A stretch of 64,000 nt of DNA from positions 372,001 through 436,000 of the forward strand of contig NZ_GL882544.1 in the NCBI RefSeq assembly GCF_000195595.1. The letters run 5' to 3'. Of this stretch, positions 1 through 64,000 are shown piece after piece. Position numbers and translations under genes: made by a program. The notes under the pieces are model-generated. The model was not told the DNA's origin. It saw nothing but the letters and a program-made list of their open reading frames with translations, and ran no database searches. This DNA comes from Actinomyces sp. oral taxon 170 str. F0386. GTDB lineage: Bacteria > Actinomycetota > Actinomycetes > Actinomycetales > Actinomycetaceae. How positions within the stretch are numbered: position 1 is the stretch's first letter; each line of letters begins with the position of its first letter.

Positions 1-2
1 AG

Positions 3-749
3 GCCTTCCTGGAGGCCGTGGTGCGCACGGTGCGGCTCATCCGCTCCAAGGGAGTGGGCATCGTCTTCATCACCCAGTCCCCCACGGACGTGCCCGACGA
101 GGTCCTGGCCCAGCTCGGCAGCCGGGTCCAGCACGCCCTGCGCGCCCATACCCCGGCCGACGCCGCCAACCTCAAGAAAGCGGTCTCCACCTTCCCGGTC
201 AGCCCGGTGGACCTCAGCCGGGTGCTCACGTCGCTGGGGACCGGTCAGGCCGTCGTCAGCGTCCTGGATGAGAAGGGGCGCCCGGCCCCGGTGGCCCCGG
301 TGGTCATCAATGTTCCCGCCGCCGTCATGGGACCGGCGCAGGAGGGCACCGTCAGCCAGGTACTGTCCTCCTCACCGCTGAAGCCCAAGTACGCCACCGG
401 TGTGGACAACGAGTCCGCCTACGAGCTGCTGGCCCAGCGGGTCCAGGCCGATGCCGAGGCCGCCCAGGCAGCTCGCGCCGCTGAGGAGGCGGCCAAGGAG
501 CAGGCCAAGGCCGACGCCGCCGCCCAGAAGGCGCTGGAGAAGGAGGCGGCCCGTGAGGCGGCTCAGCGCCAGAAAGAGGCCGAGCGGCTGGAGCGTGAGG
601 CCGTCAAGGAGGCTCAGCGTCGCCAGCGCGAGGCGGAGAAGGCCGCCGAGCGCCGTCAGCGGGAGGTCGAGAAGACCATCGGCTCGGTGGGCCGCCAGAT
701 CACCCGCGAGATCACGCGCTCCATCTTCGGCACCCTGAGGCGCCGCTGA
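3..749 (+). CDS. HerA-like/DUF853 ATPase, C-terminal fragment
   Basis: This is the 3' end of a gene that starts before the window; the frame is open from base 3. The visible N-terminal part (KGVGIVFITQSPTDVPDEVL, then a stretch ending in VVSVLDEKGRPAP) matches the C-terminal half of DUF853 proteins, HerA/FtsK-like P-loop ATPases such as YjgR. The Walker A region lies outside the window. The last ~110 residues are an Ala/Glu/Arg/Lys-rich segment that looks like a long coiled coil and ends in a basic tail, beyond the conserved domain. The cellular role of the family is poorly known; a DNA translocase or helicase role is inferred from the fold. It converges on leuS. Confidence 0.8.
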   Translation, partial: AFLEAVVRTVRLIRSKGVGIVFITQSPTDVPDEVLAQLGSRVQHALRAHTPADAANLKKAVSTFPVSPVDLSRVLTSLGTGQAVVSVLDEKGRPAPVAPVVINVPAAVMGPAQEGTVSQVLSSSPLKPKYATGVDNESAYELLAQRVQADAEAAQAARAAEEAAKEQAKADAAAQKALEKEAAREAAQRQKEAERLEREAVKEAQRRQREAEKAAERRQREVEKTIGSVGRQITREITRSIFGTLRRR

Positions 750-769
750 ACACTGGCTCAAGCAAAGCG

Positions 770-808
770 GAGGGGCTGCACCAACCATCTCGGTTCGTGC
801 AGCCCCTC
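770..808. terminator. Bidirectional hairpin terminator
   Basis: A perfect 12-bp inverted repeat (GAGGGGCTGCAC / GTGCAGCCCCTC) has a further AACC/GGTT pairing inside the loop. It lies in the 120-base gap between the convergent HerA-like gene and leuS. There is no clear T-run, which is common for actinobacterial terminators. Confidence 0.75.
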
Positions 809-869
809 GCGCTGTTCCTCCGCTACTCCGGCGCGGCCGTGAGCGACGCCGTCGGAGAGCTCTCGCTGG

Positions 870-3851
870 TCACTCGGGGACGATGCTCACCAGCTTGGGG
901 GCGCGGACGATCACCTTGCGCACACCGCGCCCGTCCAGGGTGCGGATGACGCCGGGGGCGGCCAGAGCCAGCCTCTCCAGCTCGTCCTCGGAGATGCCGG
1001 GGTCGACCTCAATGCGGTCGCGGACCTTGCCCTTGACCTGAACGACACAAGTGACCTTGTCGGCGGCCAGCAGGGACTGGTCGGTCACGGCCGGGAAGGC
1101 CTCATGGGCCAGCGAGTGCTCGTGCCCCAGGCGCTTCCAGATCTCCTCGGCGATGTGCGGGGCCACGGGCGCCGTCATGAGCACAAGCGGCTCGACGGCC
1201 TCGCGCGGGACCGAACTGAGCCCGGTGAGGTGGTTGTTGAGGACGATGAGCTTGGCGATGGCCGTGTTGAGGCGCATCCCCTCGTAGTCCTCGCGCACGC
1301 CCACGATCGTCTTGGCCACGAGCCGGCGGGTCTCCTCGTCGGCGGGCTCGTCGACCACCGTCAGCTCACCGGTGGTCTCGTCGACGACGTTGCGCCACAG
1401 TCGCTGCAGGAAGCGCTGGCTGCCGGCGACGGCGCGGGTGTCCCACGGACGATCGGCGTCGAGCGGCCCCATGCTCATCTCGTAGACGCGGAACGTGTCG
1501 GCGCCGTAGGCCTCGTACATGTCGTCGGGGGTGACGATGTTCTTCAGGGACTTGCCCATCTTGCCGTACTCGCGGCGCACCGGCTCGCCCTGCCACAGGT
1601 ATGTGGTGGAGCCGTCCTCGGCGGTGACCTCCTCGACCTCGTCGGCGGGTACGTACTGGCCGCGAGCGTCGGTGTAGGCGTAGGCCTGGACGTAGCCCTG
1701 GTTGAAGAGACGGTGGTAGGGCTCGGAGGAGGAGACGTGGCCCAGGTCGAAGAGCACCTTGTGCCAGAAGCGCGAGTAGAGCAGGTGCAGGACGGCGTGC
1801 TCGACGCCGCCGACATACAGGTCGGTGCCGCCGGAGGTGTTACCGGCCTCGGGGCGCGGCCCCATCCAGTAGGCCTCGTTGGCCGGGTCGACGAGTGCGT
1901 TCTCATCGGTGGGGTCGATGTAGCGCATCTCGTACCAGCACGAGCCGGCCCACTGCGGCATCGTGTTGGTCTCGCGGTAGTACGTCCGGGGGCCCTCGCC
2001 CAGGTCGAGCTCGACCTCGACCCACTCGGTGGCCTTGCCCAACGGCGGCTCCGGAGAGGAGTCGGCGTCATCGGGGTCGTAGGAGCGCGGTGAGTAGTCG
2101 GTGACCTCGGGCAGCTCGACGGGCAGCATCGACTCGGGCAGGGCGTGGACGCCGCCGTCCTCGTCCCACACGATCGGGAAGGGCTCGCCCCAGTAGCGCT
2201 GGCGGGAGAAGAGCCAGTCGCGCAGGCGGTAGGTGACCGCGCCCCGGCCCACGCCCTTGGCCTCCAGCCAACCGATCATGGTGGCCTTGGCCTCGTCCTT
2301 GCTCATGCCGTTGATGTCCAGGTCGCCCTGGGCGGAGTTCACGACGACGCCGTCACCGGTGTAGGCCTGGGCGCTCAGGTCGACGCCGTGGGGGTCGTCG
2401 GCCGGGCCGATGGTCTGAATGATGTCGATGTCGTACTTGGTGGCGAAGGCGTAGTCGCGCTCGTCGTGGGCAGGCACGGCCATGATGGCACCGGTCCCGT
2501 AGCCCATGAGGACGTAGTCGGCCACGAAGACCGGCACCTTCGCCCCGTTGACGGGGTTGATGCCGAAGAAGCCGGTGAAGACGCCGGTCTTGACCCGGCC
2601 CTCGTCGGTGCGGTCGGCGTCCGACGTCGCCGCGGCCCGGGCGCGGTAGGCGGCCACGGCCTCGGCGGGGGTCGCGTAGCCACCGGTCCAGGCCTCCTTG
2701 GTGCCCTCGGGCCAGGCGGCCGGGACGGTCAGGGCCGCGGCGTCGTCGGCGATCTGGGCCTCGGCGCGCACCGAGCCGGAGGCCTGGAGGCCGCCCAGCA
2801 CGGGGTGCTCGGGGGCCACCACCATGAAGGTGGCGCCGAAGAGGGTGTCGGGGCGGGTGGTGTAGACGCTCAGCGACGCGTCCTGGCCAACGCCCTGACC
2901 GGCCCCGGGCACGGCGAAGGTCACCTCGGAGCCCTCGGAGCGGCCGATCCAGTTGCGCTGCATGAGCTTGACCTTCTCGGGCCAGTCCACGGTGTCCAGA
3001 TCCTCGGCGAGGCGGTCGCCGTAGGCGGTGATACGCATCATCCACTGACGCAGGTTGCGCTTGAAGACCGGGTAGTTGCCGCGCTCGGAGCGGCCCTCGG
3101 CGGTGACCTCCTCGTTGGCGAGGACCGTGCCCAGGCCGGGGCACCAGTTGACGGGCGCGTTGGAGACGTAGGCCAGGCGGAAGGAGTCGATGACCTCGGC
3201 CTGCTCGGCGGCGCTCAGACCGGCCCAGTCGCGGCCGCCGGGGACGGGGACCTGCCCGAAGGCGAGCTTGTCGCGCAGCTCGGACACCGGCCGGGCCGCA
3301 CCCTTGCCACGGCCGTCGCGGCGTGGGGCCTCGGGGTCGAACCAGGAGTTGAAGACCTGCAGGAAGATCCACTGGGTCCAGCGCACGTAGTCGACGTCGA
3401 TGGTGGCCAGGGAGCGGCGAGGGTCGTGGGACAGGCCCAGGCGGCGCAGCTGGCGGCGCATGTTGGCGATGTTGGCCTCGGTGGAGATGCGCGGGTGCTG
3501 ACCGGTGGTGACGGCGTACTGCTCGGCGGGCAGGCCGAAGGCGTCGTAGCCCATCGTGTACAGGACGTTCCTGCCGGTCATGCGGGTGAAGCGCGCGACG
3601 ACGTCGGTGGCGATGTAGCCCAGCGGGTGGCCCACGTGCAGGCCCTTGCCGGAGGGGTAGGGGAACATGTCCAGCAGGAAGTACTTCTCCTTGTCCGCGC
3701 CGGGGCCGGCCAGGGAGCCGACGGGGTTGTCGGCGTTGAAGGTGCCCTCGACCTCCCAGCGGTCCTGCCAGGCGGTCTCGATGGAGCCCGCCAGGGCCGC
3801 CGTGTAGCGGTAGGGGGTGTCGGACTCGCCCGGTGCGGTTCTCTCTGACAT
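870..3851 (-). CDS. leuS: Leucyl-tRNA synthetase
   Basis: Charges tRNA-Leu with leucine in the cytoplasm (class I synthetase). The HIGH-box is seen as HVGH at residues 72-75 after FPYPSGKGL, and the KMSKS-box as KMGKS near residue 765. Between them lies a long editing domain with the motif [12 protein letters not shown]. At 993 aa it is longer than the ~860 aa of E. coli LeuRS, consistent with the long forms of high-GC Gram-positives. The ATG start at 3851 gives a normal N-terminus. About 180 bases upstream separate it from the MerR gene. I looked there for a T-box element and saw none. Confidence 0.97.
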
Positions 3852-4033
3852 CGCGGCAGCGCTCTTTTCCTACTCGTGCTTCCTGGTGCTGGGGCACAGC
3901 CTATCGCCCGGCGGCAGCGGGGCCCGACGGCGTCCGCCCCACGGGCGGGCGAGACCGGTCACGTCGGTGGAGACCGGCGGCCTCGGCAGGCCCGGGGCTT
4001 ACTCCCCCGCCTGGCTCCTTATTCCACTCGGGT

Positions 4034-4396
4034 TCACTCGCCGGCCATGGCCTTGAAGCGGTTGAGGGCGCCCTGCTCGCGTGCCAGCCGGCTACGGTGC
4101 CGGTTGATCCGCTCCTCAACGGCGTCGAGCTCGCGGCGCAGGCCGGGGCACATGGTGATCGCGACGGCTCGGCTGTCGCCGGTGATCTCGACGCAGTCCA
4201 GGTAGCGACGGGCGGCGGCGACACCGAGGCCGGTGGCCAGGATCGGCCGAATGCGTGCGACGACGTCGAGGTCCTCGGGGCGGTAGTCCCGGTAGCCGGC
4301 CGAGGTCCGTTCGGGCACGAGCAGACCGGCCTCCTCGTAGTGCCTCAGGGAGCGGGGGCTGACGCCCGCCTGTCGGGCGAACTCTCCGATGCGCAC
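4034..4396 (-). CDS. MerR-family transcriptional regulator
   Basis: A 120-aa regulator with the classic MerR winged HTH at the N-terminus (MRIGEFARQAGVSPRSLRHY, residues 1-20), followed by the YRDYRPEDLDVVARI segment and a C-terminal helix for dimerisation. The effector region is short and lacks an obvious metal-binding Cys cluster; there is one Cys near residue 88 and one in MCPG. It more likely senses a small molecule than a metal, but the ligand cannot be named. The start is GTG with GGAAAGGA upstream. It is divergent from the alpha/beta hydrolase, with a TTGAC/GTCAA dyad between them, so that gene is the probable target. Confidence 0.9.
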   Translation of the reverse strand: MRIGEFARQAGVSPRSLRHYEEAGLLVPERTSAGYRDYRPEDLDVVARIRPILATGLGVAAARRYLDCVEITGDSRAVAITMCPGLRRELDAVEERINRHRSRLAREQGALNRFKAMAGE

Positions 4397-4427
4397 GAGG
4401 AGATCCTTTCCGGTGAGCAGCTTCCGC

Positions 4428-4449
4428 TTGACCTTGCCAATAGTGTCAA
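4428..4449. promoter_or_regulatory. Probable MerR operator/promoter
   Basis: TTGAC and GTCAA arms lie 12 bases apart between the divergent MerR and hydrolase genes. On the plus strand, TTGACC (4428-4433) could be a -35 and TCTACC (4452-4457) a weak -10 with an 18-bp spacer. Dyads inside long-spaced promoters are typical MerR targets. The binding itself is inferred. Confidence 0.5.
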
Positions 4450-4467
4450 TGTCTACCGTCCAGGGGC

Positions 4468-5130
4468 ATGGATCACGTTACAGAACATCGCCCCTTTAAC
4501 GGACTCGACGAGGTCGACAGAGTCATTCTCGTCCACGGCTTCGGGGCGGGGCCTGACGACCACTGGTTTCCGTGGCTCGCGCGAACCGTCCGCCATGTCG
4601 AGGTGCCGCAGCTCTCTCATCCGGAGACTCCGGAGGCCTCGACCTGGGCGTCAACCATCGCCGAGAGGATCGGGACGTCGCCGGACGGGCTGGCGGGGCT
4701 CGCAATCGTGGCGCACAGTCTTGGCGGCCTGACCGCACTGCGGGCGATCGAGCGAGTCATCGCGTGCGGCTCACCGGTGAACGGCGACGGTCAGCATCTG
4801 GCGGCCTTCATCGCCGTCGCGCCCTTCGCGCAGCAGCTTCCACCGACGGGAGAGGCGGAGCTCGACCATTTCCTCGTCACTGGACTGAACGGCTTTCTCG
4901 ACGGCGCGAGCCCCGGTGAGCTGCGGCCGCTTCTAGGGCCCACCACAGTCATTCACTCCGATAACGACCCGCTCGTCCCTCAGGCGGCTTCGCGGAGATT
5001 CGCCACCGCGATCAGCGCCGACGTCGTCACCGTTCCGGGCGCGGGCCATTTCCTGGCCTCCGACGGCGTCACGTCACTTCCGCAAGTTGTGGCTGCGTTG
5101 ATGGCAAACCGGCACTTTCTTCAAAGATGA
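4468..5130 (+). CDS. Alpha/beta hydrolase, RBBP9/YdeN type
   Basis: A 220-aa serine hydrolase of the small RBBP9/YdeN family. The oxyanion segment VHGFGAGPDDHWFPWL is at residues 22-37, the nucleophile elbow AHSLGG places Ser84, DNDPLV supplies the acid (Asp165/167), and GAGHF gives His194, so the triad looks complete. There is no signal peptide, so it is cytoplasmic. The substrate is unknown; family members include esterases. It is transcribed away from the MerR gene across a short promoter dyad and is probably controlled by it. The terminator hairpin starts inside its last codons. Confidence 0.88.
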   Translation: MDHVTEHRPFNGLDEVDRVILVHGFGAGPDDHWFPWLARTVRHVEVPQLSHPETPEASTWASTIAERIGTSPDGLAGLAIVAHSLGGLTALRAIERVIACGSPVNGDGQHLAAFIAVAPFAQQLPPTGEAELDHFLVTGLNGFLDGASPGELRPLLGPTTVIHSDNDPLVPQAASRRFATAISADVVTVPGAGHFLASDGVTSLPQVVAALMANRHFLQR

Positions 5131-5157
5131 CGCGTATTCGCGTCGGCTTTGAAGAAA
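5116..5157. terminator. Bidirectional terminator overlapping the hydrolase stop
   Basis: A long near-perfect hairpin: TTTCTTCAAAG and GACGCG pair with CGCGTC and CTTTGAAGAAA around a TATT loop with one 2-base mismatch. It lies between two convergent genes, and A/T-rich flanks give U-tracts in both directions. Confidence 0.85.
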
Positions 5158-5176
5158 AGGTCGGTCCGATGCTCTG

Positions 5177-5620
5177 TCACGCTACCGGACTGTCCAGACT
5201 CGCGGGCACGAATTCGCCCCAGCCGTCCTCGATGAGGCCGGCCCGCAGACGCTCCATGGCGGCATCGAGCTCCTCCCCCTCGGGGTGGCGGGCCGAGGAG
5301 AAGGACAGGTCCTCCTCGGAGCGGATCGGCAGCACATGCAGGTGCAGGTGGTCAACGCCGTAGCCGGCCACGATGAGCCCGGCCCGGGGTGCCTCGAAGA
5401 CACGCACCTGCGCGACACCGATGCGCTTGGCGACCACAGCCAGGTGCGCCACCACGTTGTCGGGCGCGTCCACGTAGGAGTCGATCTCGTCGCGTGGGAC
5501 CACGAGGACGTGCCCGTCGGTGTGCGGCTCAATGGTGGCGAAGGCGACGCAGACCTCGTCCGCCCACACGAAACGGCCGGGGATCTTGCCCTTGATGATC
5601 TCGGTGAAAATCGTGCTCAT
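5177..5620 (-). CDS. HIT-family nucleotide hydrolase/transferase
   Basis: A 147-aa histidine-triad protein. The HIT motif is seen as HLHLHV with His91, His93 and His95; the N-terminus MSTIFTEIIKGKIPG and the strand DGHVLVVPRDEI are typical. Family members hydrolyse nucleoside phosphoramidates or adenylated intermediates; the substrate here is unknown. I chose the ATG at 5620 because the conserved domain begins there; the frame continues upstream only with unconserved sequence. It is a stand-alone gene facing the hydrolase terminator. Confidence 0.92.
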   Translation of the reverse strand: MSTIFTEIIKGKIPGRFVWADEVCVAFATIEPHTDGHVLVVPRDEIDSYVDAPDNVVAHLAVVAKRIGVAQVRVFEAPRAGLIVAGYGVDHLHLHVLPIRSEEDLSFSSARHPEGEELDAAMERLRAGLIEDGWGEFVPASLDSPVA

Positions 5621-5679
5621 GGCCCTATTGTCCCCCAGCTCCACCCAGGCCCGTCCAGGCGTCCAGGCACTGGGGCATC

Positions 5680-6444
5680 TCAGGCCAGCAGCCACAGGGA
5701 GCCGTCGGGGATGATGGCCTCCGGGGTCATCTCGGGCACTGCGCCGTGTGAGGCCTCCGGGTCCAGCAGGGTGATGACGGTTGCCCGACGGCGCTTGCCG
5801 CCTTCCTCGGCCGGAGCCACGGTGCCGCGGTCGCGGATCCGCACCCGGCTGTCCAGCCCGATGCCGGCCTTCCTGAGGCGACGCAGCGTCTCAGTGTCGT
5901 CCTGGATCCGCCCGACGACGCCGTCGGCTCCCACCGGCAGGGTCTCCAGGCGCACCAGGTCGGGCACGACGAGCCGACCGTCCGCCGTAGGAATCGGGTC
6001 CCCGTGCGGGTCGCGGGTGGGGTGTCCCAGGACCGCGTCGAGCCGCTCCAGCAGCCGCTCGGAGACGGCGTGCTCGAGCTCCTCGGCCTCGGCGTGCACC
6101 TCGTCCCAGCCGAAGCCGAGCTGGGTGACCAGGTAGGTCTCCAGAATGCGGTGGCGACGGATCATGCCCATGGCCCGGCGCCTGCCCTCCTCGGAGAGGG
6201 TGACGGCCCGGTAGGGCTTATGGACGAGCAGCCCCTCCTCCACCAGACGGGCCACGTTCTCCGAGGCGGTCGACGGTGCCACCTCCATGCGCTTGGCCAG
6301 GCCGGTGATGGAGGCACCCGCCCCGCCCCACTCGCAGGCGGCCCACACGACCTTGAGGTAGTCCTGGGTGACGGTCGAGTCCCCCGCCACCGACGGCTTC
6401 CAGGCGGGCCCGGCCGAGGCCGTCCTGTTCGCGGGCGGCGTCAC
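5680..6444 (-). CDS. DtxR-family metal-dependent regulator
   Basis: A 254-aa regulator with an N-terminal winged HTH (TQDYLKVVWAACEW, then ITGLAKRMEVAPSTASENVARL), a metal-binding and dimerisation region (HRILETYLVTQLGFGWDEVHAEAEELEHAVS), a linker with HPTRDPHGDPIP, and a C-terminal SH3/FeoA-like domain. Family proteins repress iron or manganese genes when loaded with Fe2+ or Mn2+. Its metal cannot be decided from sequence alone. The GTG start at 6444 overlaps the VKOR stop (GTGA), so the two genes are translationally coupled. A DtxR-type box occurs at 16122-16140 in this window. Confidence 0.92.
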   Translation of the reverse strand: MTPPANRTASAGPAWKPSVAGDSTVTQDYLKVVWAACEWGGAGASITGLAKRMEVAPSTASENVARLVEEGLLVHKPYRAVTLSEEGRRRAMGMIRRHRILETYLVTQLGFGWDEVHAEAEELEHAVSERLLERLDAVLGHPTRDPHGDPIPTADGRLVVPDLVRLETLPVGADGVVGRIQDDTETLRRLRKAGIGLDSRVRIRDRGTVAPAEEGGKRRRATVITLLDPEASHGAVPEMTPEAIIPDGSLWLLA

Positions 6445-7175
6445 CCGAACAACCTTGCCAGCTGGCCACCGAAGGCGATGATGATGGTGAGGACCACGGC
6501 CAGGTACATCGCCGCCATGATCCACCAGCGGGCCTTGAGCAGGTCGAGGGCCAGGTTGTCCCGCAGCCCCAGGTGCCCGCCGGCCGCCGCCCAGGCCCAG
6601 GAATGGGCGGCCACCGGGATGGTGACGGACCAGATGACCAGGCAGAAGGGGCAGAGCTTGCCGAAGGTCATGATGGAGACGGCCAGGAACCAGATGACGA
6701 AGGCGATCCCGCCGAGGCTGCCGGCGCTCAGCCCCCACCACATCCACCGCGGCAGGCGTGCGCCGCTGAGCAGGGCGGCACCGATCGCGGCCAGGGCACC
6801 GAAGGCGATGGCCCCGATGAAGGAGTTCGGCACGCCCAGGAGGTTGCCCTGCCACACGTTGAGGGAGTCGCCGCAGGACACCAGAGGGTTGACATCGCAC
6901 ACGAGCGCCGCATCCGGGTTGCGCAGCAGCCTGATCTGGGAGCTGATGAGCTCCCAGCAGGCGACGAGCCCGATGAGGGCGCACACGACGAGCAGCCAGC
7001 CGAAGCTTCGCTCGGCCTCGGAGCGGCGCATCCAGGCAGGCCGGTCGGCCGAGCCTTCGTCGTGATCGCGGCGGGTGCGCCGGTCGAGCTCCCGGCCGGG
7101 GGATGATCCCAGGTAGGCCTCGAGCTCGGCCTCGCTCATCTCATCGATCTCGGCATCTGTGGGCATGCGCGACAT
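6441..7175 (-). CDS. VKOR-family membrane thiol oxidoreductase
   Basis: Membrane protein of 244 aa that reoxidises a DsbA-like extracellular thiol oxidase and passes electrons to quinone. An acidic ~55-residue cytoplasmic N-terminus precedes about five membrane segments. Cys93 and Cys101 (loop pair, in CDVNPLVSCGDS) and the active-site CPFC (Cys175-Cys178) are all present. In Actinomyces oris a VKOR works with the thiol oxidase MdbA in folding pilins and other exported proteins; the same role is inferred here. I chose the ATG at 7175 because GAGGAG lies 7 bases upstream. No DsbA-like partner lies adjacent; the coupled gene is the DtxR regulator. Confidence 0.9.
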   Translation of the reverse strand: MSRMPTDAEIDEMSEAELEAYLGSSPGRELDRRTRRDHDEGSADRPAWMRRSEAERSFGWLLVVCALIGLVACWELISSQIRLLRNPDAALVCDVNPLVSCGDSLNVWQGNLLGVPNSFIGAIAFGALAAIGAALLSGARLPRWMWWGLSAGSLGGIAFVIWFLAVSIMTFGKLCPFCLVIWSVTIPVAAHSWAWAAAGGHLGLRDNLALDLLKARWWIMAAMYLAVVLTIIIAFGGQLARLFG

Positions 7176-7268
7176 CGTCAGTCTCCTCACCGGTGGTGCG
7201 TCATCAGTTCTTCTGGGCGTTGTGTGGTCATCAGGATGCGAGCGTATGCCACCAGGGGCGCGTGCGCC

Positions 7269-9317
7269 CTACCCGTCCGAAAACTCGGCCTGGTCCTGGG
7301 GCTCGGCACCCTCCTGCGGCTCTGTGCCCTCCTGGGACTCGGCCGGCGCCTCCGTGGGGACCTCGGCCGGTGCCTGCTCCGGGGTGGCCGACGCCGACGG
7401 ATCGGGGGTTGAGGCCATTGTCGCCGTCTCCTGGCCGGAGGAGATACCCGGTACCGATCGCCAGGCCCCCACCGTCACCGAGGCATCGGGGTGGAGGATG
7501 ACGGCGCGCCAGGCCACCAGCGCTCCCGCTGAGTCGAAGGACAGGACGTGGAGGAAGGCGTCCTCCGTGACCGAACCCAGCGAGGTGCCGCCCTTGCCCG
7601 CACCGGAGACGATCCCGGTGACGGGTCTGCCGGAGCGGGGGCTGATCGCCGTGGTCATCCCCCGCTCAGCGTGGACGTGCCCGGCCAGGAGCAGCGGCGC
7701 GCAGCCCTCCTTCATGAGCGGGTCGAAGGTGGCCGGCTGGTGGATGAGGACGACGTCGACCGGTGTGCGCCCGCAACTGACCTTGGCCAGGCGAGTGGCG
7801 ATCTGCTCGGTGGTCTCGCCGCTGCGCAGCTTGGTGCCTGCCGCTGTCGTTCGCTCGGCGTCGTCGTCGCCCAGGACATCGATACCGGCGACCCTCTGGA
7901 CCGAGCCGTCGGTGACGGTCCACCCCTGGGAGCGCAGGCGGGAGGCGGTGGCGTCGGAGTCGTGGTTGCCGATGGTGGCGACCTTCGCCGTCGAGCTCGG
8001 GACCGCCTGGGTCAGTGCGTCGACGCACACCCGCTCCGGGTCGGAACCGGTCATGGTCAGGTCGCCGTCATCCATGTGGACATCCGCGCCGGAGAGCTGG
8101 TCGAGGACCCCGGAGAAGCCGATGACGTCGAGGTTGCAGTGCAGATCGGTGGTGAGCACGGCCGTCCTGTGCCCGCGCTGGGGAACCGAGCGGGCTCCCG
8201 TCACCGGCGGCGCCGAGGCCGAGGGGGTCGCGGAGGCCGACGGCGTCTCAGCACCCGCCGGGCTCTCGGAGGACTCCGGCGTCTCCCCCGGTGACGGGGG
8301 CGACGCGGGCTCTGCCTCGACCACGGTCTTGGCGGAGGAGGCCTTGACCCGCGCCTGCAGGTCCGTAGCGTCCACTTTCCCATCAGCGGCGGTGACGTCC
8401 ACTAGGCCCTCGGTCTGCTCCGCGGCCTTCCAGGCGGCGCGCAGGTTGGTGTCTGCCTTGGCGTAGAAGTCATTGTTGGTCTCGACGAAAGAGCGCGCCT
8501 TGGGGCCGTAGGCGGTGACGACGTCGGCGATACGTCCCGAGAAGCGGGCCCGGGCAAGCGGGGTGCCCTCCAGAACGGACAGGGTGGAGCCGTGCGTGGT
8601 GGCCGTGCGCATGGCCGGCACCAGGAGAGAGGCCACGGTGGCCACTGCCGCCGAGAACGCCACGGTCGTCGCCCAGCGGTGCGAGGCGCCGGCGCGAACC
8701 GTCTCGCGCCAGGGCTTCGTCGGTGCCAGGCGCCAGGCGGCCACGCAGCACAGGAAGATCGCCTCGATGACCCCAGCCCGGCGCAGAGCGTCTCCGGCCA
8801 GACCGTAGAGCCCTTGCCGGATCGTCAGATCGGGGTGGGAGACGAGCGAGAGGTAGGATGCGGCGTCGGAGGACAGCGACTGTCCCACGCTGGCTGCGTT
8901 GGCGGCATTGGGGGCCGGGTCGCCGGGAATCTCGCCCAGGACCACTGTGACGCCGAGGACCCCCGCGGGCGACTCCATCGAGGCGGTGCCCAGCGGTCCA
9001 AGGTCGAGTGAGATGGTGGAGTCCAGGGTCGCCGACCAGGTCGCCTCATGCGGGCCGACCGGAGCCGAGGCCGTTGCCGTGGACAGCCCCAGGAGGAGGG
9101 AGGCCAGGCTGGAGGCCAGAATCATCGCCGTCGTGCCAAGGACCGTGCGGGTACCGGAACGGAGTCTGCGCCACCGGGTTCTTACCGACAGCAGTACCGT
9201 GAGAGCCAGGGCACCGCAACGGCGGACGGCCGTCAGCAGGCCGGTCCACAGGTCGGCTGCGCGAGCCGCGACGCCGGTACCCTTGTCAGCGTCGGTATCC
9301 GTGCCAGGACGTACCAC
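7269..9317 (-). CDS. Membrane-anchored metallophosphoesterase
   Basis: A 682-aa protein with a calcineurin-like phosphoesterase domain at about residues 385-600. The metal motifs visible are TTDLHCN (for DxH), DDGDLT (GD), IGNHDS (GNHD), LIHQP and AGHVHAE (GHxH). The N-terminal ~380 residues contain hydrophobic segments near residues 63-85, 170-190 and 215-235, then a Pro/Ser/Glu-rich linker. The C-terminal ~50 residues are low-complexity Glu/Pro/Ala. The phosphoesterase domain is probably outside the membrane. Substrate unknown. The GTG start at 9317 follows GAGGTGG and lies 8 bases after the HAD gene, implying an operon. Confidence 0.85.
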   Translation of the reverse strand: MVRPGTDTDADKGTGVAARAADLWTGLLTAVRRCGALALTVLLSVRTRWRRLRSGTRTVLGTTAMILASSLASLLLGLSTATASAPVGPHEATWSATLDSTISLDLGPLGTASMESPAGVLGVTVVLGEIPGDPAPNAANAASVGQSLSSDAASYLSLVSHPDLTIRQGLYGLAGDALRRAGVIEAIFLCCVAAWRLAPTKPWRETVRAGASHRWATTVAFSAAVATVASLLVPAMRTATTHGSTLSVLEGTPLARARFSGRIADVVTAYGPKARSFVETNNDFYAKADTNLRAAWKAAEQTEGLVDVTAADGKVDATDLQARVKASSAKTVVEAEPASPPSPGETPESSESPAGAETPSASATPSASAPPVTGARSVPQRGHRTAVLTTDLHCNLDVIGFSGVLDQLSGADVHMDDGDLTMTGSDPERVCVDALTQAVPSSTAKVATIGNHDSDATASRLRSQGWTVTDGSVQRVAGIDVLGDDDAERTTAAGTKLRSGETTEQIATRLAKVSCGRTPVDVVLIHQPATFDPLMKEGCAPLLLAGHVHAERGMTTAISPRSGRPVTGIVSGAGKGGTSLGSVTEDAFLHVLSFDSAGALVAWRAVILHPDASVTVGAWRSVPGISSGQETATMASTPDPSASATPEQAPAEVPTEAPAESQEGTEPQEGAEPQDQAEFSDG

Positions 9318-9325
9318 GGCCCACC

Positions 9326-10183
9326 TCAGAGACGGGCACCCAGGGCGACCTGAGCGGCGTGATCCTCACCGCTGTGCTCCTGGGAGGCGATAAGGCCCGC
9401 CAAGGAGGTGACGTAGGTTACAGTGTCCTGCCATCCGCCCACGGCCTGGCAGAGAACACCCAGAGCCTTGACCGGGTAGTCGTTGCCCTCGGGGTCCAGG
9501 CGGTCGCCGACGAAGAGCATCTCCTCCAGCGCGATCCCGGTGACCTCGGCCAGACGCCTCATGCCGTAGGCCTTATCCACCCCCTTGAGGGTGATGTCCA
9601 CGCTCGTGGAGCCGCCGGAGCGGACCTCCAGGTCCGGCAGGAGCGGGGCGACGGCGTCGCGCAGGGCCGCCTTCTTCTCCCCCGTGGGGTCCCAGGCGCG
9701 CTTGGCCTCCAGGGGGGCGTCCTGCCCCAGCGCGGAGAAGGTGATCTGGCTGCCGCGATCCTCCAGGATGTCCCCCCAGGTCCGCTCCTCCCACAGACCG
9801 AGCCGGCGGGCCTGGGCCTCGACGATCTCGAAGCCGGTGCGGATCTGCTCGGGCGTGAGGTCATTGGCGTAGACCAGTCTCCAGGCGTCGGAGCTCTGGC
9901 CGGCCTGAGAGGGGTCGTAGGTGTAGTACCGCGTGCCGCAGGTAGGCATGAGGTGGAGCCTGGAGAGCTCGTCGGCATCGGCGTCGAGGTGGGCCAGGAC
10001 CTGGTCGCGGAACTGTCCCACCTGTCCGCCGGAGATGATGCAGACGGGGACGACGTCGAGCAACCGCCTCAGTGCCGTGGCCATGGCGGGTGGCATGGCC
10101 GACTTCGAGGGTGCCAGCGTGTCATCGAGGTCGAAGGCCACCAGACGGGGCAGCACCTGAGGGCTCACATCAGTCTGAGTCAT
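9326..10183 (-). CDS. HAD-superfamily hydrolase, type IIB-like
   Basis: A 285-aa HAD phosphatase. Motif I DLDDT is at residues 18-22 (nucleophile Asp18, acid Asp20), motif II is IISGG, and motif IV is FVGDRLDPEGNDYPV. The cap and spacing resemble the Cof/phosphomannomutase-like IIB group. The substrate is probably a sugar phosphate but is not determined. The ATG at 10183 is preferred over an upstream start six codons earlier because the conserved region follows it. It lies 8 bases upstream of the metallophosphoesterase and is probably cotranscribed with it. Confidence 0.85.
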   Translation of the reverse strand: MTQTDVSPQVLPRLVAFDLDDTLAPSKSAMPPAMATALRRLLDVVPVCIISGGQVGQFRDQVLAHLDADADELSRLHLMPTCGTRYYTYDPSQAGQSSDAWRLVYANDLTPEQIRTGFEIVEAQARRLGLWEERTWGDILEDRGSQITFSALGQDAPLEAKRAWDPTGEKKAALRDAVAPLLPDLEVRSGGSTSVDITLKGVDKAYGMRRLAEVTGIALEEMLFVGDRLDPEGNDYPVKALGVLCQAVGGWQDTVTYVTSLAGLIASQEHSGEDHAAQVALGARL

Positions 10184-10267
10184 ACGCGTATTGTGGCCCA
10201 CCCGCCTGGAAACCGGCCGAAGCGGGCCCCAGGCGGGTGGTGGAGTTAGTCTCTTTACAGCAGTGGG

Positions 10268-10441
10268 TCAGTCGATCTGCTCGGGATGGAGCATGTGCTC
10301 GCGGGCCCGTGCGGAGGCCTCCGCACGGGCGTCACGATCCTCGCGGCGCCCACGCGAGATGAGCGCGGTGACGGAGACCGCCAGGCCGCCCCAGATGATG
10401 ATGATGGCGGCAAGCATGATGAGTACGGCGGTTCCGGTCAT
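10268..10441 (-). CDS. metS: MetS-like small subunit of an NSS amino-acid transporter
   Basis: A 57-aa single-pass membrane peptide beginning MTGTAVLIMLAAIIIIWGGL, with one hydrophobic helix (residues 4-24) and a charged Arg/Glu-rich tail. This is the signature of MetS-type small subunits that accompany MetP sodium-coupled methionine/alanine importers in corynebacteria. Its ATG lies one base after the stop of the large transporter gene, so the two are translationally coupled. The family assignment rests on the IIIIWGGLAVSV core and the context; the transported amino acid is inferred. Confidence 0.85.
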   Translation of the reverse strand: MTGTAVLIMLAAIIIIWGGLAVSVTALISRGRREDRDARAEASARAREHMLHPEQID

Positions 10442-10442
10442 C

Positions 10443-12020
10443 TCAGTCCTCCTCCTCGGCGGTGACCTCGAGCTCAAGGGGCTCGAACTCGTCCACCGGA
10501 GTCTTCCAGGGGACGAGGGTCATGATCGCGGTTGCAAGGGCGACCAGCAGGAGCATCCCCCAGCCGAAGACCATGACGAATCCGTTCGGATAGGTGTCGT
10601 ACCCCTGGATCATGTAGGACCACAGGGTCTGGAAGAACATGTAGCCCAGCAGGACGGGGACGATACCGCCGACAAAGACCCGCCACCACAGGCCGACCAT
10701 CCGCGACTCGGAGACGGCGTTGAGATGGTCCTGGAGCAGCCTGGTGCGCCGCAGGACCCAGGCCACCACCACGCACATGATGATGGCCGAGGCGACCACG
10801 CCGATGTTGTTGATGAAGGCGTCGACGACGTCGAGGTCCGGCAGGCCCGAGCTGGTGGCGAACAGGATGAAGGACAGCACGGCGGCCGGGATGCTGACGA
10901 CGAGCGAGGCCGTCCTCGGGGACAGACCGAGCTTCTCGCCGAACCCCGCCGAGACCACCTGGATGATGGAGATGAAGGAGGTCAGCCCCGCCATGGCGAA
11001 GGAGGCGAAGAAGAGCACCCCGAACAGCGCACCGCCGGGCATCTGCGAGATGACGGTGGGGAAGGTGATGAAGGACAAGGACGGGCCCGCGATGTTCTCC
11101 AGCTTGTCCACGCTGGTGTTCTGAGCGTTGGCCATGAAACCGAGGGTGGCGAAGACCCCGATGCCGGCGAGCAGCTCGAAGGAGGAGTTGGCGAAGCCCG
11201 CCACCAGACCGGTGCCCACCAGGTTGGAGCGGCGCCGCTGGAGGTAGGAGGCATAGGTGAGCATGACGCCGAATCCCACTGACAGGGATAAGAAGATCTG
11301 CCCCAGGGCCGCCATCCACACCTTGTAGTCCAGCAGGGCCGACCACTTGGGGGTGAACAGGGCGTTGAGTCCCTCCCCCGCACCGGGGAGCATGAGGGCT
11401 CGCACCACGAGGGCGGCGAACATGAGGACAAGCAGCGGCAGGAAGATCCTGTTGGCCCTCTCCACGCCGTCGCTCACGCCCAGTGCGGTGACCACGAGGC
11501 CGAAGGCCCACACGAACAGCAGTGGAATGGCCACGCCCACGACGACTGCCGGTGAGTAGCCGACCTCGGAGCCGAGCCGGTCCATCCCGATGTAGCGCTG
11601 GAAGAAGCCTGCTGCGTCGTCACCCCAGGCGATGGTGAAGGAGAAGAACATGTAGCACAGGGACCAGGCCACGACCACCGCGTAGTAGGTCATGATGACG
11701 AAGCAGATGAAGCCCTGGAACCACCCCAGCCACTCCAGCTTGCTGGACATGCGCCGGAAGACCGCGGGCGTTGAGCCGCGGAAACGGTGGCCCAGGGCGT
11801 AGTCGAGCAAGAGGATCGGCAGCCCGGCCGCCAGCAGCGCGATGACATAGGGGACAACGAAGGCCCCGCCACCGTTGGTGTAGGCCACACCCGGGAAGCG
11901 CCAGATGTTACCCAGCCCGATCGCCGACCCGATGGCGGCCATGAGGAATCCGAGCTGACCGCTCCACTGCTCGCGCGGAGGCGCCTGAGGAGACTCGCTC
12001 TCCCCTGTCCTGGAGGTCAT
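10443..12020 (-). CDS. metP: Sodium-dependent amino-acid transporter, NSS family (MetP-like)
   Basis: A 525-aa integral membrane protein of the neurotransmitter:sodium symporter family. The first helix carries the sodium-site motif GSAIGLGNIWRFPGVAY; about 11-12 membrane helices follow. Together with the adjacent MetS-like peptide this fits the MetPS methionine/alanine importer. The ATG at 12020 has GGAAGG six bases upstream, better than the TTG two codons earlier. The acidic C-terminus (EVTAEEED) is typical. The gap to the divergent deoD gene is 225 bases and holds both promoters. Confidence 0.92.
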   Translation of the reverse strand: MTSRTGESESPQAPPREQWSGQLGFLMAAIGSAIGLGNIWRFPGVAYTNGGGAFVVPYVIALLAAGLPILLLDYALGHRFRGSTPAVFRRMSSKLEWLGWFQGFICFVIMTYYAVVVAWSLCYMFFSFTIAWGDDAAGFFQRYIGMDRLGSEVGYSPAVVVGVAIPLLFVWAFGLVVTALGVSDGVERANRIFLPLLVLMFAALVVRALMLPGAGEGLNALFTPKWSALLDYKVWMAALGQIFLSLSVGFGVMLTYASYLQRRRSNLVGTGLVAGFANSSFELLAGIGVFATLGFMANAQNTSVDKLENIAGPSLSFITFPTVISQMPGGALFGVLFFASFAMAGLTSFISIIQVVSAGFGEKLGLSPRTASLVVSIPAAVLSFILFATSSGLPDLDVVDAFINNIGVVASAIIMCVVVAWVLRRTRLLQDHLNAVSESRMVGLWWRVFVGGIVPVLLGYMFFQTLWSYMIQGYDTYPNGFVMVFGWGMLLLVALATAIMTLVPWKTPVDEFEPLELEVTAEEED

Positions 12021-12245
12021 GAGCAACCTTCCGTCATGTCACGAATGAAGGCGACCCGACGGCCGCCTTTTCCTGCGGATTGGTCGCAGGCCCTTTTGTC
12101 GCTGGACGCTAGTCGTGGCGACCACGATGTGTCGCCTGATGTCCACGATGCGGACTGGCGAGTACAGTTCGCTGACCTGTCTTTCTTCATGCGTCCCGTG
12201 CCACACTGAACGGCACTCCGTCCCACACACCTCGAGAGGAACCCC

Positions 12246-12968
12246 ATGGCCACCCCGCACATCGCCGCAGAACCCGAAGACTTCGCCCCCGCCGTCCTCA
12301 TGCCGGGCGATCCCAGGCGAGCCCAGCGCATCGCCAAGACCCTCATGGACGACGCCCGCCTGGTCACCGACGTGCGCGGAATGCTGGGCTTCACCGGAAC
12401 CGTTGACGGCAGGCCGCTGAGTGTCATGGGCTCGGGCATGGGGCAGCCCTCCTTCACGATCTATGCCACCGAGCTGTTCAGCCAGTTCGGAGTGGAGCGG
12501 ATCATCAGGGTGGGCACTGCCGGCGGCATCTCCCCGAAGGTCAAGGTCGGCGACGTCATCGTGGCCACCGGCGCCCACACGGACTCCTCCATGAACCAGT
12601 TGCGCATCCCGGGCGTCAACTTCTCCGCGGTTGCCGACTTCCAGCTGGCCCGAGCCGCCCATGACGCCTCGCAGGCCGGCCGGGCCGGCACGGGCGGAAC
12701 GGTCCACCTGGGCACGGTCATCTCGCGCGACCACTTCTACTTCACTCCCAAGGGCCAGACCGAAGCCCTGGCCACCCACGGAGTACTGGGCGTGGAGATG
12801 GAGGCCGCCGCCCTCTACGGCGTCGCCGCCGAGTACGGCAAGCAGGCACTGGCAGTCCTCACCATCTCCGACCACCTGCTCGACCACTCCGGCGACATGA
12901 GTGCCACTGAGCGGGAGACACGCTTCGCCGACTCCCTGCGCCTAGCCGTGGCCGCCGCCCTCAGCTGA
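12246..12968 (+). CDS. deoD: Purine-nucleoside phosphorylase, DeoD type
   Basis: A 240-aa hexameric-type purine nucleoside phosphorylase that splits (deoxy)nucleosides with phosphate into base and (deoxy)ribose-1-phosphate for salvage. Visible motifs are the phosphate-binding MPGDPRRAQ (N-terminal), GMGQPSFTIYATEL, RVGTAGG, the nucleoside-binding GVEMEAAALYG and the base-binding SDH (TISDHLLDH). Length is normal for DeoD (~239 aa). The start follows GAGAGGA at good spacing. It is divergent from the metPS pair. No other deo gene is adjacent. Confidence 0.94.
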   Translation: MATPHIAAEPEDFAPAVLMPGDPRRAQRIAKTLMDDARLVTDVRGMLGFTGTVDGRPLSVMGSGMGQPSFTIYATELFSQFGVERIIRVGTAGGISPKVKVGDVIVATGAHTDSSMNQLRIPGVNFSAVADFQLARAAHDASQAGRAGTGGTVHLGTVISRDHFYFTPKGQTEALATHGVLGVEMEAAALYGVAAEYGKQALAVLTISDHLLDHSGDMSATERETRFADSLRLAVAAALS

Positions 12969-13027
12969 CCCGCAGCCGACTCGTAGGCACCCCGGACCCA
13001 CACACCGGTGAACGCACTACACCCGGA

Positions 13028-13063
13028 TTGCATCGAAAAATCGGAATATCGTAATATCGATGT
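13028..13063 (+). promoter_or_regulatory. Promoter of the ArsR-like gene, probably leaderless
   Basis: An AT-rich patch in GC-rich surroundings. TTGCAT (13028-13033) is a possible -35; TAATAT (13052-13057) is a good -10 at 18 bp. The first base of the ATG at 13064 is seven bases after the -10, and no Shine-Dalgarno exists. AATATCG is repeated at 13045-13051 and 13053-13059 across the -10, a likely autoregulatory operator. Confidence 0.55.
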
Positions 13064-13609
13064 ATGTACCATAAGACACAGGACCTCGACACCTGGATGT
13101 CGGAGGTCGATCGCCGCCTCTGCGCGCTGGAACAGACCCGCACCTCCAACGAGACCGCCGGATCCGCGATAACGGCACCCGAATCATCTCCACGGACCTT
13201 CTGGGCCCTGGAGGAGCTGCAGCGCCAGCGTCAGACCGAGAAGTCCATCGCCGACGGCGTCGTCATGCTGGTCGGCTCTGTCACTTTGGAGGGCGATGTC
13301 CCGGTGGAGTGGCAGGAGGCGCGCTCCAGCCGTGAGATCCTGGACTCCCCGTGGGAGGAGATCGCGGCATCGCTGGCGGCCCTCGGGCACCCCGTCCGCC
13401 TGCAGATCCTGCAACAGGTCCTCAGCGGCATCGGCACGACGGCCGACATCGCCGAGGCCCTGAGTCTGTCCTCGGCCGGCCAGCTGCACCACCACCTGCG
13501 TCAGCTCGTCTCGGCCGGATGGCTGCGGCACGCCGGCCGCGCGGCTTACGAGGTTCCCGCCTCGCGAATCGTGCCCCTGCTGGTCATCGTCCATGGGAGC
13601 GAGTCATGA
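13064..13609 (+). CDS. ArsR-like winged-helix regulator
   Basis: A 181-aa protein. The first ~100 residues hold a predicted coiled-coil-like helix (LDTWMSEVDRRLCALEQT) and an unassigned segment. The C-terminal ~75 residues are an ArsR-type winged HTH (SLAALGHPVRLQILQQVL, TADIAEALSLSSAGQLHHHLRQL). It lacks the Cys metal sites of metal-sensing ArsR proteins. The stop overlaps the start of the M23 peptidase gene (ATGA), so regulator and peptidase are made together. It probably controls its own two-gene operon through the repeats at its promoter. Ligand unknown. Confidence 0.85.
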   Translation: MYHKTQDLDTWMSEVDRRLCALEQTRTSNETAGSAITAPESSPRTFWALEELQRQRQTEKSIADGVVMLVGSVTLEGDVPVEWQEARSSREILDSPWEEIAASLAALGHPVRLQILQQVLSGIGTTADIAEALSLSSAGQLHHHLRQLVSAGWLRHAGRAAYEVPASRIVPLLVIVHGSES

Positions 13610-14565
13610 GGGCGTTCGTGATCGCTGGTCGCTGGTTCCTGATACTTGCCCTATGCTCCATGATGGCCCTTTTCGCCACAACGCTGGCATCTCTCTGCCT
13701 GCCGGCGCATTCGTTCCTTCGAACTGGCTTAGATATCGAAGCGGCACTCCTCTTCACGGGATTGGCCCTCACAGTCCTGTGCAATCTTCGCATCACCTTC
13801 CTCCATCAGCGCTCGGCCGCCACCGATTCGGGGCGCGAGCACGCGGTTCTCGCCCCGACGACAGGACGGTGGGTCGCCCTCAATTCTCCGGCGAGCAAGG
13901 TACCGAGCCACAACTGGCTCTTGGGACAGGCCTACGCCATCGACCTGGTGGCCGCCCCTTCCAGACAGGAGGTGAGTGAAGGAGCCATCGCCCGGCCAGA
14001 TTTCTTCCGCGGCAGCCCCTTCAAGCCCCCGCGCGCCTACCCGGCGTTCGGAATGCCGGTCCGGGCAATGGTTGACGGCGTCGTGGTCTCGTCTGAGGAC
14101 CGTTACCGAGATCATCGCGCCCGTAGCAGGTGGATCGGCTTCATCTACCTCATGGCGGAGGACGCGATCCGCTCCTTGGGGCCGGTGGGGTGGTTGCTCG
14201 GCAACCATGTGACGATCAGGACCGACAGCGGCATCTATGCCCTCGTCGCCCACCTTCAGCACGGCAGTATCCGGGTCAAGGTCGGTCAGCGGGTCCGCGC
14301 CGGCGAGGTCATCGGCGGGTGCGGCAACTCCGGGAACACCAGCGAGCCGCACGTGCACGCCCAGCTCATGGACCGTGCCGAGCCGCCGATGGCCCTCGGA
14401 CTACCGATCTCCTTCATCGGAGCGCGGGCTGAGTCCGCCGAGGAGTACAGCGAATTCGTTCAGGAGCCTCGAAGCAGCGCCTTCAAACCGCTGAGGGGTG
14501 CCCTCCCCTGCAACGGGGAAGCTCTTGTCACGCCCGCGCAGGACTGCCTTACCTGCAAGGAATAA
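13606..14565 (+). CDS. Membrane-anchored M23 metallopeptidase
   Basis: A 319-aa protein with two N-terminal hydrophobic segments (about residues 7-30 and 43-62) and a LytM/M23 domain from about residue 100. The zinc ligands look intact: His102 and Asp113 (HNWLLGQAYAID), and His251 in EPHVHAQ with His249 as catalytic partner. M23 enzymes usually cut peptidoglycan cross-links or other Gly-rich peptides; the target here is unknown. It is unusual in being translationally coupled to an ArsR-like regulator, which suggests inducible rather than constitutive wall processing. Start chosen by the ATGA overlap. Confidence 0.87.
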   Translation: MRAFVIAGRWFLILALCSMMALFATTLASLCLPAHSFLRTGLDIEAALLFTGLALTVLCNLRITFLHQRSAATDSGREHAVLAPTTGRWVALNSPASKVPSHNWLLGQAYAIDLVAAPSRQEVSEGAIARPDFFRGSPFKPPRAYPAFGMPVRAMVDGVVVSSEDRYRDHRARSRWIGFIYLMAEDAIRSLGPVGWLLGNHVTIRTDSGIYALVAHLQHGSIRVKVGQRVRAGEVIGGCGNSGNTSEPHVHAQLMDRAEPPMALGLPISFIGARAESAEEYSEFVQEPRSSAFKPLRGALPCNGEALVTPAQDCLTCKE

Positions 14566-14641
14566 CGAAAATCGCCGGCACGCAACCGCACATTCTCCGA
14601 GTAGTCGAGATTGCGCGTACCCGCCTCGACATCACCCACTC

Positions 14642-14663
14642 AAACGTTGTCATTCCAACGTTT
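14642..14663. promoter_or_regulatory. 8-bp dyad, terminator or operator
   Basis: A perfect inverted repeat, AAACGTTG and CAACGTTT, is separated by six bases and followed by TTTATC. It lies between the M23 peptidase gene and the DUF1540 gene. The T-run suggests a terminator for the upstream operon; a regulator site for the downstream gene is the alternative. Confidence 0.5.
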
Positions 14664-14770
14664 TATCATCTCCAGTAAAGCAGGCCAGGCTGTCCTTCGT
14701 TGCCGGGACGTGGGGACGGATTTACGTTATTCATGTCCGCAGCGCACACCCGCTCGAAAGGAAAAGCATC

Positions 14771-15049
14771 ATGTCCGTCACCCAGATCACCTCCTGCACC
14801 ACCACCTCCTGCGCCTTCAACAACGGGGGCTGCACCGCCTATGCCATCACCGTCGGCGGCGACAACGGCGCTCCGGCCTGTGACACCTTCATCAGCCTCG
14901 ACGCCCGCGGTGGTCTGCCCGTGGCCGAGGGGCACGTGGGCGCCTGCCAGCGCCTCGAGTGCGTCCACAACAAGGACCTCATGTGCACCGCCAACGCGGT
15001 GACCGTCGGCGGCGACACAGCCTCCTGCCAGACCTACGAGGTTCGCTGA
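14771..15049 (+). CDS. Tandem DUF1540 Cys-rich protein
   Basis: A 92-aa cytoplasmic protein made of two DUF1540 repeats. Cys residues are at 9, 14, 21 and 37 in the first and 59, 64, 72 and 86 in the second; both repeats contain the motif A-x-x-VTVGGD or A-x-x-ITVGGD. The four-Cys spacing suggests a small metal-binding (zinc or iron) module. Function is not known for the family. ATG at 14771 follows AAAGGA at good spacing. It is a single-gene unit with its own strong terminator. The frame is open further upstream but without conserved sequence. Confidence 0.9.
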   Translation: MSVTQITSCTTTSCAFNNGGCTAYAITVGGDNGAPACDTFISLDARGGLPVAEGHVGACQRLECVHNKDLMCTANAVTVGGDTASCQTYEVR

Positions 15050-15083
15050 CCGGAAGGCTCTCCAGCTCGAGCGGCTGGGGGCC

Positions 15084-15121
15084 AACGGGGGATGCCACCG
15101 CATGGTGGCATCCCCCGTTTC
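15084..15121. terminator. Strong hairpin terminator after the DUF1540 gene
   Basis: A perfect 16-bp inverted repeat (AACGGGGGATGCCACC and its complement) surrounds a GCAT loop and is followed by T residues. It lies between the convergent DUF1540 and DUF2470-like genes. Confidence 0.9.
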
Positions 15122-15177
15122 GGCATCCATGGCCAGGCCGACTAGAGCCCAGCCCGGGCCGGCTGCGGTAGGCGACC

Positions 15178-16065
15178 TCAGGGATGAGTCAGGCGCTGAG
15201 GGAGGGCCTGGGAGGCGAGCTTTTCCAGCGCGGGCCCGACCTCCGCAGCACTGCCCAGGGCCTGTGGGAAGGAGACCACGAGAGTGGCAACCTCCTCCCC
15301 GGTGATGGACATGAGGGTGACCCCGTAAGAGTCAACGTCGACGCACAGGGTTCTGTCCCACAGCGTAGGGCACACGCCGACGGCGGGGCGGGAGGAACAG
15401 GTCCAGCCGGGCATCTGTCCTTCGCGCACTGCATCGCAGACCGCACGCAGTCCCAGCTGGCCGACCGCGCTGACGGCCTCATGGGCGTCCATGACCTCTT
15501 GGGGGCTCCAGGAGGTTGAGGAGGCCATACCGGCATCGGTAGGGGCGACGTCGAGGATCTCCTCGATGCCATGGCTGGAGACCCCGGAGACGCAGTGGAG
15601 CATGACCCGTTCGCAGGCGATGACGCCCAGACGCCCTCCGGGCCCCGCGGCGATCTCACGTACGCGCTCAAGAGGGTCCTCACCGACGATGGCGCAGTGG
15701 CAGGCAGATGTCCGGGATGAGGCCAGAACGAGCGCCCGGTCCTCACCGTCTACCCACGTCAGACTGCCCAGCAGGTGGGCCGTGGCAGCGGTGATGCGCA
15801 CGCCGGGCTCAGCGGCGTCGAGGGTGACGTCGAGGCGGACGTCGACGGCGACGTCGTCGGGCGCGATGGCCAGCGGGGTACCTTGAGGCGGGCAGGCGGC
15901 CACGAGGATCCGACCATCGGCCCGCATAGCGTGAGCGACGAAGGCGGCGGGCGCGGAGGGGTCGATGCGGTAGGCCGTCACCGCGGCGCTTCCACCGCCG
16001 GCCAGGAGGCGCCTGGCCGTGCGCCGGGCGCGCTGCATGATGTCGGGGACCTGAACGGACGTCAC
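15178..16065 (-). CDS. DUF2470-like protein, probably iron regulated
   Basis: A 295-aa soluble protein. The C-terminal ~100 residues (SPQEVMDAHEAV, VDVDSYGVTLMSITG, LVVSFPQALGSA) resemble the DUF2470 fold found in HugZ-like heme-utilisation proteins; the N-terminal half resembles a split-barrel domain but is weakly conserved. Several His and Cys residues could bind heme, though none can be assigned. A DtxR-type box lies 57-75 bases upstream, so repression by iron is likely. The GTG at 16065 follows AGGAAGG at 9 bases. The assignment is moderate; a profile search would settle it. Confidence 0.65.
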   Translation of the reverse strand: MTSVQVPDIMQRARRTARRLLAGGGSAAVTAYRIDPSAPAAFVAHAMRADGRILVAACPPQGTPLAIAPDDVAVDVRLDVTLDAAEPGVRITAATAHLLGSLTWVDGEDRALVLASSRTSACHCAIVGEDPLERVREIAAGPGGRLGVIACERVMLHCVSGVSSHGIEEILDVAPTDAGMASSTSWSPQEVMDAHEAVSAVGQLGLRAVCDAVREGQMPGWTCSSRPAVGVCPTLWDRTLCVDVDSYGVTLMSITGEEVATLVVSFPQALGSAAEVGPALEKLASQALPQRLTHP

Positions 16066-16121
16066 ACGCTTACCTTCCTACCGTGTTGCTGCACGTGGGA
16101 GCGGGTGCCCCAGCAACATCT

Positions 16122-16140
16122 GAAGGTGAGGCTACCCTCA
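16122..16140 (-). promoter_or_regulatory. DtxR/IdeR-type iron box
   Basis: GAAGGTGAGGCTACCCTCA matches the 19-bp DtxR consensus TTAGGTTAGGCTAACCTAA at 14 of 19 positions, including the central AGGCTA. It sits in the promoter region of the DUF2470-like gene. Confidence 0.65.
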
Positions 16141-16189
16141 GAGTCTCTGAAGAGCCAGCCCTTAGGGACACATGTGCGTGGAGCGCGTC

Positions 16190-16837
16190 TCAGCGAGCCA
16201 GCCCAGGGAAGAGGTGCTGGATCCCGACGACGATCATCTGTACCGCGATCGAGGCCAGGATCATGCCCATGAGGCGGGTCATGATGGTGCGCATCGTCAT
16301 GGACAGACGCGCACCGATGGTGGCGGAGAAGTAGAGAACGATCCCGAGTGTCAGGAGGATGACTGCCAGCGCAGTCGCAACAGCCGCATGCCCGCCCAGC
16401 CCCCGAGCCTGGGACTGGATGACGATGATGGTCGCGATCGTTCCCGGACCCACGAGGATAGGAAAGGTCATGGGGTAAAAGGCGACATCGTTCCCACTGC
16501 CAGCAACGGCGTCGTGCTGCTCCTTCTCCCGGGCGCTTCCCTCGTGGGCGCTGGATCCACTGCCGTTGAGCATGGACAGGGAGATGATGAGCAGGACGAT
16601 TCCGCCTGCGATCCGGAAGTCGTCGACGCCGATGCCGAAGAACCTCAGGATTGTCGCGCCGAGAAGCAGGATGACGGCACACATGACGGTGGAGGAGATC
16701 GTTGTACGAACCGCCGTGCGCCGCTGTGTCGCGGCATCCTGGTCCTGTGTGAGACTCAGGAACAGGGGCAGGTTGACGAAGGGGTTCATGATCGCGAAGA
16801 AGGCGCCCAGGGCCTTGACCAGCACAGCGATAGCCAT
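16190..16837 (-). CDS. MarC-family membrane protein
   Basis: A 215-aa integral membrane protein with about six hydrophobic helices. The MarC family is recognised by the N-terminus (KALGAFFAIMNPFVNLPLFLSLT), the FRIAGGIVLLIISLSML helix and the FPILVGPGTIATIIV segment. The transported substrate is unknown, and early links to multiple antibiotic resistance in E. coli were not upheld. A hydrophilic stretch (residues ~105-125) interrupts the middle. I chose the ATG at 16837, where conservation begins; the longer frame would run into the tRNA gene. Confidence 0.9.
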   Translation of the reverse strand: MAIAVLVKALGAFFAIMNPFVNLPLFLSLTQDQDAATQRRTAVRTTISSTVMCAVILLLGATILRFFGIGVDDFRIAGGIVLLIISLSMLNGSGSSAHEGSAREKEQHDAVAGSGNDVAFYPMTFPILVGPGTIATIIVIQSQARGLGGHAAVATALAVILLTLGIVLYFSATIGARLSMTMRTIMTRLMGMILASIAVQMIVVGIQHLFPGLAR

Positions 16838-16921
16838 ATCCGCATTGTGCCGCACACGCCGCGGCGAGCAGAGAAACAAAACGGCCCTCGCCTGACGGCA
16901 GGACCTGCTGATGAAGAACTG

Positions 16922-16994
16922 TGGAGCTAGGGGGATTCGAACCCCCGACCTCTTCCATGCCATGGAAGCGCGCTACCAACTGCGCCATAGCCCC
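16922..16994 (-). tRNA. tRNA-Ala (anticodon GGC), copy 1
   Basis: A 73-base cloverleaf on the minus strand. The acceptor stem GGGGCTA/TAGCTCC has one G-U pair, the D stem is GCGC, the anticodon stem CTTCC/GGAAG encloses ATGGCAT with GGC at 34-36, and the T arm is GGGGG TTCGAAT CCCCC. CCA is not encoded. Confidence 0.97.
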
Positions 16995-17035
16995 GACGTG
17001 GGTGCTCCACCCGGAGAAGAATTCCGAGCGGTTCG

Positions 17036-17108
17036 TGGAGCTAGGGGGATTCGAACCCCCGACCTCTTCCATGCCATGGAAGCGCGCTACCAACTGCGCC
17101 ATAGCCCC
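17036..17108 (-). tRNA. tRNA-Ala (anticodon GGC), copy 2
   Basis: Identical over all 73 bases to the copy 41 bases away at 16922-16994, same strand, anticodon GGC. The flanking sequences differ, so only the tRNA unit is duplicated. CCA is not encoded. Confidence 0.97.
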
Positions 17109-17201
17109 GTCCGGGCGTCGCTCGCGTGCGGCGACGCGGATAACTGTATGGAGACTGGCCCCGTCAGGGCAAATCCGCGACGCGTGTACTACCTCACCCA
17201 C

Positions 17202-17843
17202 TCAGCCGAGGATCTTGCCCAGAGGGCTAGGGTCCACCGGCGGCCCGGCGTTCCACTTCACCACGGACCAGCCCGGGGGACGCTCGCTAGTGCGCATGAG
17301 CGCGTAGCAGCAGTTGCTCATGCCGCGCAGGCCGAACCACTGCTGAGGGTCCATGCCCAGCAGATAGGTGGCCCCTAGGTTGGTGGCCGCCCCATGGGAG
17401 ACGGCCACGATGACCTCATCCTTTCCGGCATCGAAAGCGATGGTCTTAAGCGTCTCCCCCACCCGCTCAGCTGTCTGCCGGCGGCTCTCGATGCTGAACC
17501 GGGGAAGATCGCCGCCAGCGCGCCAGGTGGCGTAGTGGTCAGGCCACTGCTTCTTGATGTCGGCCGCCTTGAGGCCCTCCCAGTCTCCGAAGGACTTCTC
17601 GGCCAGTCCCGGGTCGATCTCGACGCCCAGCCCAGTCAGTGACGCCAGGACCTCGGCAGTGGCGCGCGCTCGCGTCAGCGGGGAGGAGACGATCCGTGTG
17701 GGTGCCAGTGCCGCGATACCGTCGGCCGCTCGCCGAGCCTGCTCTCGCCCCGTCTCATTGAGGGGGATATCGACCCGTCCCTGGATGCGCCCCTGAAGGT
17801 TGTAGTCGGTCTGGCCGTGGCGCCACAGGATGAGGTCGGTCAT
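17202..17843 (-). CDS. Histidine phosphatase (phosphoglycerate mutase-like)
   Basis: A 213-aa member of the histidine phosphatase superfamily. The catalytic RHG motif is at residues 8-10 (WRHGQTDYN), the second Arg lies in SSPLTRARAT, and the second His in VAVSHGAAT. The substrate is uncertain: family members include cofactor-dependent phosphoglycerate mutases, broad phosphatases and cobalamin phosphatases. The start overlaps the rsfS stop (ATGA). The nadD, hypothetical, rsfS, phosphatase order is common in actinobacteria, where this gene is usually annotated only to family. Confidence 0.9.
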   Translation of the reverse strand: MTDLILWRHGQTDYNLQGRIQGRVDIPLNETGREQARRAADGIAALAPTRIVSSPLTRARATAEVLASLTGLGVEIDPGLAEKSFGDWEGLKAADIKKQWPDHYATWRAGGDLPRFSIESRRQTAERVGETLKTIAFDAGKDEVIVAVSHGAATNLGATYLLGMDPQQWFGLRGMSNCCYALMRTSERPPGWSVVKWNAGPPVDPSPLGKILG

Positions 17844-18259
17844 GATGCAGCCCCCACCTGACCGTCTTCCTCGCCGCCTTCAGGGCCGCCCGGCCGCGTC
17901 AGGTCCGCCGGCAGCTCGATAGCGGGGCAGTCCTTCCACAGACGCTCCAGGGAGTAGAACTCCCGATCCTCGTTCTGCAAGACGTGGACGACGACGTCCC
18001 CATAGTCCACCAGCACCCAGTGGGCGTCGGCGAAACCCTCACGGGTCCGACGCTTGGCCCCGGCACGATGCATGGCCTCGTCGACCGCGTCAACGATGGC
18101 GTGGACGTGGCGTTCATTCGTGCCGGAGGCCAGCAGGAAGACGTCGGTCAGACCGAGTCGCTCGGATACGTCGATAGCGGCGAGGTACTCAGCCTTCTTA
18201 TCGGCCGCGGCGCGAGCAGCGGCGATAGTCAGATCGGCAGCATGTTCGGTGGCGGGCAC
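17840..18259 (-). CDS. rsfS: Ribosomal silencing factor RsfS
   Basis: A 139-aa DUF143 protein. It binds ribosomal protein L14 and blocks joining of ribosomal subunits when nutrients are short. Recognised by the core TDVFLLASGTNERHVHAIVD and DAHWVLVDYGDVVVHVL, followed by the RLWKDCP motif. The Gly/Glu-rich tail is poorly conserved. It begins with GTG after GAAGGAG. It overlaps the downstream phosphatase gene and follows the acidic membrane protein and nadD, its usual partner. Confidence 0.95.
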   Translation of the reverse strand: MPATEHAADLTIAAARAAADKKAEYLAAIDVSERLGLTDVFLLASGTNERHVHAIVDAVDEAMHRAGAKRRTREGFADAHWVLVDYGDVVVHVLQNEDREFYSLERLWKDCPAIELPADLTRPGGPEGGEEDGQVGAAS

Positions 18260-18324
18260 GAGTCTCCTTCGGGACGGTCAGTCAGGCATCTGCAGCAGCG
18301 GCGACTGTACCGCGCGCGCCGTCC

Positions 18325-19989
18325 TCACACGAGCTGACGGATCCACTCCCCGGCCCCGGCAGCGGCGCTCATGGCGCTGCTACTGGTGCCCCTGTTCATC
18401 AGCAGCACGACCACGACCGCGATGATGAGCAGCACGACCACGACGATGAGCGCGGCCATGAGGATCCTACCGATACGCGAGGAGGAGCCGGGCTGCTCCA
18501 TCGGCAGGACGTGGTCGGGGGTGGGTACCCTGCCGGTTACCTCGTTGACGGGAGCCAGGTAGGGCTCCTCGGGTGCCTCGGCGGCAGGAACCGCCACGGA
18601 GTCCCACTCGGAGCCGCCAACCGGACCGTTGCCGACCTCGGCCTCGTCGGAGTAGAAGGCGTAGGGGCTGACGGCCTCACCGGACATGACGTCGTTGGTC
18701 TCAGCCATCCCGGTCACAATCGTCTCCTGGAAGCTGTCCGCCTGGGAGGGCTGGTGCAGCGACTTCCACTGCGGAGCACCGGGGGCGCCGAACTCGGCGT
18801 CCTGCTGCGTGAGCGACGAGGGCATCATGGCCTGGGCCTCGACATCGATCGCGACGCTCTCCTGCGTCATTGGCTCCTCGATGGAGGCGACGCCATAGGG
18901 CTCCTGGCCATAGGGCTCCTGGACATCGACGGCGTCCTGGGCGGAGGGGGAGCTGTCCACGGGCTGAACCGAGCTGAGCTCGCCCGTGGACGAGTTAACG
19001 GTGCGCACCCCCTGCGCAGCGGCCGGAATGCGCACGATGGGCCGACGCACCGAGCCGGCGGAGGAGGCCGATCCAGCGCTCAGGCCGCTGCGGGCGGACT
19101 CAGTGGCCTCAGACGCGCCGCCCCCGAAGGTGGCGAAATCGGCGGCCCCGGAAGCCGATGCGGACACGGCGGAGACCGCGGTGACGGCTTCCGCCGACTG
19201 AGAGGAGGGTTGCGAGGACACTGACTCACTCTCCTGCGACGTTGTCGCAAGGCCCTCTCGGTAGTCATAGGGGCTGGTGGCGGGCTCATCGGCCCCCGCA
19301 CCGCCGAAACCCTCTGCGGGTCCCCGTGACTCGATACTCTCCTGCTCGTCAGCCTCGGAGGTGGAACCACCTTCAAGGCGCTCCTTGAGCGAGAAGCGGG
19401 TGGGCACCGGCGCCGGCTCAGAGCTGGCGTTCGCCGCCCAGTGGGCATCGTAGTCCAGGGTCGCCACCGGCAGGTCGACCGCCTCCATGAGGCCGGTCTC
19501 GATCTCGGAGATCGCCACGGCCTCGGCCGCCGACAGCGAGCGCCAGCTCGGAGCGGAGGCGGACGGTCCCTCGGGTACGGACAGGTTGAGGGGCGGGTTC
19601 TGCCCCTCTTGCTCGAGGTAGGCCGCCCCGCCCTCGTCCACGGCGGGGAACTCGGCCGACTCCTCCAGCCCGACCTCGGCGTCGTCGCCCGACTGGGCGG
19701 AGGAACGGGGAGTGACTGATGCCGGGTCGGCAAGAGGATCCTGAAGCGCCTGAGCCTGCTCAGGAGTGATCTCGCCCGCCTCGACGGCCGCCCTGAGAGC
19801 CTTGGCCTCCTCACGCAGGCGCCTCATCTCGCGCCGGGTCAGGAGCGGCTGCTGGCCGGTCAGGATCGCCTCCCGCTCGGCGGCGCGCTCCGCCTGCCGG
19901 ATCGCACGACGACTGCCGCGCGGAGCGTGCTCATCCTGCGTCGGCTCCTCGGACGTGGGGGCATTGACGCCGGTCTGCTCAGTGCTCAC
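18325..19989 (-). CDS. Acidic low-complexity protein with C-terminal membrane anchor
   Basis: A 554-aa protein I do not recognise. The N-terminal ~90 residues are highly charged ([17 protein letters not shown], then [19 protein letters not shown]) and likely helical. The middle ~400 residues are Ser/Ala/Glu/Pro-rich, with a short repeat [10 protein letters not shown]. One hydrophobic segment ([20 protein letters not shown]) lies ~45 residues before the C-terminus. With no signal peptide, the long acidic part is probably cytoplasmic and tail-anchored. GTG start; its first 11 bases overlap the end of nadD, so it is translationally coupled to NAD synthesis and rsfS. Confidence 0.8.
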
Positions 19990-20662
19990 CGTCGTTCTCC
20001 TTCCTCAGGGACTGCTCGCGGGCCACTCTCGCCGTCATCGACGTCGCCGACGCCGACCGCAAGGCCATACGATAAAGCCCGTACTTGCGTATGTACTGCA
20101 CGACACCATCGGGAACGAGGTACCACACCGGGAACCCCTCTCCGACTCGCTGACGGCAGTCCGTCGACGAGATCGCCATGGCCGGCACCTCCACCAGCGA
20201 GATCCGGTCACGAGGCACCCCGGAGTCACTGAGGACGTGCCCGGGACGCGTTACCCCTACCAGGTGGGCCAGGTCGAAGATCTCCTCACTGTCCTTCCAG
20301 GTGAGGATCTGCGCCAGGGCGTCCGCGCCGGTGATGAAGTACAGCTCCGCGCCCGGGTACTCGGCTGCGATGTCATGAAGGGTGTCGATCGTGTATGTCG
20401 TACCGCCCCGGTCGATGTCGACTCGGGACACCGTGAACCTCGGGTTGGAGGCCGTGGCGATGACGGTCATGAGGTAGCGGTGCTCGGCCGGGGAGACCCG
20501 GCGATCCTTCTTGAAGGGCTGGGCCCAGGTGGGCACGAAGATAACCTCGTCGAGGGAGAAGACGTTCTGAACCTCACTGGCCGCAACGAGGTGCCCGTGG
20601 TGAATCGGATCAAAGGTCCCGCCCATGATACCGATGCGAAGCGGACGAGCAGACTGTGTCAC
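19979..20662 (-). CDS. nadD: Nicotinate-nucleotide adenylyltransferase
   Basis: A 227-aa enzyme that adenylates nicotinate mononucleotide to form deamido-NAD in NAD synthesis. The nucleotidyltransferase motif [17 protein letters not shown] is at residues ~14-30, and SSTDCRQRV near residue 186 is the second conserved motif (ISSTxIR-like). Start is GTG at 20662. Normally it directly follows proA in actinobacteria; here proA is about 15 kb away, beyond the glycan cluster. It leads a coupled series with the acidic membrane protein, rsfS and the phosphatase. Confidence 0.94.
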
Positions 20663-20839
20663 GCGCTACGCCTCGCTTCTTTCCTGGGGGACACGTTGGC
20701 TCTCCTCAACCGGTTCGGACGACTGCAGTTGGCGAACATACTGCCACGGCCTGCACCCATTGTGGGTCTCCGCAACGCCATAAGCGAGTTGTCAGCCAAC
20801 GGCGCAGAGACACAAGGTTATACTCAGAATAACATCAGG

Positions 20840-21892
20840 TTACTGACAGTTCTTCAGGGCGCGTCCGGCCGCTCCCAGCGCTCGGGCCGAGTTCCCGAGT
20901 CGGGCCGGCACCAGCCTCGGGGCCGGCAGACCTGCCATGAGGACAGCCACTCGCCCACGCAGCGGCTCAAGAAAGACAGCCTCCCCGGCCCGGGTCAGTT
21001 CCGAGCTGATGACGACGTCGATGGGGCCGAGCAGGCCGGCGCCGCGAGCGATGAGGTCGGCCAGCGCGTCCAGACCCGTGTCCCAGACGCGGCGGGCCTC
21101 CCGGTCCCCTGAGCGCATCGCGCCGAGAAGCGAGTCGAGCCCCGAGGAGAGGGAGTCGGCACGTGCGGCGGAGACGTCAGAGCCAACAGAACCGACAGAG
21201 CCACCAGAGTCGTCGACGAGGCCGGCGGTGTAGCGCCTCACCATCGCATCAACGGAGGCGACATCCTTCAGACGGGCTCTTTCGCCGCTCCAGTCAGGAT
21301 CGGGAACCAGGACCCGCCCGACCTGGCCGGCCCAGCCCCCGCCGAGCACCGGGACGCCGTCGAGCAGAACAGCCGCGGAGATGCGTTCACCAACGGAGAG
21401 GTAGAGGCAGCTCTGTCCACCCGCTCCCCATCGGCTCTCAGCCAAGGCGCCGCACCGAGCGTCCTGGCAGAGAGTCACCCCAACAGCCCCGGCAGACTCA
21501 CCGGAGTCGGCCGCCAGGATCCGACCGACAAGGCTCGCCAGCGGAGCGTCCTGCAGCCCAAGGACGTCGCTGTGACGGACGCACCCCTCATCCTCATCGA
21601 CGATGCCCGGCACACAGATCCCCACGACCGGGGCCGGAGCCCCCATGATGTCTCCGGCCGCCTCCTCGGCGGCACTCGCCCGCAAGGAGGTGATGGCACT
21701 GCCGATCTCCTCGGCCAACCGGCGAGCGTCCGAGTGACAGTCCTGCGGGGCAGGACGCTCCAGGGAGGAGATGGCCCTCCCCCGCCCATCAGCAGCAACC
21801 GCGGTGATTCCGTCGGCGCCGACGTCGACCCCCAGCGCAACGGCGCGTTCCTCGGAGCAGGAGCACTCGGAAAGGTCAGCGGGATGTGCCAT
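20840..21892 (-). CDS. ROK-family protein, degenerate
   Basis: A 350-aa protein of the ROK (repressor, ORF, kinase) fold. N-terminal ALGVDVGADGITAVAAD is the phosphate-binding loop, and CQDARCGALAESRWG contains the likely catalytic Asp. The Cys-rich zinc motif of classical ROK proteins (CxCGxxGCxE) is missing. There is no HTH, so it is a kinase-type member, possibly with altered activity. A Gly/Ser insertion (SGGSVGSVGSDVS) is seen near residue 240. The ATG at 21892 is preferred. It is divergent from a DeoR regulator. A sugar substrate is only inferred. Confidence 0.75.
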   Translation of the reverse strand: MAHPADLSECSCSEERAVALGVDVGADGITAVAADGRGRAISSLERPAPQDCHSDARRLAEEIGSAITSLRASAAEEAAGDIMGAPAPVVGICVPGIVDEDEGCVRHSDVLGLQDAPLASLVGRILAADSGESAGAVGVTLCQDARCGALAESRWGAGGQSCLYLSVGERISAAVLLDGVPVLGGGWAGQVGRVLVPDPDWSGERARLKDVASVDAMVRRYTAGLVDDSGGSVGSVGSDVSAARADSLSSGLDSLLGAMRSGDREARRVWDTGLDALADLIARGAGLLGPIDVVISSELTRAGEAVFLEPLRGRVAVLMAGLPAPRLVPARLGNSARALGAAGRALKNCQ

Positions 21893-22033
21893 GTCTTCTC
21901 TGTTCTCAGGGGCGGGACGGCGAGTCGCAGGACCACCACCCCACACGTTGGAATGATCGGTGTCGACGACAGTAGCAAGGTTCGTACCCCTATGTGCCGC
22001 TCTCAGCGGGCAACTCAGGGCATGACTGATCTA

Positions 22034-22047
22034 TGCTGACGTCAGCA
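22034..22047. promoter_or_regulatory. Perfect 14-bp palindrome, candidate operator
   Basis: TGCTGACGTCAGCA is a perfect palindrome in the 282-base gap between the divergent ROK gene and DeoR gene. It is a natural site for autoregulation by the DeoR protein, or for a dimeric regulator of both genes. Confidence 0.45.
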
Positions 22048-22174
22048 CGCCGACTACCTGCCGCGCGGTCAGCAGGATAAGGCGAGTAGTTGATTCACAA
22101 ATCATATGTCGTGCTCCAGCCCCACCCGGCCCCGCTCCCGACCCGGGCCCACCTTGATCTCCAGGAGGATCGAG

Positions 22175-22951
22175 ATGTCTCGGCATGATCGCCATTCGGC
22201 CATCCTCAACATCGTCATGGACGAGGGCAGTGTCCATATCGATGACATCATCACCCGCCTGGGCGTCTCGGCGGCGACCGCGCGGCGCGACCTCGACCAC
22301 CTGGCGGACCAGCAGCTGGTCACCCGGACCCGCGGCGGTGCCATCGCCAATCCCACCTCCACCGAGCCGCCTCTTCGATACCGCACCTCGAGGATGGCCG
22401 ATGAGAAGACCCGGATCGCCAAGGCGGCGGCCGCCATGGTGCACCCGGGGGACTCCATCGGCCTCAACGGCGGCACCACGACCACGGAGGTGGCCCGGGA
22501 GATCGTGCTCCTGCCGGAGCTGACCGACCCGGACGTGCCGGTCACCCTGGTCACCAATGCCGTCAACATCGCCAGCGAGATGACCGTGCGCCAGTGCGTG
22601 CGCGTCGTCGTCACCGGTGGTATCGCACGGGCCCGGTCCTTCGAGCTCACCGGCCCGTTGGCCGAGCTCATCCTGCCCTCGATCAGCATGGGCACGCTCT
22701 TCCTGGGCGTCGAGGGCCTCGATGAGCGGGGCGCCTACGCTCAGCACGACGGCGAGGCCGCCGTCAACGCCGCCCTGGTCGAGGCCGCCCAACGCGTCGT
22801 CGTCGTGTGCGACAGCTCCAAGCTCGGCACGACCGCCTTCACCCTCATCTGCCCCACCGCCTCGATCGACGTGGTCATCACCGACGACGGTGCCCCAGCC
22901 GACCAGGTCGAGGCCCTGCGTCGGGCAGGAGCCGAGGTGCGGCTGGTCTAG
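22175..22951 (+). CDS. DeoR-family transcriptional regulator
   Basis: A 258-aa repressor with an N-terminal HTH (RHSAILNIVMDEGSVHIDDI, then GVSAATARRDLDHL) and a C-terminal sugar-phosphate sensor domain (IGLNGGTTTTEVAREI, VTNAVNIASEM, FLGVEGLDERGAYAQHD, VVCDSSKLG). Members respond to phosphorylated sugars. ATG at 22175 is fixed by AGGAGG five to ten bases upstream. The gene lies between the ROK gene and the glycan operon, in the same direction as the operon, 110 bases before it. Either neighbour may be its target. Confidence 0.92.
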   Translation: MSRHDRHSAILNIVMDEGSVHIDDIITRLGVSAATARRDLDHLADQQLVTRTRGGAIANPTSTEPPLRYRTSRMADEKTRIAKAAAAMVHPGDSIGLNGGTTTTEVAREIVLLPELTDPDVPVTLVTNAVNIASEMTVRQCVRVVVTGGIARARSFELTGPLAELILPSISMGTLFLGVEGLDERGAYAQHDGEAAVNAALVEAAQRVVVVCDSSKLGTTAFTLICPTASIDVVITDDGAPADQVEALRRAGAEVRLV

Positions 22952-23010
22952 CCTCCAACAAACCTGAGAGCTTTCTCATCCACCCCTAATCATCGTCTTC
23001 CCCTGGCCGG

Positions 23011-23037
23011 TCAGAATCGTTTCAGAACGATCCAGAA
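23011..23037 (+). promoter_or_regulatory. Helically phased CAGAA repeats and dyad before the glycan operon
   Basis: CAGAA occurs at 23012, 23023 and 23033, spaced 11 and 10 bases. Overlapping them is a perfect inverted repeat ATCGTT-TCAG-AACGAT (23016-23031). Direct repeats one helical turn apart suit an OmpR-type regulator; the dyad suits a DeoR-type one. Both regulators are encoded at the ends of this operon. Confidence 0.5.
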
Positions 23038-23061
23038 CTGACACCAGGGAAGAGACGATCC

Positions 23062-24357
23062 ATGACAACCGTTCCCCTACGGCTGGCGCTCTACAGTCAC
23101 GACGCCAAGGGGCTGGGACACCTTCGCCGCAACCTTGCTCTGGCCCATCACCTGGCCCGGGCACTGCCGGGGCTCACCGGCCGCGATGTCACCGGCCTGG
23201 TCATCACCGGGCTGGCTCCGGGACAGGAGCACCGGCTTCCTGAGGGTTTCGACTGGCTGGTGCTGCCGGGGGTCAAGAAGGCCGAGGGCACCTACCTGCC
23301 CCAGCGCCTGCGTATCACTCGTGAGGACCTGGGCCTGGTCCGCAGCGCCCTGCTGTCCGGTGTCCTGACGACCTTCACCCCGGACCTGCTCATCATCGAC
23401 CGTCATCCCTACGGGGTGCACCAGGAGCTGCGCGAGCCCCTGGCACGTCTGCGTCAGGCGAGCCCCGGCGCTCGCGTGGTGCTCGGCCTGCGCGAGGTCC
23501 TGGACACGCCCAAGACCGTGCAGCGCGAGTGGGAGGAGCTGAGCGAGGCCGACACGCTGCGTGGGCTCATCGACGAGGTCTGGGTCTACGGGGACGCCTC
23601 GGTCCATGACCTGAGCGCTACTGGCGAGGCTCCGGCGGCGCTGGAGGAGCGGATGCGCTACACCGGCTACCTCGCCCACGGCCGCGACGCCGTAGAAACC
23701 ACTCATGGCTCTGAGGCGTCAGGCGCCTTGGCCGGTAACGCCGAGGTTGCGGAAGCCTTCATCCTGACCACCGCCGGTGGCGGCTCCGACGGCATCAACC
23801 TGCTGCGTGCCGCGGCCGCGGCACGTGTCCCCGACGGGTACCGGCACGTCGTGGTCACCGGCCCCCAGCTCAACGCCGCCCGGTTCCACCAGGTCACTCA
23901 GGCGGCAGGCCCCCGCACCGTCGTGCGCCGGACCTGGGCGGGGATGAGCCACCACATCCAGCGGGCCGCAGCGGTCATCTCGATGGCCGGATACAACACG
24001 GTCAGCGAGATCCTCGCCTCCGACACCCCGGCTCTCCTCGTTCCCCGTGAGACGCCTCGCCTCGAGCAGTTCATCCGGGCCACCGCTCTGAAGGACGTAG
24101 GCGCCACTGACCTCCTGAGAGTCACGGACCTGAGTACTGCGGCACTCGAGGACTGGCTCACCGAGCTGCTGCGTGACCAGGACGCCGGCGCTCGCAGCCA
24201 GCTGGCGGGGCGACGTCGTCTGCGCCTGGACGGTCTGGAAACCGTCCCCCTGCTCGCCGCCCAGCTCATCGGCGATCGGAGCGAAGGTCTCAACGCCCGA
24301 CTCAGCCATCTCAACAGCCACACCACCAGCCTCACCAGGATGGAGATCCCCGCATGA
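23062..24357 (+). CDS. MurG-like predicted glycosyltransferase (GT28 type)
   Basis: A 431-aa soluble GT-B protein of the predicted glycosyltransferase group COG4671. N-terminal YSHDAKGLGHLRRNLALAHHL holds the Gly-rich acceptor loop (GLGH). The C-terminal half has TTAGGGSDGINLL and a GT28 signature, SMAGYNTVSEILASDTPALLVP. No membrane segments are seen, so it probably works at the inner face of the membrane. It is the first gene of a seven-gene operon, and its stop overlaps the next start (ATGA). RBS GGGAAGAG. The sugar and acceptor are unknown. Confidence 0.85.
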   Translation: MTTVPLRLALYSHDAKGLGHLRRNLALAHHLARALPGLTGRDVTGLVITGLAPGQEHRLPEGFDWLVLPGVKKAEGTYLPQRLRITREDLGLVRSALLSGVLTTFTPDLLIIDRHPYGVHQELREPLARLRQASPGARVVLGLREVLDTPKTVQREWEELSEADTLRGLIDEVWVYGDASVHDLSATGEAPAALEERMRYTGYLAHGRDAVETTHGSEASGALAGNAEVAEAFILTTAGGGSDGINLLRAAAAARVPDGYRHVVVTGPQLNAARFHQVTQAAGPRTVVRRTWAGMSHHIQRAAAVISMAGYNTVSEILASDTPALLVPRETPRLEQFIRATALKDVGATDLLRVTDLSTAALEDWLTELLRDQDAGARSQLAGRRRLRLDGLETVPLLAAQLIGDRSEGLNARLSHLNSHTTSLTRMEIPA

Positions 24358-25652
24358 ATCCCGCAGCCGACAACCACCAGGACATTCGCTACAACGGTGC
24401 CCGCATCGGATACGTCCTCAAGGTCTACCCGCGCTTCTCGGAGACCTTCATCGTCACCGAGATCCTGGCCCGCGAGGCCCAGGGCGAGGACCTGAGCATC
24501 TACGCGCTGCGCCCCACCACGGACTCGCGCTTCCACCCCGAGATCGCCCGGGTGGCCGCCCGGGTCAACTGGGTGAACCGGCCGGTACGGGCCATCGACC
24601 TGTGGAGCCAGTTCACCGACGGTCTGACCCGCAAGGACGACCGCGAGCGCTTCGCCGCCATCATGCCGGTGCTGGCCGACCTTCCCGGTGACGAGGTGGC
24701 TCAGGGCGTGGAGCTGGCACGTCAGGCACGCAGGGACTCCATCACGCATCTGCACGCGCACTTCGCGTCTCTGGCGGGCCGGGTGGCATGGATCGCCTCG
24801 GCCCTGACCGGTATCCCCTACACCGTGACCACCCACGCCAAGGACATCTTCCACGAGTCAGTGGACCCCGTGTGGCTGCGTCGCATCTGCACCGACGCGC
24901 AGCGGGTCATCGCCATCAGCCGGTACAACAAGGAGCACCTGAGGACGGTGCTGGCGGGCACAGGGGCCACGGTGTCCCTGCGCTACAACGCCATCGAGCT
25001 CGACCGCTTCTCCTACCGCGCTCCGCTACCCGTGCCGGCCGGGAACTCACGGCCGCTACGGGTGTGCGCCGTCGGGCGCCTGGTTCCCAAGAAGGGCTTC
25101 GCGGACCTGATCGAGGCGGTGCGGATCCTGGTGAGCTCCGGTGTCGACGTCGAGGTCGATCTGGCCGGTGACGGCGACGAGCGTGAGCGCCTGACCGCGC
25201 AGATCGACCGCCTGGGTCTGACGGACCGGATCCGACTCCTGGGTCCGCTCACACAGGCGGAGGTGCGTGGCCTGCTGGAGCGCTCGGACGTCTTCGCAGC
25301 GCCCTGCATCGAGGCGGCCGATGGCAATATCGACGGTCTTCCCACGGTGATCCTGGAGGCGATGGCCTGCGGGACGCCGGTGGTGGCCACGGCGGTCTCG
25401 GGGCTGCCGGAGGTGGTTCGCGACGGTGTCACCGGGCTCCTGCTGCCGCCGGGGGACCCGACCGAGCTGGCGGTTGCCCTTCGCAGGATCGCGCTGGGCG
25501 AGGTCGACACCGTCTCCCTGTCTCGTGGGGCACGGTCACTGATCGAGGAGCACTTCGACTCCCGTGCCCAGGCCGAGGTCCTGGCCGCCTGGCAGTCGGG
25601 ACCCCGCCCCGCTCCCGCCATGTACCTGACCGATCGAGAAGGAGCCGCCTGA
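24354..25652 (+). CDS. Family 4 glycosyltransferase
   Basis: A 432-aa GT4 retaining glycosyltransferase. N-terminal GYVLKVYPRFSETFIVTEILA resembles colanic-acid type WcaL-like enzymes. HAHFASLAGRVAW is in the acceptor domain, and the donor domain carries AVGRLVPKKGFADLIEA and the E-x7-E motif (EAADGNIDGLPTVILEAMA). Soluble, peripheral membrane likely. It overlaps the preceding gene by ATGA and abuts the next by TGATG, so expression is tightly coupled. The donor is not determinable; UDP-glucuronate is possible because a UDP-glucose dehydrogenase is in the operon. Confidence 0.92.
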   Translation: MNPAADNHQDIRYNGARIGYVLKVYPRFSETFIVTEILAREAQGEDLSIYALRPTTDSRFHPEIARVAARVNWVNRPVRAIDLWSQFTDGLTRKDDRERFAAIMPVLADLPGDEVAQGVELARQARRDSITHLHAHFASLAGRVAWIASALTGIPYTVTTHAKDIFHESVDPVWLRRICTDAQRVIAISRYNKEHLRTVLAGTGATVSLRYNAIELDRFSYRAPLPVPAGNSRPLRVCAVGRLVPKKGFADLIEAVRILVSSGVDVEVDLAGDGDERERLTAQIDRLGLTDRIRLLGPLTQAEVRGLLERSDVFAAPCIEAADGNIDGLPTVILEAMACGTPVVATAVSGLPEVVRDGVTGLLLPPGDPTELAVALRRIALGEVDTVSLSRGARSLIEEHFDSRAQAEVLAAWQSGPRPAPAMYLTDREGAA

Positions 25653-26833
25653 TGCGGATCGCCTACATCTGCTGCGACCCGGGCATCCCGGTGTTCGGGA
25701 CCAAGGGCGCCTCGGTGCACATCCAGGAGGTCGTCCGTGAACTGCGATCCATTGGCCACGAGATGGCCCTGTACGCCGTGCGTTCCGGAAAGCACGTTCC
25801 CGACGACCTCACCGACCTCGAGCTGCACCTGGAGGCCGTGGCCGACGTCGAGCCCGCTGCGCGGGAGCAGGCGCAGGCGCACGCCGCGGAGCGGATCGTC
25901 TCCCGGGTGATCGCCGACGGCGCCGACCTGGTCTACGAGCGCTACTCCCTGTTCTCCACGGCGCTTGCTGACATCACGGCCGCCACCGGTGTTCCCGGGA
26001 TCCTGGAGGTCAATGCTCCGCTGATCGATGAGCAGCGTCGTCACCGCTCGCTGGTGGACGCCTCCGGCGCGGCGCAGGTGCTGCGCCGTCAGGTGGCGGC
26101 CACCCGGGCCACAGTGTGCGTCTCGGACCCGGTGGCCGACTGGGTGCGTCGTCGCACCGCCGACCTGTCCGATACCGGTGCGGACGCGGACGATGTCGCC
26201 AACAGGATCCACACGGTTCCCAACGGTGTGAGTGTGCGCCGTATTCAGCCCCAGCCGGAGGACCCGAGCCGGGTGGTCGTCACCTTCGTGGGGACTCTGA
26301 AGCCCTGGCACGGGGTGGCCGACCTCATCACGTCGGCGGCCCTGGCGCGTGAGAGCTGGAGCCTGCGGATCATTGGTGACGGCCCCGAGATGGAGTCGCT
26401 GCGTGCTCAGGCCGAGCGCCTCGGGGTGGAGGTGGACTTCCTCGGGGCGGTCGCTCCGCAGGATATCCCCGCCCACCTGGCGGGCTCGGCGATCGGAGTG
26501 GCCCCTTACCCGGACCTGGGCGGGGGCGAGCAGCAGTACTTCTCCCCCATGAAGGTCCTGGAGTACCTGGCCGCGGGGCTCGCGGTCGTGGCCTCCGACG
26601 TCGGGCAGGTCCCCCAGTTGCTTGAGGACGGCTCTGGCCGGCACGGCGTACTCGTGGCCCCCTCGGACCCCACGGCCCTGGCCGCAGCCCTGGATGATCT
26701 GACGGCATGCCCGGATCGGCGCGCCCGCATGGGCCGCGGCGGGCGCCTTCTGGCCGAGGAACGCCACTCCTGGCGTCGGACCGTCGACCGGATCCTGGAG
26801 CTGGCCGGCCTCGCTCAGGATGGTGAGCGGTGA
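25652..26833 (+). CDS. Family 4 glycosyltransferase
   Basis: A 393-aa GT4 enzyme. N-terminal ICCDPGIPVFGTKGASVHIQ is the Gly-rich loop, and VTFVGTLKPWHGVADLI and VAPYPDLGGGEQQYFSPMKV mark the donor domain; the second acid of the E-x7-E motif is seen in SPMKVLEYLAAGLAVVASD. No membrane helix. Its ATG shares a base with the upstream stop, and its stop overlaps the exporter start. It differs from its neighbour in both halves, so this is not a recent duplication. Linkage and donor unknown. Confidence 0.92.
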   Translation: MRIAYICCDPGIPVFGTKGASVHIQEVVRELRSIGHEMALYAVRSGKHVPDDLTDLELHLEAVADVEPAAREQAQAHAAERIVSRVIADGADLVYERYSLFSTALADITAATGVPGILEVNAPLIDEQRRHRSLVDASGAAQVLRRQVAATRATVCVSDPVADWVRRRTADLSDTGADADDVANRIHTVPNGVSVRRIQPQPEDPSRVVVTFVGTLKPWHGVADLITSAALARESWSLRIIGDGPEMESLRAQAERLGVEVDFLGAVAPQDIPAHLAGSAIGVAPYPDLGGGEQQYFSPMKVLEYLAAGLAVVASDVGQVPQLLEDGSGRHGVLVAPSDPTALAAALDDLTACPDRRARMGRGGRLLAEERHSWRRTVDRILELAGLAQDGER

Positions 26834-28656
26834 TGGGTGCTCCTGCGCGTCGGCAGACAGCCCGGCCGCACCGCTCCCCCATGCGCCAGACCCTGCGCCT
26901 GGTGGGGCCCGATGCCGCGCCGCAGTGGCGCCTCATGGCCGGGGGCACGGTGGTGCTTCTGGCAGAGGTGGTCTTCCGGGTGCTGGAGCCCTGGCCCCTG
27001 AAGATCGCCATCGACTCGTTGGTGGCGGCGCTGGGTAAGCACACGGGCATCGCGCCCGCCACGGCCTCCTCCTTGGTGGGTCTGGGCGTGGTCCTCCTGG
27101 TGATCGTGGCCGGTCGGGCGTTGTGCAGCTACCTGGCCACCGTGGCCTTCGCCCTGGTCGGCTCGCGCACGGCGGCCTCCCTGCGCAGCCGGGCCTTCCA
27201 CCACGTGCAGGGGCTCTCCCAGCAGTTCCACGCCCGCAACCGCAGCGCGGACACGGTTCAGCGGCTCATCGCCGACGTCAACCGCATGCAGGAGGTGGCC
27301 GTCACCGCCGGCCTGCCGATGGCCGCCAACACCTTGACCCTGCTGGTCATGGTCGTGGTCATGGTGTTCCTGGACCCGCTACTGGCCATGATCGTGGTCG
27401 TGGCGGTGGTGGCCTTCGCGATCGCTTCCTCCGGCAACTCGCGGCGGATCTCCGCGGCCTCTCTGCGCAGCCGCAAGTCGGAGGGGAACCTGGCCAACAC
27501 TGCCCAGGAGGCGCTCGGTGCCATCAAGGTGGTCCAGGCCTACGGTCTGGAGCCCCTGCTGCACGAGCGCTTCACGGGCGCCAACACTGTCTCTCTGAGC
27601 GAGGGAGTGCGTTCGCGCCGCATCGCCGCGCGCCTGGAGCGTTCCACGGACGTCATCGTCGGCGTGGCCACCGCCGTGGTCATGGTCGGCGGGGGCATCC
27701 GAGTTCTGAACGGTGCCATGTCTCCGGGAGACCTGGTGCTCTTCACGACCTACCTGCGCACCACCATGAAGCCGCTTCGGGACATGGCCAAGTACACCGG
27801 CCGCATCGCTCGGGCGGCGGCCTCGGGTGAGCGGGTGGCCGACCTCATGGCGGTCGAGCCCGAGATCGTCTCCCCCCACGACGCCATCGTGCTTGACACG
27901 GTCCACGGCATGGTCCACTTCGACCGTGTCCATGCCGCCTACGAGGGCCACCAAGTGCTCCACGGCCTGAGTCTGACGGTGGTCCCCGGTGAGCACGTGG
28001 CGCTCGTAGGGCCGTCGGGCTCGGGCAAGTCCACCCTGGTGTCCCTGGTGGTGCGGGCACTGGATCCGACGTCGGGCACGGTCAGCCTAGACGGGCACAG
28101 CCTGAACGAGCTGGACCTGAGGTTCCTGCGCTCGCAGGTCTCGGTCCTGCACCAGGAGGCGGTGCTGCTGACCGGCACGATCCACGAGAACATCCGTCTG
28201 GGGTGGCCCGACGCCTCCGACGATGAGGTGGAGGCGGCCGCACGCGCCGCCCACGCCCACGACTTCATCACCCAGATGCCCGACGGCTACGACACGACCG
28301 TGGGCGAGCGGGGCGGTACCCTCTCCGGGGGCCAGCGTCAGCGCATCGCCATCGCCCGGGCACTGCTGCGCGACTCGCCGATCGTCATTCTGGACGAGGC
28401 GACCACCGGGCTGGACCCGGCCTCGACGTCGGCGGTGCTCGAGGCGATCGACGAGCTGGTGGCCGGACGCACGACCCTGACCGTCACCCACGATCCGCAG
28501 GCCGCCATGCGCGTCGACCGGGTGGTGTGGATCCAGGACGGGCGGATCCGGCTGGAGGGGAGTCCTCAGCACCTCATGGACATCTCGGACGAGTTCCGCC
28601 GGTGGGCGAACAGCCACCTGTCGGACTCCTTCGCCTTGGAGGGGAGCGGATCGTGA
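26833..28656 (+). CDS. ABC exporter, fused membrane and ATPase domains
   Basis: A 607-aa half-transporter that would act as a homodimer. About six membrane helices lie in residues 20-320, with the ATPase domain C-terminal. Walker A GPSGSGKST lies near residue 395, signature LSGGQRQRIAIARALL near 497, and Walker B VILDEATTGLDPAS follows. The architecture is MsbA/HlyB type, as used for lipids, glycolipids and peptides. With the glycosyltransferases around it, export of a lipid-linked glycan is the best inference. ATG at 26833 overlaps the upstream stop; a GTG one codon earlier is possible. Confidence 0.93.
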   Translation: MGAPARRQTARPHRSPMRQTLRLVGPDAAPQWRLMAGGTVVLLAEVVFRVLEPWPLKIAIDSLVAALGKHTGIAPATASSLVGLGVVLLVIVAGRALCSYLATVAFALVGSRTAASLRSRAFHHVQGLSQQFHARNRSADTVQRLIADVNRMQEVAVTAGLPMAANTLTLLVMVVVMVFLDPLLAMIVVVAVVAFAIASSGNSRRISAASLRSRKSEGNLANTAQEALGAIKVVQAYGLEPLLHERFTGANTVSLSEGVRSRRIAARLERSTDVIVGVATAVVMVGGGIRVLNGAMSPGDLVLFTTYLRTTMKPLRDMAKYTGRIARAAASGERVADLMAVEPEIVSPHDAIVLDTVHGMVHFDRVHAAYEGHQVLHGLSLTVVPGEHVALVGPSGSGKSTLVSLVVRALDPTSGTVSLDGHSLNELDLRFLRSQVSVLHQEAVLLTGTIHENIRLGWPDASDDEVEAAARAAHAHDFITQMPDGYDTTVGERGGTLSGGQRQRIAIARALLRDSPIVILDEATTGLDPASTSAVLEAIDELVAGRTTLTVTHDPQAAMRVDRVVWIQDGRIRLEGSPQHLMDISDEFRRWANSHLSDSFALEGSGS

Positions 28657-29885
28657 ACCTGCCAACGATCTCCACAGCGACCACAGCCGACGCCGTCTGC
28701 GCGGTTCTCGATGCCGACCGGCTCAGTGAGTTCATCGGCCAACCAGTGCGGGCAGGCCGACTGCGCATCAAGCCGAACGTCTCGGTCCTGGTGTCCTTGA
28801 CGGGGCGCTCCACCGGGCTCACGTCCGGGTGGGCACGGCTGCTCTGGCCGGTCTCGCACTCCAAGGCCGCCCAGGCCGAGCGCCTGGCCACCTCCCTGGG
28901 GCTCGACCAGGCTCCGGTCACCCGGTCCGCAGGCGGCGACCTGCTGCTGCAGAGCGGTCCGATCCACACCGACCCCAAGCTGGCCGAGCCGATAGCGGGC
29001 GCCGCCCGCCAGGGGGTGCTGAGATCCTGGGAGGCTAGGGACGTTCTACGCTACAACCCCTCACGCCGTCTCGTACTGCGAGACGGCTCCACGGTGGTGC
29101 GGATGCGTGCTCAGGCCGGCAGCCCGGCCGACGACGTTCATCGCGCCCTGTCCGAGTTCCTCCCGGTCCCGCGTCTGCTCGATTCCGAGGCCGTGGCCCG
29201 GTGCGAGGGGCATGTCAGCCTCCAGCAGTGGTGCGGCGACACGAACTTGGCCGAGCTCTCCGATGACCGTACCGCTGAGCACGCCGCATCCGAGGCCGTA
29301 ACCGAGTCCGCAGCGGATGCCACGCGGCGCGTGGGGGCGCTGCTGGCCGAGCTGCACTCCTGCGTGGAAGCACTGAAGCCGGACCTCGTCGACCGGCTGC
29401 CTCACCAGCATCCCGATCCTTGGGACCTGGCCGAGGTTCACGCCCGTCAGCTCGATGTCCTCGATCCCGAGCTGGCCCGCCGCGTGCGGGCGGTGGGCGG
29501 CATGCTGCCCATCCGGTCGTCTGGCGAGCCGGTCCTCACCCACGGCGATGCCTCCCCCGACCAGGTGCTGTACGAGCGCTCCTCCGGGCGGATCTGGTTG
29601 ACCGACTTCGACCGGGTGCGCCTAGCCCCAGCGGCCACCGATCTGGGCTCCTACCTCGCGATGGCGCCGGTCTCCCAGGGGCGTGCCCTGCTGGAGGGCT
29701 ACGCCGAGCACGGACCGGTGCCCGCTGCCGAACAGCTGGGGGTGGCGGTCGCCCGCTCGCGCCTGGCACGGCTGGCCGATCCTCTGCGCCATGCCGATCC
29801 GTCCTGGCGAGAGCGCATCGGGGTGGAGCTGGCCGCCATTGAGAGCATCGCCCGGTCACCTGAGAAGGAGGCCACCTGGAGATGA
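28653..29885 (+). CDS. APH-fold phosphotransferase 1
   Basis: A 410-aa protein with an aminoglycoside phosphotransferase/choline kinase-type C-terminal domain. The catalytic loop is HGDASPDQ (His297, Asp299) and the metal site is TDFDRV. The usual Asn of the HGDxxxxN motif is Gln. The N-terminal ~150 residues are a less conserved nucleotide-binding lobe. In a glycan operon it more likely phosphorylates a sugar, lipid or glycan than an antibiotic. The GTG start at 28653 overlaps the exporter stop (GTGA) and has GGAGGGGAG upstream. Substrate unknown. Confidence 0.82.
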   Translation: MNLPTISTATTADAVCAVLDADRLSEFIGQPVRAGRLRIKPNVSVLVSLTGRSTGLTSGWARLLWPVSHSKAAQAERLATSLGLDQAPVTRSAGGDLLLQSGPIHTDPKLAEPIAGAARQGVLRSWEARDVLRYNPSRRLVLRDGSTVVRMRAQAGSPADDVHRALSEFLPVPRLLDSEAVARCEGHVSLQQWCGDTNLAELSDDRTAEHAASEAVTESAADATRRVGALLAELHSCVEALKPDLVDRLPHQHPDPWDLAEVHARQLDVLDPELARRVRAVGGMLPIRSSGEPVLTHGDASPDQVLYERSSGRIWLTDFDRVRLAPAATDLGSYLAMAPVSQGRALLEGYAEHGPVPAAEQLGVAVARSRLARLADPLRHADPSWRERIGVELAAIESIARSPEKEATWR

Positions 29886-30979
29886 CAGAAGTCTCGACTA
29901 CGACACAGATGACTGAGATGACTCAGAAACCAGAGATGAACGGCATGCTGAGCACGCTGCGCGCGATCCCAGGGCTGCGCCGCGCCTGGCCCGGGCACCT
30001 GGACTCGGGCTCCACGAGCGTGAGCATCGAGTGCGTCGACGGCAAGGGCCGTCTGCGCGCCGGGCACGTCACCACAGGCGCCGCACCCGAGCTTCTGCCC
30101 TACGCCGCGGACCCGGCGCTGCCGGCCCTGTCCGCGGGTCTGACCGGGGCGCTCGTCGTTCATCGCGTCGGCCGTCGCGCCGTGGTGATGGAGGAGGCCC
30201 GAGTCCGCAAGATGGTCCGGCCCCACAAGGCCGCCTCCCTGGTGCGGGCGCACACGACCGCCGCCTCGGTCCTGCGGGTCACCGGTCTGCGCACCCCCAG
30301 GATCCTGAGCAACAACGACAACGTCGTCGACTTCGAGCTGCTGCCCGGCCGCAGCCTCAATGAGCTCGGCGATGCCGGCCTGCCCGGGTGGCAGCGGATC
30401 GCTGAGTCCTGGTCCCATCTGGCCCGAGCCGAGGCGGACCTGCCCGTCCACGGGCCGCGTCAGGAGGCCGAGGTGCTGCGCCGATGGTGTGCCTCCGCCC
30501 AACGCTACGGCGTCATCGACCAGCCGGCTCTCCTGCACGAGCAGGTGGTGGACACATGCCTGAGCCTGCGGGAGGACGACGGGGTGCGCATCATCGCCCA
30601 CCGAGACCTCCACGACGGTCAGCTTCTGTGGGACGGAATCGAACTGTCCCTGCTCGACCTGGACACCGCGGCGGTGGCTGAGGCGGCCCTCGACCTGGGC
30701 AACCTCTGGGCCCACGCGGACATCATGGCGGTTCAGGGCCGGCTCGGCCTTGAGGCCCACGCACAGGTCCGCGGGCTGCTCGACAACCTGGCCCGCACGC
30801 TGCCCACGACGGCGGAGCGTCTGGAGACCTACTACCGATCCTCGGCGCTGCGACTCGTCTTCGTCCATGCCTTCCGCCCCACCGCCCACCAGTGGCTGCC
30901 CATCTGGGTGCGCCACTGCCTAGGACACGCCTCCCCCTTCATGCCCCTCGACCTCAGCAACGATTGGAACAACTCATGA
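29882..30979 (+). CDS. APH-fold phosphotransferase 2
   Basis: A 365-aa protein of the same superfamily as its upstream neighbour but not an obvious recent copy. The catalytic loop is HRDLHDGQ (His240, Asp242) and the metal motif is LLDLDTA. As in the neighbour, Gln replaces the usual Asn. The first ~20 residues are Thr/Glu/Met-rich and unconserved. It overlaps both the preceding gene and the dehydrogenase gene by ATGA. Two consecutive kinases suggest two different phosphorylation steps or a heteromeric enzyme; the substrate is unknown. Confidence 0.82.
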   Translation: MTEVSTTTQMTEMTQKPEMNGMLSTLRAIPGLRRAWPGHLDSGSTSVSIECVDGKGRLRAGHVTTGAAPELLPYAADPALPALSAGLTGALVVHRVGRRAVVMEEARVRKMVRPHKAASLVRAHTTAASVLRVTGLRTPRILSNNDNVVDFELLPGRSLNELGDAGLPGWQRIAESWSHLARAEADLPVHGPRQEAEVLRRWCASAQRYGVIDQPALLHEQVVDTCLSLREDDGVRIIAHRDLHDGQLLWDGIELSLLDLDTAAVAEAALDLGNLWAHADIMAVQGRLGLEAHAQVRGLLDNLARTLPTTAERLETYYRSSALRLVFVHAFRPTAHQWLPIWVRHCLGHASPFMPLDLSNDWNNS

Positions 30980-32301
30980 ACCCTCTCAAGCTCACCGTCA
31001 TCGGCTGCGGATACCTTGGTGCCGTCCACGCCGCCGCCATGGCCCACCTGGGGCACCACGTCCTGGGAATCGATACCCGGAGCGAGCAGGTCGACGTCCT
31101 CTCCCAGGGCCGCGCCCCCTTCTACGAGCCGGGCCTTCCCGAGCTGCTGATCACCGGCGCCCAGCAGGGCGATTTGCGCTTCACCTCAACGCCGACGGCG
31201 GCGGAGCTGGCGGAGGCCGATGTCCACTTCATCGCCGTGGGCACCCCGCAGTCCGCCACTGGCGGTGAGGCGGATCTGAGCCAGTTGTGGAGCGTGGTCG
31301 ACATGCTTCATGATGCCCTGCCCGAGGGCGGGCGCAGCATCGTGGTGGGCAAGTCGACCGTCCCGGTCGGCACCGCCCAGCAGGTGGCCGAGCGCCTGGC
31401 CGACCGCGCCCTGGTGCTGTGGAACCCCGAGTTCCTGCGCGAGGGCTTCGCCGTGGCCGACACCCTCCACCCCGACCGCATCGTCTACGGGATGCCCGCC
31501 GACCCCCGCGACGCCCAGGAGGCCCAGGCCGCTCTCGACGCCGTCTACCAGCCCCTGCTGGAGGAGGGCATTCCCCGCATCGTCACCGACTACCCCACCG
31601 CCGAGCTGGTCAAGACCGCCGCGAACTCCTTCCTGGCCACCAAGATCAGCTTCATCAACGCCATGGCCCACCTGTGCGACACAGCCGGTGCCGACGTCAC
31701 CGTCCTGGCCGATGCGATCGGCCACGACCCGCGCATCGGCAAGCGCTTCCTCCAGGCCGGCGCCGGATTCGGCGGAGGCTGCCTGCCCAAGGACATCCGG
31801 GCGCTGCAGGCCAGCGCCGATCTTCACGGCGCCAGGCACCTGGCGGACCTGCTGGGGCGGGTCGACTCCATCAATCGCGAGCAGCGCAACCGGATCGTCG
31901 ATCTGGCCAGGGCTCACGCGGGAGGAGACTTCTCCGGCAAGGCGATCACCATCCTGGGAGCCGCCTTCAAGCCCCTGAGCGACGACGTACGCGACTCCCC
32001 CGCCCTGGATGTCGCCTCGCGCCTGGCCGACCTCGGGGCGGAGGTGACCGTCTGCGACCCGCAGGCCCTGCCCGTCGTGGTCCGGTCCCATCCCCATCTC
32101 ACCTTGGAGGATGACCCCCGCACCGCACTCCTGGGCGCCGAGCTCGTGCTGCTGCTGACCGAGTGGGACCAGTTCGTGGCCCTAGACCCCACTGAGACCG
32201 CTACCGGCGTCGCCGATCGCGTCATCATCGACGGACGCAACGCCCTAGACCCTGCGGCCTGGCGCCAGGCAGGGTGGACCTACGCCGGAGTGGGACGCTG
32301 A
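30976..32301 (+). CDS. UDP-glucose/GDP-mannose dehydrogenase family
   Basis: A 441-aa NAD-dependent nucleotide-sugar dehydrogenase, most likely UDP-glucose 6-dehydrogenase, making UDP-glucuronate. The N-terminal Rossmann motif is VIGCGYLGAVHAAAMAHLGH. The catalytic Cys is at 269 in GFGGGCLPKD, TYPTAELVKTAANSFLATKISF-type helices are present (here DYPTAELVKTAAN), and the C-terminal binding domain has GAAFKPLSDDVRDSPAL. Last of seven overlapping genes; a hairpin follows its stop. It probably supplies an acidic sugar to the glycosyltransferases upstream. Confidence 0.92.
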   Translation: MNPLKLTVIGCGYLGAVHAAAMAHLGHHVLGIDTRSEQVDVLSQGRAPFYEPGLPELLITGAQQGDLRFTSTPTAAELAEADVHFIAVGTPQSATGGEADLSQLWSVVDMLHDALPEGGRSIVVGKSTVPVGTAQQVAERLADRALVLWNPEFLREGFAVADTLHPDRIVYGMPADPRDAQEAQAALDAVYQPLLEEGIPRIVTDYPTAELVKTAANSFLATKISFINAMAHLCDTAGADVTVLADAIGHDPRIGKRFLQAGAGFGGGCLPKDIRALQASADLHGARHLADLLGRVDSINREQRNRIVDLARAHAGGDFSGKAITILGAAFKPLSDDVRDSPALDVASRLADLGAEVTVCDPQALPVVVRSHPHLTLEDDPRTALLGAELVLLLTEWDQFVALDPTETATGVADRVIIDGRNALDPAAWRQAGWTYAGVGR

Positions 32302-32315
32302 GTCGGGCCGGTACC

Positions 32316-32350
32316 GGCTCCGCCCGTGCCCGGGCTCGTCGGGCGGAGCC
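32316..32350. terminator. Hairpin at the end of the glycan operon
   Basis: A perfect 10-bp inverted repeat, GGCTCCGCCC/GGGCGGAGCC, with a 15-base loop lies 14 bases after the dehydrogenase stop. It probably ends or attenuates the operon before the histidine kinase gene. Confidence 0.65.
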
Positions 32351-32375
32351 CAGTAGGTCCGGGCACAATGGCGAT

Positions 32376-33893
32376 GTGACCTCACTGATGCACACCCGTA
32401 CCGTCACCATCGGTACCCGCGTCATATGGGCGATTGTGCTGGTCGCCAGCATCGCACTGGTCACCTGCGGGGCGATCGTGTGGGCTCTGGGGCACTCGAG
32501 TGTGTCGGCCGATGCCACGAACCGGCTCGAGCACAGCCGAGACCGGATCCGCGAGCTGGCTGTGGACGGGACGGATCCCTCCAGCGGCCAACCCTTGGAG
32601 GACATCTCGGCAGTGCTTCGCGTCCACATGCAGCGCACCGCGGAGGGGCCCGGTGAGGCCGAGCTCGGCTTCGTGGGCACCAGCTCCAACACGGAGCTGA
32701 TCTGGCTCTCCGCAGACAACGTCTCCTTCCGACCGGAGGAGGACGCGAAGCTGCTTAAGCACGTGACATCCCGGGCCGCCGCGTCGGAGTCCGTCATCGA
32801 GACCGTGCACACTCCTTCATCGAGCTACCGGGTTCTCATCGTCCCGATCCAGGACGGTTCCCAGCACGGGGCCCTGGTGCACGTCATCGATCTCAAGGTC
32901 GCCGAGTCCCAGCTGCTGCGCACCATGGCCTTCTACGCGGCGGCGGCCGTGTTCACCGTAGCCCTGGTGACAGGTCTGGCCTGGTTCGCCGTCGAGCGGC
33001 TCCTGCGCCCCATCGAGCAGCTGCGGCGCGCCACCGAGTCCATCGGTGAGGACGACCTGACCACTAGGGTGCCGGTCAGGGGCCGAGACGACCTCACCGC
33101 TCTGGCCGCTGCCGTCAACCGGATGCTCGACCGGGTCCAGACCTCGGTGGAGGCACAGCGCAGCCTGCTCGACGACGTCGGCCACGAGTTGCGTACGCCC
33201 ATCGCCGTGGTCCGCGGTCACCTCGAGCTCACCGATCCCACCGATCCTGAGGACGTGCATCAGACCCAGCTGCTGGCCATTGATGAGCTCGACCGGATGG
33301 GAATGCTCGTGGGCGACCTGATCCTGCTGGCCAAGAGTGCTCAGAGCGACTTCGTCACCCCGGTGGACACCGATGTCGCCGAGCTGACCGAGATGGTCTT
33401 CGACAAGTCCCTCGCCCTGGGTGAGCGCCGCTGGCGGCTGGAGTCGGTGGCCTTCACCCGGGCCAGCATCGACCCCACCCGGATCACCCAGGCGTGGCTC
33501 CAGCTGGTGGCCAACGCGGTGAAGTACTCCGCGCCCTGCAGCACCGTCTCCCTGGGCTCCGCCGTCCGAGACGGCCACCTGCTGATGTGGGTGGGCGACG
33601 AGGGCATCGGGATCGCCCCTGAGGACATCGACGTGGTGCGACAGCGATTCAAACGCACCGCCGGTGCTCAGGAGATGGCCTCGGGAACAGGGCTGGGACT
33701 GAGTATCGTGGAGACGATCGTCGCAGCGCACGGAGGGCGACTGGACATACGCTCTAAGGTAGGCGAGGGATCGGTGTTCACCATGACGATCCCCCTGGAG
33801 GCGTCCCCTGTTCCGTCCTCGTCCGAGACCACGACCTCGGGCGACGCCGGTGCCTCACCCCCTGAACAGTCCCCGACGGCGTCCGAGGAGTGA
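32376..33893 (+). CDS. Sensor histidine kinase (OmpR-partner type)
   Basis: A 505-aa membrane sensor with two hydrophobic helices (about residues 10-38 and 185-210) that bracket an extracytoplasmic domain of ~150 residues. A HAMP domain, the H-box VGHELRTPIAVVRG with His270, the N-box NAVKYS, GDEGIGIAPED and GTGLGLSIVETIVAAHGG follow. The tail is Ser/Thr/Pro-rich. The start is uncertain: GTG at 32376 lies seven bases after a CACAAT -10-like element, suggesting a leaderless message; ATG at 32388 is the alternative. It lies six bases upstream of its regulator. Signal unknown; envelope state is plausible given the context. Confidence 0.9.
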   Translation: MTSLMHTRTVTIGTRVIWAIVLVASIALVTCGAIVWALGHSSVSADATNRLEHSRDRIRELAVDGTDPSSGQPLEDISAVLRVHMQRTAEGPGEAELGFVGTSSNTELIWLSADNVSFRPEEDAKLLKHVTSRAAASESVIETVHTPSSSYRVLIVPIQDGSQHGALVHVIDLKVAESQLLRTMAFYAAAAVFTVALVTGLAWFAVERLLRPIEQLRRATESIGEDDLTTRVPVRGRDDLTALAAAVNRMLDRVQTSVEAQRSLLDDVGHELRTPIAVVRGHLELTDPTDPEDVHQTQLLAIDELDRMGMLVGDLILLAKSAQSDFVTPVDTDVAELTEMVFDKSLALGERRWRLESVAFTRASIDPTRITQAWLQLVANAVKYSAPCSTVSLGSAVRDGHLLMWVGDEGIGIAPEDIDVVRQRFKRTAGAQEMASGTGLGLSIVETIVAAHGGRLDIRSKVGEGSVFTMTIPLEASPVPSSSETTTSGDAGASPPEQSPTASEE

Positions 33894-33899
33894 CCCACC

Positions 33900-34559
33900 A
33901 TGAGCAGCATCCTCATCGTTGAGGACGAGTCCCGCATCGTCGCGTTCCTCACCAAGGGTCTCAAGGCGGCCGGGTTCACCACGCACACCACCGCTGCAGG
34001 TCGGGAGGCGGTGGAGCTCGCGCTCCAGACAAGCTTCGACCTCATCATCCTGGACGTGGGCCTGCCCGACATCGATGGCTTCGAGGTGCTTCAGCAGCTG
34101 CGTGGTCAGGGGGTGGCTGCACCGGTCATCATGCTCACGGCCCGGTCCTCAGTGGCCGATCGCGTTGCCGGTCTCGAGGGCGGCGCGGACGACTACATGC
34201 CCAAGCCCTTCTCCTTCGAGGAGCTCCTGGCCCGCATCCGGGTGCGACTGCGTCCGGAGGCCGCGGGAGCGGACCAGATGCGGTTGACCCACCGCGACAT
34301 GGTCCTGGACCTGCGCACCCGGACCCTGACGCTGGAGGGCCGGACGGTGGAGCTCTCGGCACGGGAGTTCGCCCTGGCCGAGGCCTTCATGCGCCACCCC
34401 GGCCAGGTCCTCAGCCGTGAGCAGCTCCTGAGCGCCGTGTGGGGTCTGGACTTCGACCCCGGGTCCAACGTGGTGGAGGTCTACGTCTCCTACCTGCGCA
34501 ACAAGCTGGGCAGGGACAGGGTGGAGACGGTACGCGGCATGGGCTACCGGCTCACCTGA
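33900..34559 (+). CDS. OmpR-family response regulator
   Basis: A 219-aa regulator. The receiver domain has VEDE (7-10), phosphoacceptor Asp52 in LDVGLPDIDG, the switch Thr/Ser region LTARS and Lys in PKPFSFEEL. The C-terminal winged HTH (RDMVLDLRTRTLTLEGRTVE, then LSAREFALAEAFMRHPGQV, YVSYLRNKLG, VRGMGYRL) is of OmpR/PhoB type. It follows the kinase gene by six bases. Such regulators bind direct repeats spaced one helical turn, and one such array lies before the glycan operon at 23011-23037. Confidence 0.95.
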   Translation: MSSILIVEDESRIVAFLTKGLKAAGFTTHTTAAGREAVELALQTSFDLIILDVGLPDIDGFEVLQQLRGQGVAAPVIMLTARSSVADRVAGLEGGADDYMPKPFSFEELLARIRVRLRPEAAGADQMRLTHRDMVLDLRTRTLTLEGRTVELSAREFALAEAFMRHPGQVLSREQLLSAVWGLDFDPGSNVVEVYVSYLRNKLGRDRVETVRGMGYRLT

Positions 34560-34627
34560 TCCGCAACGCCTGCGTCTCCGAGCACCGGCCCGTGACCGCT
34601 GCGTCAGCCATCTAGTCGGTCATCCAT

Positions 34628-35122
34628 TCAGTCGTCGATGTCGTGGTCGTCGTCACCGGCTTCTCTCACGCCGTTGTTCGCCGGTTTCCTGTCGTCATCA
34701 TCGTCGACCTCGGTGCGGGAGTCATCGGACCGTCCAGTGGCGGCCGGGGCAGCAGGGGCGGCCGGCGCCGGCTGACGACTGCCGTGGTCGACGGCGACAG
34801 GCGGGTCGGGCTCCACCGCCTGAGGCGCGTGGTGGCCCTGCGTCGAGGAGTCCGATGAGGCTGCGGATCCCGCTTCGGTGCTGTCTGGCTCGTGCTGGGT
34901 ACTACTGGCACCACCGGCACTCCGGCTCGGCGTCGCCGTGGTCGAGGACTGGGAGGATGTGACCCGTGGGGTTGCCGTCAGGACGATTCCCGGTTCCTTC
35001 GCGGACTCGGTGGGGTGGGAGAACACCATGCGGGTGACCGCGAGCAGGAGGCCCGCTGTGACCACGACAACCGCGCTGGCGACGACGCGGCCACGACCGA
35101 AACGATGTAGCAGACTCGCCAC
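34628..35122 (-). CDS. Small membrane-anchored acidic protein, unknown
   Basis: A 164-aa protein I do not recognise. A single hydrophobic segment (VVASAVVVVTAGLLLAVTRMVF, about residues 11-32) follows a short basic N-terminus. After it comes a Ser/Thr/Ala/Pro-rich region, and the C-terminus is strongly acidic (EVDDDDDRKPANNG, GDDDHDIDD). The topology suggests a signal-anchor with an exported disordered tail. I chose the GTG at 35122, which follows a GGAGAGGGGG stretch; the longer frame adds unconserved residues. It converges on the response regulator. It may be a target or a partner of that system; this is speculative. Confidence 0.6.
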   Translation of the reverse strand: MASLLHRFGRGRVVASAVVVVTAGLLLAVTRMVFSHPTESAKEPGIVLTATPRVTSSQSSTTATPSRSAGGASSTQHEPDSTEAGSAASSDSSTQGHHAPQAVEPDPPVAVDHGSRQPAPAAPAAPAATGRSDDSRTEVDDDDDRKPANNGVREAGDDDHDIDD

Positions 35123-35297
35123 TCCAGCGCCCCCTCTCCCCAGCCTTCCTGGACTTGCCCGACTCTCGTCGACCGTAACACGAATGAGATAACAAAGCAC
35201 CGGAGCATAGCACCAAGGAGTCACAGAACTGATGCGCAAGCTTTTCAGAATCAGCACAACTCCGAGGCGTCCCGGCGTCGCTCGGAGGTGCGACGGT

Positions 35298-36593
35298 TCA
35301 GGGACGGATGTGGCCGTCGCCCTCGACGATCCAGGTGGTCGTTGTCAGCTCGCTCAGCCCCATAGGGCCGCGGGCGTGGAGCTTCTGGGTGGAGATGCCC
35401 AGCTCGGCACCCAGGCCCAGCTGGCCGCCGTCGGTGAATCGGGTCGAGGCGTTGACCATGATCGCCGCCGAGTCCATACCCGCAATGAAGGCACTGATGA
35501 CGCCCACGTCCTGAGCGAGGACCGCCTCGGTGTGCCCGGTGGTGTGGGCCCGGATGTGGTCGATGGCCTCGTCCAGGTTCTCGACGACGCGCACGGCCAG
35601 GTCCAGGGAGCCGTACTCGGTGTCCCAGTCCTCCTCGGTGGCCTCGGTCAGGAGGGCCTCGTGCCCGCTGTCGGCGGCCGCCGTGGCCAGGATCCGGCCG
35701 GCGGCCGGGTCCGCATGCAGGATGACGTCCTGGCCCCACAGGGCGGCGGCTGCGGACGGGAGGTAGGCGGCCGCGGCATCAGTGTGGACCAGGAGCGTCT
35801 CGGCAGCGTTGCACACGCCGACGCGCTGGGTCTTGGCATTGACGATGATGTCCACAGCGGCCTCGAGGTCGGCGCTGGCATCGACGTAGACGTGGCAGTT
35901 TCCCGATCCGGTCTCGATGACGGGAACGGTGGACTGCTCGACGACGGTGCGGATGAGCCCGGCCCCGCCGCGAGGCACGAGGGCGTCGACCAGGCCGTGG
36001 GTCCGCATGAGGGCGCGGGCCCCGTCCCGTCCGGCGGCGTCTACGCTGGTGACGAGGTCGGCCGGCAGCCCCTGGGCGTTCAGGGCACTGCGTAGGGCCG
36101 CGATGATCGCGGCGTTGGAGTCCTGGGCGGCGCTGCCTCCGCGCAGGATGATGGCGTTGCCGGACTTGACGGCCAGTGCGGCGGTGTCGACGGTGACGTT
36201 GGGGCGGGCCTCGTAGATCATGCCGACGACTCCCAGGGGCACCCGAACCCGGCGCACCCGCAGCCCGTTGGGCATGACCGAGCCGTCGACGACCTGCCCC
36301 ACGGGGTCGGGCAGGGCGACAACCTCCCGCAGGGAGTCGGCGATGCCTGCCAGGCGGCCGGCGTCCAGAGCCAGGCGGTCCAGGAGTCCGGGCTTCATCC
36401 CGGAGTCGCGTCCGCGCTCCAGGTCGGCGGCGTTAGCGCTCAGAATGGCCTCGGTGTGCTCGGTGAGGCTGTGGGCCATGGCTTCCAGGGCGGCGTCCTT
36501 GACGGCGCGCGGGGCCGTGGCCAGGCTTCGTTGCGCGGTGCGGGCGGCATGGGCGGCTGCGGTGACGAGCTCGTGGGCCTCGACGTCGTTCAT
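35298..36593 (-). CDS. proA: Gamma-glutamyl phosphate reductase
   Basis: A 431-aa aldehyde dehydrogenase-family enzyme that reduces gamma-glutamyl phosphate to glutamate semialdehyde for proline synthesis. Catalytic Cys261 is in VCNAAETLLVH; GNAIILRGGSAAQDSN is the NADPH-binding region. Length is normal. It normally sits directly after proB; here the two are separated by a two-gene ATPase/TOPRIM cassette on the opposite strand. The pathway still needs ProB, encoded at 38476-39645. ATG at 36593. Confidence 0.96.
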   Translation of the reverse strand: MNDVEAHELVTAAAHAARTAQRSLATAPRAVKDAALEAMAHSLTEHTEAILSANAADLERGRDSGMKPGLLDRLALDAGRLAGIADSLREVVALPDPVGQVVDGSVMPNGLRVRRVRVPLGVVGMIYEARPNVTVDTAALAVKSGNAIILRGGSAAQDSNAAIIAALRSALNAQGLPADLVTSVDAAGRDGARALMRTHGLVDALVPRGGAGLIRTVVEQSTVPVIETGSGNCHVYVDASADLEAAVDIIVNAKTQRVGVCNAAETLLVHTDAAAAYLPSAAAALWGQDVILHADPAAGRILATAAADSGHEALLTEATEEDWDTEYGSLDLAVRVVENLDEAIDHIRAHTTGHTEAVLAQDVGVISAFIAGMDSAAIMVNASTRFTDGGQLGLGAELGISTQKLHARGPMGLSELTTTTWIVEGDGHIRP

Positions 36594-36697
36594 GGGGACA
36601 CCATAGAAGAAGAAAGCAATCTAGCAAAAGCGAAGTTGAAGCGATAGACTAGTTGAATCCTTGCAGACAGCAACCATTCGATGGGAGTAAATCTTCC

Positions 36698-37852
36698 ATG
36701 AAGATAACCCACATTTCTGCGAACAACTGGCGAAACTTTAAAACAATAGACTTCGACCTTGAACGCAGACTATTCATTGTCGGCCCTAATGCGGCCGGAA
36801 AATCCAACCTACTCGATCTCTTCCGATTTCTGGGCGAAGTTGCCGCACCTGGAGGGGGTCTCGCCAGCGCAATTTCCAGCCGAGGCGGCCTCAGCAAAGT
36901 ACGCAGCCTATTCTCCCGAAACTTTCGAAAAGGAAGGCTCATCATTGATGTCGATCTTGTCGACGGCGACACGTCCTGGAGATACTGTTTATCCATCAAG
37001 GGAGAATCGGGGGGACTCAATCGACCAATCGTCGATGAAGAACTTGTCGAACAAAACGGGAAGACAATTCTCAAGCGCCCCGACTTCGTGGATAACTCCG
37101 ACAAAGAGCGCCTCACGCAAACACACCTTGAACAGATCGCAGCAAACCAGGATTTTCGCGAAATAGCAGACTACTTCAGCAAAGTCCAGTATTTCCACTT
37201 AGTTCCGCAGATTATTCGAGATCCAGGACGAATTAATGCCACTCCTCAAGACCCTTTCGGGAGAGACTTCATCGCCCAAATGAACGCCACCCCCAAACGC
37301 ACGAGGGATGCATGGATGCGGCGAATGCAACGAGCCCTGCAAGCAGCCGTCCCCGAGTTCGAGTCCCTTGAGATCGAGGTGGACCCCTCAGGCACCCCCC
37401 ATCTCAAAGCCGGCTACAGGAACTGGCGCTCCACCCCCTCAACACAGTATGAAACAGATTTCTCGGACGGAACTCTACGCCTTATCGGCCTTCTCTGGAC
37501 CGTCATCAAGGCACCGAGCAACGCCGGAGTCCTCCTCCTAGAGGAGCCCGAATTATCACTCAACTCAGCTATCGTCAAGGTTCTGCCTTCCATGTTCGCC
37601 ATGGCACAGCGTTCCAACGATCTTCAGATTGTTTTATCTACTCACGCTCCCGAACTGCTCGACGAGGAAGGGATCAGCCCGAAAGAGATACTTATTCTAA
37701 GGGTGACTGACGATGGCACAACTGCTGACCTCCTCTCAGATCTCGATCACCCTATGGACAACATTGAGCTTGGACTGCCCACCTCGGACGTCATCCATCA
37801 ACTCATTGCACCACATGAATTGCAAGGCCTAATCGACTCCTCCAGTCGATAA
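36698..37852 (+). CDS. AAA/ABC-type ATPase of a putative defence pair
   Basis: A 384-aa RecF/SMC-like ATPase (AAA_21/AAA_15 group). Walker A GPNAAGKS is at residues 29-36, the signature-like FSDGTLR at 255-261, Walker B LLLEEPE with Glu282/Glu283, and the His-switch LSTHAPELL with His316. The domain between the ATPase halves is unassigned. The ATPase is the same type as in OLD, RloA and PARIS AriA. Base composition is clearly more AT-rich than in the flanking genes, indicating transfer. It lies seven bases before the TOPRIM gene on the plus strand, between proA and proB on the minus strand. ATG at 36698 follows GGGAG. Confidence 0.88.
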   Translation: MKITHISANNWRNFKTIDFDLERRLFIVGPNAAGKSNLLDLFRFLGEVAAPGGGLASAISSRGGLSKVRSLFSRNFRKGRLIIDVDLVDGDTSWRYCLSIKGESGGLNRPIVDEELVEQNGKTILKRPDFVDNSDKERLTQTHLEQIAANQDFREIADYFSKVQYFHLVPQIIRDPGRINATPQDPFGRDFIAQMNATPKRTRDAWMRRMQRALQAAVPEFESLEIEVDPSGTPHLKAGYRNWRSTPSTQYETDFSDGTLRLIGLLWTVIKAPSNAGVLLLEEPELSLNSAIVKVLPSMFAMAQRSNDLQIVLSTHAPELLDEEGISPKEILILRVTDDGTTADLLSDLDHPMDNIELGLPTSDVIHQLIAPHELQGLIDSSSR

Positions 37853-37859
37853 AGGTTTC

Positions 37860-38465
37860 ATGAACATGAGCAATCCCTATGTCAGCACAGTATTTGAGGG
37901 TACCTCAGACCAAGAGATGGTCAAAAAAATAATCAGCCACTCCGGTCTACTCATCCAGCAAGCCCTACCGAAGAACGGCTCGGGCAACGTTGACAAACTG
38001 GTCCCTAAACTCGCAAAGACCGGAGCATGGAATCCTTGGATAGTTTTCCGCGACTCAGATACTGCATGCCCAGTCAAACTGTACAAAAAGCTCACGTCAT
38101 CGACGCCACCAAATCCAGCATTCGTTCTTCGTATAGTACATCCCATGAGCGAGGGATGGCTTATGGCCGACGCCCAGTCTTTTTCTCAGTACTTTAAAGT
38201 TCCTGTAAGTAAGATACCTGTCGACACAGAAGCTTTAACTCATGCCAAGCGACATCTTCTTTCTCTATGTCTGAAATCACGTAGTGGAAACATTCGTAAT
38301 GACGTAGTTCGCTCTGACGGAACCACAGGCCCCTTGTACGCCTCGAGAATTAATGACTTTGCAGAGAAGCACTGGGATGTTCGAACGGCAGCTGAGAACA
38401 GCCCGAGTCTCCGTCGTGCTCTCGTACGCTTAGAGGAACTGCGTTCTTTCCTATTGTCGCGGTAG
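37860..38465 (+). CDS. DUF4276-like TOPRIM protein of a putative defence pair
   Basis: A 201-aa protein with TOPRIM-like features: Glu13 in VFEGTSDQEMV on the first strand, and a DxD motif Asp65-Ser-Asp67 in IVFRDSDT. A WLMADAQSFSQYF segment resembles the conserved WFLADxxAL stretch of DUF4276. TOPRIM partners of ATPases in OLD, RloB and PARIS are nucleases or effectors. This protein is probably the effector and the upstream ATPase the sensor or carrier. AT-rich like the ATPase gene. The stop lies 10 bases from the end of proB. Start either ATG at 37860 or 37866. Confidence 0.82.
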   Translation: MNMSNPYVSTVFEGTSDQEMVKKIISHSGLLIQQALPKNGSGNVDKLVPKLAKTGAWNPWIVFRDSDTACPVKLYKKLTSSTPPNPAFVLRIVHPMSEGWLMADAQSFSQYFKVPVSKIPVDTEALTHAKRHLLSLCLKSRSGNIRNDVVRSDGTTGPLYASRINDFAEKHWDVRTAAENSPSLRRALVRLEELRSFLLSR

Positions 38466-38475
38466 AAGAGCTGCT

Positions 38476-39645
38476 TCAGACTCCGGCGATACGGGGCAGC
38501 TCGGCGAGATCGTCGCGGTGGATCACTGGGGCCACGTGATCGGGGGCGGCGGCGCCCTCGGCCCGGGCCGCCAGGACCTCCCCGAGCTCAGCAGCGGCGT
38601 AGCGGCATATTCCCCGTGCCAGGACACCCTCGGGGCCGACGACATCGACCACGGAGCCCGACTCGAAGTCCCCGTCGACGCCGGTCAGGCCGGGCAGCAG
38701 GAGCGACTTCTTCCCCACGGTCAGGGCCTGGGCCGCCCCGGCATCGATGAGAACACGCCCTTCGGGCTGGGAGGCGTGGGCCATCCACAGCCGGCGGCTG
38801 GGGCGGTGGGGCCCGGTGGGCTCGAACCAGGTGCCCAGGTCGCTGGGAACCCGTCCCTGCCCCAGGAGCCCTGCGGCGTCGTCGGCCCGAGCTATGAGGG
38901 TGGTGGTGCCCGAGGCGCAGGCGATGGTGGCGGCCTGAAGCTTGGTGGTCATGCCGCCGGTTCCCACGAAGGAGCCGCGCCCGGAGACGCTGACCCCCGC
39001 CAGGTCCGCTGAGGAGCGCACGAAGCGGATGGGCGTGGCGCCGGGGGTCCCGGGGCGCGCGGTCCACAGGCCGTCAACGTCGGTGAGCAGCACGAGAACG
39101 TCGGCGGTCACCAGGTGGGCCACGAGAGCGGCGAGCCGGTCGTTGTCGCCGAGGCTGAACTCGCTGGTGGCCACCGCGTCGTTCTCGTTGATGATGGGGA
39201 CGGCTCCCAGTGAGAGCAGGGAGTCGAAGGTGGCGCGCACCGTGCGGTAGTGGCTACGTATGGCGACGTCATGGGCGGTGAGGAGGACCTGGGCGGTCAC
39301 CAGTCCGTAGGCGCTCATCGCGGTCTCCCAGCGGGCGGCGAGCCGGCCCTGTCCCACGGAGGCGGCCGCCTGCAGGAGACAGAGCTCGTCGGGACGCCGG
39401 CTCATCCCCAGGGGCACCAGCCCTGAGGCGACGGCCCCGGAGGAGACCAGGACGACGTCGTGGCCACGGCGTCGCATGCCGGCGATGAGGCCGGCGAGGA
39501 TGTCGATGCGGTTGAGGTCGAGCCCGCCGTCAGCGCGCGTCAGGGACGAGGAGCCGACCTTGACCACCACGCGAGCGCCTGCGGGCAGTCGTTCGGGGCG
39601 CTCCTGTCCGTGGTCGGAGCTGGCGCCGGTTGCTGCTGGAGTCAT
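38476..39645 (-). CDS. proB: Glutamate 5-kinase
   Basis: A 389-aa enzyme that phosphorylates glutamate in the first step of proline synthesis and is feedback inhibited by proline. N-terminal VVVKVGSSSLTRADGGLD starts the amino-acid kinase domain, with SSGAVASG, NENDAV and GTGGMTTKLQAA following; a C-terminal PUA domain ends the protein. ATG at 39645 lies 11 bases after the obgE stop. proB is thus still linked to obgE, while proA is displaced by the inserted cassette. Confidence 0.96.
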   Translation of the reverse strand: MTPAATGASSDHGQERPERLPAGARVVVKVGSSSLTRADGGLDLNRIDILAGLIAGMRRRGHDVVLVSSGAVASGLVPLGMSRRPDELCLLQAAASVGQGRLAARWETAMSAYGLVTAQVLLTAHDVAIRSHYRTVRATFDSLLSLGAVPIINENDAVATSEFSLGDNDRLAALVAHLVTADVLVLLTDVDGLWTARPGTPGATPIRFVRSSADLAGVSVSGRGSFVGTGGMTTKLQAATIACASGTTTLIARADDAAGLLGQGRVPSDLGTWFEPTGPHRPSRRLWMAHASQPEGRVLIDAGAAQALTVGKKSLLLPGLTGVDGDFESGSVVDVVGPEGVLARGICRYAAAELGEVLAARAEGAAAPDHVAPVIHRDDLAELPRIAGV

Positions 39646-39656
39646 GGGTTCGCGCC

Positions 39657-41264
39657 TCAGTCCTCGTCGTCCCCGTGCCAGGAGGCGGCATCGGTCCACA
39701 GGCCCTCGGCGGCCTCGTCGCGCAATTGCTGGCGCGCGGCCTCCTTGGCGTCCATCATCTCGCGGTACTGGCTGCGCCGCTCCACGTTGGTCCGACGCCG
39801 ACTGGTCTCCAGGCGCAGGTCGGTGCCTCGGGCGCCCAGCAGCTCGGGACCGGTGGTCATCGAGGGCTCCCAGGTGAAGAGCACTCCCCCGTCGACCTCG
39901 CCGATGAGGACGGTGTCTCCTGCGTGGGCGCCGGCCTTGACGAGCTCGTCCTCGACCCCGGCCGCGGCCAGGCGGTCGGCGAGGTAGCCGACGGCCTCGT
40001 CATTGGAGAAGTCGGTCTGATGCACCCAGCGCTCGGGGCGCTGCCCGCGGACCTGGTAGACCTGCCCCTCGCTGGGATGGGCCAGCAGACGTACCTGGGC
40101 GACGCTCTCCTTCTCCCGGCGTCCGACCGCTGCGGGCCGGATGATGGGGCGCGGCTCACCGGATCCCTCGGTCTCACTGGACTCGCGGTCGCGCTGGGGA
40201 GTCGCCGGAGCGGCCTTGCGGGCCCGCTCAACCTCGCTTGCCAGGGCGAAGGACAGGGGACGCAGCCCCGTGTGGGCAACCGCCGAGACGATGTGGACGG
40301 GCAGGCCGCGGGCCTCGATGTCGGCTCGCACGAACTCAGCGAGCTCGGCGGCATCGGGGACGTCGACCTTGTTGAGCACCACGATACGTGGCCGCTCCAT
40401 GAGCGGGACCCGGCCGGTGAGAGCGGGATCGTCCTCCTGCTCGCCCAGGCGCTCGGAGTATGCGGAGAGCTCGGCCTCGATTGTGTCCAGGTCGGACAGG
40501 GGGTCGCGCCCAGGCTCGAGGGTGGCGCAGTCCAGGACGTGGACGATGACGGCGCAGCGCTCGATGTGACGCAGGAAGTCCAGCCCCAGCCCCTTGCCCT
40601 GGGAGGCGCCGGGGATGAGACCGGGGACATCGGCGATCGTGTAGCGGACCTCGCCGGCCTCGACAACCCCGAGGTTGGGCACGAGGGTCGTGAAGGGGTA
40701 GTCGGCGATCTTGGGGCGGGCCGCGCTCATGGCGGCGATGAGGGAGGACTTGCCGGCGCTGGGGTAACCCACCAGGGCGACGTCGGCGATGGTCTTGAGC
40801 TCCAGAGTGACGTCCCTGGCCTGGCCGGGCTCGCCCAGAAGGTGAAAGCCGGGGGCCTTGCGCTTGGAGGAGGCCAGTGAGAAATTGCCCCGCCCGCCAG
40901 TACCGCCTTCGGCGACGACGATGCTGGCGCCCTCCCCCACGAGGTCGGCGATGACCTGACCACCCACGTCCTTGACCACGGTGCCCTCCGGAACGGGCAG
41001 AACGAGGTCCTTGCCGTCGGTACCGCGACGCCAGTCCCCCATACCAGGAGTCCCGTTTCCGGCCCGCTGGTGCGGGGAGCGGTGGTAGCTCAGCAGGGTC
41101 GTCACCCGGGAGTCGACGGCCAGGACGACGTCCCCGCCGTGGCCACCGTCGCCGCCGTCGGGTCCGGCCAAGGGCTTGAACTTCTCACGGTGCACGGAGG
41201 TGCAGCCGTTGCCGCCGTCGCCGCCGGCCACGTGGAGGACCACTCGGTCAATGAAGGTGGGCAT
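39657..41264 (-). CDS. obgE: GTPase ObgE/CgtA
   Basis: A 535-aa ribosome-associated GTPase needed for large-subunit assembly and growth control. An N-terminal Gly-rich Obg domain ([23 protein letters not shown]), G1 GYPSAGKSS near residue 170, G3 DVPGLI, G4 NKVD, and a C-terminal OCT domain are present. A linker segment between residues ~375 and 405 is Ser/Glu/Arg-rich ([11 protein letters not shown]), which is variable in actinobacteria. It follows rpmA after an intergenic hairpin. Confidence 0.96.
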
Positions 41265-41292
41265 GGGGTCTCCTGTGAGTCCGGGGATAGCG

Positions 41293-41324
41293 CGAGGGCG
41301 GACGGCAGGTGCCGTCCGCCCTCG
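41293..41324. terminator. Hairpin between rpmA and obgE
   Basis: A perfect 14-bp stem CGAGGGCGGACGGC pairs with its complement around AGGT. No T-run follows. It probably reduces read-through from rplU-rpmA into obgE-proB. Confidence 0.7.
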
Positions 41325-41348
41325 TGTGACGTGTGAGGTGCTCGGGGC

Positions 41349-41606
41349 TCAGGCCTCGGGAAGCACGACGTTAACGACCCGACGCCCACGGAAGGTGCCG
41401 AACTCGACGTTGCCGGCGGCGGTGGCGAACAGGGTGTCGTCGTTGCCTCGGCCGACGTTGCGACCGGGGTGGAAGTGGGTGCCGCGCTGGCGGACGATGA
41501 TCTCGCCGGCCTTGACGAGCTGGCCGCCGAAGCGCTTGACGCCGAGGCGCTGCGCGTTGGAGTCACGGCCGTTGCGGGAGGAACCAAGACCCTTCTTGTG
41601 TGCCAT
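41349..41606 (-). CDS. rpmA: 50S ribosomal protein L27
   Basis: An 85-aa protein of the large subunit near the peptidyl transferase centre. [20 protein letters not shown] and [16 protein letters not shown] are diagnostic. No N-terminal extension needing cleavage is present, unlike in Firmicutes. It lies 69 bases downstream of rplU and ahead of the hairpin and obgE, the standard order. Confidence 0.98.
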
Positions 41607-41675
41607 GGTTTAAGGCTTCTTTCTTCTCGAGCGTGTGCGTTCAGGATGCCCGCGTGCTGGCTGGCGCCGGGGCGG

Positions 41676-41996
41676 TCACTTGATGGCGGTGACCTTGACG
41701 GCCGTCAGCTGAGCGCGGTGGCCCTGGCGCTTGCGGAAGCCGGTCTTGTTCTTGAACTTGAGGATGTTGATCTTGGGGCCCTTCTCGTCACCGATGATCT
41801 CGGCGGTGACGGAGGACTTGGCCAGGTCGGCGGCAGCGGTGGTCACCTTGTCGCCGTCCACCAGCATGACGGGGGCGAGGGTGACCTCGTCGCCGATCTC
41901 ACCGGCAAGCTTGTCGACAACCACGACGTCGCCGACGGAGACCTTCTCCTGACGGCCGCCGGCCTTGACGATCGCGTAGACCACTTGAATGCTCAT
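41676..41996 (-). CDS. rplU: 50S ribosomal protein L21
   Basis: A 106-aa large-subunit protein. The N-terminus [20 protein letters not shown] and the C-terminal [21 protein letters not shown] are typical. ATG at 41996 is taken as the start, with GTG at Val5 as an alternative because no strong Shine-Dalgarno is seen. It is followed by rpmA and preceded by rne at 183 bases. Confidence 0.97.
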
Positions 41997-42179
41997 CTCT
42001 GTAGATTCTTCGAAAGGCTCTCACTCACCGCGAGACTCTGATCAGCCTCGCCGGGAGGACCCTGTCCTGGGCAATGGCGCAAGACGCACCGGCAGATAAC
42101 TCTAGGCGATCATGTCGCCAGCACCAACCTCCGGCCTGTCCTATCCCCTGTGTTCTTGGGCACGAAGGCCCTGTGGACG

Positions 42180-45100
42180 TCAGGCCGACACCTCCGGGAC
42201 CTCCGGGGCGTCTGAAGAATTCTCCGGCGACGGTGCGGCGCTCTTCGCGGTGGCCCGCCTCCTCGTTCTCCTCACAGGCTTCTCACTCGTCGGTTCCTCA
42301 GGCGCCTCACCGGACTGCTCGGCCAGCTCCTCAGGCTTGTTGCCGGCCTTCTTCTCAGCCTTCTTCGCGGTCTTCTTCCCCGGCTTCCTGTCCGCCCTGT
42401 CACCGGACTTCCTCGCCGACTTCCTCTCAGTGGCCTTCCTTGCCCTGGTCTTGACCGGCTTGTCCTCGACCGGGGAGACCTGGCCCTCCTGACCGCCGTC
42501 AGGCTCCACCATGTCATCCACACTGTCACTCACGCTCTTGGCCGAGTCCTCAACGGCCCCCTGCGGGCTCTTCGCATCCTGAGCCTCGCGGGACTCCTGC
42601 CCCTCCTGCTGAGCATCCTTGTGCGCCTGCTCGGCAGCGGCCGCGATCTGGGCCAGGGCGCCGCGCACCGCCGCCCGGGCCTCGTCATCGGCTCCGGGCT
42701 CAGGTGAGCCGACGACGTCGCTCCCTCCGGCTCCCTTGCCACCACCGGAGCTCTTGGCACTCTTGGAGCCCTTGGTCTCCTGGGAGTCCTTCTTGGCTCC
42801 CTTCTTACCACCACCGGCAACCGCCTGCTCCTCGCGGTTCTTGCGCCCGCGCGAGCGCCCACCACCGCGGGAGGCAGAGGCCGACATGTCGGCCTGCTGG
42901 TTCTCCACGGGCTCGTCGTGGACGATGAAGCCACGGCCCTTGCAGTGCTCACAGGTGGTGGAGAAGGCTTCGACCAGCCCCTGCCCGACCCGCTTGCGGG
43001 TCATCTGGACCAGGCCGAGGGAGGTGACCTCGGTGACCTGGTGGCGGGTGCGGTCGCGGCCCAGGCACTCAACGAGCCGGCGCAGGACGAGGTCCCGGTT
43101 GGACTCCAGGACCATGTCGACGAAGTCGATGACCACCATGCCGCCGATGTCGCGCAGGCGCAGCTGACGCACGATCTCCTCGGCGGCCTCGAGGTTGTTG
43201 CGGGTGACGGTCTCCTCCAGGGTGCCGCCCGCGCCGGTGAAGCGGCCGGTATTGACGTCGATGACGGTCATCGCCTCGGTGCGGTCGATGACCAGGGTGC
43301 CGCCACTGGGGAGCCAGACCTTGCGGTCGAATCCCTTGGCGAGCTGCTCGTCCACGCGGTGGGCGGCGAAGACGTCCTCGGGGCCGGTCCAGTGCTCGAG
43401 ACGCTCAGCCAGGTCCGGACTGACCTCATCGACGTACTGGGAGATCGTCGACCAGGTTGTGTCACCGGAGACGATGAGCCTGCGGAAGTCCTCGTTGAAG
43501 ACGTCTCGGATGACCCGCACGGCGAGCTCCGGCTCGCCCTTGAGAAGGACCGGGGCCTTGCCGCTGCCCTTCATGACGGAGGAGGCCTTCTTGTCGATGC
43601 TCTCCCACTGGGCCACAAGCCGTTCGACGTCCGCGGTCAGCTGCTCCTGGCTGGCGCCCTCGGCGGCGGTGCGCACAATGACCCCGGCCGAGTCAGGGAC
43701 GATCCGCTTGAGGATCTTCTTCAGGCGGCTGCGCTCAGTGTCGGGCAGCTTGCGGGAGATCCCCGTCATGGTGCCGCCGGGGACGAGGACCAGGTAGCGC
43801 CCCGCCAAAGTGATCTGGCTGGTGAGGCGGGCTCCCTTGTGCCCGATGGGGTCCTTGGTGACCTGGACCAGGACGGTGTCACCGCTGGAGAGGGCATCCT
43901 CGATCCGGCGGGGCCGCCCCTCCAGCCCGGCGGCGTCCCAGTTGACCTCTCCGGCGTAGAGCACCGCGTTGCGGCCCTTGCCCAGGTCCACGAAGGCAGC
44001 CTCCATGGAGGGCAGGACGTTCTGGACCCGGCCGACGTAGACGTTGCCGACCATGGAGGTCTGGGTATGGCGGGAGACGTAGTGCTCCACGAGGAGCCCG
44101 TCCTCCAGGACGGCGATCTGGTTGAGGCCGTCGGACTCGCGCACGATCATCTGGCGGTCCACGGACTCCCGGCGGGCCAGGAACTCGGCCTCGGTGACGA
44201 TGGGCCGACGGCGTCCAGCCGCTCGTCCCTCGCGACGGCGCTGGCGCTTGGCCTCCAGCCGGGTGGAGCCCTTGAGCGCGGTGACCTCGTCGCGCGGATC
44301 CCCTCCCTCGGAGCGGGTACGGGAGCGACGGCGGCGTCGACGCGATCCGGACACGGCCCCCGCAGCCGCCTCGACAGCTGCATCCGCGGAGGTCTCGCGC
44401 GCCGAGGATGTGGCGGCGGCATCCTCCCCAACGGCCTGGGAGTCGTCGTCGGAGCCACTGCGCTCAGAGCCCTCGCCACCCTCACCACGTGAGCGCGAGC
44501 GCCGACCGCGCCCACCGCGGCGGCGCTTGCGGCGGGCTCCGCCCTCGCGGGCGCCATCCGACGAATCAGCCTGAGACTCGTCGTCAGTCCCGGAGACCTC
44601 GGTGCTCTCATCACCGGACTCGTCGGCCGGAGAGCCTTCACGCCCCTCCTGAGGAGCACCGGCACCTGCGACCGCCCGACGACGACGGCTGCGCCTCTCG
44701 CCCCGACCCGCTCGGGGCGAGGCGGAGTCGGCCTCGTCGTCCTCATCCCGCTTGCCGGCGTTGGTTCGGGCGCCGGTCTGCGGGCCCTCATCCTCGTCCG
44801 TCCAACCGCCCGTGCCCTGATGGCGCGAGGCGGTCGGCGCCTCCTGAGGAGCACCGGTCGCAGCGGTGACGCGCCGACGACGACGGGCCCGACTGGGGTC
44901 CGGAGCCTGGAACAGGAGCGAGGCGGCAGGCAGGCGGGGCACCTCGGGCTCTTCCTCGTCCTCCCGGACGGCCTCGTCATCCGGACCGTCCTGTACGTCA
45001 GGTTCCTCGTCGGCGGCGTCTTCAGCCTGCTCGTCCTCAGTCGGTGACTCCGTCTCAGCCTCTACTGCTTCCGCGAGCGGCTCGGCGCTCAGCTCAGCAT

Positions 45101-45452
45101 CCTCTGGCTCATCGGGCTCGCCGACCTCGTTACCGGGCACGTGCTGCTCAGCGGCCGGGACCGCCTCAGGGGCCGCCGAGGCGGCGACGACCCTGCGACG
45201 ACGACGCGGCGGATCCGCTGGAGCGACCGAGACGGCCGAGGGCTCGGGCTGCTCAAGGCCAGGATCGCCGGCACCTGAGGTGGCGACAGCGTCTGCAGGA
45301 GCCGCCGCGACCGGCTGCTCCGCAGCAGGGGCCTGGGCGGGAGCGGCGGCGGCAGCGGTGACCCGACGGCGACGACGCGGAGCCGGGGCGTCCGCGGCAG
45401 CCTGGTCCTGCTCGTGGGATTCTGTTGATTCTGATGTGGTGCGACGTGCCAT
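42180..45452 (-). CDS. rne: Ribonuclease E/G with long disordered N- and C-termini
   Basis: A 1090-aa endonuclease that starts mRNA decay and matures rRNA. The catalytic core is central: S1 domain near residue 465 (VGNVYVGRVQNVLPSMEAAFVDLGKGRNAV-like core), magnesium ligands in MTVIDVNTGRF (~730) and VVIDFVDM (~776), and the zinc-link CEHCKGRG (~832). The first ~420 residues are charged, low-complexity, with four degenerate Arg-rich repeats of the form RRRRRV-x-AA-x-x-AP. The C-terminal ~230 residues are Lys/Glu-rich. This layout (extensions on both sides) is normal for actinobacteria. It leads the rplU-rpmA-obgE-proB block. Confidence 0.95.
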   Translation of the reverse strand: MARRTTSESTESHEQDQAAADAPAPRRRRRVTAAAAAPAQAPAAEQPVAAAPADAVATSGAGDPGLEQPEPSAVSVAPADPPRRRRRVVAASAAPEAVPAAEQHVPGNEVGEPDEPEDAELSAEPLAEAVEAETESPTEDEQAEDAADEEPDVQDGPDDEAVREDEEEPEVPRLPAASLLFQAPDPSRARRRRRVTAATGAPQEAPTASRHQGTGGWTDEDEGPQTGARTNAGKRDEDDEADSASPRAGRGERRSRRRRAVAGAGAPQEGREGSPADESGDESTEVSGTDDESQADSSDGAREGGARRKRRRGGRGRRSRSRGEGGEGSERSGSDDDSQAVGEDAAATSSARETSADAAVEAAAGAVSGSRRRRRRSRTRSEGGDPRDEVTALKGSTRLEAKRQRRREGRAAGRRRPIVTEAEFLARRESVDRQMIVRESDGLNQIAVLEDGLLVEHYVSRHTQTSMVGNVYVGRVQNVLPSMEAAFVDLGKGRNAVLYAGEVNWDAAGLEGRPRRIEDALSSGDTVLVQVTKDPIGHKGARLTSQITLAGRYLVLVPGGTMTGISRKLPDTERSRLKKILKRIVPDSAGVIVRTAAEGASQEQLTADVERLVAQWESIDKKASSVMKGSGKAPVLLKGEPELAVRVIRDVFNEDFRRLIVSGDTTWSTISQYVDEVSPDLAERLEHWTGPEDVFAAHRVDEQLAKGFDRKVWLPSGGTLVIDRTEAMTVIDVNTGRFTGAGGTLEETVTRNNLEAAEEIVRQLRLRDIGGMVVIDFVDMVLESNRDLVLRRLVECLGRDRTRHQVTEVTSLGLVQMTRKRVGQGLVEAFSTTCEHCKGRGFIVHDEPVENQQADMSASASRGGGRSRGRKNREEQAVAGGGKKGAKKDSQETKGSKSAKSSGGGKGAGGSDVVGSPEPGADDEARAAVRGALAQIAAAAEQAHKDAQQEGQESREAQDAKSPQGAVEDSAKSVSDSVDDMVEPDGGQEGQVSPVEDKPVKTRARKATERKSARKSGDRADRKPGKKTAKKAEKKAGNKPEELAEQSGEAPEEPTSEKPVRRTRRRATAKSAAPSPENSSDAPEVPEVSA

Positions 45453-46087
45453 GGGGCTTGCACTCTCCGAGGCTGACGCCGTCGTCGTACCCTCGACGCG
45501 TCAGCGCGGTTGTGCTCCCCAGCGGGAGCAGCGAAAAAGTCTCGAACGCGCCCAGTGAAGGGCACCTGCCTCGCCTGACGTCCACACAGACCGGGCTCGC
45601 AGCGGCGCAGCTCAGGCGGCGCAAGGTCCTCGGACAGGGTTGGTCGGAAGGCGCGACCCCAGGTACCGGTACGAAGCACCTGAAGTCGGCTCGAAGTATC
45701 CCACACATACAGCGATAAGCGCCTGCGCGACTCGTCGCAACCGCGGGTGGCCCACGTCTCGTCCCACACAGATCTCACACCACAGTCGGTTTTCTCTCAG
45801 TATTCAGTCAGCTTTCAGTGGACTCTCGCATCTTACTTACGGGCCTTCAGTCCCACTCGCAAGATCATTAATCTTCAACATCCACGGCCCGAACACCCTC
45901 CGAGAACTTCTTCGAACGGTAGTCTTAACAAGGAAAGCAGGAGGTCCATACGGGCGCCGTCATCGCATTGAAACTCACCTGTTTCACGACATCACGTCAT
46001 AGATGACCTACAATCCCCCTATCGACCTGTAGGACGTTCTACAGAGTACCTTATCGATCTCATCGTCATCTCCGAAAGGTGGCACGG
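45453..46087. other. Long intergenic region between rne and cydA
   Basis: A 635-base gap with no convincing gene. The half next to rne is GC-rich and is probably its long 5' leader. The half next to cydA is clearly AT-richer and holds palindromes and a -10-like element for cydA. No tRNA or riboswitch was recognised. Confidence 0.7.
45969..46044 (+). promoter_or_regulatory. cydA promoter region with three palindromes
   Basis: Three dyads are seen: TGAAAC-6-GTTTCA (45969-45986), GTCAT-AG-ATGAC (45996-46007) and CTGTAGGACGTTCTACAG (46027-46044, 16 of 18 symmetrical). TACAAT at 46009-46014 is a good -10. Sites on both sides of the -10 suggest dual control by redox or oxygen regulators. None matches the Rex consensus well. 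Confidence 0.55.
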
Positions 46088-47626
46088 ATGGCCATCTCTC
46101 CTATGGCGCTGGACTCTCTGGATCTGGCGCGCTGGCAGTTCGGTATCACCACCGTCTACCACTTCATCCTGGTTCCGCTGACCATCGGGCTCTCCCCGCT
46201 GGTGGCTCTCATGGAGACGCTGTGGCGCCGGACCGGCAACGAGCAGTGGCTGGTGGCCACCAAGTTCTTCGGCAAGATCCTGCTCATCAACTTTGCGCTG
46301 GGTGTGGCCACCGGTATCGTCCAGGAGTTCCAGTTCGGGATGAACTGGTCGGAGTACTCGCGGTTCGTGGGCAACATCTTCGGTGCGCCGCTCGCCTTCG
46401 AGGCACTGCTGGCCTTCTTCATGGAGTCCGTCTTCCTGGGGCTGTGGATCTTCGGGTGGGACAGGCTGTCCCCAAGGCTCCACAATCTGTGCATGTGGGC
46501 GGTGGCCGCGGGCACGAACTTCTCCGCCTTCTTCATCCTCACCGCGAACTCCTGGATGCAGCACCCGGTGGGCGCCGTCGTCAACCCCAGGACGGGGCGC
46601 GCCGAGCTCGACGGCGTGAGTGGCTTCCTCAAGCTCCTTTCCAACGAGCTGGTGTGGGTCACGGTCCTGCACGTCATCTCCTCGGCCCTGCTGGTGGCCG
46701 GCGCCGTCATCATGGGCGTCTCGGTGTGGTGGATGGTCAAAGCCACCCGCGCGAAGCAGGGTTTCGAGGCGCGCGAGCTGTGGCGGCGGGTGACGCGCTT
46801 CGGGGCCATCGCCATGGTGGCCGCCGGTCTTGTCACCGCCGGCACCGGGCACATGCAGGGCCAGCTGGTCGCCGAGTACCAGCCGGCCAAGATGGCCGCC
46901 GCCGAGGGCCTGTGCCACTCTGAGTCCAAGGCGTCCTTCACCGTGGCCGCCTTCGGCGACTGCAAGAACGAGGACGGCATGGTCCGGTTCATCTCGGTTC
47001 CCGGTGTCTACTCCTTCATGGCCACCAACGACTTCAACGCCGAGCTCACCGGGCTCAAGGAGGCCAGTGACACCTACGCGGAGCGGTACGGCACCACCGA
47101 CGCGCGCGGCAGCTCCGTCGACTACAGCCCCAATGTCATGGTCAACTTCTGGTCCTTCCGCCTCATGATCGGGCTGGGGATGGCCTCGATGGGCCTGGGA
47201 GTCCTGGCCCTGTGGCTGACCCGTTCCGGGCGTCTCATCTCCCGCACACTTCTGGGAAAGGCAGCGCTTGCCACCATGTGGCTGCCCTTCATCGCCTGCT
47301 CCTTCGGCTGGATCTTCCGCGAGATGGGGCGCCAGCCCTGGGTCATCGTCCCCAACCTGTCCGACCCGGTCTCCCAGGTCTACATGCTCACCGCGGACGG
47401 CGTGTCCTCGGTGGTGTCCTCGACCACGGTGCTGGCCTCGATGGTCATCTTCACACTGCTGTATGCCGCGCTCGGCGTGGTCTGGTTCGTGCTGCTGCGA
47501 CGCTACATCCGCGAGGGCGTGCGTACCCCGGTGCCGGACGAGACCATCAAGGCCGACGGCGAGCCCGACGGCGCATCCGGCGAGAGGTCGGTCGATACCG
47601 CCTCCGCCCTGTCCTTCGCCTACTGA
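46088..47626 (+). CDS. cydA: Cytochrome bd oxidase subunit I
   Basis: A 512-aa membrane subunit carrying the three hemes of the bd quinol oxidase, which reduces oxygen at high affinity. The N-terminus DLARWQFGITTVYHFILVPLTIGL holds a conserved heme ligand His; GRQPW is the conserved quinol-site motif (MGRQPWVI). About nine membrane helices; the short Q-loop form. I chose ATG at 46088 because GAAAGG lies eight bases upstream. It starts the cydABDC cluster. Confidence 0.95.
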   Translation: MAISPMALDSLDLARWQFGITTVYHFILVPLTIGLSPLVALMETLWRRTGNEQWLVATKFFGKILLINFALGVATGIVQEFQFGMNWSEYSRFVGNIFGAPLAFEALLAFFMESVFLGLWIFGWDRLSPRLHNLCMWAVAAGTNFSAFFILTANSWMQHPVGAVVNPRTGRAELDGVSGFLKLLSNELVWVTVLHVISSALLVAGAVIMGVSVWWMVKATRAKQGFEARELWRRVTRFGAIAMVAAGLVTAGTGHMQGQLVAEYQPAKMAAAEGLCHSESKASFTVAAFGDCKNEDGMVRFISVPGVYSFMATNDFNAELTGLKEASDTYAERYGTTDARGSSVDYSPNVMVNFWSFRLMIGLGMASMGLGVLALWLTRSGRLISRTLLGKAALATMWLPFIACSFGWIFREMGRQPWVIVPNLSDPVSQVYMLTADGVSSVVSSTTVLASMVIFTLLYAALGVVWFVLLRRYIREGVRTPVPDETIKADGEPDGASGERSVDTASALSFAY

Positions 47627-47646
47627 ACCGAGGAAGGTAGAGACCC

Positions 47647-48780
47647 ATGACACTGAGCATCCTCTGGTTCACCCTCATCGCCGTCCTGTGGATCGGCTAC
47701 CTCACCCTGGAGGGCTTCGACTTCGGCGTCGGAATGATCCTGAAGATCCTGGGCCGTGATGAGCGCGAGCGGCGTGCGACGCTGGCCACCATCGGTCCGC
47801 ACTGGGACGGCAACGAGGTATGGCTGCTGACCGCCGGTGGGGCGACCTTCGCCGCCTTCCCCGAGTGGTACTCCACCCTGTTCTCGGGAGCCTACGTCGT
47901 CCTGTTCGTCATCCTGCTGTGCCTCATTGTGCGTGTGTGCGCCATCGAGTGGCGTCCCAAGGTCAACTCCCAGTCCTGGCGCGACCGATGGGACTGGGTC
48001 CACACGGTCAGCGCCTGGCTGCCCTCCGTCCTGTGGGGCGTGGCCTTCGCGAACCTGGTTCAGGGCATGCACATCGAGGTCGTCCAGATCTCCAACGGCG
48101 CCGTGGTCCCGGCCAATCAGGTACCGGCCGACTCCCTCGTGGCCGGCGCCGCCCACCAGATCACCGGCGGTCTGCTCACGATGGTGACGCCCTTCACCCT
48201 GCTGGGCGGTGCCGTCACCTGCCTGCTCTTCCTCAACCACGGTGCGCTCTTCGTGGCTCTCAAGACCACCGACGAGCTCTCGCAACGAGCGCTGCGGATG
48301 TCGCGTCGACTCGCTCCTGCAGCCACCGCCGTCACGGCCGCCTGGGCCCTGTGGGCGCAGCTGGTCTACTCGGACAGCGCCCTGTCCTGGATCCCACTGG
48401 CCGTCGCTGCAGCCGGGCTCATCGGCTCGCTGCTCATGGGACGTAGCGGCAGCGAGGGGCGGGCCTTCGCCCTGCACTTCGTGGGAATCGCCTTCGCCGT
48501 CGTCTTCATCTTCGCCGCGATGGCCCCCAACGTCATGCGCTCCTCGGTGGACCCGGCCTACTCGCTGACGATCCAGCAGGCCGCGAGCGCTGACACGACG
48601 CTGCTCATCATGACCGTCGCCGCGGCCGTGTTCGTCCCCGGGGTCCTGGCCTACACGATCTGGAGCTACAAGGTGTTCGCTTCGCGCATCAGCATTGAGG
48701 GCATCAACCCCGATCAGGGCGGACTGCACCCCACGCTGGTGCGCGACTCCGCCCAGCCGGAGGCGCACTTCGGGTACTGA
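47647..48780 (+). CDS. cydB: Cytochrome bd oxidase subunit II
   Basis: A 377-aa integral membrane subunit of the bd oxidase with about nine helices. N-terminal FTLIAVLWIGYLTLEGFDFG is the family signature, and GPHWDGNEVWLLTAGGATFAAFP follows. It needs CydA for heme binding. It lies 20 bases after cydA with an AGGAAGG ribosome site. A 65-base gap follows before cydD, which may have its own promoter. Confidence 0.96.
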   Translation: MTLSILWFTLIAVLWIGYLTLEGFDFGVGMILKILGRDERERRATLATIGPHWDGNEVWLLTAGGATFAAFPEWYSTLFSGAYVVLFVILLCLIVRVCAIEWRPKVNSQSWRDRWDWVHTVSAWLPSVLWGVAFANLVQGMHIEVVQISNGAVVPANQVPADSLVAGAAHQITGGLLTMVTPFTLLGGAVTCLLFLNHGALFVALKTTDELSQRALRMSRRLAPAATAVTAAWALWAQLVYSDSALSWIPLAVAAAGLIGSLLMGRSGSEGRAFALHFVGIAFAVVFIFAAMAPNVMRSSVDPAYSLTIQQAASADTTLLIMTVAAAVFVPGVLAYTIWSYKVFASRISIEGINPDQGGLHPTLVRDSAQPEAHFGY

Positions 48781-48845
48781 TCAGCCGCCTAACGCATCGG
48801 CCAGGGCTTCCGGGCCTTTGGACCTATTCCCTTATCCTTAAGCGG

Positions 48846-50609
48846 GTGAAGCCTCTCGATCCCCGGCTGATGCGTTACGCCCGCTCAGCCCGCCGATACA
48901 TCGCCGCCACGACCGTGACCGGCATGGTGACCGCCGCACTGGTAGTGGTGCAGGCCTTCCTCATCTCAGGTGCTCTCTCCGCCGTCGTCTCGGGCGGCGC
49001 CGGCCCCACGGAGGTCACAGGGCTGGTGGCGGCTCTGAGCGGAGTCGTGGTGGTCCGCGCGCTGGTGGTCCTCCTTCAGGAGGTTCACGCCCACCGTTCG
49101 GCGACAGGGACGATCGTCGAGCTACGCCGCCTGGTCCTGGAGCACGCCGCCCGGCTGGGGCCCCGGTGGCAGGCACTGCACGGCGCCGGGACCGCCACCC
49201 TCCTGACCCGCGGCCTGGACGACCTCGAGCCCTACTTCACCCGGTACCTGCCCCAGCTGGTGCTGGCTGCCACGGTCACCCCGGCGACGGTACTGGTTCT
49301 CATCACCCAGGACTGGCCTGCCGCAGTGGCCGTGATGTGCACGCTCCCCCTCATCCCGATCTTCATGATCCTCATCGGGCGGATGACCCAGTCCGTCTCA
49401 CAGGAGCGGCTGAAGGCGATGCAGGTCCTGGGAGACCAGGTGCTCGACCTCATCGCGGGACTGCCCACGCTCAAGGCGCTGGGACGCGAGCAGGGGCCGG
49501 CAGAACGGGTGCGAGCCCTGGGGCGCGCCTACCGTCGCACCACCATGTCGACCTTGCGGTTCGCCTTCCTGTCGGGCGCGGTCCTGGAGTTCATCACGAC
49601 GCTGTCGGTGGCGATCATCGCAGTCGAGGTCGGATTCCGGCTGGTGGCCGGCCGCATGGACCTGTTCACTGGTCTCCTCGTGCTCATGGTGGCGCCGGAT
49701 GTCTACCAGCCGCTGCGGCAGGTGGGCTTCCAGTTCCACGCCTCGGCCAACGGGGTGGCCGCCGCCGAGTCGGTCTTCGAGGTTCTTCAGACGCCTGTCC
49801 CCGAGCAAGGCCCCCTACCGGCCCCTGATCTGCGCACGGCCACGATCGAGCTCGACGCCGTGTCGGTGGCCGCCCGAGGAGCATGGGCCCCGGCGGGCCT
49901 CAGCGCGACGATCCGCCCCGGCAGTCTCGTGGCTCTGACCGGCCCATCGGGTGCGGGCAAGACCACGACGACGCAGGTCCTCCTCGGCCTGCTGCCCGCC
50001 GACCGGGGGCGGGTGAGGATCGTGCCCGACTGCGACGAGGACCGGCGGGACGGTGCCGTCGATCTCAGTGAGATCGACCCGGCCACCTGGTGGGAGCAGA
50101 TCGCCTGGGTGCCTCAGCGTCCCACCATCACCCCCGGGACCGTCCTGTCCAACGTGCTGGACGACGCACCGGGCGACTCCGTGGCCGGGGGCGCCCCCGA
50201 CGAGCTGGTGAAGGCGGCCCGCGCAACCGGATTCGATGAGGTCGTGGCGGATCTGCCGCAGGGCTGGGACACGCTCGTGGGTACCGGCGGTGTGGGACTG
50301 TCCGTGGGGCAGCGCCAGCGCCTCGCCCTGACCCGGGCTCTGTGCTCGACGGCGCCGCTGGTGATCATGGACGAGCCGACCGCGCACCTCGACGCCGTCA
50401 GTGAGGGGCATGTCCTTACCGGCGTGCGCGCCCTGCACGCCTCGGGGCGCACAGTGGTGGTCATCGCTCACCGTCCGGCGCTCATCGCCCTGGCGGAGCA
50501 GACCGTTGCCGTGACAAGCGAATCGATACTACTGGAGCCACAGGAAGGCGTCTCGCCTGGCCGGGCGCCCGTCCATGAGCTGTCGCGGCCGCAGGAGGAG
50601 GACCAGTGA
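48846..50609 (+). CDS. cydD: CydD, ABC exporter subunit for bd oxidase assembly
   Basis: A 587-aa half-transporter with six membrane helices and a C-terminal ATPase. Walker A GPSGAGKTT, signature LSVGQRQRLALTRAL, Walker B VIMDEPTAHLD. The CydDC heterodimer exports cysteine/glutathione or moves heme needed for bd oxidase assembly. GTG start at 48846, seven bases after a TATCCT -10-like element, so the message may be leaderless. Its stop overlaps the cydC start (GTGA). Confidence 0.94.
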   Translation: MKPLDPRLMRYARSARRYIAATTVTGMVTAALVVVQAFLISGALSAVVSGGAGPTEVTGLVAALSGVVVVRALVVLLQEVHAHRSATGTIVELRRLVLEHAARLGPRWQALHGAGTATLLTRGLDDLEPYFTRYLPQLVLAATVTPATVLVLITQDWPAAVAVMCTLPLIPIFMILIGRMTQSVSQERLKAMQVLGDQVLDLIAGLPTLKALGREQGPAERVRALGRAYRRTTMSTLRFAFLSGAVLEFITTLSVAIIAVEVGFRLVAGRMDLFTGLLVLMVAPDVYQPLRQVGFQFHASANGVAAAESVFEVLQTPVPEQGPLPAPDLRTATIELDAVSVAARGAWAPAGLSATIRPGSLVALTGPSGAGKTTTTQVLLGLLPADRGRVRIVPDCDEDRRDGAVDLSEIDPATWWEQIAWVPQRPTITPGTVLSNVLDDAPGDSVAGGAPDELVKAARATGFDEVVADLPQGWDTLVGTGGVGLSVGQRQRLALTRALCSTAPLVIMDEPTAHLDAVSEGHVLTGVRALHASGRTVVVIAHRPALIALAEQTVAVTSESILLEPQEGVSPGRAPVHELSRPQEEDQ

Positions 50610-52465
50610 ACCCGGCGACCAGCCCCCTCTCCCCCGCCCTGTCCGCCAGCGAGCGCCGGGCGCTGCGCCGGGCCGTCGGCCTGCTGCACCTGGACCGTCC
50701 CCGTTTCGTCCTGGCGGTCCTGGCCGGCACGGCCGGGATGGCCTCGGCCGTGGCCCTGTCCGGGGTGGCGGCCTGGCTCATCGCGCGGGCCTCCCAGATG
50801 CCCGACGTCGTCGCTCTGGGAGTGGCACCGGTGGCGGTACGGCTCTTCGGCATCTCCCGCTCGGTGCTGCGCTACTGCGAGCGGCTCATCTCCCACGACA
50901 CCGCCCTGAAGGGCATGGGTGCCCTGCGTACCCGTCTCTACGAGGCGCTGGCCTCGGCCCGCAGCGACACGGTCGCGGGACTTCGCCGCGGCGACGTCCT
51001 GGCACGGGTGGGCAGCGACATCGACGCGGTCGGCGATCTGGTCGTGCGCGCCTACCTGCCCGCGGCGGTCGCGGCGGTCCTGGGCGCGGCCACCTGTCTG
51101 GGTGTGGGACTCGTCTACTGGCCAGCCGGCCTCATCCTGGCCGTCTGTCTGCTGCTGTCCGGGCTGGGGGCGCCTCTGGCCACGATCCGCTCGGCCCGGA
51201 TCGCCGAGCAGGCGCGTCAGAGGCAGTCCACCGAGCTGTCCGCCGAGGTGCTCGCAACCCTTGAGGGCGCCGCGGAGTTGACCGTCTCCGGGCACCTGGC
51301 AGGCTCCATGCGCCAGGTCGCCTCCCGGGAGGAGAACCTGGTACGCCTGCGAGACCGGGCCGCGGTTCCCGCGGCGATCGCAGCTGCCATGGACGTGGCA
51401 GCCATGGGGATCGCCGTCGTGGGCAACCTGGTGGTCGGGATGAGCGCTGTGACCGCCGGGCGGCTGGGCCCGGTCTGGCTGGCGGTGATCGTCCTGGTGC
51501 CGCTGGCGGCCTTCGAGGCCACCTCCGCACTCGGCCCGGCCAGTGTCCAGCTGGTGCGATCGGCCGGCGCTGCCTGCCGCATCGTGGAGCTCATCGAGAC
51601 GGCTGAGGCCGGCACTCAGGCCTCGGCTGTCACCAGGGAGCTGCCGGCGCTCTCCGCGCGGGGACCACGTCTGCGGGCCAGGAACCTGGCAGTGGGCTGG
51701 CCGGGTGGGCCGATCGTGGCCGAGGGCATTGACCTTGACCTTCAGGCAGGCAGCAGGGTGGCGATCGTGGGGCCCTCGGGAATCGGGAAGTCAACCCTTA
51801 TAGCCACGTTGGCGGGCCTGCTGGAGCCCCGGGGCGGCTCGCTGACGCTCGATGGTGTTCCGCCGTGGCAGGTCTCCCGCCCCGAGGCGGCGGCCCGGGT
51901 CTGCCTGACCGCGGAGGACGCTCACGTCTTCCACACGAGCGTCCTGGAGAACCTGCGCGTGGCACGAGGGGATGTCACACCCGCCCAGGCAGGAGAGCTG
52001 CTGAGGCAGGCCGGGCTCGGTGACTGGTTCGAGGCGCTGCCCGATGGTCTCGACACCATCATCGGAACGGATGCCACGACGCTGTCGGGCGGCGAGCGGC
52101 GTCGACTTCTGCTGGCCCGGGCGCTGGCGGCACCCGCACCCCTCATGCTCCTGGATGAGCCCGGTGAGCACCTCGACGCCGCCACCGCCGACCGGCTCGT
52201 GGCCGACCTGCTGACGGTGGGTGCCCGCCAGGGCCGCGGCACGCTGCTGGTCACCCATCGCCTCAGCGCCCTGGAGCACGCCGATGAGGTCCTGGTCATG
52301 GGACGTCCCTCGCAGGCGGCCACAGAGCAGGCACCGGCGACTATCCTGCACCGGGGAAGCCACCACGAGCTCAAGGATGTCTCCGAGGGCTACCGGTGGT
52401 CACTCTCCCAGGAGGACCAGGACAAACCACAGGACGATGTGCCTGACGTGAGCCGGACGAGCTGA
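50606..52465 (+). CDS. cydC: CydC, ABC exporter subunit for bd oxidase assembly
   Basis: A 619-aa partner of CydD. Six membrane helices precede an ATPase with Walker A GPSGIGKST, signature LSGGERRRLLLARAL and Walker B MLLDEPGEHLD; note GE in place of the usual Thr-Ala in the D-loop region. GTG start coupled to cydD. The last ~40 residues are a charged tail beyond the domain. It ends five bases before the sensor-kinase gene, which is probably in the same transcript. Confidence 0.94.
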   Translation: MNPATSPLSPALSASERRALRRAVGLLHLDRPRFVLAVLAGTAGMASAVALSGVAAWLIARASQMPDVVALGVAPVAVRLFGISRSVLRYCERLISHDTALKGMGALRTRLYEALASARSDTVAGLRRGDVLARVGSDIDAVGDLVVRAYLPAAVAAVLGAATCLGVGLVYWPAGLILAVCLLLSGLGAPLATIRSARIAEQARQRQSTELSAEVLATLEGAAELTVSGHLAGSMRQVASREENLVRLRDRAAVPAAIAAAMDVAAMGIAVVGNLVVGMSAVTAGRLGPVWLAVIVLVPLAAFEATSALGPASVQLVRSAGAACRIVELIETAEAGTQASAVTRELPALSARGPRLRARNLAVGWPGGPIVAEGIDLDLQAGSRVAIVGPSGIGKSTLIATLAGLLEPRGGSLTLDGVPPWQVSRPEAAARVCLTAEDAHVFHTSVLENLRVARGDVTPAQAGELLRQAGLGDWFEALPDGLDTIIGTDATTLSGGERRRLLLARALAAPAPLMLLDEPGEHLDAATADRLVADLLTVGARQGRGTLLVTHRLSALEHADEVLVMGRPSQAATEQAPATILHRGSHHELKDVSEGYRWSLSQEDQDKPQDDVPDVSRTS

Positions 52466-52470
52466 GCACG

Positions 52471-54579
52471 ATGACGACACACGACCAGCACCACCCAGCA
52501 GACAAGCTGCAGGGGCACCGTTTTCCCGGTGTGCCCGAGGACGATCCGCAGAAGCTCGACGAGTCTGCTCTGCTAGGCGAGGAAGCGGTGGCAGCGTCCT
52601 CCGAGGAGTCCGTGCCGGCGGGGCGGCTGGCCTACGCCGTCCACGCCGACCAGCTCGTCTCCACCCGGGGGCGACAGGCGGCTATCCAGCAGCCGAGCCT
52701 GGATGAGGCGACTGTGAACCTCATCCAGGCGGCGCTGAGGCTGACCAGCTCCTTGCGGGTCCCTGACGCGCTGCGCCGTCTGGTGGAGTCGGCCTGCTCC
52801 ATCACGGGGGCCTCCTGGGGTACCATCGCCGTGCTCAGCCACGCGGACATGGACGTCGTCGACGCCATCGGCACCGGGGCCTCCCCCGAGGGCTCGAGCA
52901 CTGGGTTGTGCAGCGGGGTGCCCACGGCAACCCTCGATGAGCTCGCACAGATGGCCGGCGCCCCCGGTACTGCTACCGCATCACGCACATCAGCGGACAC
53001 CCCGCTCAGCGGTCTTGAGGGTACGGGGCTGGTCATCGACAACGACCTGGGCCGGGCCTCGGCCTTCACCGGCGACATCGAGGACGAGGAGACCGGCAGC
53101 CTGCTCTCAGCCCCGCTGCGCCTTCATGGGCAGGTCTACGGGCACCTCTACCTGTGCGACAAGCCCGGGGGCTTCAGTCGTTCGGATGCCGACGCCGTCC
53201 TGACCCTGGCACAGGCCGCGGCGGTGGCCGTGGAGAACGCGCGCTTGTACCGCGAGGCCCGCGACCGCGAGCAGTGGATGGCCGTCTCCCAGGAGCTGAC
53301 GACGCTGCTGCTCTCCGGAGCCGAGGAGGACGACGCCCTGACCCTCATCGCCCACCGGGTCCGCCAAGTCGCCCACGCCGACACCGCCGCGCTCATCCTG
53401 CCCAGTATCGGGGAGAGCTGGATCTGCGAGATCGCCGACGGCGAGCACGCCGGAGAGCTGGTCGGCACCTTCTTCCCACCCGAGGGCCGCGCTCTGACCA
53501 CCTTGGCGCACCAGACCGGTCTGGTGGTGGCCTCCTTGGAAGACGCCTGGCAGGGCGGCGACCTACACGTCCCCCAGCTGGCCCGGTTCGGGCCGGCCCT
53601 CTACGCCCCGATGATCCACCGGGGCCGGGGTGTGGGCGTCATGCTGCTGCTGCGCTCCCCCGGAGCAGCCCCGTTCACCGCCCAGGACCTGGAGATCGCC
53701 GAGCTCGTGGCCGGCCAGGCCACCATGGCCTTCGAGCTGGCCGATGCTCACCACGCCGAGGAGATGGCCACGCTCCTGGACGAGCGGGCCAGGATCGGCC
53801 GGGACCTGCACGACCTGGCCATCCAGCAGCTCTTCGCCACCGGCATGCAGATCTCATCGGCTCGGGAACGCCTGGCCGCGGCCCGGGACGGCGACGAGGA
53901 GGCCGGTGCGCAGGCGGACCTGGACACGGTGTGCTCCGTGCTGAGCACTGCGCTGGAGGCAGTGGACGACTCCGTGGGCCAGATCCGCTCCATCGTGCGC
54001 TCGCTGCGCGACCGTGACGAGGAGGTCGGTGTCGTCGAGCGGCTGCGACGGGAGGCCTCTCTGGCGCGCAACGCCCTGGGCTATGCGCCCTCGCTGCTGC
54101 TGAGCGTCGACGGGCGGGGGCTGGCCCAGGTGGACCGCGATGAGGAGGACCGGCTCATCAGCTCGGTCGACTCCGTCGTGGGCGCCGACATCGCCGACGA
54201 CATGGTGGCCGTGGTGCGCGAGGGCCTGAGCAACGTGGCCCGCCACGCCCACGCCTCCTCGGTGACGGTGGACGTCAAGCTCGAGGGAGTGCTGCCCGGC
54301 TCGGAGCTGTGCTGCGGACCGGGGGACGACGAGGGCCACGCCTCAGGAGACGCCGAGCCCTTCCGGGGCAGCCCGGTGGTGGAGATCGTCTGCCGCGACG
54401 ACGGCGTCGGAGTGAACCCGTCCGTGACGCGACGTTCGGGGACCGCCAACATGGCCGAGCGGGCACGCCGTCATGGCGGCAACTTCGTCATCGGCCCCAG
54501 GGCCCGCTCCGACGGAGAGCGACGCGGTACCTGCTTCACCTGGCGGGTGCCGCTGAACGCGGGCGGCCGGCTGCACTGA
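52471..54579 (+). CDS. GAF-domain sensor histidine kinase (DosS/NarX-like)
   Basis: A 702-aa soluble kinase. A ~65-residue acidic N-terminus precedes two GAF-type domains (about residues 85-265 and 270-425). The HisKA_3 H-box IGRDLHDLAIQQLFATGMQ has His447, followed by a HATPase domain (EGLSNVARHAHA, DDGVGVNP, NMAERARRHGG). The H-box matches the DosS/DevS group, in which GAF domains bind heme or sense redox. No membrane segments. Five bases after cydC, with a NarL-type regulator convergent, it probably monitors oxygen or redox and adjusts cyd expression. Confidence 0.9.
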   Translation: MTTHDQHHPADKLQGHRFPGVPEDDPQKLDESALLGEEAVAASSEESVPAGRLAYAVHADQLVSTRGRQAAIQQPSLDEATVNLIQAALRLTSSLRVPDALRRLVESACSITGASWGTIAVLSHADMDVVDAIGTGASPEGSSTGLCSGVPTATLDELAQMAGAPGTATASRTSADTPLSGLEGTGLVIDNDLGRASAFTGDIEDEETGSLLSAPLRLHGQVYGHLYLCDKPGGFSRSDADAVLTLAQAAAVAVENARLYREARDREQWMAVSQELTTLLLSGAEEDDALTLIAHRVRQVAHADTAALILPSIGESWICEIADGEHAGELVGTFFPPEGRALTTLAHQTGLVVASLEDAWQGGDLHVPQLARFGPALYAPMIHRGRGVGVMLLLRSPGAAPFTAQDLEIAELVAGQATMAFELADAHHAEEMATLLDERARIGRDLHDLAIQQLFATGMQISSARERLAAARDGDEEAGAQADLDTVCSVLSTALEAVDDSVGQIRSIVRSLRDRDEEVGVVERLRREASLARNALGYAPSLLLSVDGRGLAQVDRDEEDRLISSVDSVVGADIADDMVAVVREGLSNVARHAHASSVTVDVKLEGVLPGSELCCGPGDDEGHASGDAEPFRGSPVVEIVCRDDGVGVNPSVTRRSGTANMAERARRHGGNFVIGPRARSDGERRGTCFTWRVPLNAGGRLH

Positions 54580-54620
54580 ACCCGCTGGTCAGCTGTCGCA
54601 CCCGCGGGTAGGAGGGTCGA

Positions 54621-55280
54621 TCAGCCGTTGCGCCAGCCCGAGGCCCGCTGCCCGGCCACCCAGGCGGCGACCTGGGTGCGCCGCTGCAGGCCCATCTTGG
54701 CCAGCAGGGAGGTGATGTGGTTCTTGACCGTCTTCTCCGCAACCCCGAGGCGCTCGCCGATCTCCCGGTTGGACAGGCCGTCGCCGATGAGGTCGAGCAC
54801 CTTGCGCTCGGCGTTGGTCAGGTCCGCGGTGGGGTCATCGTGGTCGGCCCGGCGGCGCGTGACGGTGCGCTCGTCGAGCAGGACGCGACCGGAGGCGACG
54901 GCCCGCACGACGTCGCTGATCTCGGCGCCGTGGACGGTCTTGAGCAGGTAGGCCCGGGCCCCGGCGGCCAGGGCCTCGGCCAGGGCCTCGTCGTCGTCGA
55001 AGGAGGTCAGCACGATCGGCAGGGCCTGGGGCACCGACTCGCGCAGCTCCTGCATGAGCTCGATGCCGGTGCCGTCGGGCAGCTGGAGGTCCACGAGGAT
55101 GACGTCGGGGCGCACCAGCTCGGCCCGACGCACCGCCTCGGCCCGGGAGCCCGCCTCGGCGACGACGTCGAGCCCGTCGGCGCGGTCAATGATCTCGGCG
55201 ATGCCGCGACGGACGATCTCGTGGTCGTCCACGATCATGACGCGGACGATCTCCGAGGAGGGGGTGTGTGCCATGCTCAT
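54621..55280 (-). CDS. NarL/LuxR-family response regulator
   Basis: A 219-aa regulator with a receiver domain (IVDDHEIVRRGIAEI, phosphoacceptor Asp64 in VDLQLPDG, and LLKTV) and a C-terminal LuxR HTH (LTNAERKVLDLIGDGLSNREI). It is the natural partner of the HisKA_3 kinase encoded head-on 41 bases away. Start ATG at 55280 or two codons later. It is transcribed towards the kinase gene, so the pair is not in one operon. Confidence 0.93.
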   Translation of the reverse strand: MSMAHTPSSEIVRVMIVDDHEIVRRGIAEIIDRADGLDVVAEAGSRAEAVRRAELVRPDVILVDLQLPDGTGIELMQELRESVPQALPIVLTSFDDDEALAEALAAGARAYLLKTVHGAEISDVVRAVASGRVLLDERTVTRRRADHDDPTADLTNAERKVLDLIGDGLSNREIGERLGVAEKTVKNHITSLLAKMGLQRRTQVAAWVAGQRASGWRNG

Positions 55281-55370
55281 GACATTACCAGGGGCTGGAA
55301 ACCTACGTCACACCTCTGGCGACGCCGTGGCGCCATTGTCGTGGGGTTCCCAGCCGGCACCGGGGGCTGC

Positions 55371-56426
55371 CTACCGGCGCCGGCGCGGACGGCGCTGGCA
55401 GCGGGGACAGTAGGTGTGGGAGCGTCCGCCCAGGGCCTCACGGAGCATGGTGGTCCCGCAGCGACGGCAGGCCTGTCCCTGGCGGCCGTAGGCGCCCAGC
55501 TCGCGGGCGAAGAAGCCGGAGGCGCCCTCGACGTCGACGTAGAGGGCGTCGAAGCTCGTGCCACCGGCCTCCAGGGCCCGCCGCATGACCTCCGCGGTTG
55601 CCTCCAGGATCCGGGCCACGACCCGGGTATCGAGGGCCGTTCCCAGGCGCAGACCGTGCACCCCGGCCTCCCACAGGCCCTCATCGGCGTAGATGTTGCC
55701 GATGCCCGAGACGAGTCCCTGGTCGAGCAGAAGGGTCTTGATGGCACGCCTCGAGGCGCGCACCCGGGCGACGACACCTGTGGGACCGGCGAGCTCCAGG
55801 GCCGGATCGAGCAGGTCGCGAGCGATATGCGTGGCGTCGGCCGGCAGCAGCGGCTCAGGGCTGCCTGCACCGCCGGGGGCGCCGTCGACGGTGGGGGTCA
55901 GGTCGACGACATGCAGGCCGCCGAGCATGCGCTGGTCAACCAGGTCGAGAACCGCCCCGTCGGTGCCGTCGGCACTCGGGTCACTGCTGAGATGGACACG
56001 TACACGCAGGTGGCGCGGAGAGGCCGAGATGTCTCGCACGTAGCGGGGCCGCTCGGTGGCACTCAGGTCTACCGGGCGCCTGCCGAGCCGGGTGTCCGGG
56101 TCCACCAGGAAGGCCGCGGCGCTCCTGATAGCCGGGTCTCGGTCGGAGGCTGCGGCGGGACTGGTGCCGCGCACGAGCAGCTGGCCGCTCATGCCCAGGT
56201 GGGCCGACAGGGCTCGCCCGTCGTCCAGCGGCAGCCACAGGAACTTCCCCCGCCGGACGACCGCGGTGACGGTGCGTCCGGTGAGCTGGTCGACAAAGGC
56301 CCGCACTCCCCCGTCCTGACGGCGCAGAGGACGCGGGTCGAGGACCTCGACACCGGTAACGGTGCGTCCGGCCACGTGCCGGGCGAGTCCGGCACGCACC
56401 ACCTCGACCTCGGGGAGCTCGGGCAT
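55371..56426 (-). CDS. mutM: Formamidopyrimidine-DNA glycosylase
   Basis: A 351-aa base-excision repair enzyme that removes 8-oxoguanine and FaPy lesions and cuts the abasic site. N-terminal PELPEVE provides catalytic Pro2 and Glu3, Lys in RRGKFLWLPLDD, and a C-terminal zinc finger CRRCG-x16-CPRC is complete. It is longer than the usual ~270-290 aa because of a low-conservation insertion at about residues 85-190. The start lies on the rnc stop (ATGA-like). Final residues are Arg-rich. Confidence 0.94.
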   Translation of the reverse strand: MPELPEVEVVRAGLARHVAGRTVTGVEVLDPRPLRRQDGGVRAFVDQLTGRTVTAVVRRGKFLWLPLDDGRALSAHLGMSGQLLVRGTSPAAASDRDPAIRSAAAFLVDPDTRLGRRPVDLSATERPRYVRDISASPRHLRVRVHLSSDPSADGTDGAVLDLVDQRMLGGLHVVDLTPTVDGAPGGAGSPEPLLPADATHIARDLLDPALELAGPTGVVARVRASRRAIKTLLLDQGLVSGIGNIYADEGLWEAGVHGLRLGTALDTRVVARILEATAEVMRRALEAGGTSFDALYVDVEGASGFFARELGAYGRQGQACRRCGTTMLREALGGRSHTYCPRCQRRPRRRR

Positions 56427-57229
56427 CAGCTCTGCGGGGAGTGCCGGGAGTCCTGCTGGGTGAGCAGGTCGGCGCGCAGGGCCTCGTTGACACCGGGCAG
56501 GTCCAGTCCGCCGTCGCCCCGGGCGGCCAGGATGGCGGCGTAGGCGGCCTCGGCGGCATCGTGCTCGGCGATCTTCTTCGAGCTGCCCGTGCCCCGTCCC
56601 ATGACCTGGCCGTCGACGACGGCGCTGGCGGTGAAGACCCGCTGATGGTCGGGGCCGGTACCGCTCACCTCGTAGCCGGGATTGCCGAGCTGGTGGGCGG
56701 CGGTGAGCTCCTGGAGGCTCGTCTTCCAGTCCAGGCCGGCCCCGCGGGTGCGGGCCGAGTCCAGGAAGCGCGAGACGAGCCGGGTGACGACCGTGCGGGT
56801 CTCCTCCAGGCCGTGGGTGAGGTAGGTGGCGCCGATGAGGGCCTCGACCGTGTCGGACAGGATGGAGTCCTTGTCGCGCCCGCCCGAGAGCGCCTCACCC
56901 TTGCCGAGCTTGATGAACTCCCCCAGCCCCAGGTCGCGGGCGACGGCGGCCAGGGCCGGCTCGGAGACCGTGGCGGCGCGCATCTTGGCGAGCTGGCCCT
57001 CGGGGACGGTCGCGTGGGTGCGGTAGAGGTACTCGGTGACGATGATGCCCAGGACCGAGTCGCCCAGGAACTCCAGGCGCTCGTTGGTGGGCAGGCCGCC
57101 GTTCTCGTGGGCGTAGGAGCGGTGGGTCAGGGCCAGGTCGAGCAGCCCGGCGTCGATACTCGGTCCCCAGCGGTAGACGAGCGCCTCGGTGTCGGTGCGA
57201 GCGGGCGGGGCGCTGCGGCGCTTGGCCAT
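56426..57229 (-). CDS. rnc: Ribonuclease III
   Basis: A 267-aa double-strand-specific RNase that processes rRNA precursors and structured mRNAs. Signature motif [13 protein letters not shown] near residue 50, second acidic site [12 protein letters not shown], and a C-terminal dsRNA-binding domain. The extra ~30-residue tail after the binding domain is unconserved. ATG at 57229 shares its last base with the DUF177 stop, so the genes are coupled. The usual intervening rpmF gene is missing. Confidence 0.96.
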
Positions 57230-57801
57230 CAGGGTCGCCCCTCCTCGGGATCGTCGTCCTGCTGGCAGGTCTCCAGCAGACCGGCCAGCACGGACCAGCG
57301 CGGATCGAGAACCTCATGGTGGTGGTCGGCGGGCAGCTCCTCAAGCCGCTGCCCGCAGTCGGGGCACAGTCCGGGGCAGTCGGGGCGGCACAGGGGCTGG
57401 AAGGGCAGTGTGGGCACCAGGGCGTCGCGCAGGGCGGGCTCGAGGTCCAGGGTGGTGTCCCCGACGGCGAGGAGCCCGTCGGCCTCCTCATCGCCCTCGG
57501 CCCGCTGGGCCTCGATGGCCTCGGGGAAGAGGTAGAGCTCATCGATTCTCACGGTGCGGTCCTCGTCGAGGACGCGCAGGCAGCGCACGCACTCGCCGTG
57601 GACGTGGAGATCGGCGTCGGCGTGCGCCAGGACGCCGTCGTCCATGGAGGTCAGGGTGACATCGAGGGCGAGGTCGCTGCCCTCGGGCACGCCGATGACC
57701 TCGGTGCCCAGGTCCGCGGGGGCGGGGGTGCGGATCCGCAGGTTCTTGACCGAGCCGGTGGCGCGGGGCAGGTCGACGATGTCGACGACGAGTCCTGGCA
57801 T
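57229..57801 (-). CDS. DUF177/YceD family protein
   Basis: A 190-aa protein of the YceD family, linked to 23S rRNA/ribosome assembly in bacteria and plants. Cys pairs are seen in [10 protein letters not shown] and [14 protein letters not shown], which may bind zinc. The start is fixed by GGAGG five bases before the ATG at 57801 (GTG four codons upstream is less likely). In most bacteria rpmF (L32) follows directly; here rnc starts at its stop codon instead. Confidence 0.92.
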
Positions 57802-57912
57802 GGTTTCCTCCACAGCTGGTTGACCGCGCCGTCTGGGACGGTGACCGTCGTCGGCGAGGTGATGGATGAGGGGTCTGGCGCGAGCGTACCCCGAGGTTAC
57901 GGCGCCGCCGGT

Positions 57913-58464
57913 TCAGCGGGCGGAGGGGTCCACGGACCAGCCGGAGCGGCGTCGGACGGGTTCCTGGACCTCTACCGACTGGTCCAGGCCATCGCCCAGG
58001 CGACCGGCCAGGACCTCCCGGCCGGCCCGGATCTGCTCGGTGATCTTGGCGATCTCGGCCTCCAGGGAGGCCAGGGCGCGGTCGGAGTACTCGTCAGCCC
58101 CGTGGCGCAGGGAGGCGGCCTTGTCCTCGGCGGCGGCCACGATGCTGTCTGCCCGGTCGTTGGCCATGCGCACGATGTTCTCCCCGGCCACCAGGCGCTC
58201 GGACTCCTCCTGGGCGTACTGGACGAGCCGTTCGGACTCGGCGCGTCCCTCGGCCAGGACGGCGTCGGCGTCGGCGACGATCTTCTCGGCTCGGTGGACG
58301 GCGGTGGGGACCGCGTCACGGGCCCGGTCGATGAGGTTCTGGGCGGCTTCCCGGTTGACGATCGCGGAGGCGCTCATCGGCATCGATCGGGCATGGGTGA
58401 TGAGGTCGTCAAGCTCATCGAGGATGTGCAGCAGGTCGTCTCCGGCATCGCGGCTGGTCGTCAC
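57913..58464 (-). CDS. SepIVA/DivIVA-like coiled-coil septation protein
   Basis: A 183-aa acidic, helical protein. LLHILDELDDLITHARSMPM begins a DivIVA-like N-terminus; a long Ala/Glu-rich coiled coil (residues ~35-150) follows, and a short tail has RRSGWSVDP. Mycobacterial SepIVA (a septum-site protein essential in mycobacteria) is encoded next to fpg, rnc and DUF177, as here. That conserved gene order supports the assignment. The GTG start at 58464 overlaps the coaD stop (GTGA). Confidence 0.8.
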   Translation of the reverse strand: MTTSRDAGDDLLHILDELDDLITHARSMPMSASAIVNREAAQNLIDRARDAVPTAVHRAEKIVADADAVLAEGRAESERLVQYAQEESERLVAGENIVRMANDRADSIVAAAEDKAASLRHGADEYSDRALASLEAEIAKITEQIRAGREVLAGRLGDGLDQSVEVQEPVRRRSGWSVDPSAR

Positions 58465-59060
58465 GGTAGGTCCTCTCGTGTGTGGTCGTCGCCGACGAAG
58501 CGGCCTGGCGGGGTTCCGGGTGGGACGGGTCCTGGGGAGACGCTGTTCTGGCCGGGGCCCTGGCGGGACGACTGGGAGGTCTCGGCCAGTCGGGCCCCCA
58601 GGATCCGGGCGACGGCGGGCGGGACGAGTGCGGAGACGTCCCGGCCGTAGCCGGCGATGTCCTTGACGAGGGAGGAGGAGATATGGGCGTAGGCGGGCGA
58701 CGCCGTCAGGAAGACCGTCTCGGGCGCCCCCAGGTCCCGGTTGAGCAGCGCCATGGGCAGCTCGGCGTCCAGGTCGCTGCCGTTGCGCAGCCCCTTGATG
58801 ATGGCGCTCGCGCCACGCTGGCGGCAGTAGTCGGCCAGGAGCCCGGGGACGAGGTCCACCTCGACGCCGGGAAGGTGGGAGGTGGAGGCCCTGACCAGGG
58901 CCAGGCGCTCCTCGACATCGAGCAGGTGACGCCCGGCCTTGGCGGCGTTGTGGGCAACCCCGATGACGACGACGTCGAAGAGCGTGGTCGCACGCGAGGC
59001 GATATCGACGTGCCCCAGGGTGAGGGGGTCGAAGCTTCCGGGGTAGACGGCCAGGCGCAT
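58461..59060 (-). CDS. coaD: Phosphopantetheine adenylyltransferase
   Basis: A 199-aa enzyme that transfers AMP to 4'-phosphopantetheine in coenzyme A synthesis. N-terminal YPGSFDPLTLGHVDIA holds the nucleotidyl-transfer motif, KGLRNGSDLDAELPMALLN the substrate-binding segment, and ISSSLVKDIA the second motif. The C-terminal ~35 residues are an unconserved Pro/Gly-rich tail. ATG at 59060. It leads the coaD-SepIVA-like pair. Confidence 0.96.
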   Translation of the reverse strand: MRLAVYPGSFDPLTLGHVDIASRATTLFDVVVIGVAHNAAKAGRHLLDVEERLALVRASTSHLPGVEVDLVPGLLADYCRQRGASAIIKGLRNGSDLDAELPMALLNRDLGAPETVFLTASPAYAHISSSLVKDIAGYGRDVSALVPPAVARILGARLAETSQSSRQGPGQNSVSPGPVPPGTPPGRFVGDDHTREDLP

Positions 59061-59239
59061 GCGGCCACGCTACTGTCTGGGCGTGTCGCCGTGCGGGACG
59101 CGCGCCGCGTCGTTCCTTTCCAGGGCCGGTACGGGCCGTCAGGGGAGCCCCCCGCCTGCCCACCTTCGCACTCTGCAGCAGCGCATCACTTCCCGATCCC
59201 ACCGTCCGCCGGCGTCCAGGAGCACTGCACAGGCGCTGC

Positions 59240-59245
59240 TATATT
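59240..59245 (+). promoter_or_regulatory. -10 element of the LacI-type regulator
   Basis: TATATT lies eight bases before the GTG start at 59253 in otherwise GC-rich sequence. No Shine-Dalgarno is present, so the transcript is probably leaderless. No clear -35. Confidence 0.45.
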
Positions 59246-59252
59246 TTCTCCT

Positions 59253-60269
59253 GTGCCCACACGCGTGACCCTGAGTGACGTGGCTGACGCGGTCGGAGTC
59301 TCGTCTCAGACCGTCTCCCGCGTGCTCAACAACCACCCTTCGGTCCGCCCCGAGACGCGCCAGAAGGTGCTGGCCGCCGTCCAGGCGCTGGGCTACGAGC
59401 CGAACCTCGCTGCCCGCTCGCTGGCCTCGGGCTCCTCCGGGGCCGTGGGAATCCTGCTGACCGCCGGGCTGTCGCATGGCATGGCCTCCACCTTCTCCGC
59501 GATCGCCCGGGCTGTTCGAGAGCGCGGCGGTACCTTCGCACTTGCCACCGCCGACGGCAACGACTCGGAATCCGTGCGACAGGCACTCGCTCACCTGCAC
59601 GGCTACCGCGTGGCCGCCACTGTTGTCCTCGCCCAGCGCGCCGATGTCCTCGCCGTGCTGTCCTCCCAACGACGCCCCGGCCCCATCGTCGCGATCATCT
59701 CCGGTCAGCACGACTTCTCCACGCTGTCGACTGTCTCCATCGACCAGGCTCTGGGGGCCCGTCTGGCCACGGAGCACCTTCTGGCTCAGGGGCGCAGCCG
59801 TCTGCTGCATGTGACCGGGGACCTGTCCTGGCAGGACGCCTCGGAGCGGCTCGCCGCCTACCAGTCGGTCTGCGCGGAGGCCGGGATTCCTGGCCGCTGG
59901 GTGGGCACGGACGCCTGGACAGGAGAGGCCGGAGCCAGAGTTGCTCGGCGCCTGCTTGGTGCCGGCCTGCCCGACGCCGTCTTCGCAGGCAATGACGACA
60001 TCGCACTGGGCCTGTGCCATGAGCTGCTCGCCGCCGGCGTGAGGATCCCCGACGACGTCGCCGTCGTCGGGTTCGACGACATTCCCCTTGCTCGATGGGC
60101 CACGCCGTCGTTGTCCAGCGTCACACAGGACTTCGACGCCCTGGGAAGGGCAGCGCTGAGTCTGTCCGATGAGCTCGTGGCGGGCGGCACCCCCCGCAGC
60201 GTCACCTTGACCCCGCAAATGGTGGTTCGGGGCTCCGCGCCCAGTCGGTCCCGGATGACGTCACCATGA
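59253..60269 (+). CDS. LacI-family transcriptional regulator
   Basis: A 338-aa repressor. N-terminal HTH VTLSDVADAVGVSSQTVSRVLNN and hinge helix LGYEPNLAARSLASG, then a periplasmic-binding-like sensor domain (FAGNDDIALGLCHELLAAG, VVGFDDIPLARWA). It faces the putative fucose genes and is probably their repressor, with L-fucose or a derivative as effector; this is inferred from position. The GTG at 59253 is chosen as the first start in frame after a -10 element; a GTG four codons later is possible. Confidence 0.9.
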   Translation: MPTRVTLSDVADAVGVSSQTVSRVLNNHPSVRPETRQKVLAAVQALGYEPNLAARSLASGSSGAVGILLTAGLSHGMASTFSAIARAVRERGGTFALATADGNDSESVRQALAHLHGYRVAATVVLAQRADVLAVLSSQRRPGPIVAIISGQHDFSTLSTVSIDQALGARLATEHLLAQGRSRLLHVTGDLSWQDASERLAAYQSVCAEAGIPGRWVGTDAWTGEAGARVARRLLGAGLPDAVFAGNDDIALGLCHELLAAGVRIPDDVAVVGFDDIPLARWATPSLSSVTQDFDALGRAALSLSDELVAGGTPRSVTLTPQMVVRGSAPSRSRMTSP

Positions 60270-60314
60270 GCGCGGGTGGGGGCTCCCTGTGCTCCAGGCA
60301 GCCCCCACCCGCGC
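60270..60314. terminator. Bidirectional terminator between LacI-type gene and fucP
   Basis: A perfect 15-bp inverted repeat GCGCGGGTGGGGGCT and its complement flank a 15-base loop, starting one base after the regulator's stop. It separates two convergent genes. Confidence 0.85.
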
Positions 60315-60370
60315 GTGAGCAGGGTCTGACAGCAGATCCCCCTCGGCGTCACCCTGCTCCGACCGAGCGC

Positions 60371-61786
60371 TCAGGTCGCGGACGCGTCAACCGTCGCGGT
60401 GTCCTCGCGGTCCGCACGCAGCGTGTAGAACCCGTAGGCGGCGACGATACTCAGGCAGACGCCCACCGTCACGTAGGAGAATGCCGCTGAGGTAAGGTCC
60501 ATGACCCATCCTTGAACCAGGGGCATCGTCGCTCCGCCGATGATGGACATCACCAGGCCAGCGGCTCCGAACTTGGTATCCTCGCCCAACCCCTTGAGGG
60601 CCTCGCCGTAGATGGTGGGAAACAGCAGCGAGATGCTGGCCGACATCAGTGCCACTGCGACGGCTCCGACGATATTGACGCTCACCATCGCGAACAGTGA
60701 CAGCCCGACGCCGAACAGGCACATGATGATCATGAGCTTACGAGCATCGAATCTTCCCATGAGTCCGACCATGAGAAAGCGGAAGACCAGGAACACCAGC
60801 AGACTCGCCTGCAGCCAGTACCCGGCGACCTTGTCCGACACCCCCAGGGCGTCTGTGACGTAGTGAAGGGTGAAGGTCCAGATGCAGGTCTGAGCCGCGA
60901 TGTTGAAGTACTGGGCAACGACCCCGAAGCTGTAGCGCTTGTTGCCCAGCAGTCGCTTGAGCCGTCCACCCGATGAGGCCGGCTGCCCCGTGGAGACCAC
61001 AGGAGTCTCAGTCACCTTGACGAAGGCGATCGACACCGCAAGAGCGATGTAGAACAGACTGAGTGCCACGAAGGGCCCCATGACGGCCTGCAGCTCGGAG
61101 GAGCGGGTGGACAGCAGCTCGGCCTCACTCATGGACGCACGCTGCTCCGCCGTTGCGGGACTGATGTGGGGCAGGATGAGCGTCGCCGCGATCAGCACCC
61201 CGAGGTTGGATCCGATGGGATTGAAGGCCTGAGCGAAGTTGAGGCGCCGAGTGGCGTTGTACTCCGGTCCCATCGACATGACGAAGGGGTTGGCACTCGT
61301 CTCAAGAATGGACAGCCCTGAGGCCAGGGTGAACAGCGCGGCCAGGAACATCGAGTAGGTCATCACGTGGGACGCCGGGATGAACAGGAGTCCCCCCGCA
61401 GCGGCCAGGCCGAGCCCGATGAGGACCCCGCCCTTGTATCCCAGACGGCTGTTGATGAAGGCGGCGGGAATCGCCAGACAGAAGTAGGCACCGTAGTAGG
61501 CGGACTGCACCAAGGAGGACTGGACGTTGTTCATGGAGAACACCGAACGGAAGACCTTGACCAGCGGTGCGGTCATGTCCCCAGCCATTCCCCACGCCGC
61601 GAAGCAGGAGACGAGGAGGATGAAGGGAACGAGCATGCCGGGGTACAGGAATCCCTGACCGGAGGAGCTCTGCGCGGCGGACGCAGTCTCATTGTGGCTT
61701 GAGCGCGCGCTCCGTGAGGACGACGAGGCTGCACCCGTGTCATCCGGGGGCACACGTTCAGCGGTGGACATGGTGGTGGACGTCAT
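60371..61786 (-). CDS. fucP: FucP-type L-fucose/proton symporter
   Basis: A 471-aa major-facilitator transporter with ~12 helices after an unconserved Ser/Ala-rich 45-residue N-terminus. FucP features are the ETSANPFVMSMGPEYNATRRLN motif and NFAQAFNPIGSNLGVL, both diagnostic of the FucP/hexose group. Imports a sugar with protons; L-fucose is inferred from the neighbouring mutarotase and isomerase. Starts at ATG 61786, 66 bases after the mutarotase gene. It is the distal gene of the operon seen here. Confidence 0.88.
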   Translation of the reverse strand: MTSTTMSTAERVPPDDTGAASSSSRSARSSHNETASAAQSSSGQGFLYPGMLVPFILLVSCFAAWGMAGDMTAPLVKVFRSVFSMNNVQSSLVQSAYYGAYFCLAIPAAFINSRLGYKGGVLIGLGLAAAGGLLFIPASHVMTYSMFLAALFTLASGLSILETSANPFVMSMGPEYNATRRLNFAQAFNPIGSNLGVLIAATLILPHISPATAEQRASMSEAELLSTRSSELQAVMGPFVALSLFYIALAVSIAFVKVTETPVVSTGQPASSGGRLKRLLGNKRYSFGVVAQYFNIAAQTCIWTFTLHYVTDALGVSDKVAGYWLQASLLVFLVFRFLMVGLMGRFDARKLMIIMCLFGVGLSLFAMVSVNIVGAVAVALMSASISLLFPTIYGEALKGLGEDTKFGAAGLVMSIIGGATMPLVQGWVMDLTSAAFSYVTVGVCLSIVAAYGFYTLRADREDTATVDASAT

Positions 61787-61852
61787 GGCTTCTGCTCCGT
61801 TGCAGGTAGGTGGATCTTCGTATCAACGGCTCGATGTAGGCATCCTCGATGC

Positions 61853-62281
61853 TCACAGCACCCCCTTCTTGAGGATGAGGTTCCCGTACAGCGCGGTCTC
61901 GCCGGTGAGGACCACGGCGTAGACGCTCGGGGTGTAGTCGTAGAAGGCCATGCGTTCGATCGTCCTGACGCTCACGGGACCGGCGTCCTTCTCCGCCTCG
62001 TTCCAGATCTGCTCGTAGACGTCCCACACCGGAGGCCGGGGGTCGTCGCCGACCGTCTCCATGAGGGCCACCTGGTAGCTGCTGTACCGGTCGAGGGGCA
62101 TGAGGGTGAGGATGGATGTGAGCAGGTCGGGAATCCCCAGACCGTCGGCCCGCACTGTGGTGGGGTGGAGGTGGTGTCCGGGGAAGTTCGCATCGGCCAG
62201 GAGGATCTCGTCACCGTGCCCCATCTCCAGCAGGATCTTGACAAGGTCGGGTGAGAGGTTGGCGGGAATATTGCGGAGCAT
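61853..62281 (-). CDS. fucU: FucU-type L-fucose mutarotase
   Basis: A 142-aa RbsD/FucU protein that interconverts alpha- and beta-anomers of L-fucose. N-terminal MLRNIPANLSPDLVKILLEMGHGDEILLADANFPG carries the conserved GHGDEI with the catalytic His region. Soluble, decameric in the family. ATG at 62281 is fixed by AAAGGAG five bases upstream. It is downstream of the kinase by 77 bases and upstream of fucP. FucU is the preferred call over RbsD because of its neighbours. Confidence 0.92.
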   Translation of the reverse strand: MLRNIPANLSPDLVKILLEMGHGDEILLADANFPGHHLHPTTVRADGLGIPDLLTSILTLMPLDRYSSYQVALMETVGDDPRPPVWDVYEQIWNEAEKDAGPVSVRTIERMAFYDYTPSVYAVVLTGETALYGNLILKKGVL

Positions 62282-62358
62282 CGTCGCTCCTTTCATAAGC
62301 GAGTTGACAGGTGTTGGCGTAGAAGGTGGATAGGTGTAAGCGCGCGCAGACCAAAGGA

Positions 62359-63828
62359 TCAGCGGACGGTGGCGTTGAGCAGCCGCTCGCGCATGATGTC
62401 GAAGGCGCCGGGCGGAACGATGGAGTCGGAGGGGTCGACGTCGACCAGGCTGACGCTGCGGCGCAGCACCTCGCCGCGCGAATCCGGCTCGACGGCGCCG
62501 GTGGCCTTGAGCTGGGCGAGGATGTTGCCCAGGGCACTGGCCTCCGGCGTGCCCACGACGACACGCCGGTTGCAGGCCGCCGCCGTCATCGCCGGAAGGA
62601 GGCTGTTACGAGCTCCTCCTCCCACCAGATGGATCGGCGAGGCGGGGTCCAGCAGATCGCCGACGACGTCCTGCAGCCCCTGGGCGTAGGCGGCGTGCGC
62701 GCAGGCAAGCGACTCGAGAATGAGCCGGACCGTCTGCGCCGGCCCCTCGGGCTCCACCGCGTAGTGGTCACGGCACCAGTGGGCGATCTTGGCCGGCATG
62801 TCCCCGGGGGTGGCGAAGAGCGCGTCGTCGGGGTCGATCACGACGCCGAGCGAGGTGCACTCCCCCGCCGCCTTGACCAGCGCGCCGGTGTCAGGCTCGT
62901 TCCAGGAGCGCTGGCACTCCTGGAGCAGCCAGAAGCCGGTGAGGTTGCGCAGGAGCCGGATACCGCCGTCGGTGCGGACCTCGTTGGTCAGCCCTGCCCG
63001 CAGCGCCGCCTCGTCCAGGACCGGATGGGGAACGACGGCGCCGATGAGGCTCCAGGACCCCGAGGAGATGAACAGACGAGCCTCGTCACCCCTCAGCCCG
63101 AGCGCGTGGACGGCGCAGGCGGTGTCGTGTCCGCCGGGGCGCACGATGGTGATTCCCTCCGGCGTCGTCCCGGCCACCGTGGCATCGTCGACGAGCGGGG
63201 GCATCCACCGCTCGGGGATCCCAGTGGCCTCAAGAACCTGAGGCGCCCAGTGCCTCGCCCCTGGTGAGGCGAGCCCGGTGGTCGAGGCGATCGCCCGCCC
63301 CGCACCGGCCGGGGCGCCGAGCAGGTACGCCACCAGGTCGGGCAGCGGCAGGAAGCGGTCGACCCGGTCAACGAGGTCCGGCTCCTGCCTCAGGTCCGCG
63401 TAGAGCTGGTAGACCGTGTTGATCTGCTGGGGCAGGATACCGGTCGCTCGCCAGGCCGCCTCCGGGGAGATGACCTGGTCCAGGTCCGCGGCCCACCGGG
63501 CCATGCGCCCGTCGCGATAGGCCCGGGGAGCGCGCAGCAGCTCTCCCTGGGCGTCGAGCAGGCCGTAATCGACGCCCCAGGTGTCGATGCCGATGGAGTC
63601 GGGAGCCCGCCCCAGGCGCCCAGCCGCCTCGACGATGCTCCGACGAGCACCGTCCATGATGCGCTCGAGGTCCCAGGTGAGGGCGCCCTGGTCATCCACC
63701 ACCTGGTGGTGGAGCCGGAAGACCTCCTCAGTGCTGATGACTCCCTGACGGTAGCTTCCCAGGACCGCTCTCACGGAGCTGGAGCCGAGGTCGAGCGCGA
63801 GGGCGTGGTGCTCGTCGGTGCTCGTCAT
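62359..63828 (-). CDS. FGGY sugar kinase (rhamnulokinase-like)
   Basis: A 489-aa FGGY-family carbohydrate kinase. N-terminal LALDLGSSSVRAVLG is the phosphate loop, GIDTWGVDYGLLDAQGEL is typical of rhamnulokinases, and the C-terminal VGGGARNSLL is the adenosine motif. By sequence it groups with RhaB rather than FucK, yet it lies between a fucose isomerase end and FucU. It probably phosphorylates L-fuculose, L-rhamnulose or both. ATG at 63828, 12 bases after the isomerase gene end. Confidence 0.86.
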   Translation of the reverse strand: MTSTDEHHALALDLGSSSVRAVLGSYRQGVISTEEVFRLHHQVVDDQGALTWDLERIMDGARRSIVEAAGRLGRAPDSIGIDTWGVDYGLLDAQGELLRAPRAYRDGRMARWAADLDQVISPEAAWRATGILPQQINTVYQLYADLRQEPDLVDRVDRFLPLPDLVAYLLGAPAGAGRAIASTTGLASPGARHWAPQVLEATGIPERWMPPLVDDATVAGTTPEGITIVRPGGHDTACAVHALGLRGDEARLFISSGSWSLIGAVVPHPVLDEAALRAGLTNEVRTDGGIRLLRNLTGFWLLQECQRSWNEPDTGALVKAAGECTSLGVVIDPDDALFATPGDMPAKIAHWCRDHYAVEPEGPAQTVRLILESLACAHAAYAQGLQDVVGDLLDPASPIHLVGGGARNSLLPAMTAAACNRRVVVGTPEASALGNILAQLKATGAVEPDSRGEVLRRSVSLVDVDPSDSIVPPGAFDIMRERLLNATVR

Positions 63829-63840
63829 GACAGCGATCCT

Positions 63841-64000
63841 TCAGCGGTAGAGGGGGCCGAAGGTGGCGCAGGCCCGGAAGTCGGCGCTCTCGGGCTCGGC
63901 GGTGCCGAAGGGCACCCAGGCCTTGGGACGCAGGATCCTCTCGCGCTCGACGTTGTGCATGTAGACGGGGATGCGCAGCATCGAGGCCAGAGTGATGAGG
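63841..64000 (-). CDS. fucI: L-fucose isomerase, C-terminal fragment
   Basis: The last 52 codons of a gene whose start lies beyond the window. The readable C-terminus includes [19 protein letters not shown] and ends [12 protein letters not shown], which matches FucI C-termini. It would convert L-fucose to L-fuculose. Identification rests on this short tail and the context, so the confidence is moderate. Confidence 0.7.

Follow-up and report, generated by a model that had tools for sequence, protein, structure and literature searches.

The window analysed here, a 64,000-nucleotide stretch of DNA from Actinomyces sp. oral taxon 170 str. F0386, carries a gene for an ArsR-type regulator that overlaps a gene for a membrane-bound zinc peptidase of the M23/LytM family, and an array of phased octamers, predicted to be the operator, covers the promoter of the regulator. 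Read from its sequence, the pair may form an inducible operon for envelope or peptide stress, transcribed without a leader, in which an autorepressor is produced together with an inward-facing membrane peptidase; we put the chances of this reading at about even. LytM/M23 domains are usually regarded as enzymes that cut the wall from outside the cell. The parts of the unit are ordinary, and what would set it apart is an apparently conserved arrangement of which we found no record in one open-access library, together with a predicted topology contrary to the usual role of the fold. The first-pass annotation had called the pair a self-contained unit, a description sustained by the conservation of both the pair and its operator array across many actinobacteria. 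The features of the unit are as follows.

13028-13033, + strand: putative -35 element, TTGCAT, 18 nt before the -10; the TTG is conserved in relatives
13032-13063, + strand: predicted operator array, octamers ATCGAAAA ATCGGAAT ATCGTAAT ATCGATGT (TRF, CG periodicity)
13052-13057, + strand: putative -10 element, TAATAT; TANNNT is conserved in relatives
13064-13609, + strand: ORF of the ArsR-type winged-helix regulator, 181 aa (Pfam, orthologues, AlphaFold, Foldseek)
13606-13609, + strand: ATGA stop/start overlap of regulator and peptidase, read from the sequence
13606-14565, + strand: ORF of the M23/LytM zinc peptidase, 319 aa (Pfam, conserved position 3' of the regulator, AlphaFold, Foldseek)
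13609-13827, + strand: two-helix hairpin that anchors the peptidase in the membrane (helices at aa 2-31 and 37-74 in the AlphaFold model), N-in/C-in by prediction from flanking charges
13909-13911, + strand: zinc ligand H102, invariant in 39/39 aligned
13942-13944, + strand: zinc ligand D113, invariant in 39/39 aligned
14350-14358, + strand: HxH motif, H249 and H251, invariant in 39/39 aligned

The regulator and the peptidase

The regulator belongs to the ArsR family by its Pfam scores, which exceed the curated cut-offs of both HTH_20 (31.5 bits, cut-off 27, aa 107-152) and the ArsR domain HTH_5 (23.8 bits, cut-off 22, aa 110-152). Its AlphaFold model is fairly confident (pLDDT 88.5) and consists of an N-terminal helix (aa 2-31), a further helix (47-58), a beta-hairpin (66-88), a winged helix at about 97-163 and a C-terminal helix (166-180); when the model was submitted to Foldseek, the best matches were ArsR repressors (E 6e-4), two of them at E 0.001 or better, and only the winged helix was matched. 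The winged helix is common to the window regulator and the ArsR/SmtB repressors, whereas the window protein has about 95 extra N-terminal residues, comprising the helix and the beta-hairpin, and a predicted operator of phased octamers, and it contains no CxC motif. A role as a metal sensor was rejected on account of this missing motif (the single Cys is at aa 20) and of a score of 29.6 bits against the ArsR/SmtB metalloregulator model NF033788, far below the cut-off of 55. Membership of a defence system was also considered and set aside; the peptidase had no PADLOC match at E 0.1, and the match of the regulator to Csa3 (35.4 bits) is confined to the HTH part, aa 86-164.

The peptidase scored 56.4 bits against Peptidase_M23 (PF01551, cut-off 28.7, aa 198-258) and possesses the H...D and HxH ligands, which together place it in the M23 family. 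Ahead of the Pfam-matched part, RDHR and helices form a conserved stretch that spans roughly aa 168-198. The AlphaFold model is again fairly confident (pLDDT 86.4), Foldseek matched it to LytM-domain proteins (64 matches at E 0.001 or better), and among NCBIfam models the closest are for the most part those of peptidoglycan enzymes, each scoring far under its cut-off. To the extent of an alignment of 39 of the 66 paired peptidases, the window's included, from which the short L146, the odd-start L160 and near-duplicates were left out, the two zinc ligands and both histidines of the HxH motif never vary; the earlier claim of intact zinc ligands is borne out, and because of this invariance the peptidase is expected to be catalytically active. 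The domain and its zinc and catalytic residues are common to the window peptidase and the M23/LytM peptidases LytM, lysostaphin, Pgp3 and ShyA; the window-type protein differs from these in the conserved segment ahead of the matched part, and in that its domain is predicted to lie on the cytosolic side.

The ATGA overlap between the two genes, noted in the first pass, is present in the window, but coupling of this kind is not a general trait, as it occurs in 26 of 65 named regulator-M23 pairs (by the start rule of this analysis, among the best 80 of at least 488 loci), and 4 of these 26 are Streptomyces cases in which the likelier start is internal. Judged from these start codons, ATGA coupling is lineage-specific.

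A phased octamer array at the promoter

The tandem AATATCG repeat previously described over the -10 of the regulator was confirmed (copies at 13045-13051 and 13053-13059), and both copies fall inside the larger four-copy octamer array. TRF gave a period-8 array of 3.6 copies at 13032-13060, in which ATCG starts at 13032, 13040, 13048 and 13056; the four CG dinucleotides precede the start codon (ATG, 13064) by 6, 14, 22 and 30 nt. A general repeat search listed no repeat at this place, and the reading rests on TRF together with conservation in relatives. A stock sigma-70 scan likewise returned no site at the window promoter, where TTGCAT matches the consensus at 3/6 positions, the spacer is 18 nt long, and the start codon follows the -10 after 6 nt.

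For the comparison of promoters among relatives, 96 of 119 regulator loci were retained; those removed were nearly identical to another in the 45 bases closest to the start, or had little upstream sequence. Upstream of these 96 starts, CG dinucleotides recurred at a lag of 8 in 211 cases, as against 44.7±6.0 (maximum 62) in 200 dinucleotide shuffles; the counts at lags of 16 and 24 were 129 (36.3±5.1 shuffled) and 71 (27.5±4.9 shuffled), and the other lags from 2 to 23 were about at or under expectation. Arrays scoring 20 bits or more were present in 82/96 promoters; the remaining 14 had none at that score, and some of their starts are perhaps set wrongly. The motif match in the window scored 26.3 bits and lies 2 nt from the start codon, which is the distance seen most often. 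When promoter spacing was computed on the 82 arrays, TTG stood at the -35 position (spacer 16-18) in 59, of which about 1.4 in 96 would be expected by chance, and TANNNT stood at the -10 in 70; the distance from the -10 to the start codon was 6-7 nt in 66 of the 82, from which we infer that the regulator transcript is leaderless.

The commonest form of the array among relatives is ATTACGTA ATTACGTA ATATCGAA. The window octamers are built of ATCG units, unlike this common CGTA form, in an unchanged register. In several lineages the array is a perfect palindrome, so that direct and inverted readings are inseparable there; the window sequence favours the direct-repeat reading.

The exact three-unit array occupies one place in the 3.1-Mb genome of the strain itself (2 overlapping matches; 0 for a reversed-pattern control). 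Among 10 chosen regulator-bearing genomes it was found in 5, each time at the regulator promoter, and was not found in the other 5. In a scan of 199 Streptomyces genomes, again for exact patterns only, 49 contained the array and the reversed-pattern control gave 0 in all 199; 30 loci from the 49 positive genomes were read, and proved to be 27 regulator promoters, one serine hydrolase gene (in genome G805) and 2 other places, perhaps chance matches. A chance repeat was discarded as an explanation in view of the 8-bp CG periodicity in relatives, the single place in the own genome, and the zero control of the Streptomyces scan. A large regulon was rejected too, for the array is nearly single-site wherever its exact form occurs, with the reservation that exact patterns were searched and 5/10 regulator-bearing genomes had no match. 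The position of the array is consistent with autorepression by the regulator and, taken with its near-uniqueness, argues for it; on this evidence the regulator seems to be an autorepressor that has very few targets. Because the operator is compact and nearly unique per genome where the exact form occurs, binding, inducers and targets should be directly testable in Streptomyces.

Distribution of the pair and exchange of the peptidase

A peptidase profile (A2, E 1e-15), which also picks up unpaired soluble relatives, matched in 91/394 genomes of the class and 31/138 genera, and a regulator profile (E 1e-10) matched in 42/394 genomes and 19/138 genera; in a phylum-wide draw the regulator profile, at E 1e-15, matched in 11/396 genomes (own genome included in all three counts). 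Within the genus the pair looks patchy; the regulator was present in 3 of the first 14 loci from relatives, namely the window's own, L002 and L009. In L009 (genome G034) the regulator reads through intact, and the peptidase, at 1471-2223 on the minus strand, stops before the HxH motif, beside inverted-repeat sequence. The own genome also holds a paralogue of the peptidase (G000:C37:49623-50426, L031) that has neither a hydrophobic segment nor a regulator in the adjoining stretch.

A scan of named genomes gave at least 488 stretches encoding a relative of the regulator, of which the best 80 were used. The survey of the pair in other genomes that had been proposed in the first pass gave a positive answer: an M23 gene lay directly downstream of the regulator in 65 of these best 80 of at least 488 loci, with a gap of -4 to 143 nt, a rate biased upward by a query alignment (A3) that was built from M23-paired regulators only, and by the limit to these best loci. 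In 11 of the same 80 loci a serine hydrolase of the beta-lactamase/AmpH type replaced the M23 gene, and 4 (L104, L117, L121 and L152) had neither partner. Over 119 loci, some places being counted twice, the tally was 88 M23, 19 serine hydrolase and 12 other. One place, entered as both L055 and L072, has the gene order reversed and the array before the M23 gene. Regulator and peptidase distances were correlated over 63 pairs (r 0.942, permutation maximum 0.254), a value that still includes shared species history. In the MAG loci L121 and L152, a small two-helix membrane protein follows the regulator and, by eye, resembles the hairpin without the peptidase.

The array accompanies the serine hydrolases at a distance as well as in cis. 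Genome G112 has a second array site before a serine hydrolase about 282 kb from the regulator gene; in G805 the corresponding distance is about 147 kb, and no M23 gene was seen within roughly 1.5 kb beyond the regulator. Both array-linked hydrolases are PF00144 proteins and, judged by eye, carry a Tat-type signal at the N-terminus. PF00144 was found in 4/4 partner hydrolases scanned, two of them cis partners, and the nearest named family of two scanned hydrolases was AmpH, at a score below the cut-off. By the look of their N-termini (Tat-like or an N-terminal anchor, judged by eye), the partner hydrolases are probably secreted. Outside the class, L175 and L177 combine the regulator and an array-like upstream sequence with a serine hydrolase; for the weaker regulator matches L179, L180, L181 and L183, the upstream stretch viewed contained no such array. 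The exchange of the peptidase for an enzyme of the beta-lactamase/AmpH type suggests an envelope-peptide or cell-wall-drug theme rather than metals.

Topology, mechanism and competing explanations

The 66 paired peptidases (65 named plus that of the window) have two hydrophobic segments in 59 cases, one in 4 and three in 3. When the 59 two-helix proteins were examined with our own hydropathy script, the mean K/R count of the two flanks, namely the N-terminus and the stretch following helix 2, was above that of the loop in 59/59; the mean K/R was 2.66 at the N-terminus, 2.95 after helix 2 and 0.46 in the loop, and the mean D/E was 0.41, 2.17 and 0.81 at the same places, so acidic residues are frequent after helix 2 as well (D/E 2.17 vs K/R 2.95). 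Under the positive-inside rule this bias would place both ends of the peptidase in the cytosol, and the M23 domain of the paired peptidases is therefore predicted to face the cytosol; in the window protein itself the bias is marginal (K/R 1 at the N-terminus, 1 in the loop and 2 after helix 2). Of 35 unpaired relatives listed, 33 were distinct, and 29/33 had no strongly hydrophobic segment before the M23 domain, at a hydropathy cut of 1.6 chosen here; such a segment is present in L014, L037, L046 and L048, with L035 and L008 as borderline cases. Among the paired proteins of the same list, 8/8 had one.

We propose that the regulator, acting as a repressor, would occupy the array from the -35 to the -10 and block RNA polymerase, and that an envelope or peptide-antibiotic signal would relieve repression, so that repressor and peptidase rise together. 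The two-helix hairpin would hold the peptidase on the inner face of the membrane and leave its active domain exposed to the cytosol. The substrate cleaved there would be a peptide, and the candidates are a toxic or signalling peptide that has entered the cell, a precursor of peptidoglycan on the inner side of the membrane, whose trimming is a further possibility, and the repressor. The peptidase may also act on the repressor while anchored in the membrane, in the manner of SdpI towards SdpR. In other lineages the regulator and array stand ahead of a serine hydrolase, which points to the same envelope-peptide theme. The secreted-looking alternative partners count against this proposal, as they fit an extracytoplasmic theme better; so do the marginal charge bias of the window peptidase and the acidic residues after helix 2, the four unpaired homologues with hydrophobic segments, the 14/96 promoters that had no array of 20 bits and the 5/10 genomes that had no exact match, the ATCG units of the window, and the regulators that have neither partner next to them.

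An extracytoplasmic theme would also suit the wall-remodelling role that the first-pass annotation had suggested beside signal cleavage; here the repressor would govern an M23 endopeptidase that is anchored in the membrane and works on peptidoglycan on the outer side. M23 enzymes are described as peptidoglycan hydrolases in a portion of PMC9662197, the nearest, far sub-threshold NCBIfam models of the peptidase are mostly peptidoglycan enzymes, its catalytic residues are intact, and the partner that replaces it is a PF00144 hydrolase, secreted by eye and closest to AmpH among named models. Doubt is cast on such remodelling by the cytosolic side predicted for the M23 domain from the charges of 59/59 two-helix anchors (the window's being marginal) and by the 29/33 distinct unpaired relatives in which nothing strongly hydrophobic precedes the domain, and we consider it rather unlikely. 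A plain ArsR repressor, responsive to a metabolite or metal and situated beside an unrelated housekeeping peptidase, would account for the ArsR-type HTH above the Pfam cut-off; the missing CxC motif, the lone Cys and the low metalloregulator score speak against it, as do the conserved pairing and operator array, which argue against a chance neighbourhood, and this explanation appears very improbable indeed.

The BlaI/BlaR1 system consists of the BlaI repressor, an M56 protease and an extracellular penicillin-binding sensor. If the window pair were a switch of that kind, the inward-facing zinc peptidase would cut the repressor upon a signal at the hairpin, and the beta-lactamase-type hydrolase would be an alternative output. 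The parts list fits, with a winged-helix repressor, a zinc protease predicted to face the cytosol from the membrane, and a gene of the beta-lactamase family that the same array precedes, either in cis or in trans, and the two MAG loci that by eye keep a two-helix protein alone beside the regulator could be read in the same way. However, the peptidase is M23 and not M56, the inter-helix loop is short and bears no penicillin-sensing domain, BlaI, M56 and the penicillin-binding sensor are all absent from the Pfam matches of the pair, and the serine-hydrolase loci (19/119) have no adjacent M23 gene; we regard this version as distinctly improbable.

By analogy, BlaI/BlaR1 is one logical precedent and SdpRI is the nearest. 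SdpR is also an ArsR-type protein. In Bacillus subtilis, as passages of PMC1626106 relate, the membrane immunity protein SdpI sequesters the co-encoded autorepressor SdpR, and the window pair is parallel in logic, with a putative autorepressor encoded beside a membrane protein. It differs from SdpR/SdpI in that the regulator scored 19.7 bits against the SdpR family (NF033789, cut-off 100), the membrane partner is a two-helix M23 peptidase and not SdpI, and the predicted operator is an octamer array. A regulator named SdpR occurs in a Nocardia gene cluster in an excerpt of PMC12185567; in an excerpt of PMC12823222, an M23 peptidase lies in a genomic island and ArsR is mentioned in the reference list only. 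One open-access library, judged from its listings, yielded no paper on the regulator-M23 pair or its operator, the serine-hydrolase pair by itself being outside the aim of that search. With the SdpR and BlaI/BlaR1 comparisons negative and no named system found in that library, the earlier statement that the pairing is not a standard named system stands.

Returning to the inducible operon proposed above, a more specific form of it, unlikely as a whole, is a new membrane-to-DNA switch in which an octamer-array autorepressor is controlled by a co-translated, inward-facing M23 protein in an M56-like role; the switch would protect the cell from a peptide that acts on the envelope or from a compound resembling a beta-lactam, and the secreted AmpH/beta-lactamase-type hydrolase would be an interchangeable output. 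If an M23 family does work on the cytosolic face under its own repressor, with a hydrolase swap, it would either constitute a new circuit for sensing of, and immunity to, antibiotics or peptides, or show the fold put to a new use.

Beyond the pair, the window contains a 295-aa ORF on the minus strand (15178-16065) with no Pfam match at E 0.001 and two tandem tRNA-Ala (GGC) genes, also on the minus strand (16921-16994 and 17035-17108), both of which are overlapped by repeated ORF stretches listed near 16921-17108. A small Cys-rich DUF1540 protein (PF07561, 33.7 bits) is encoded at 14771-15049, on the same strand as the pair and 205 bp downstream of it.
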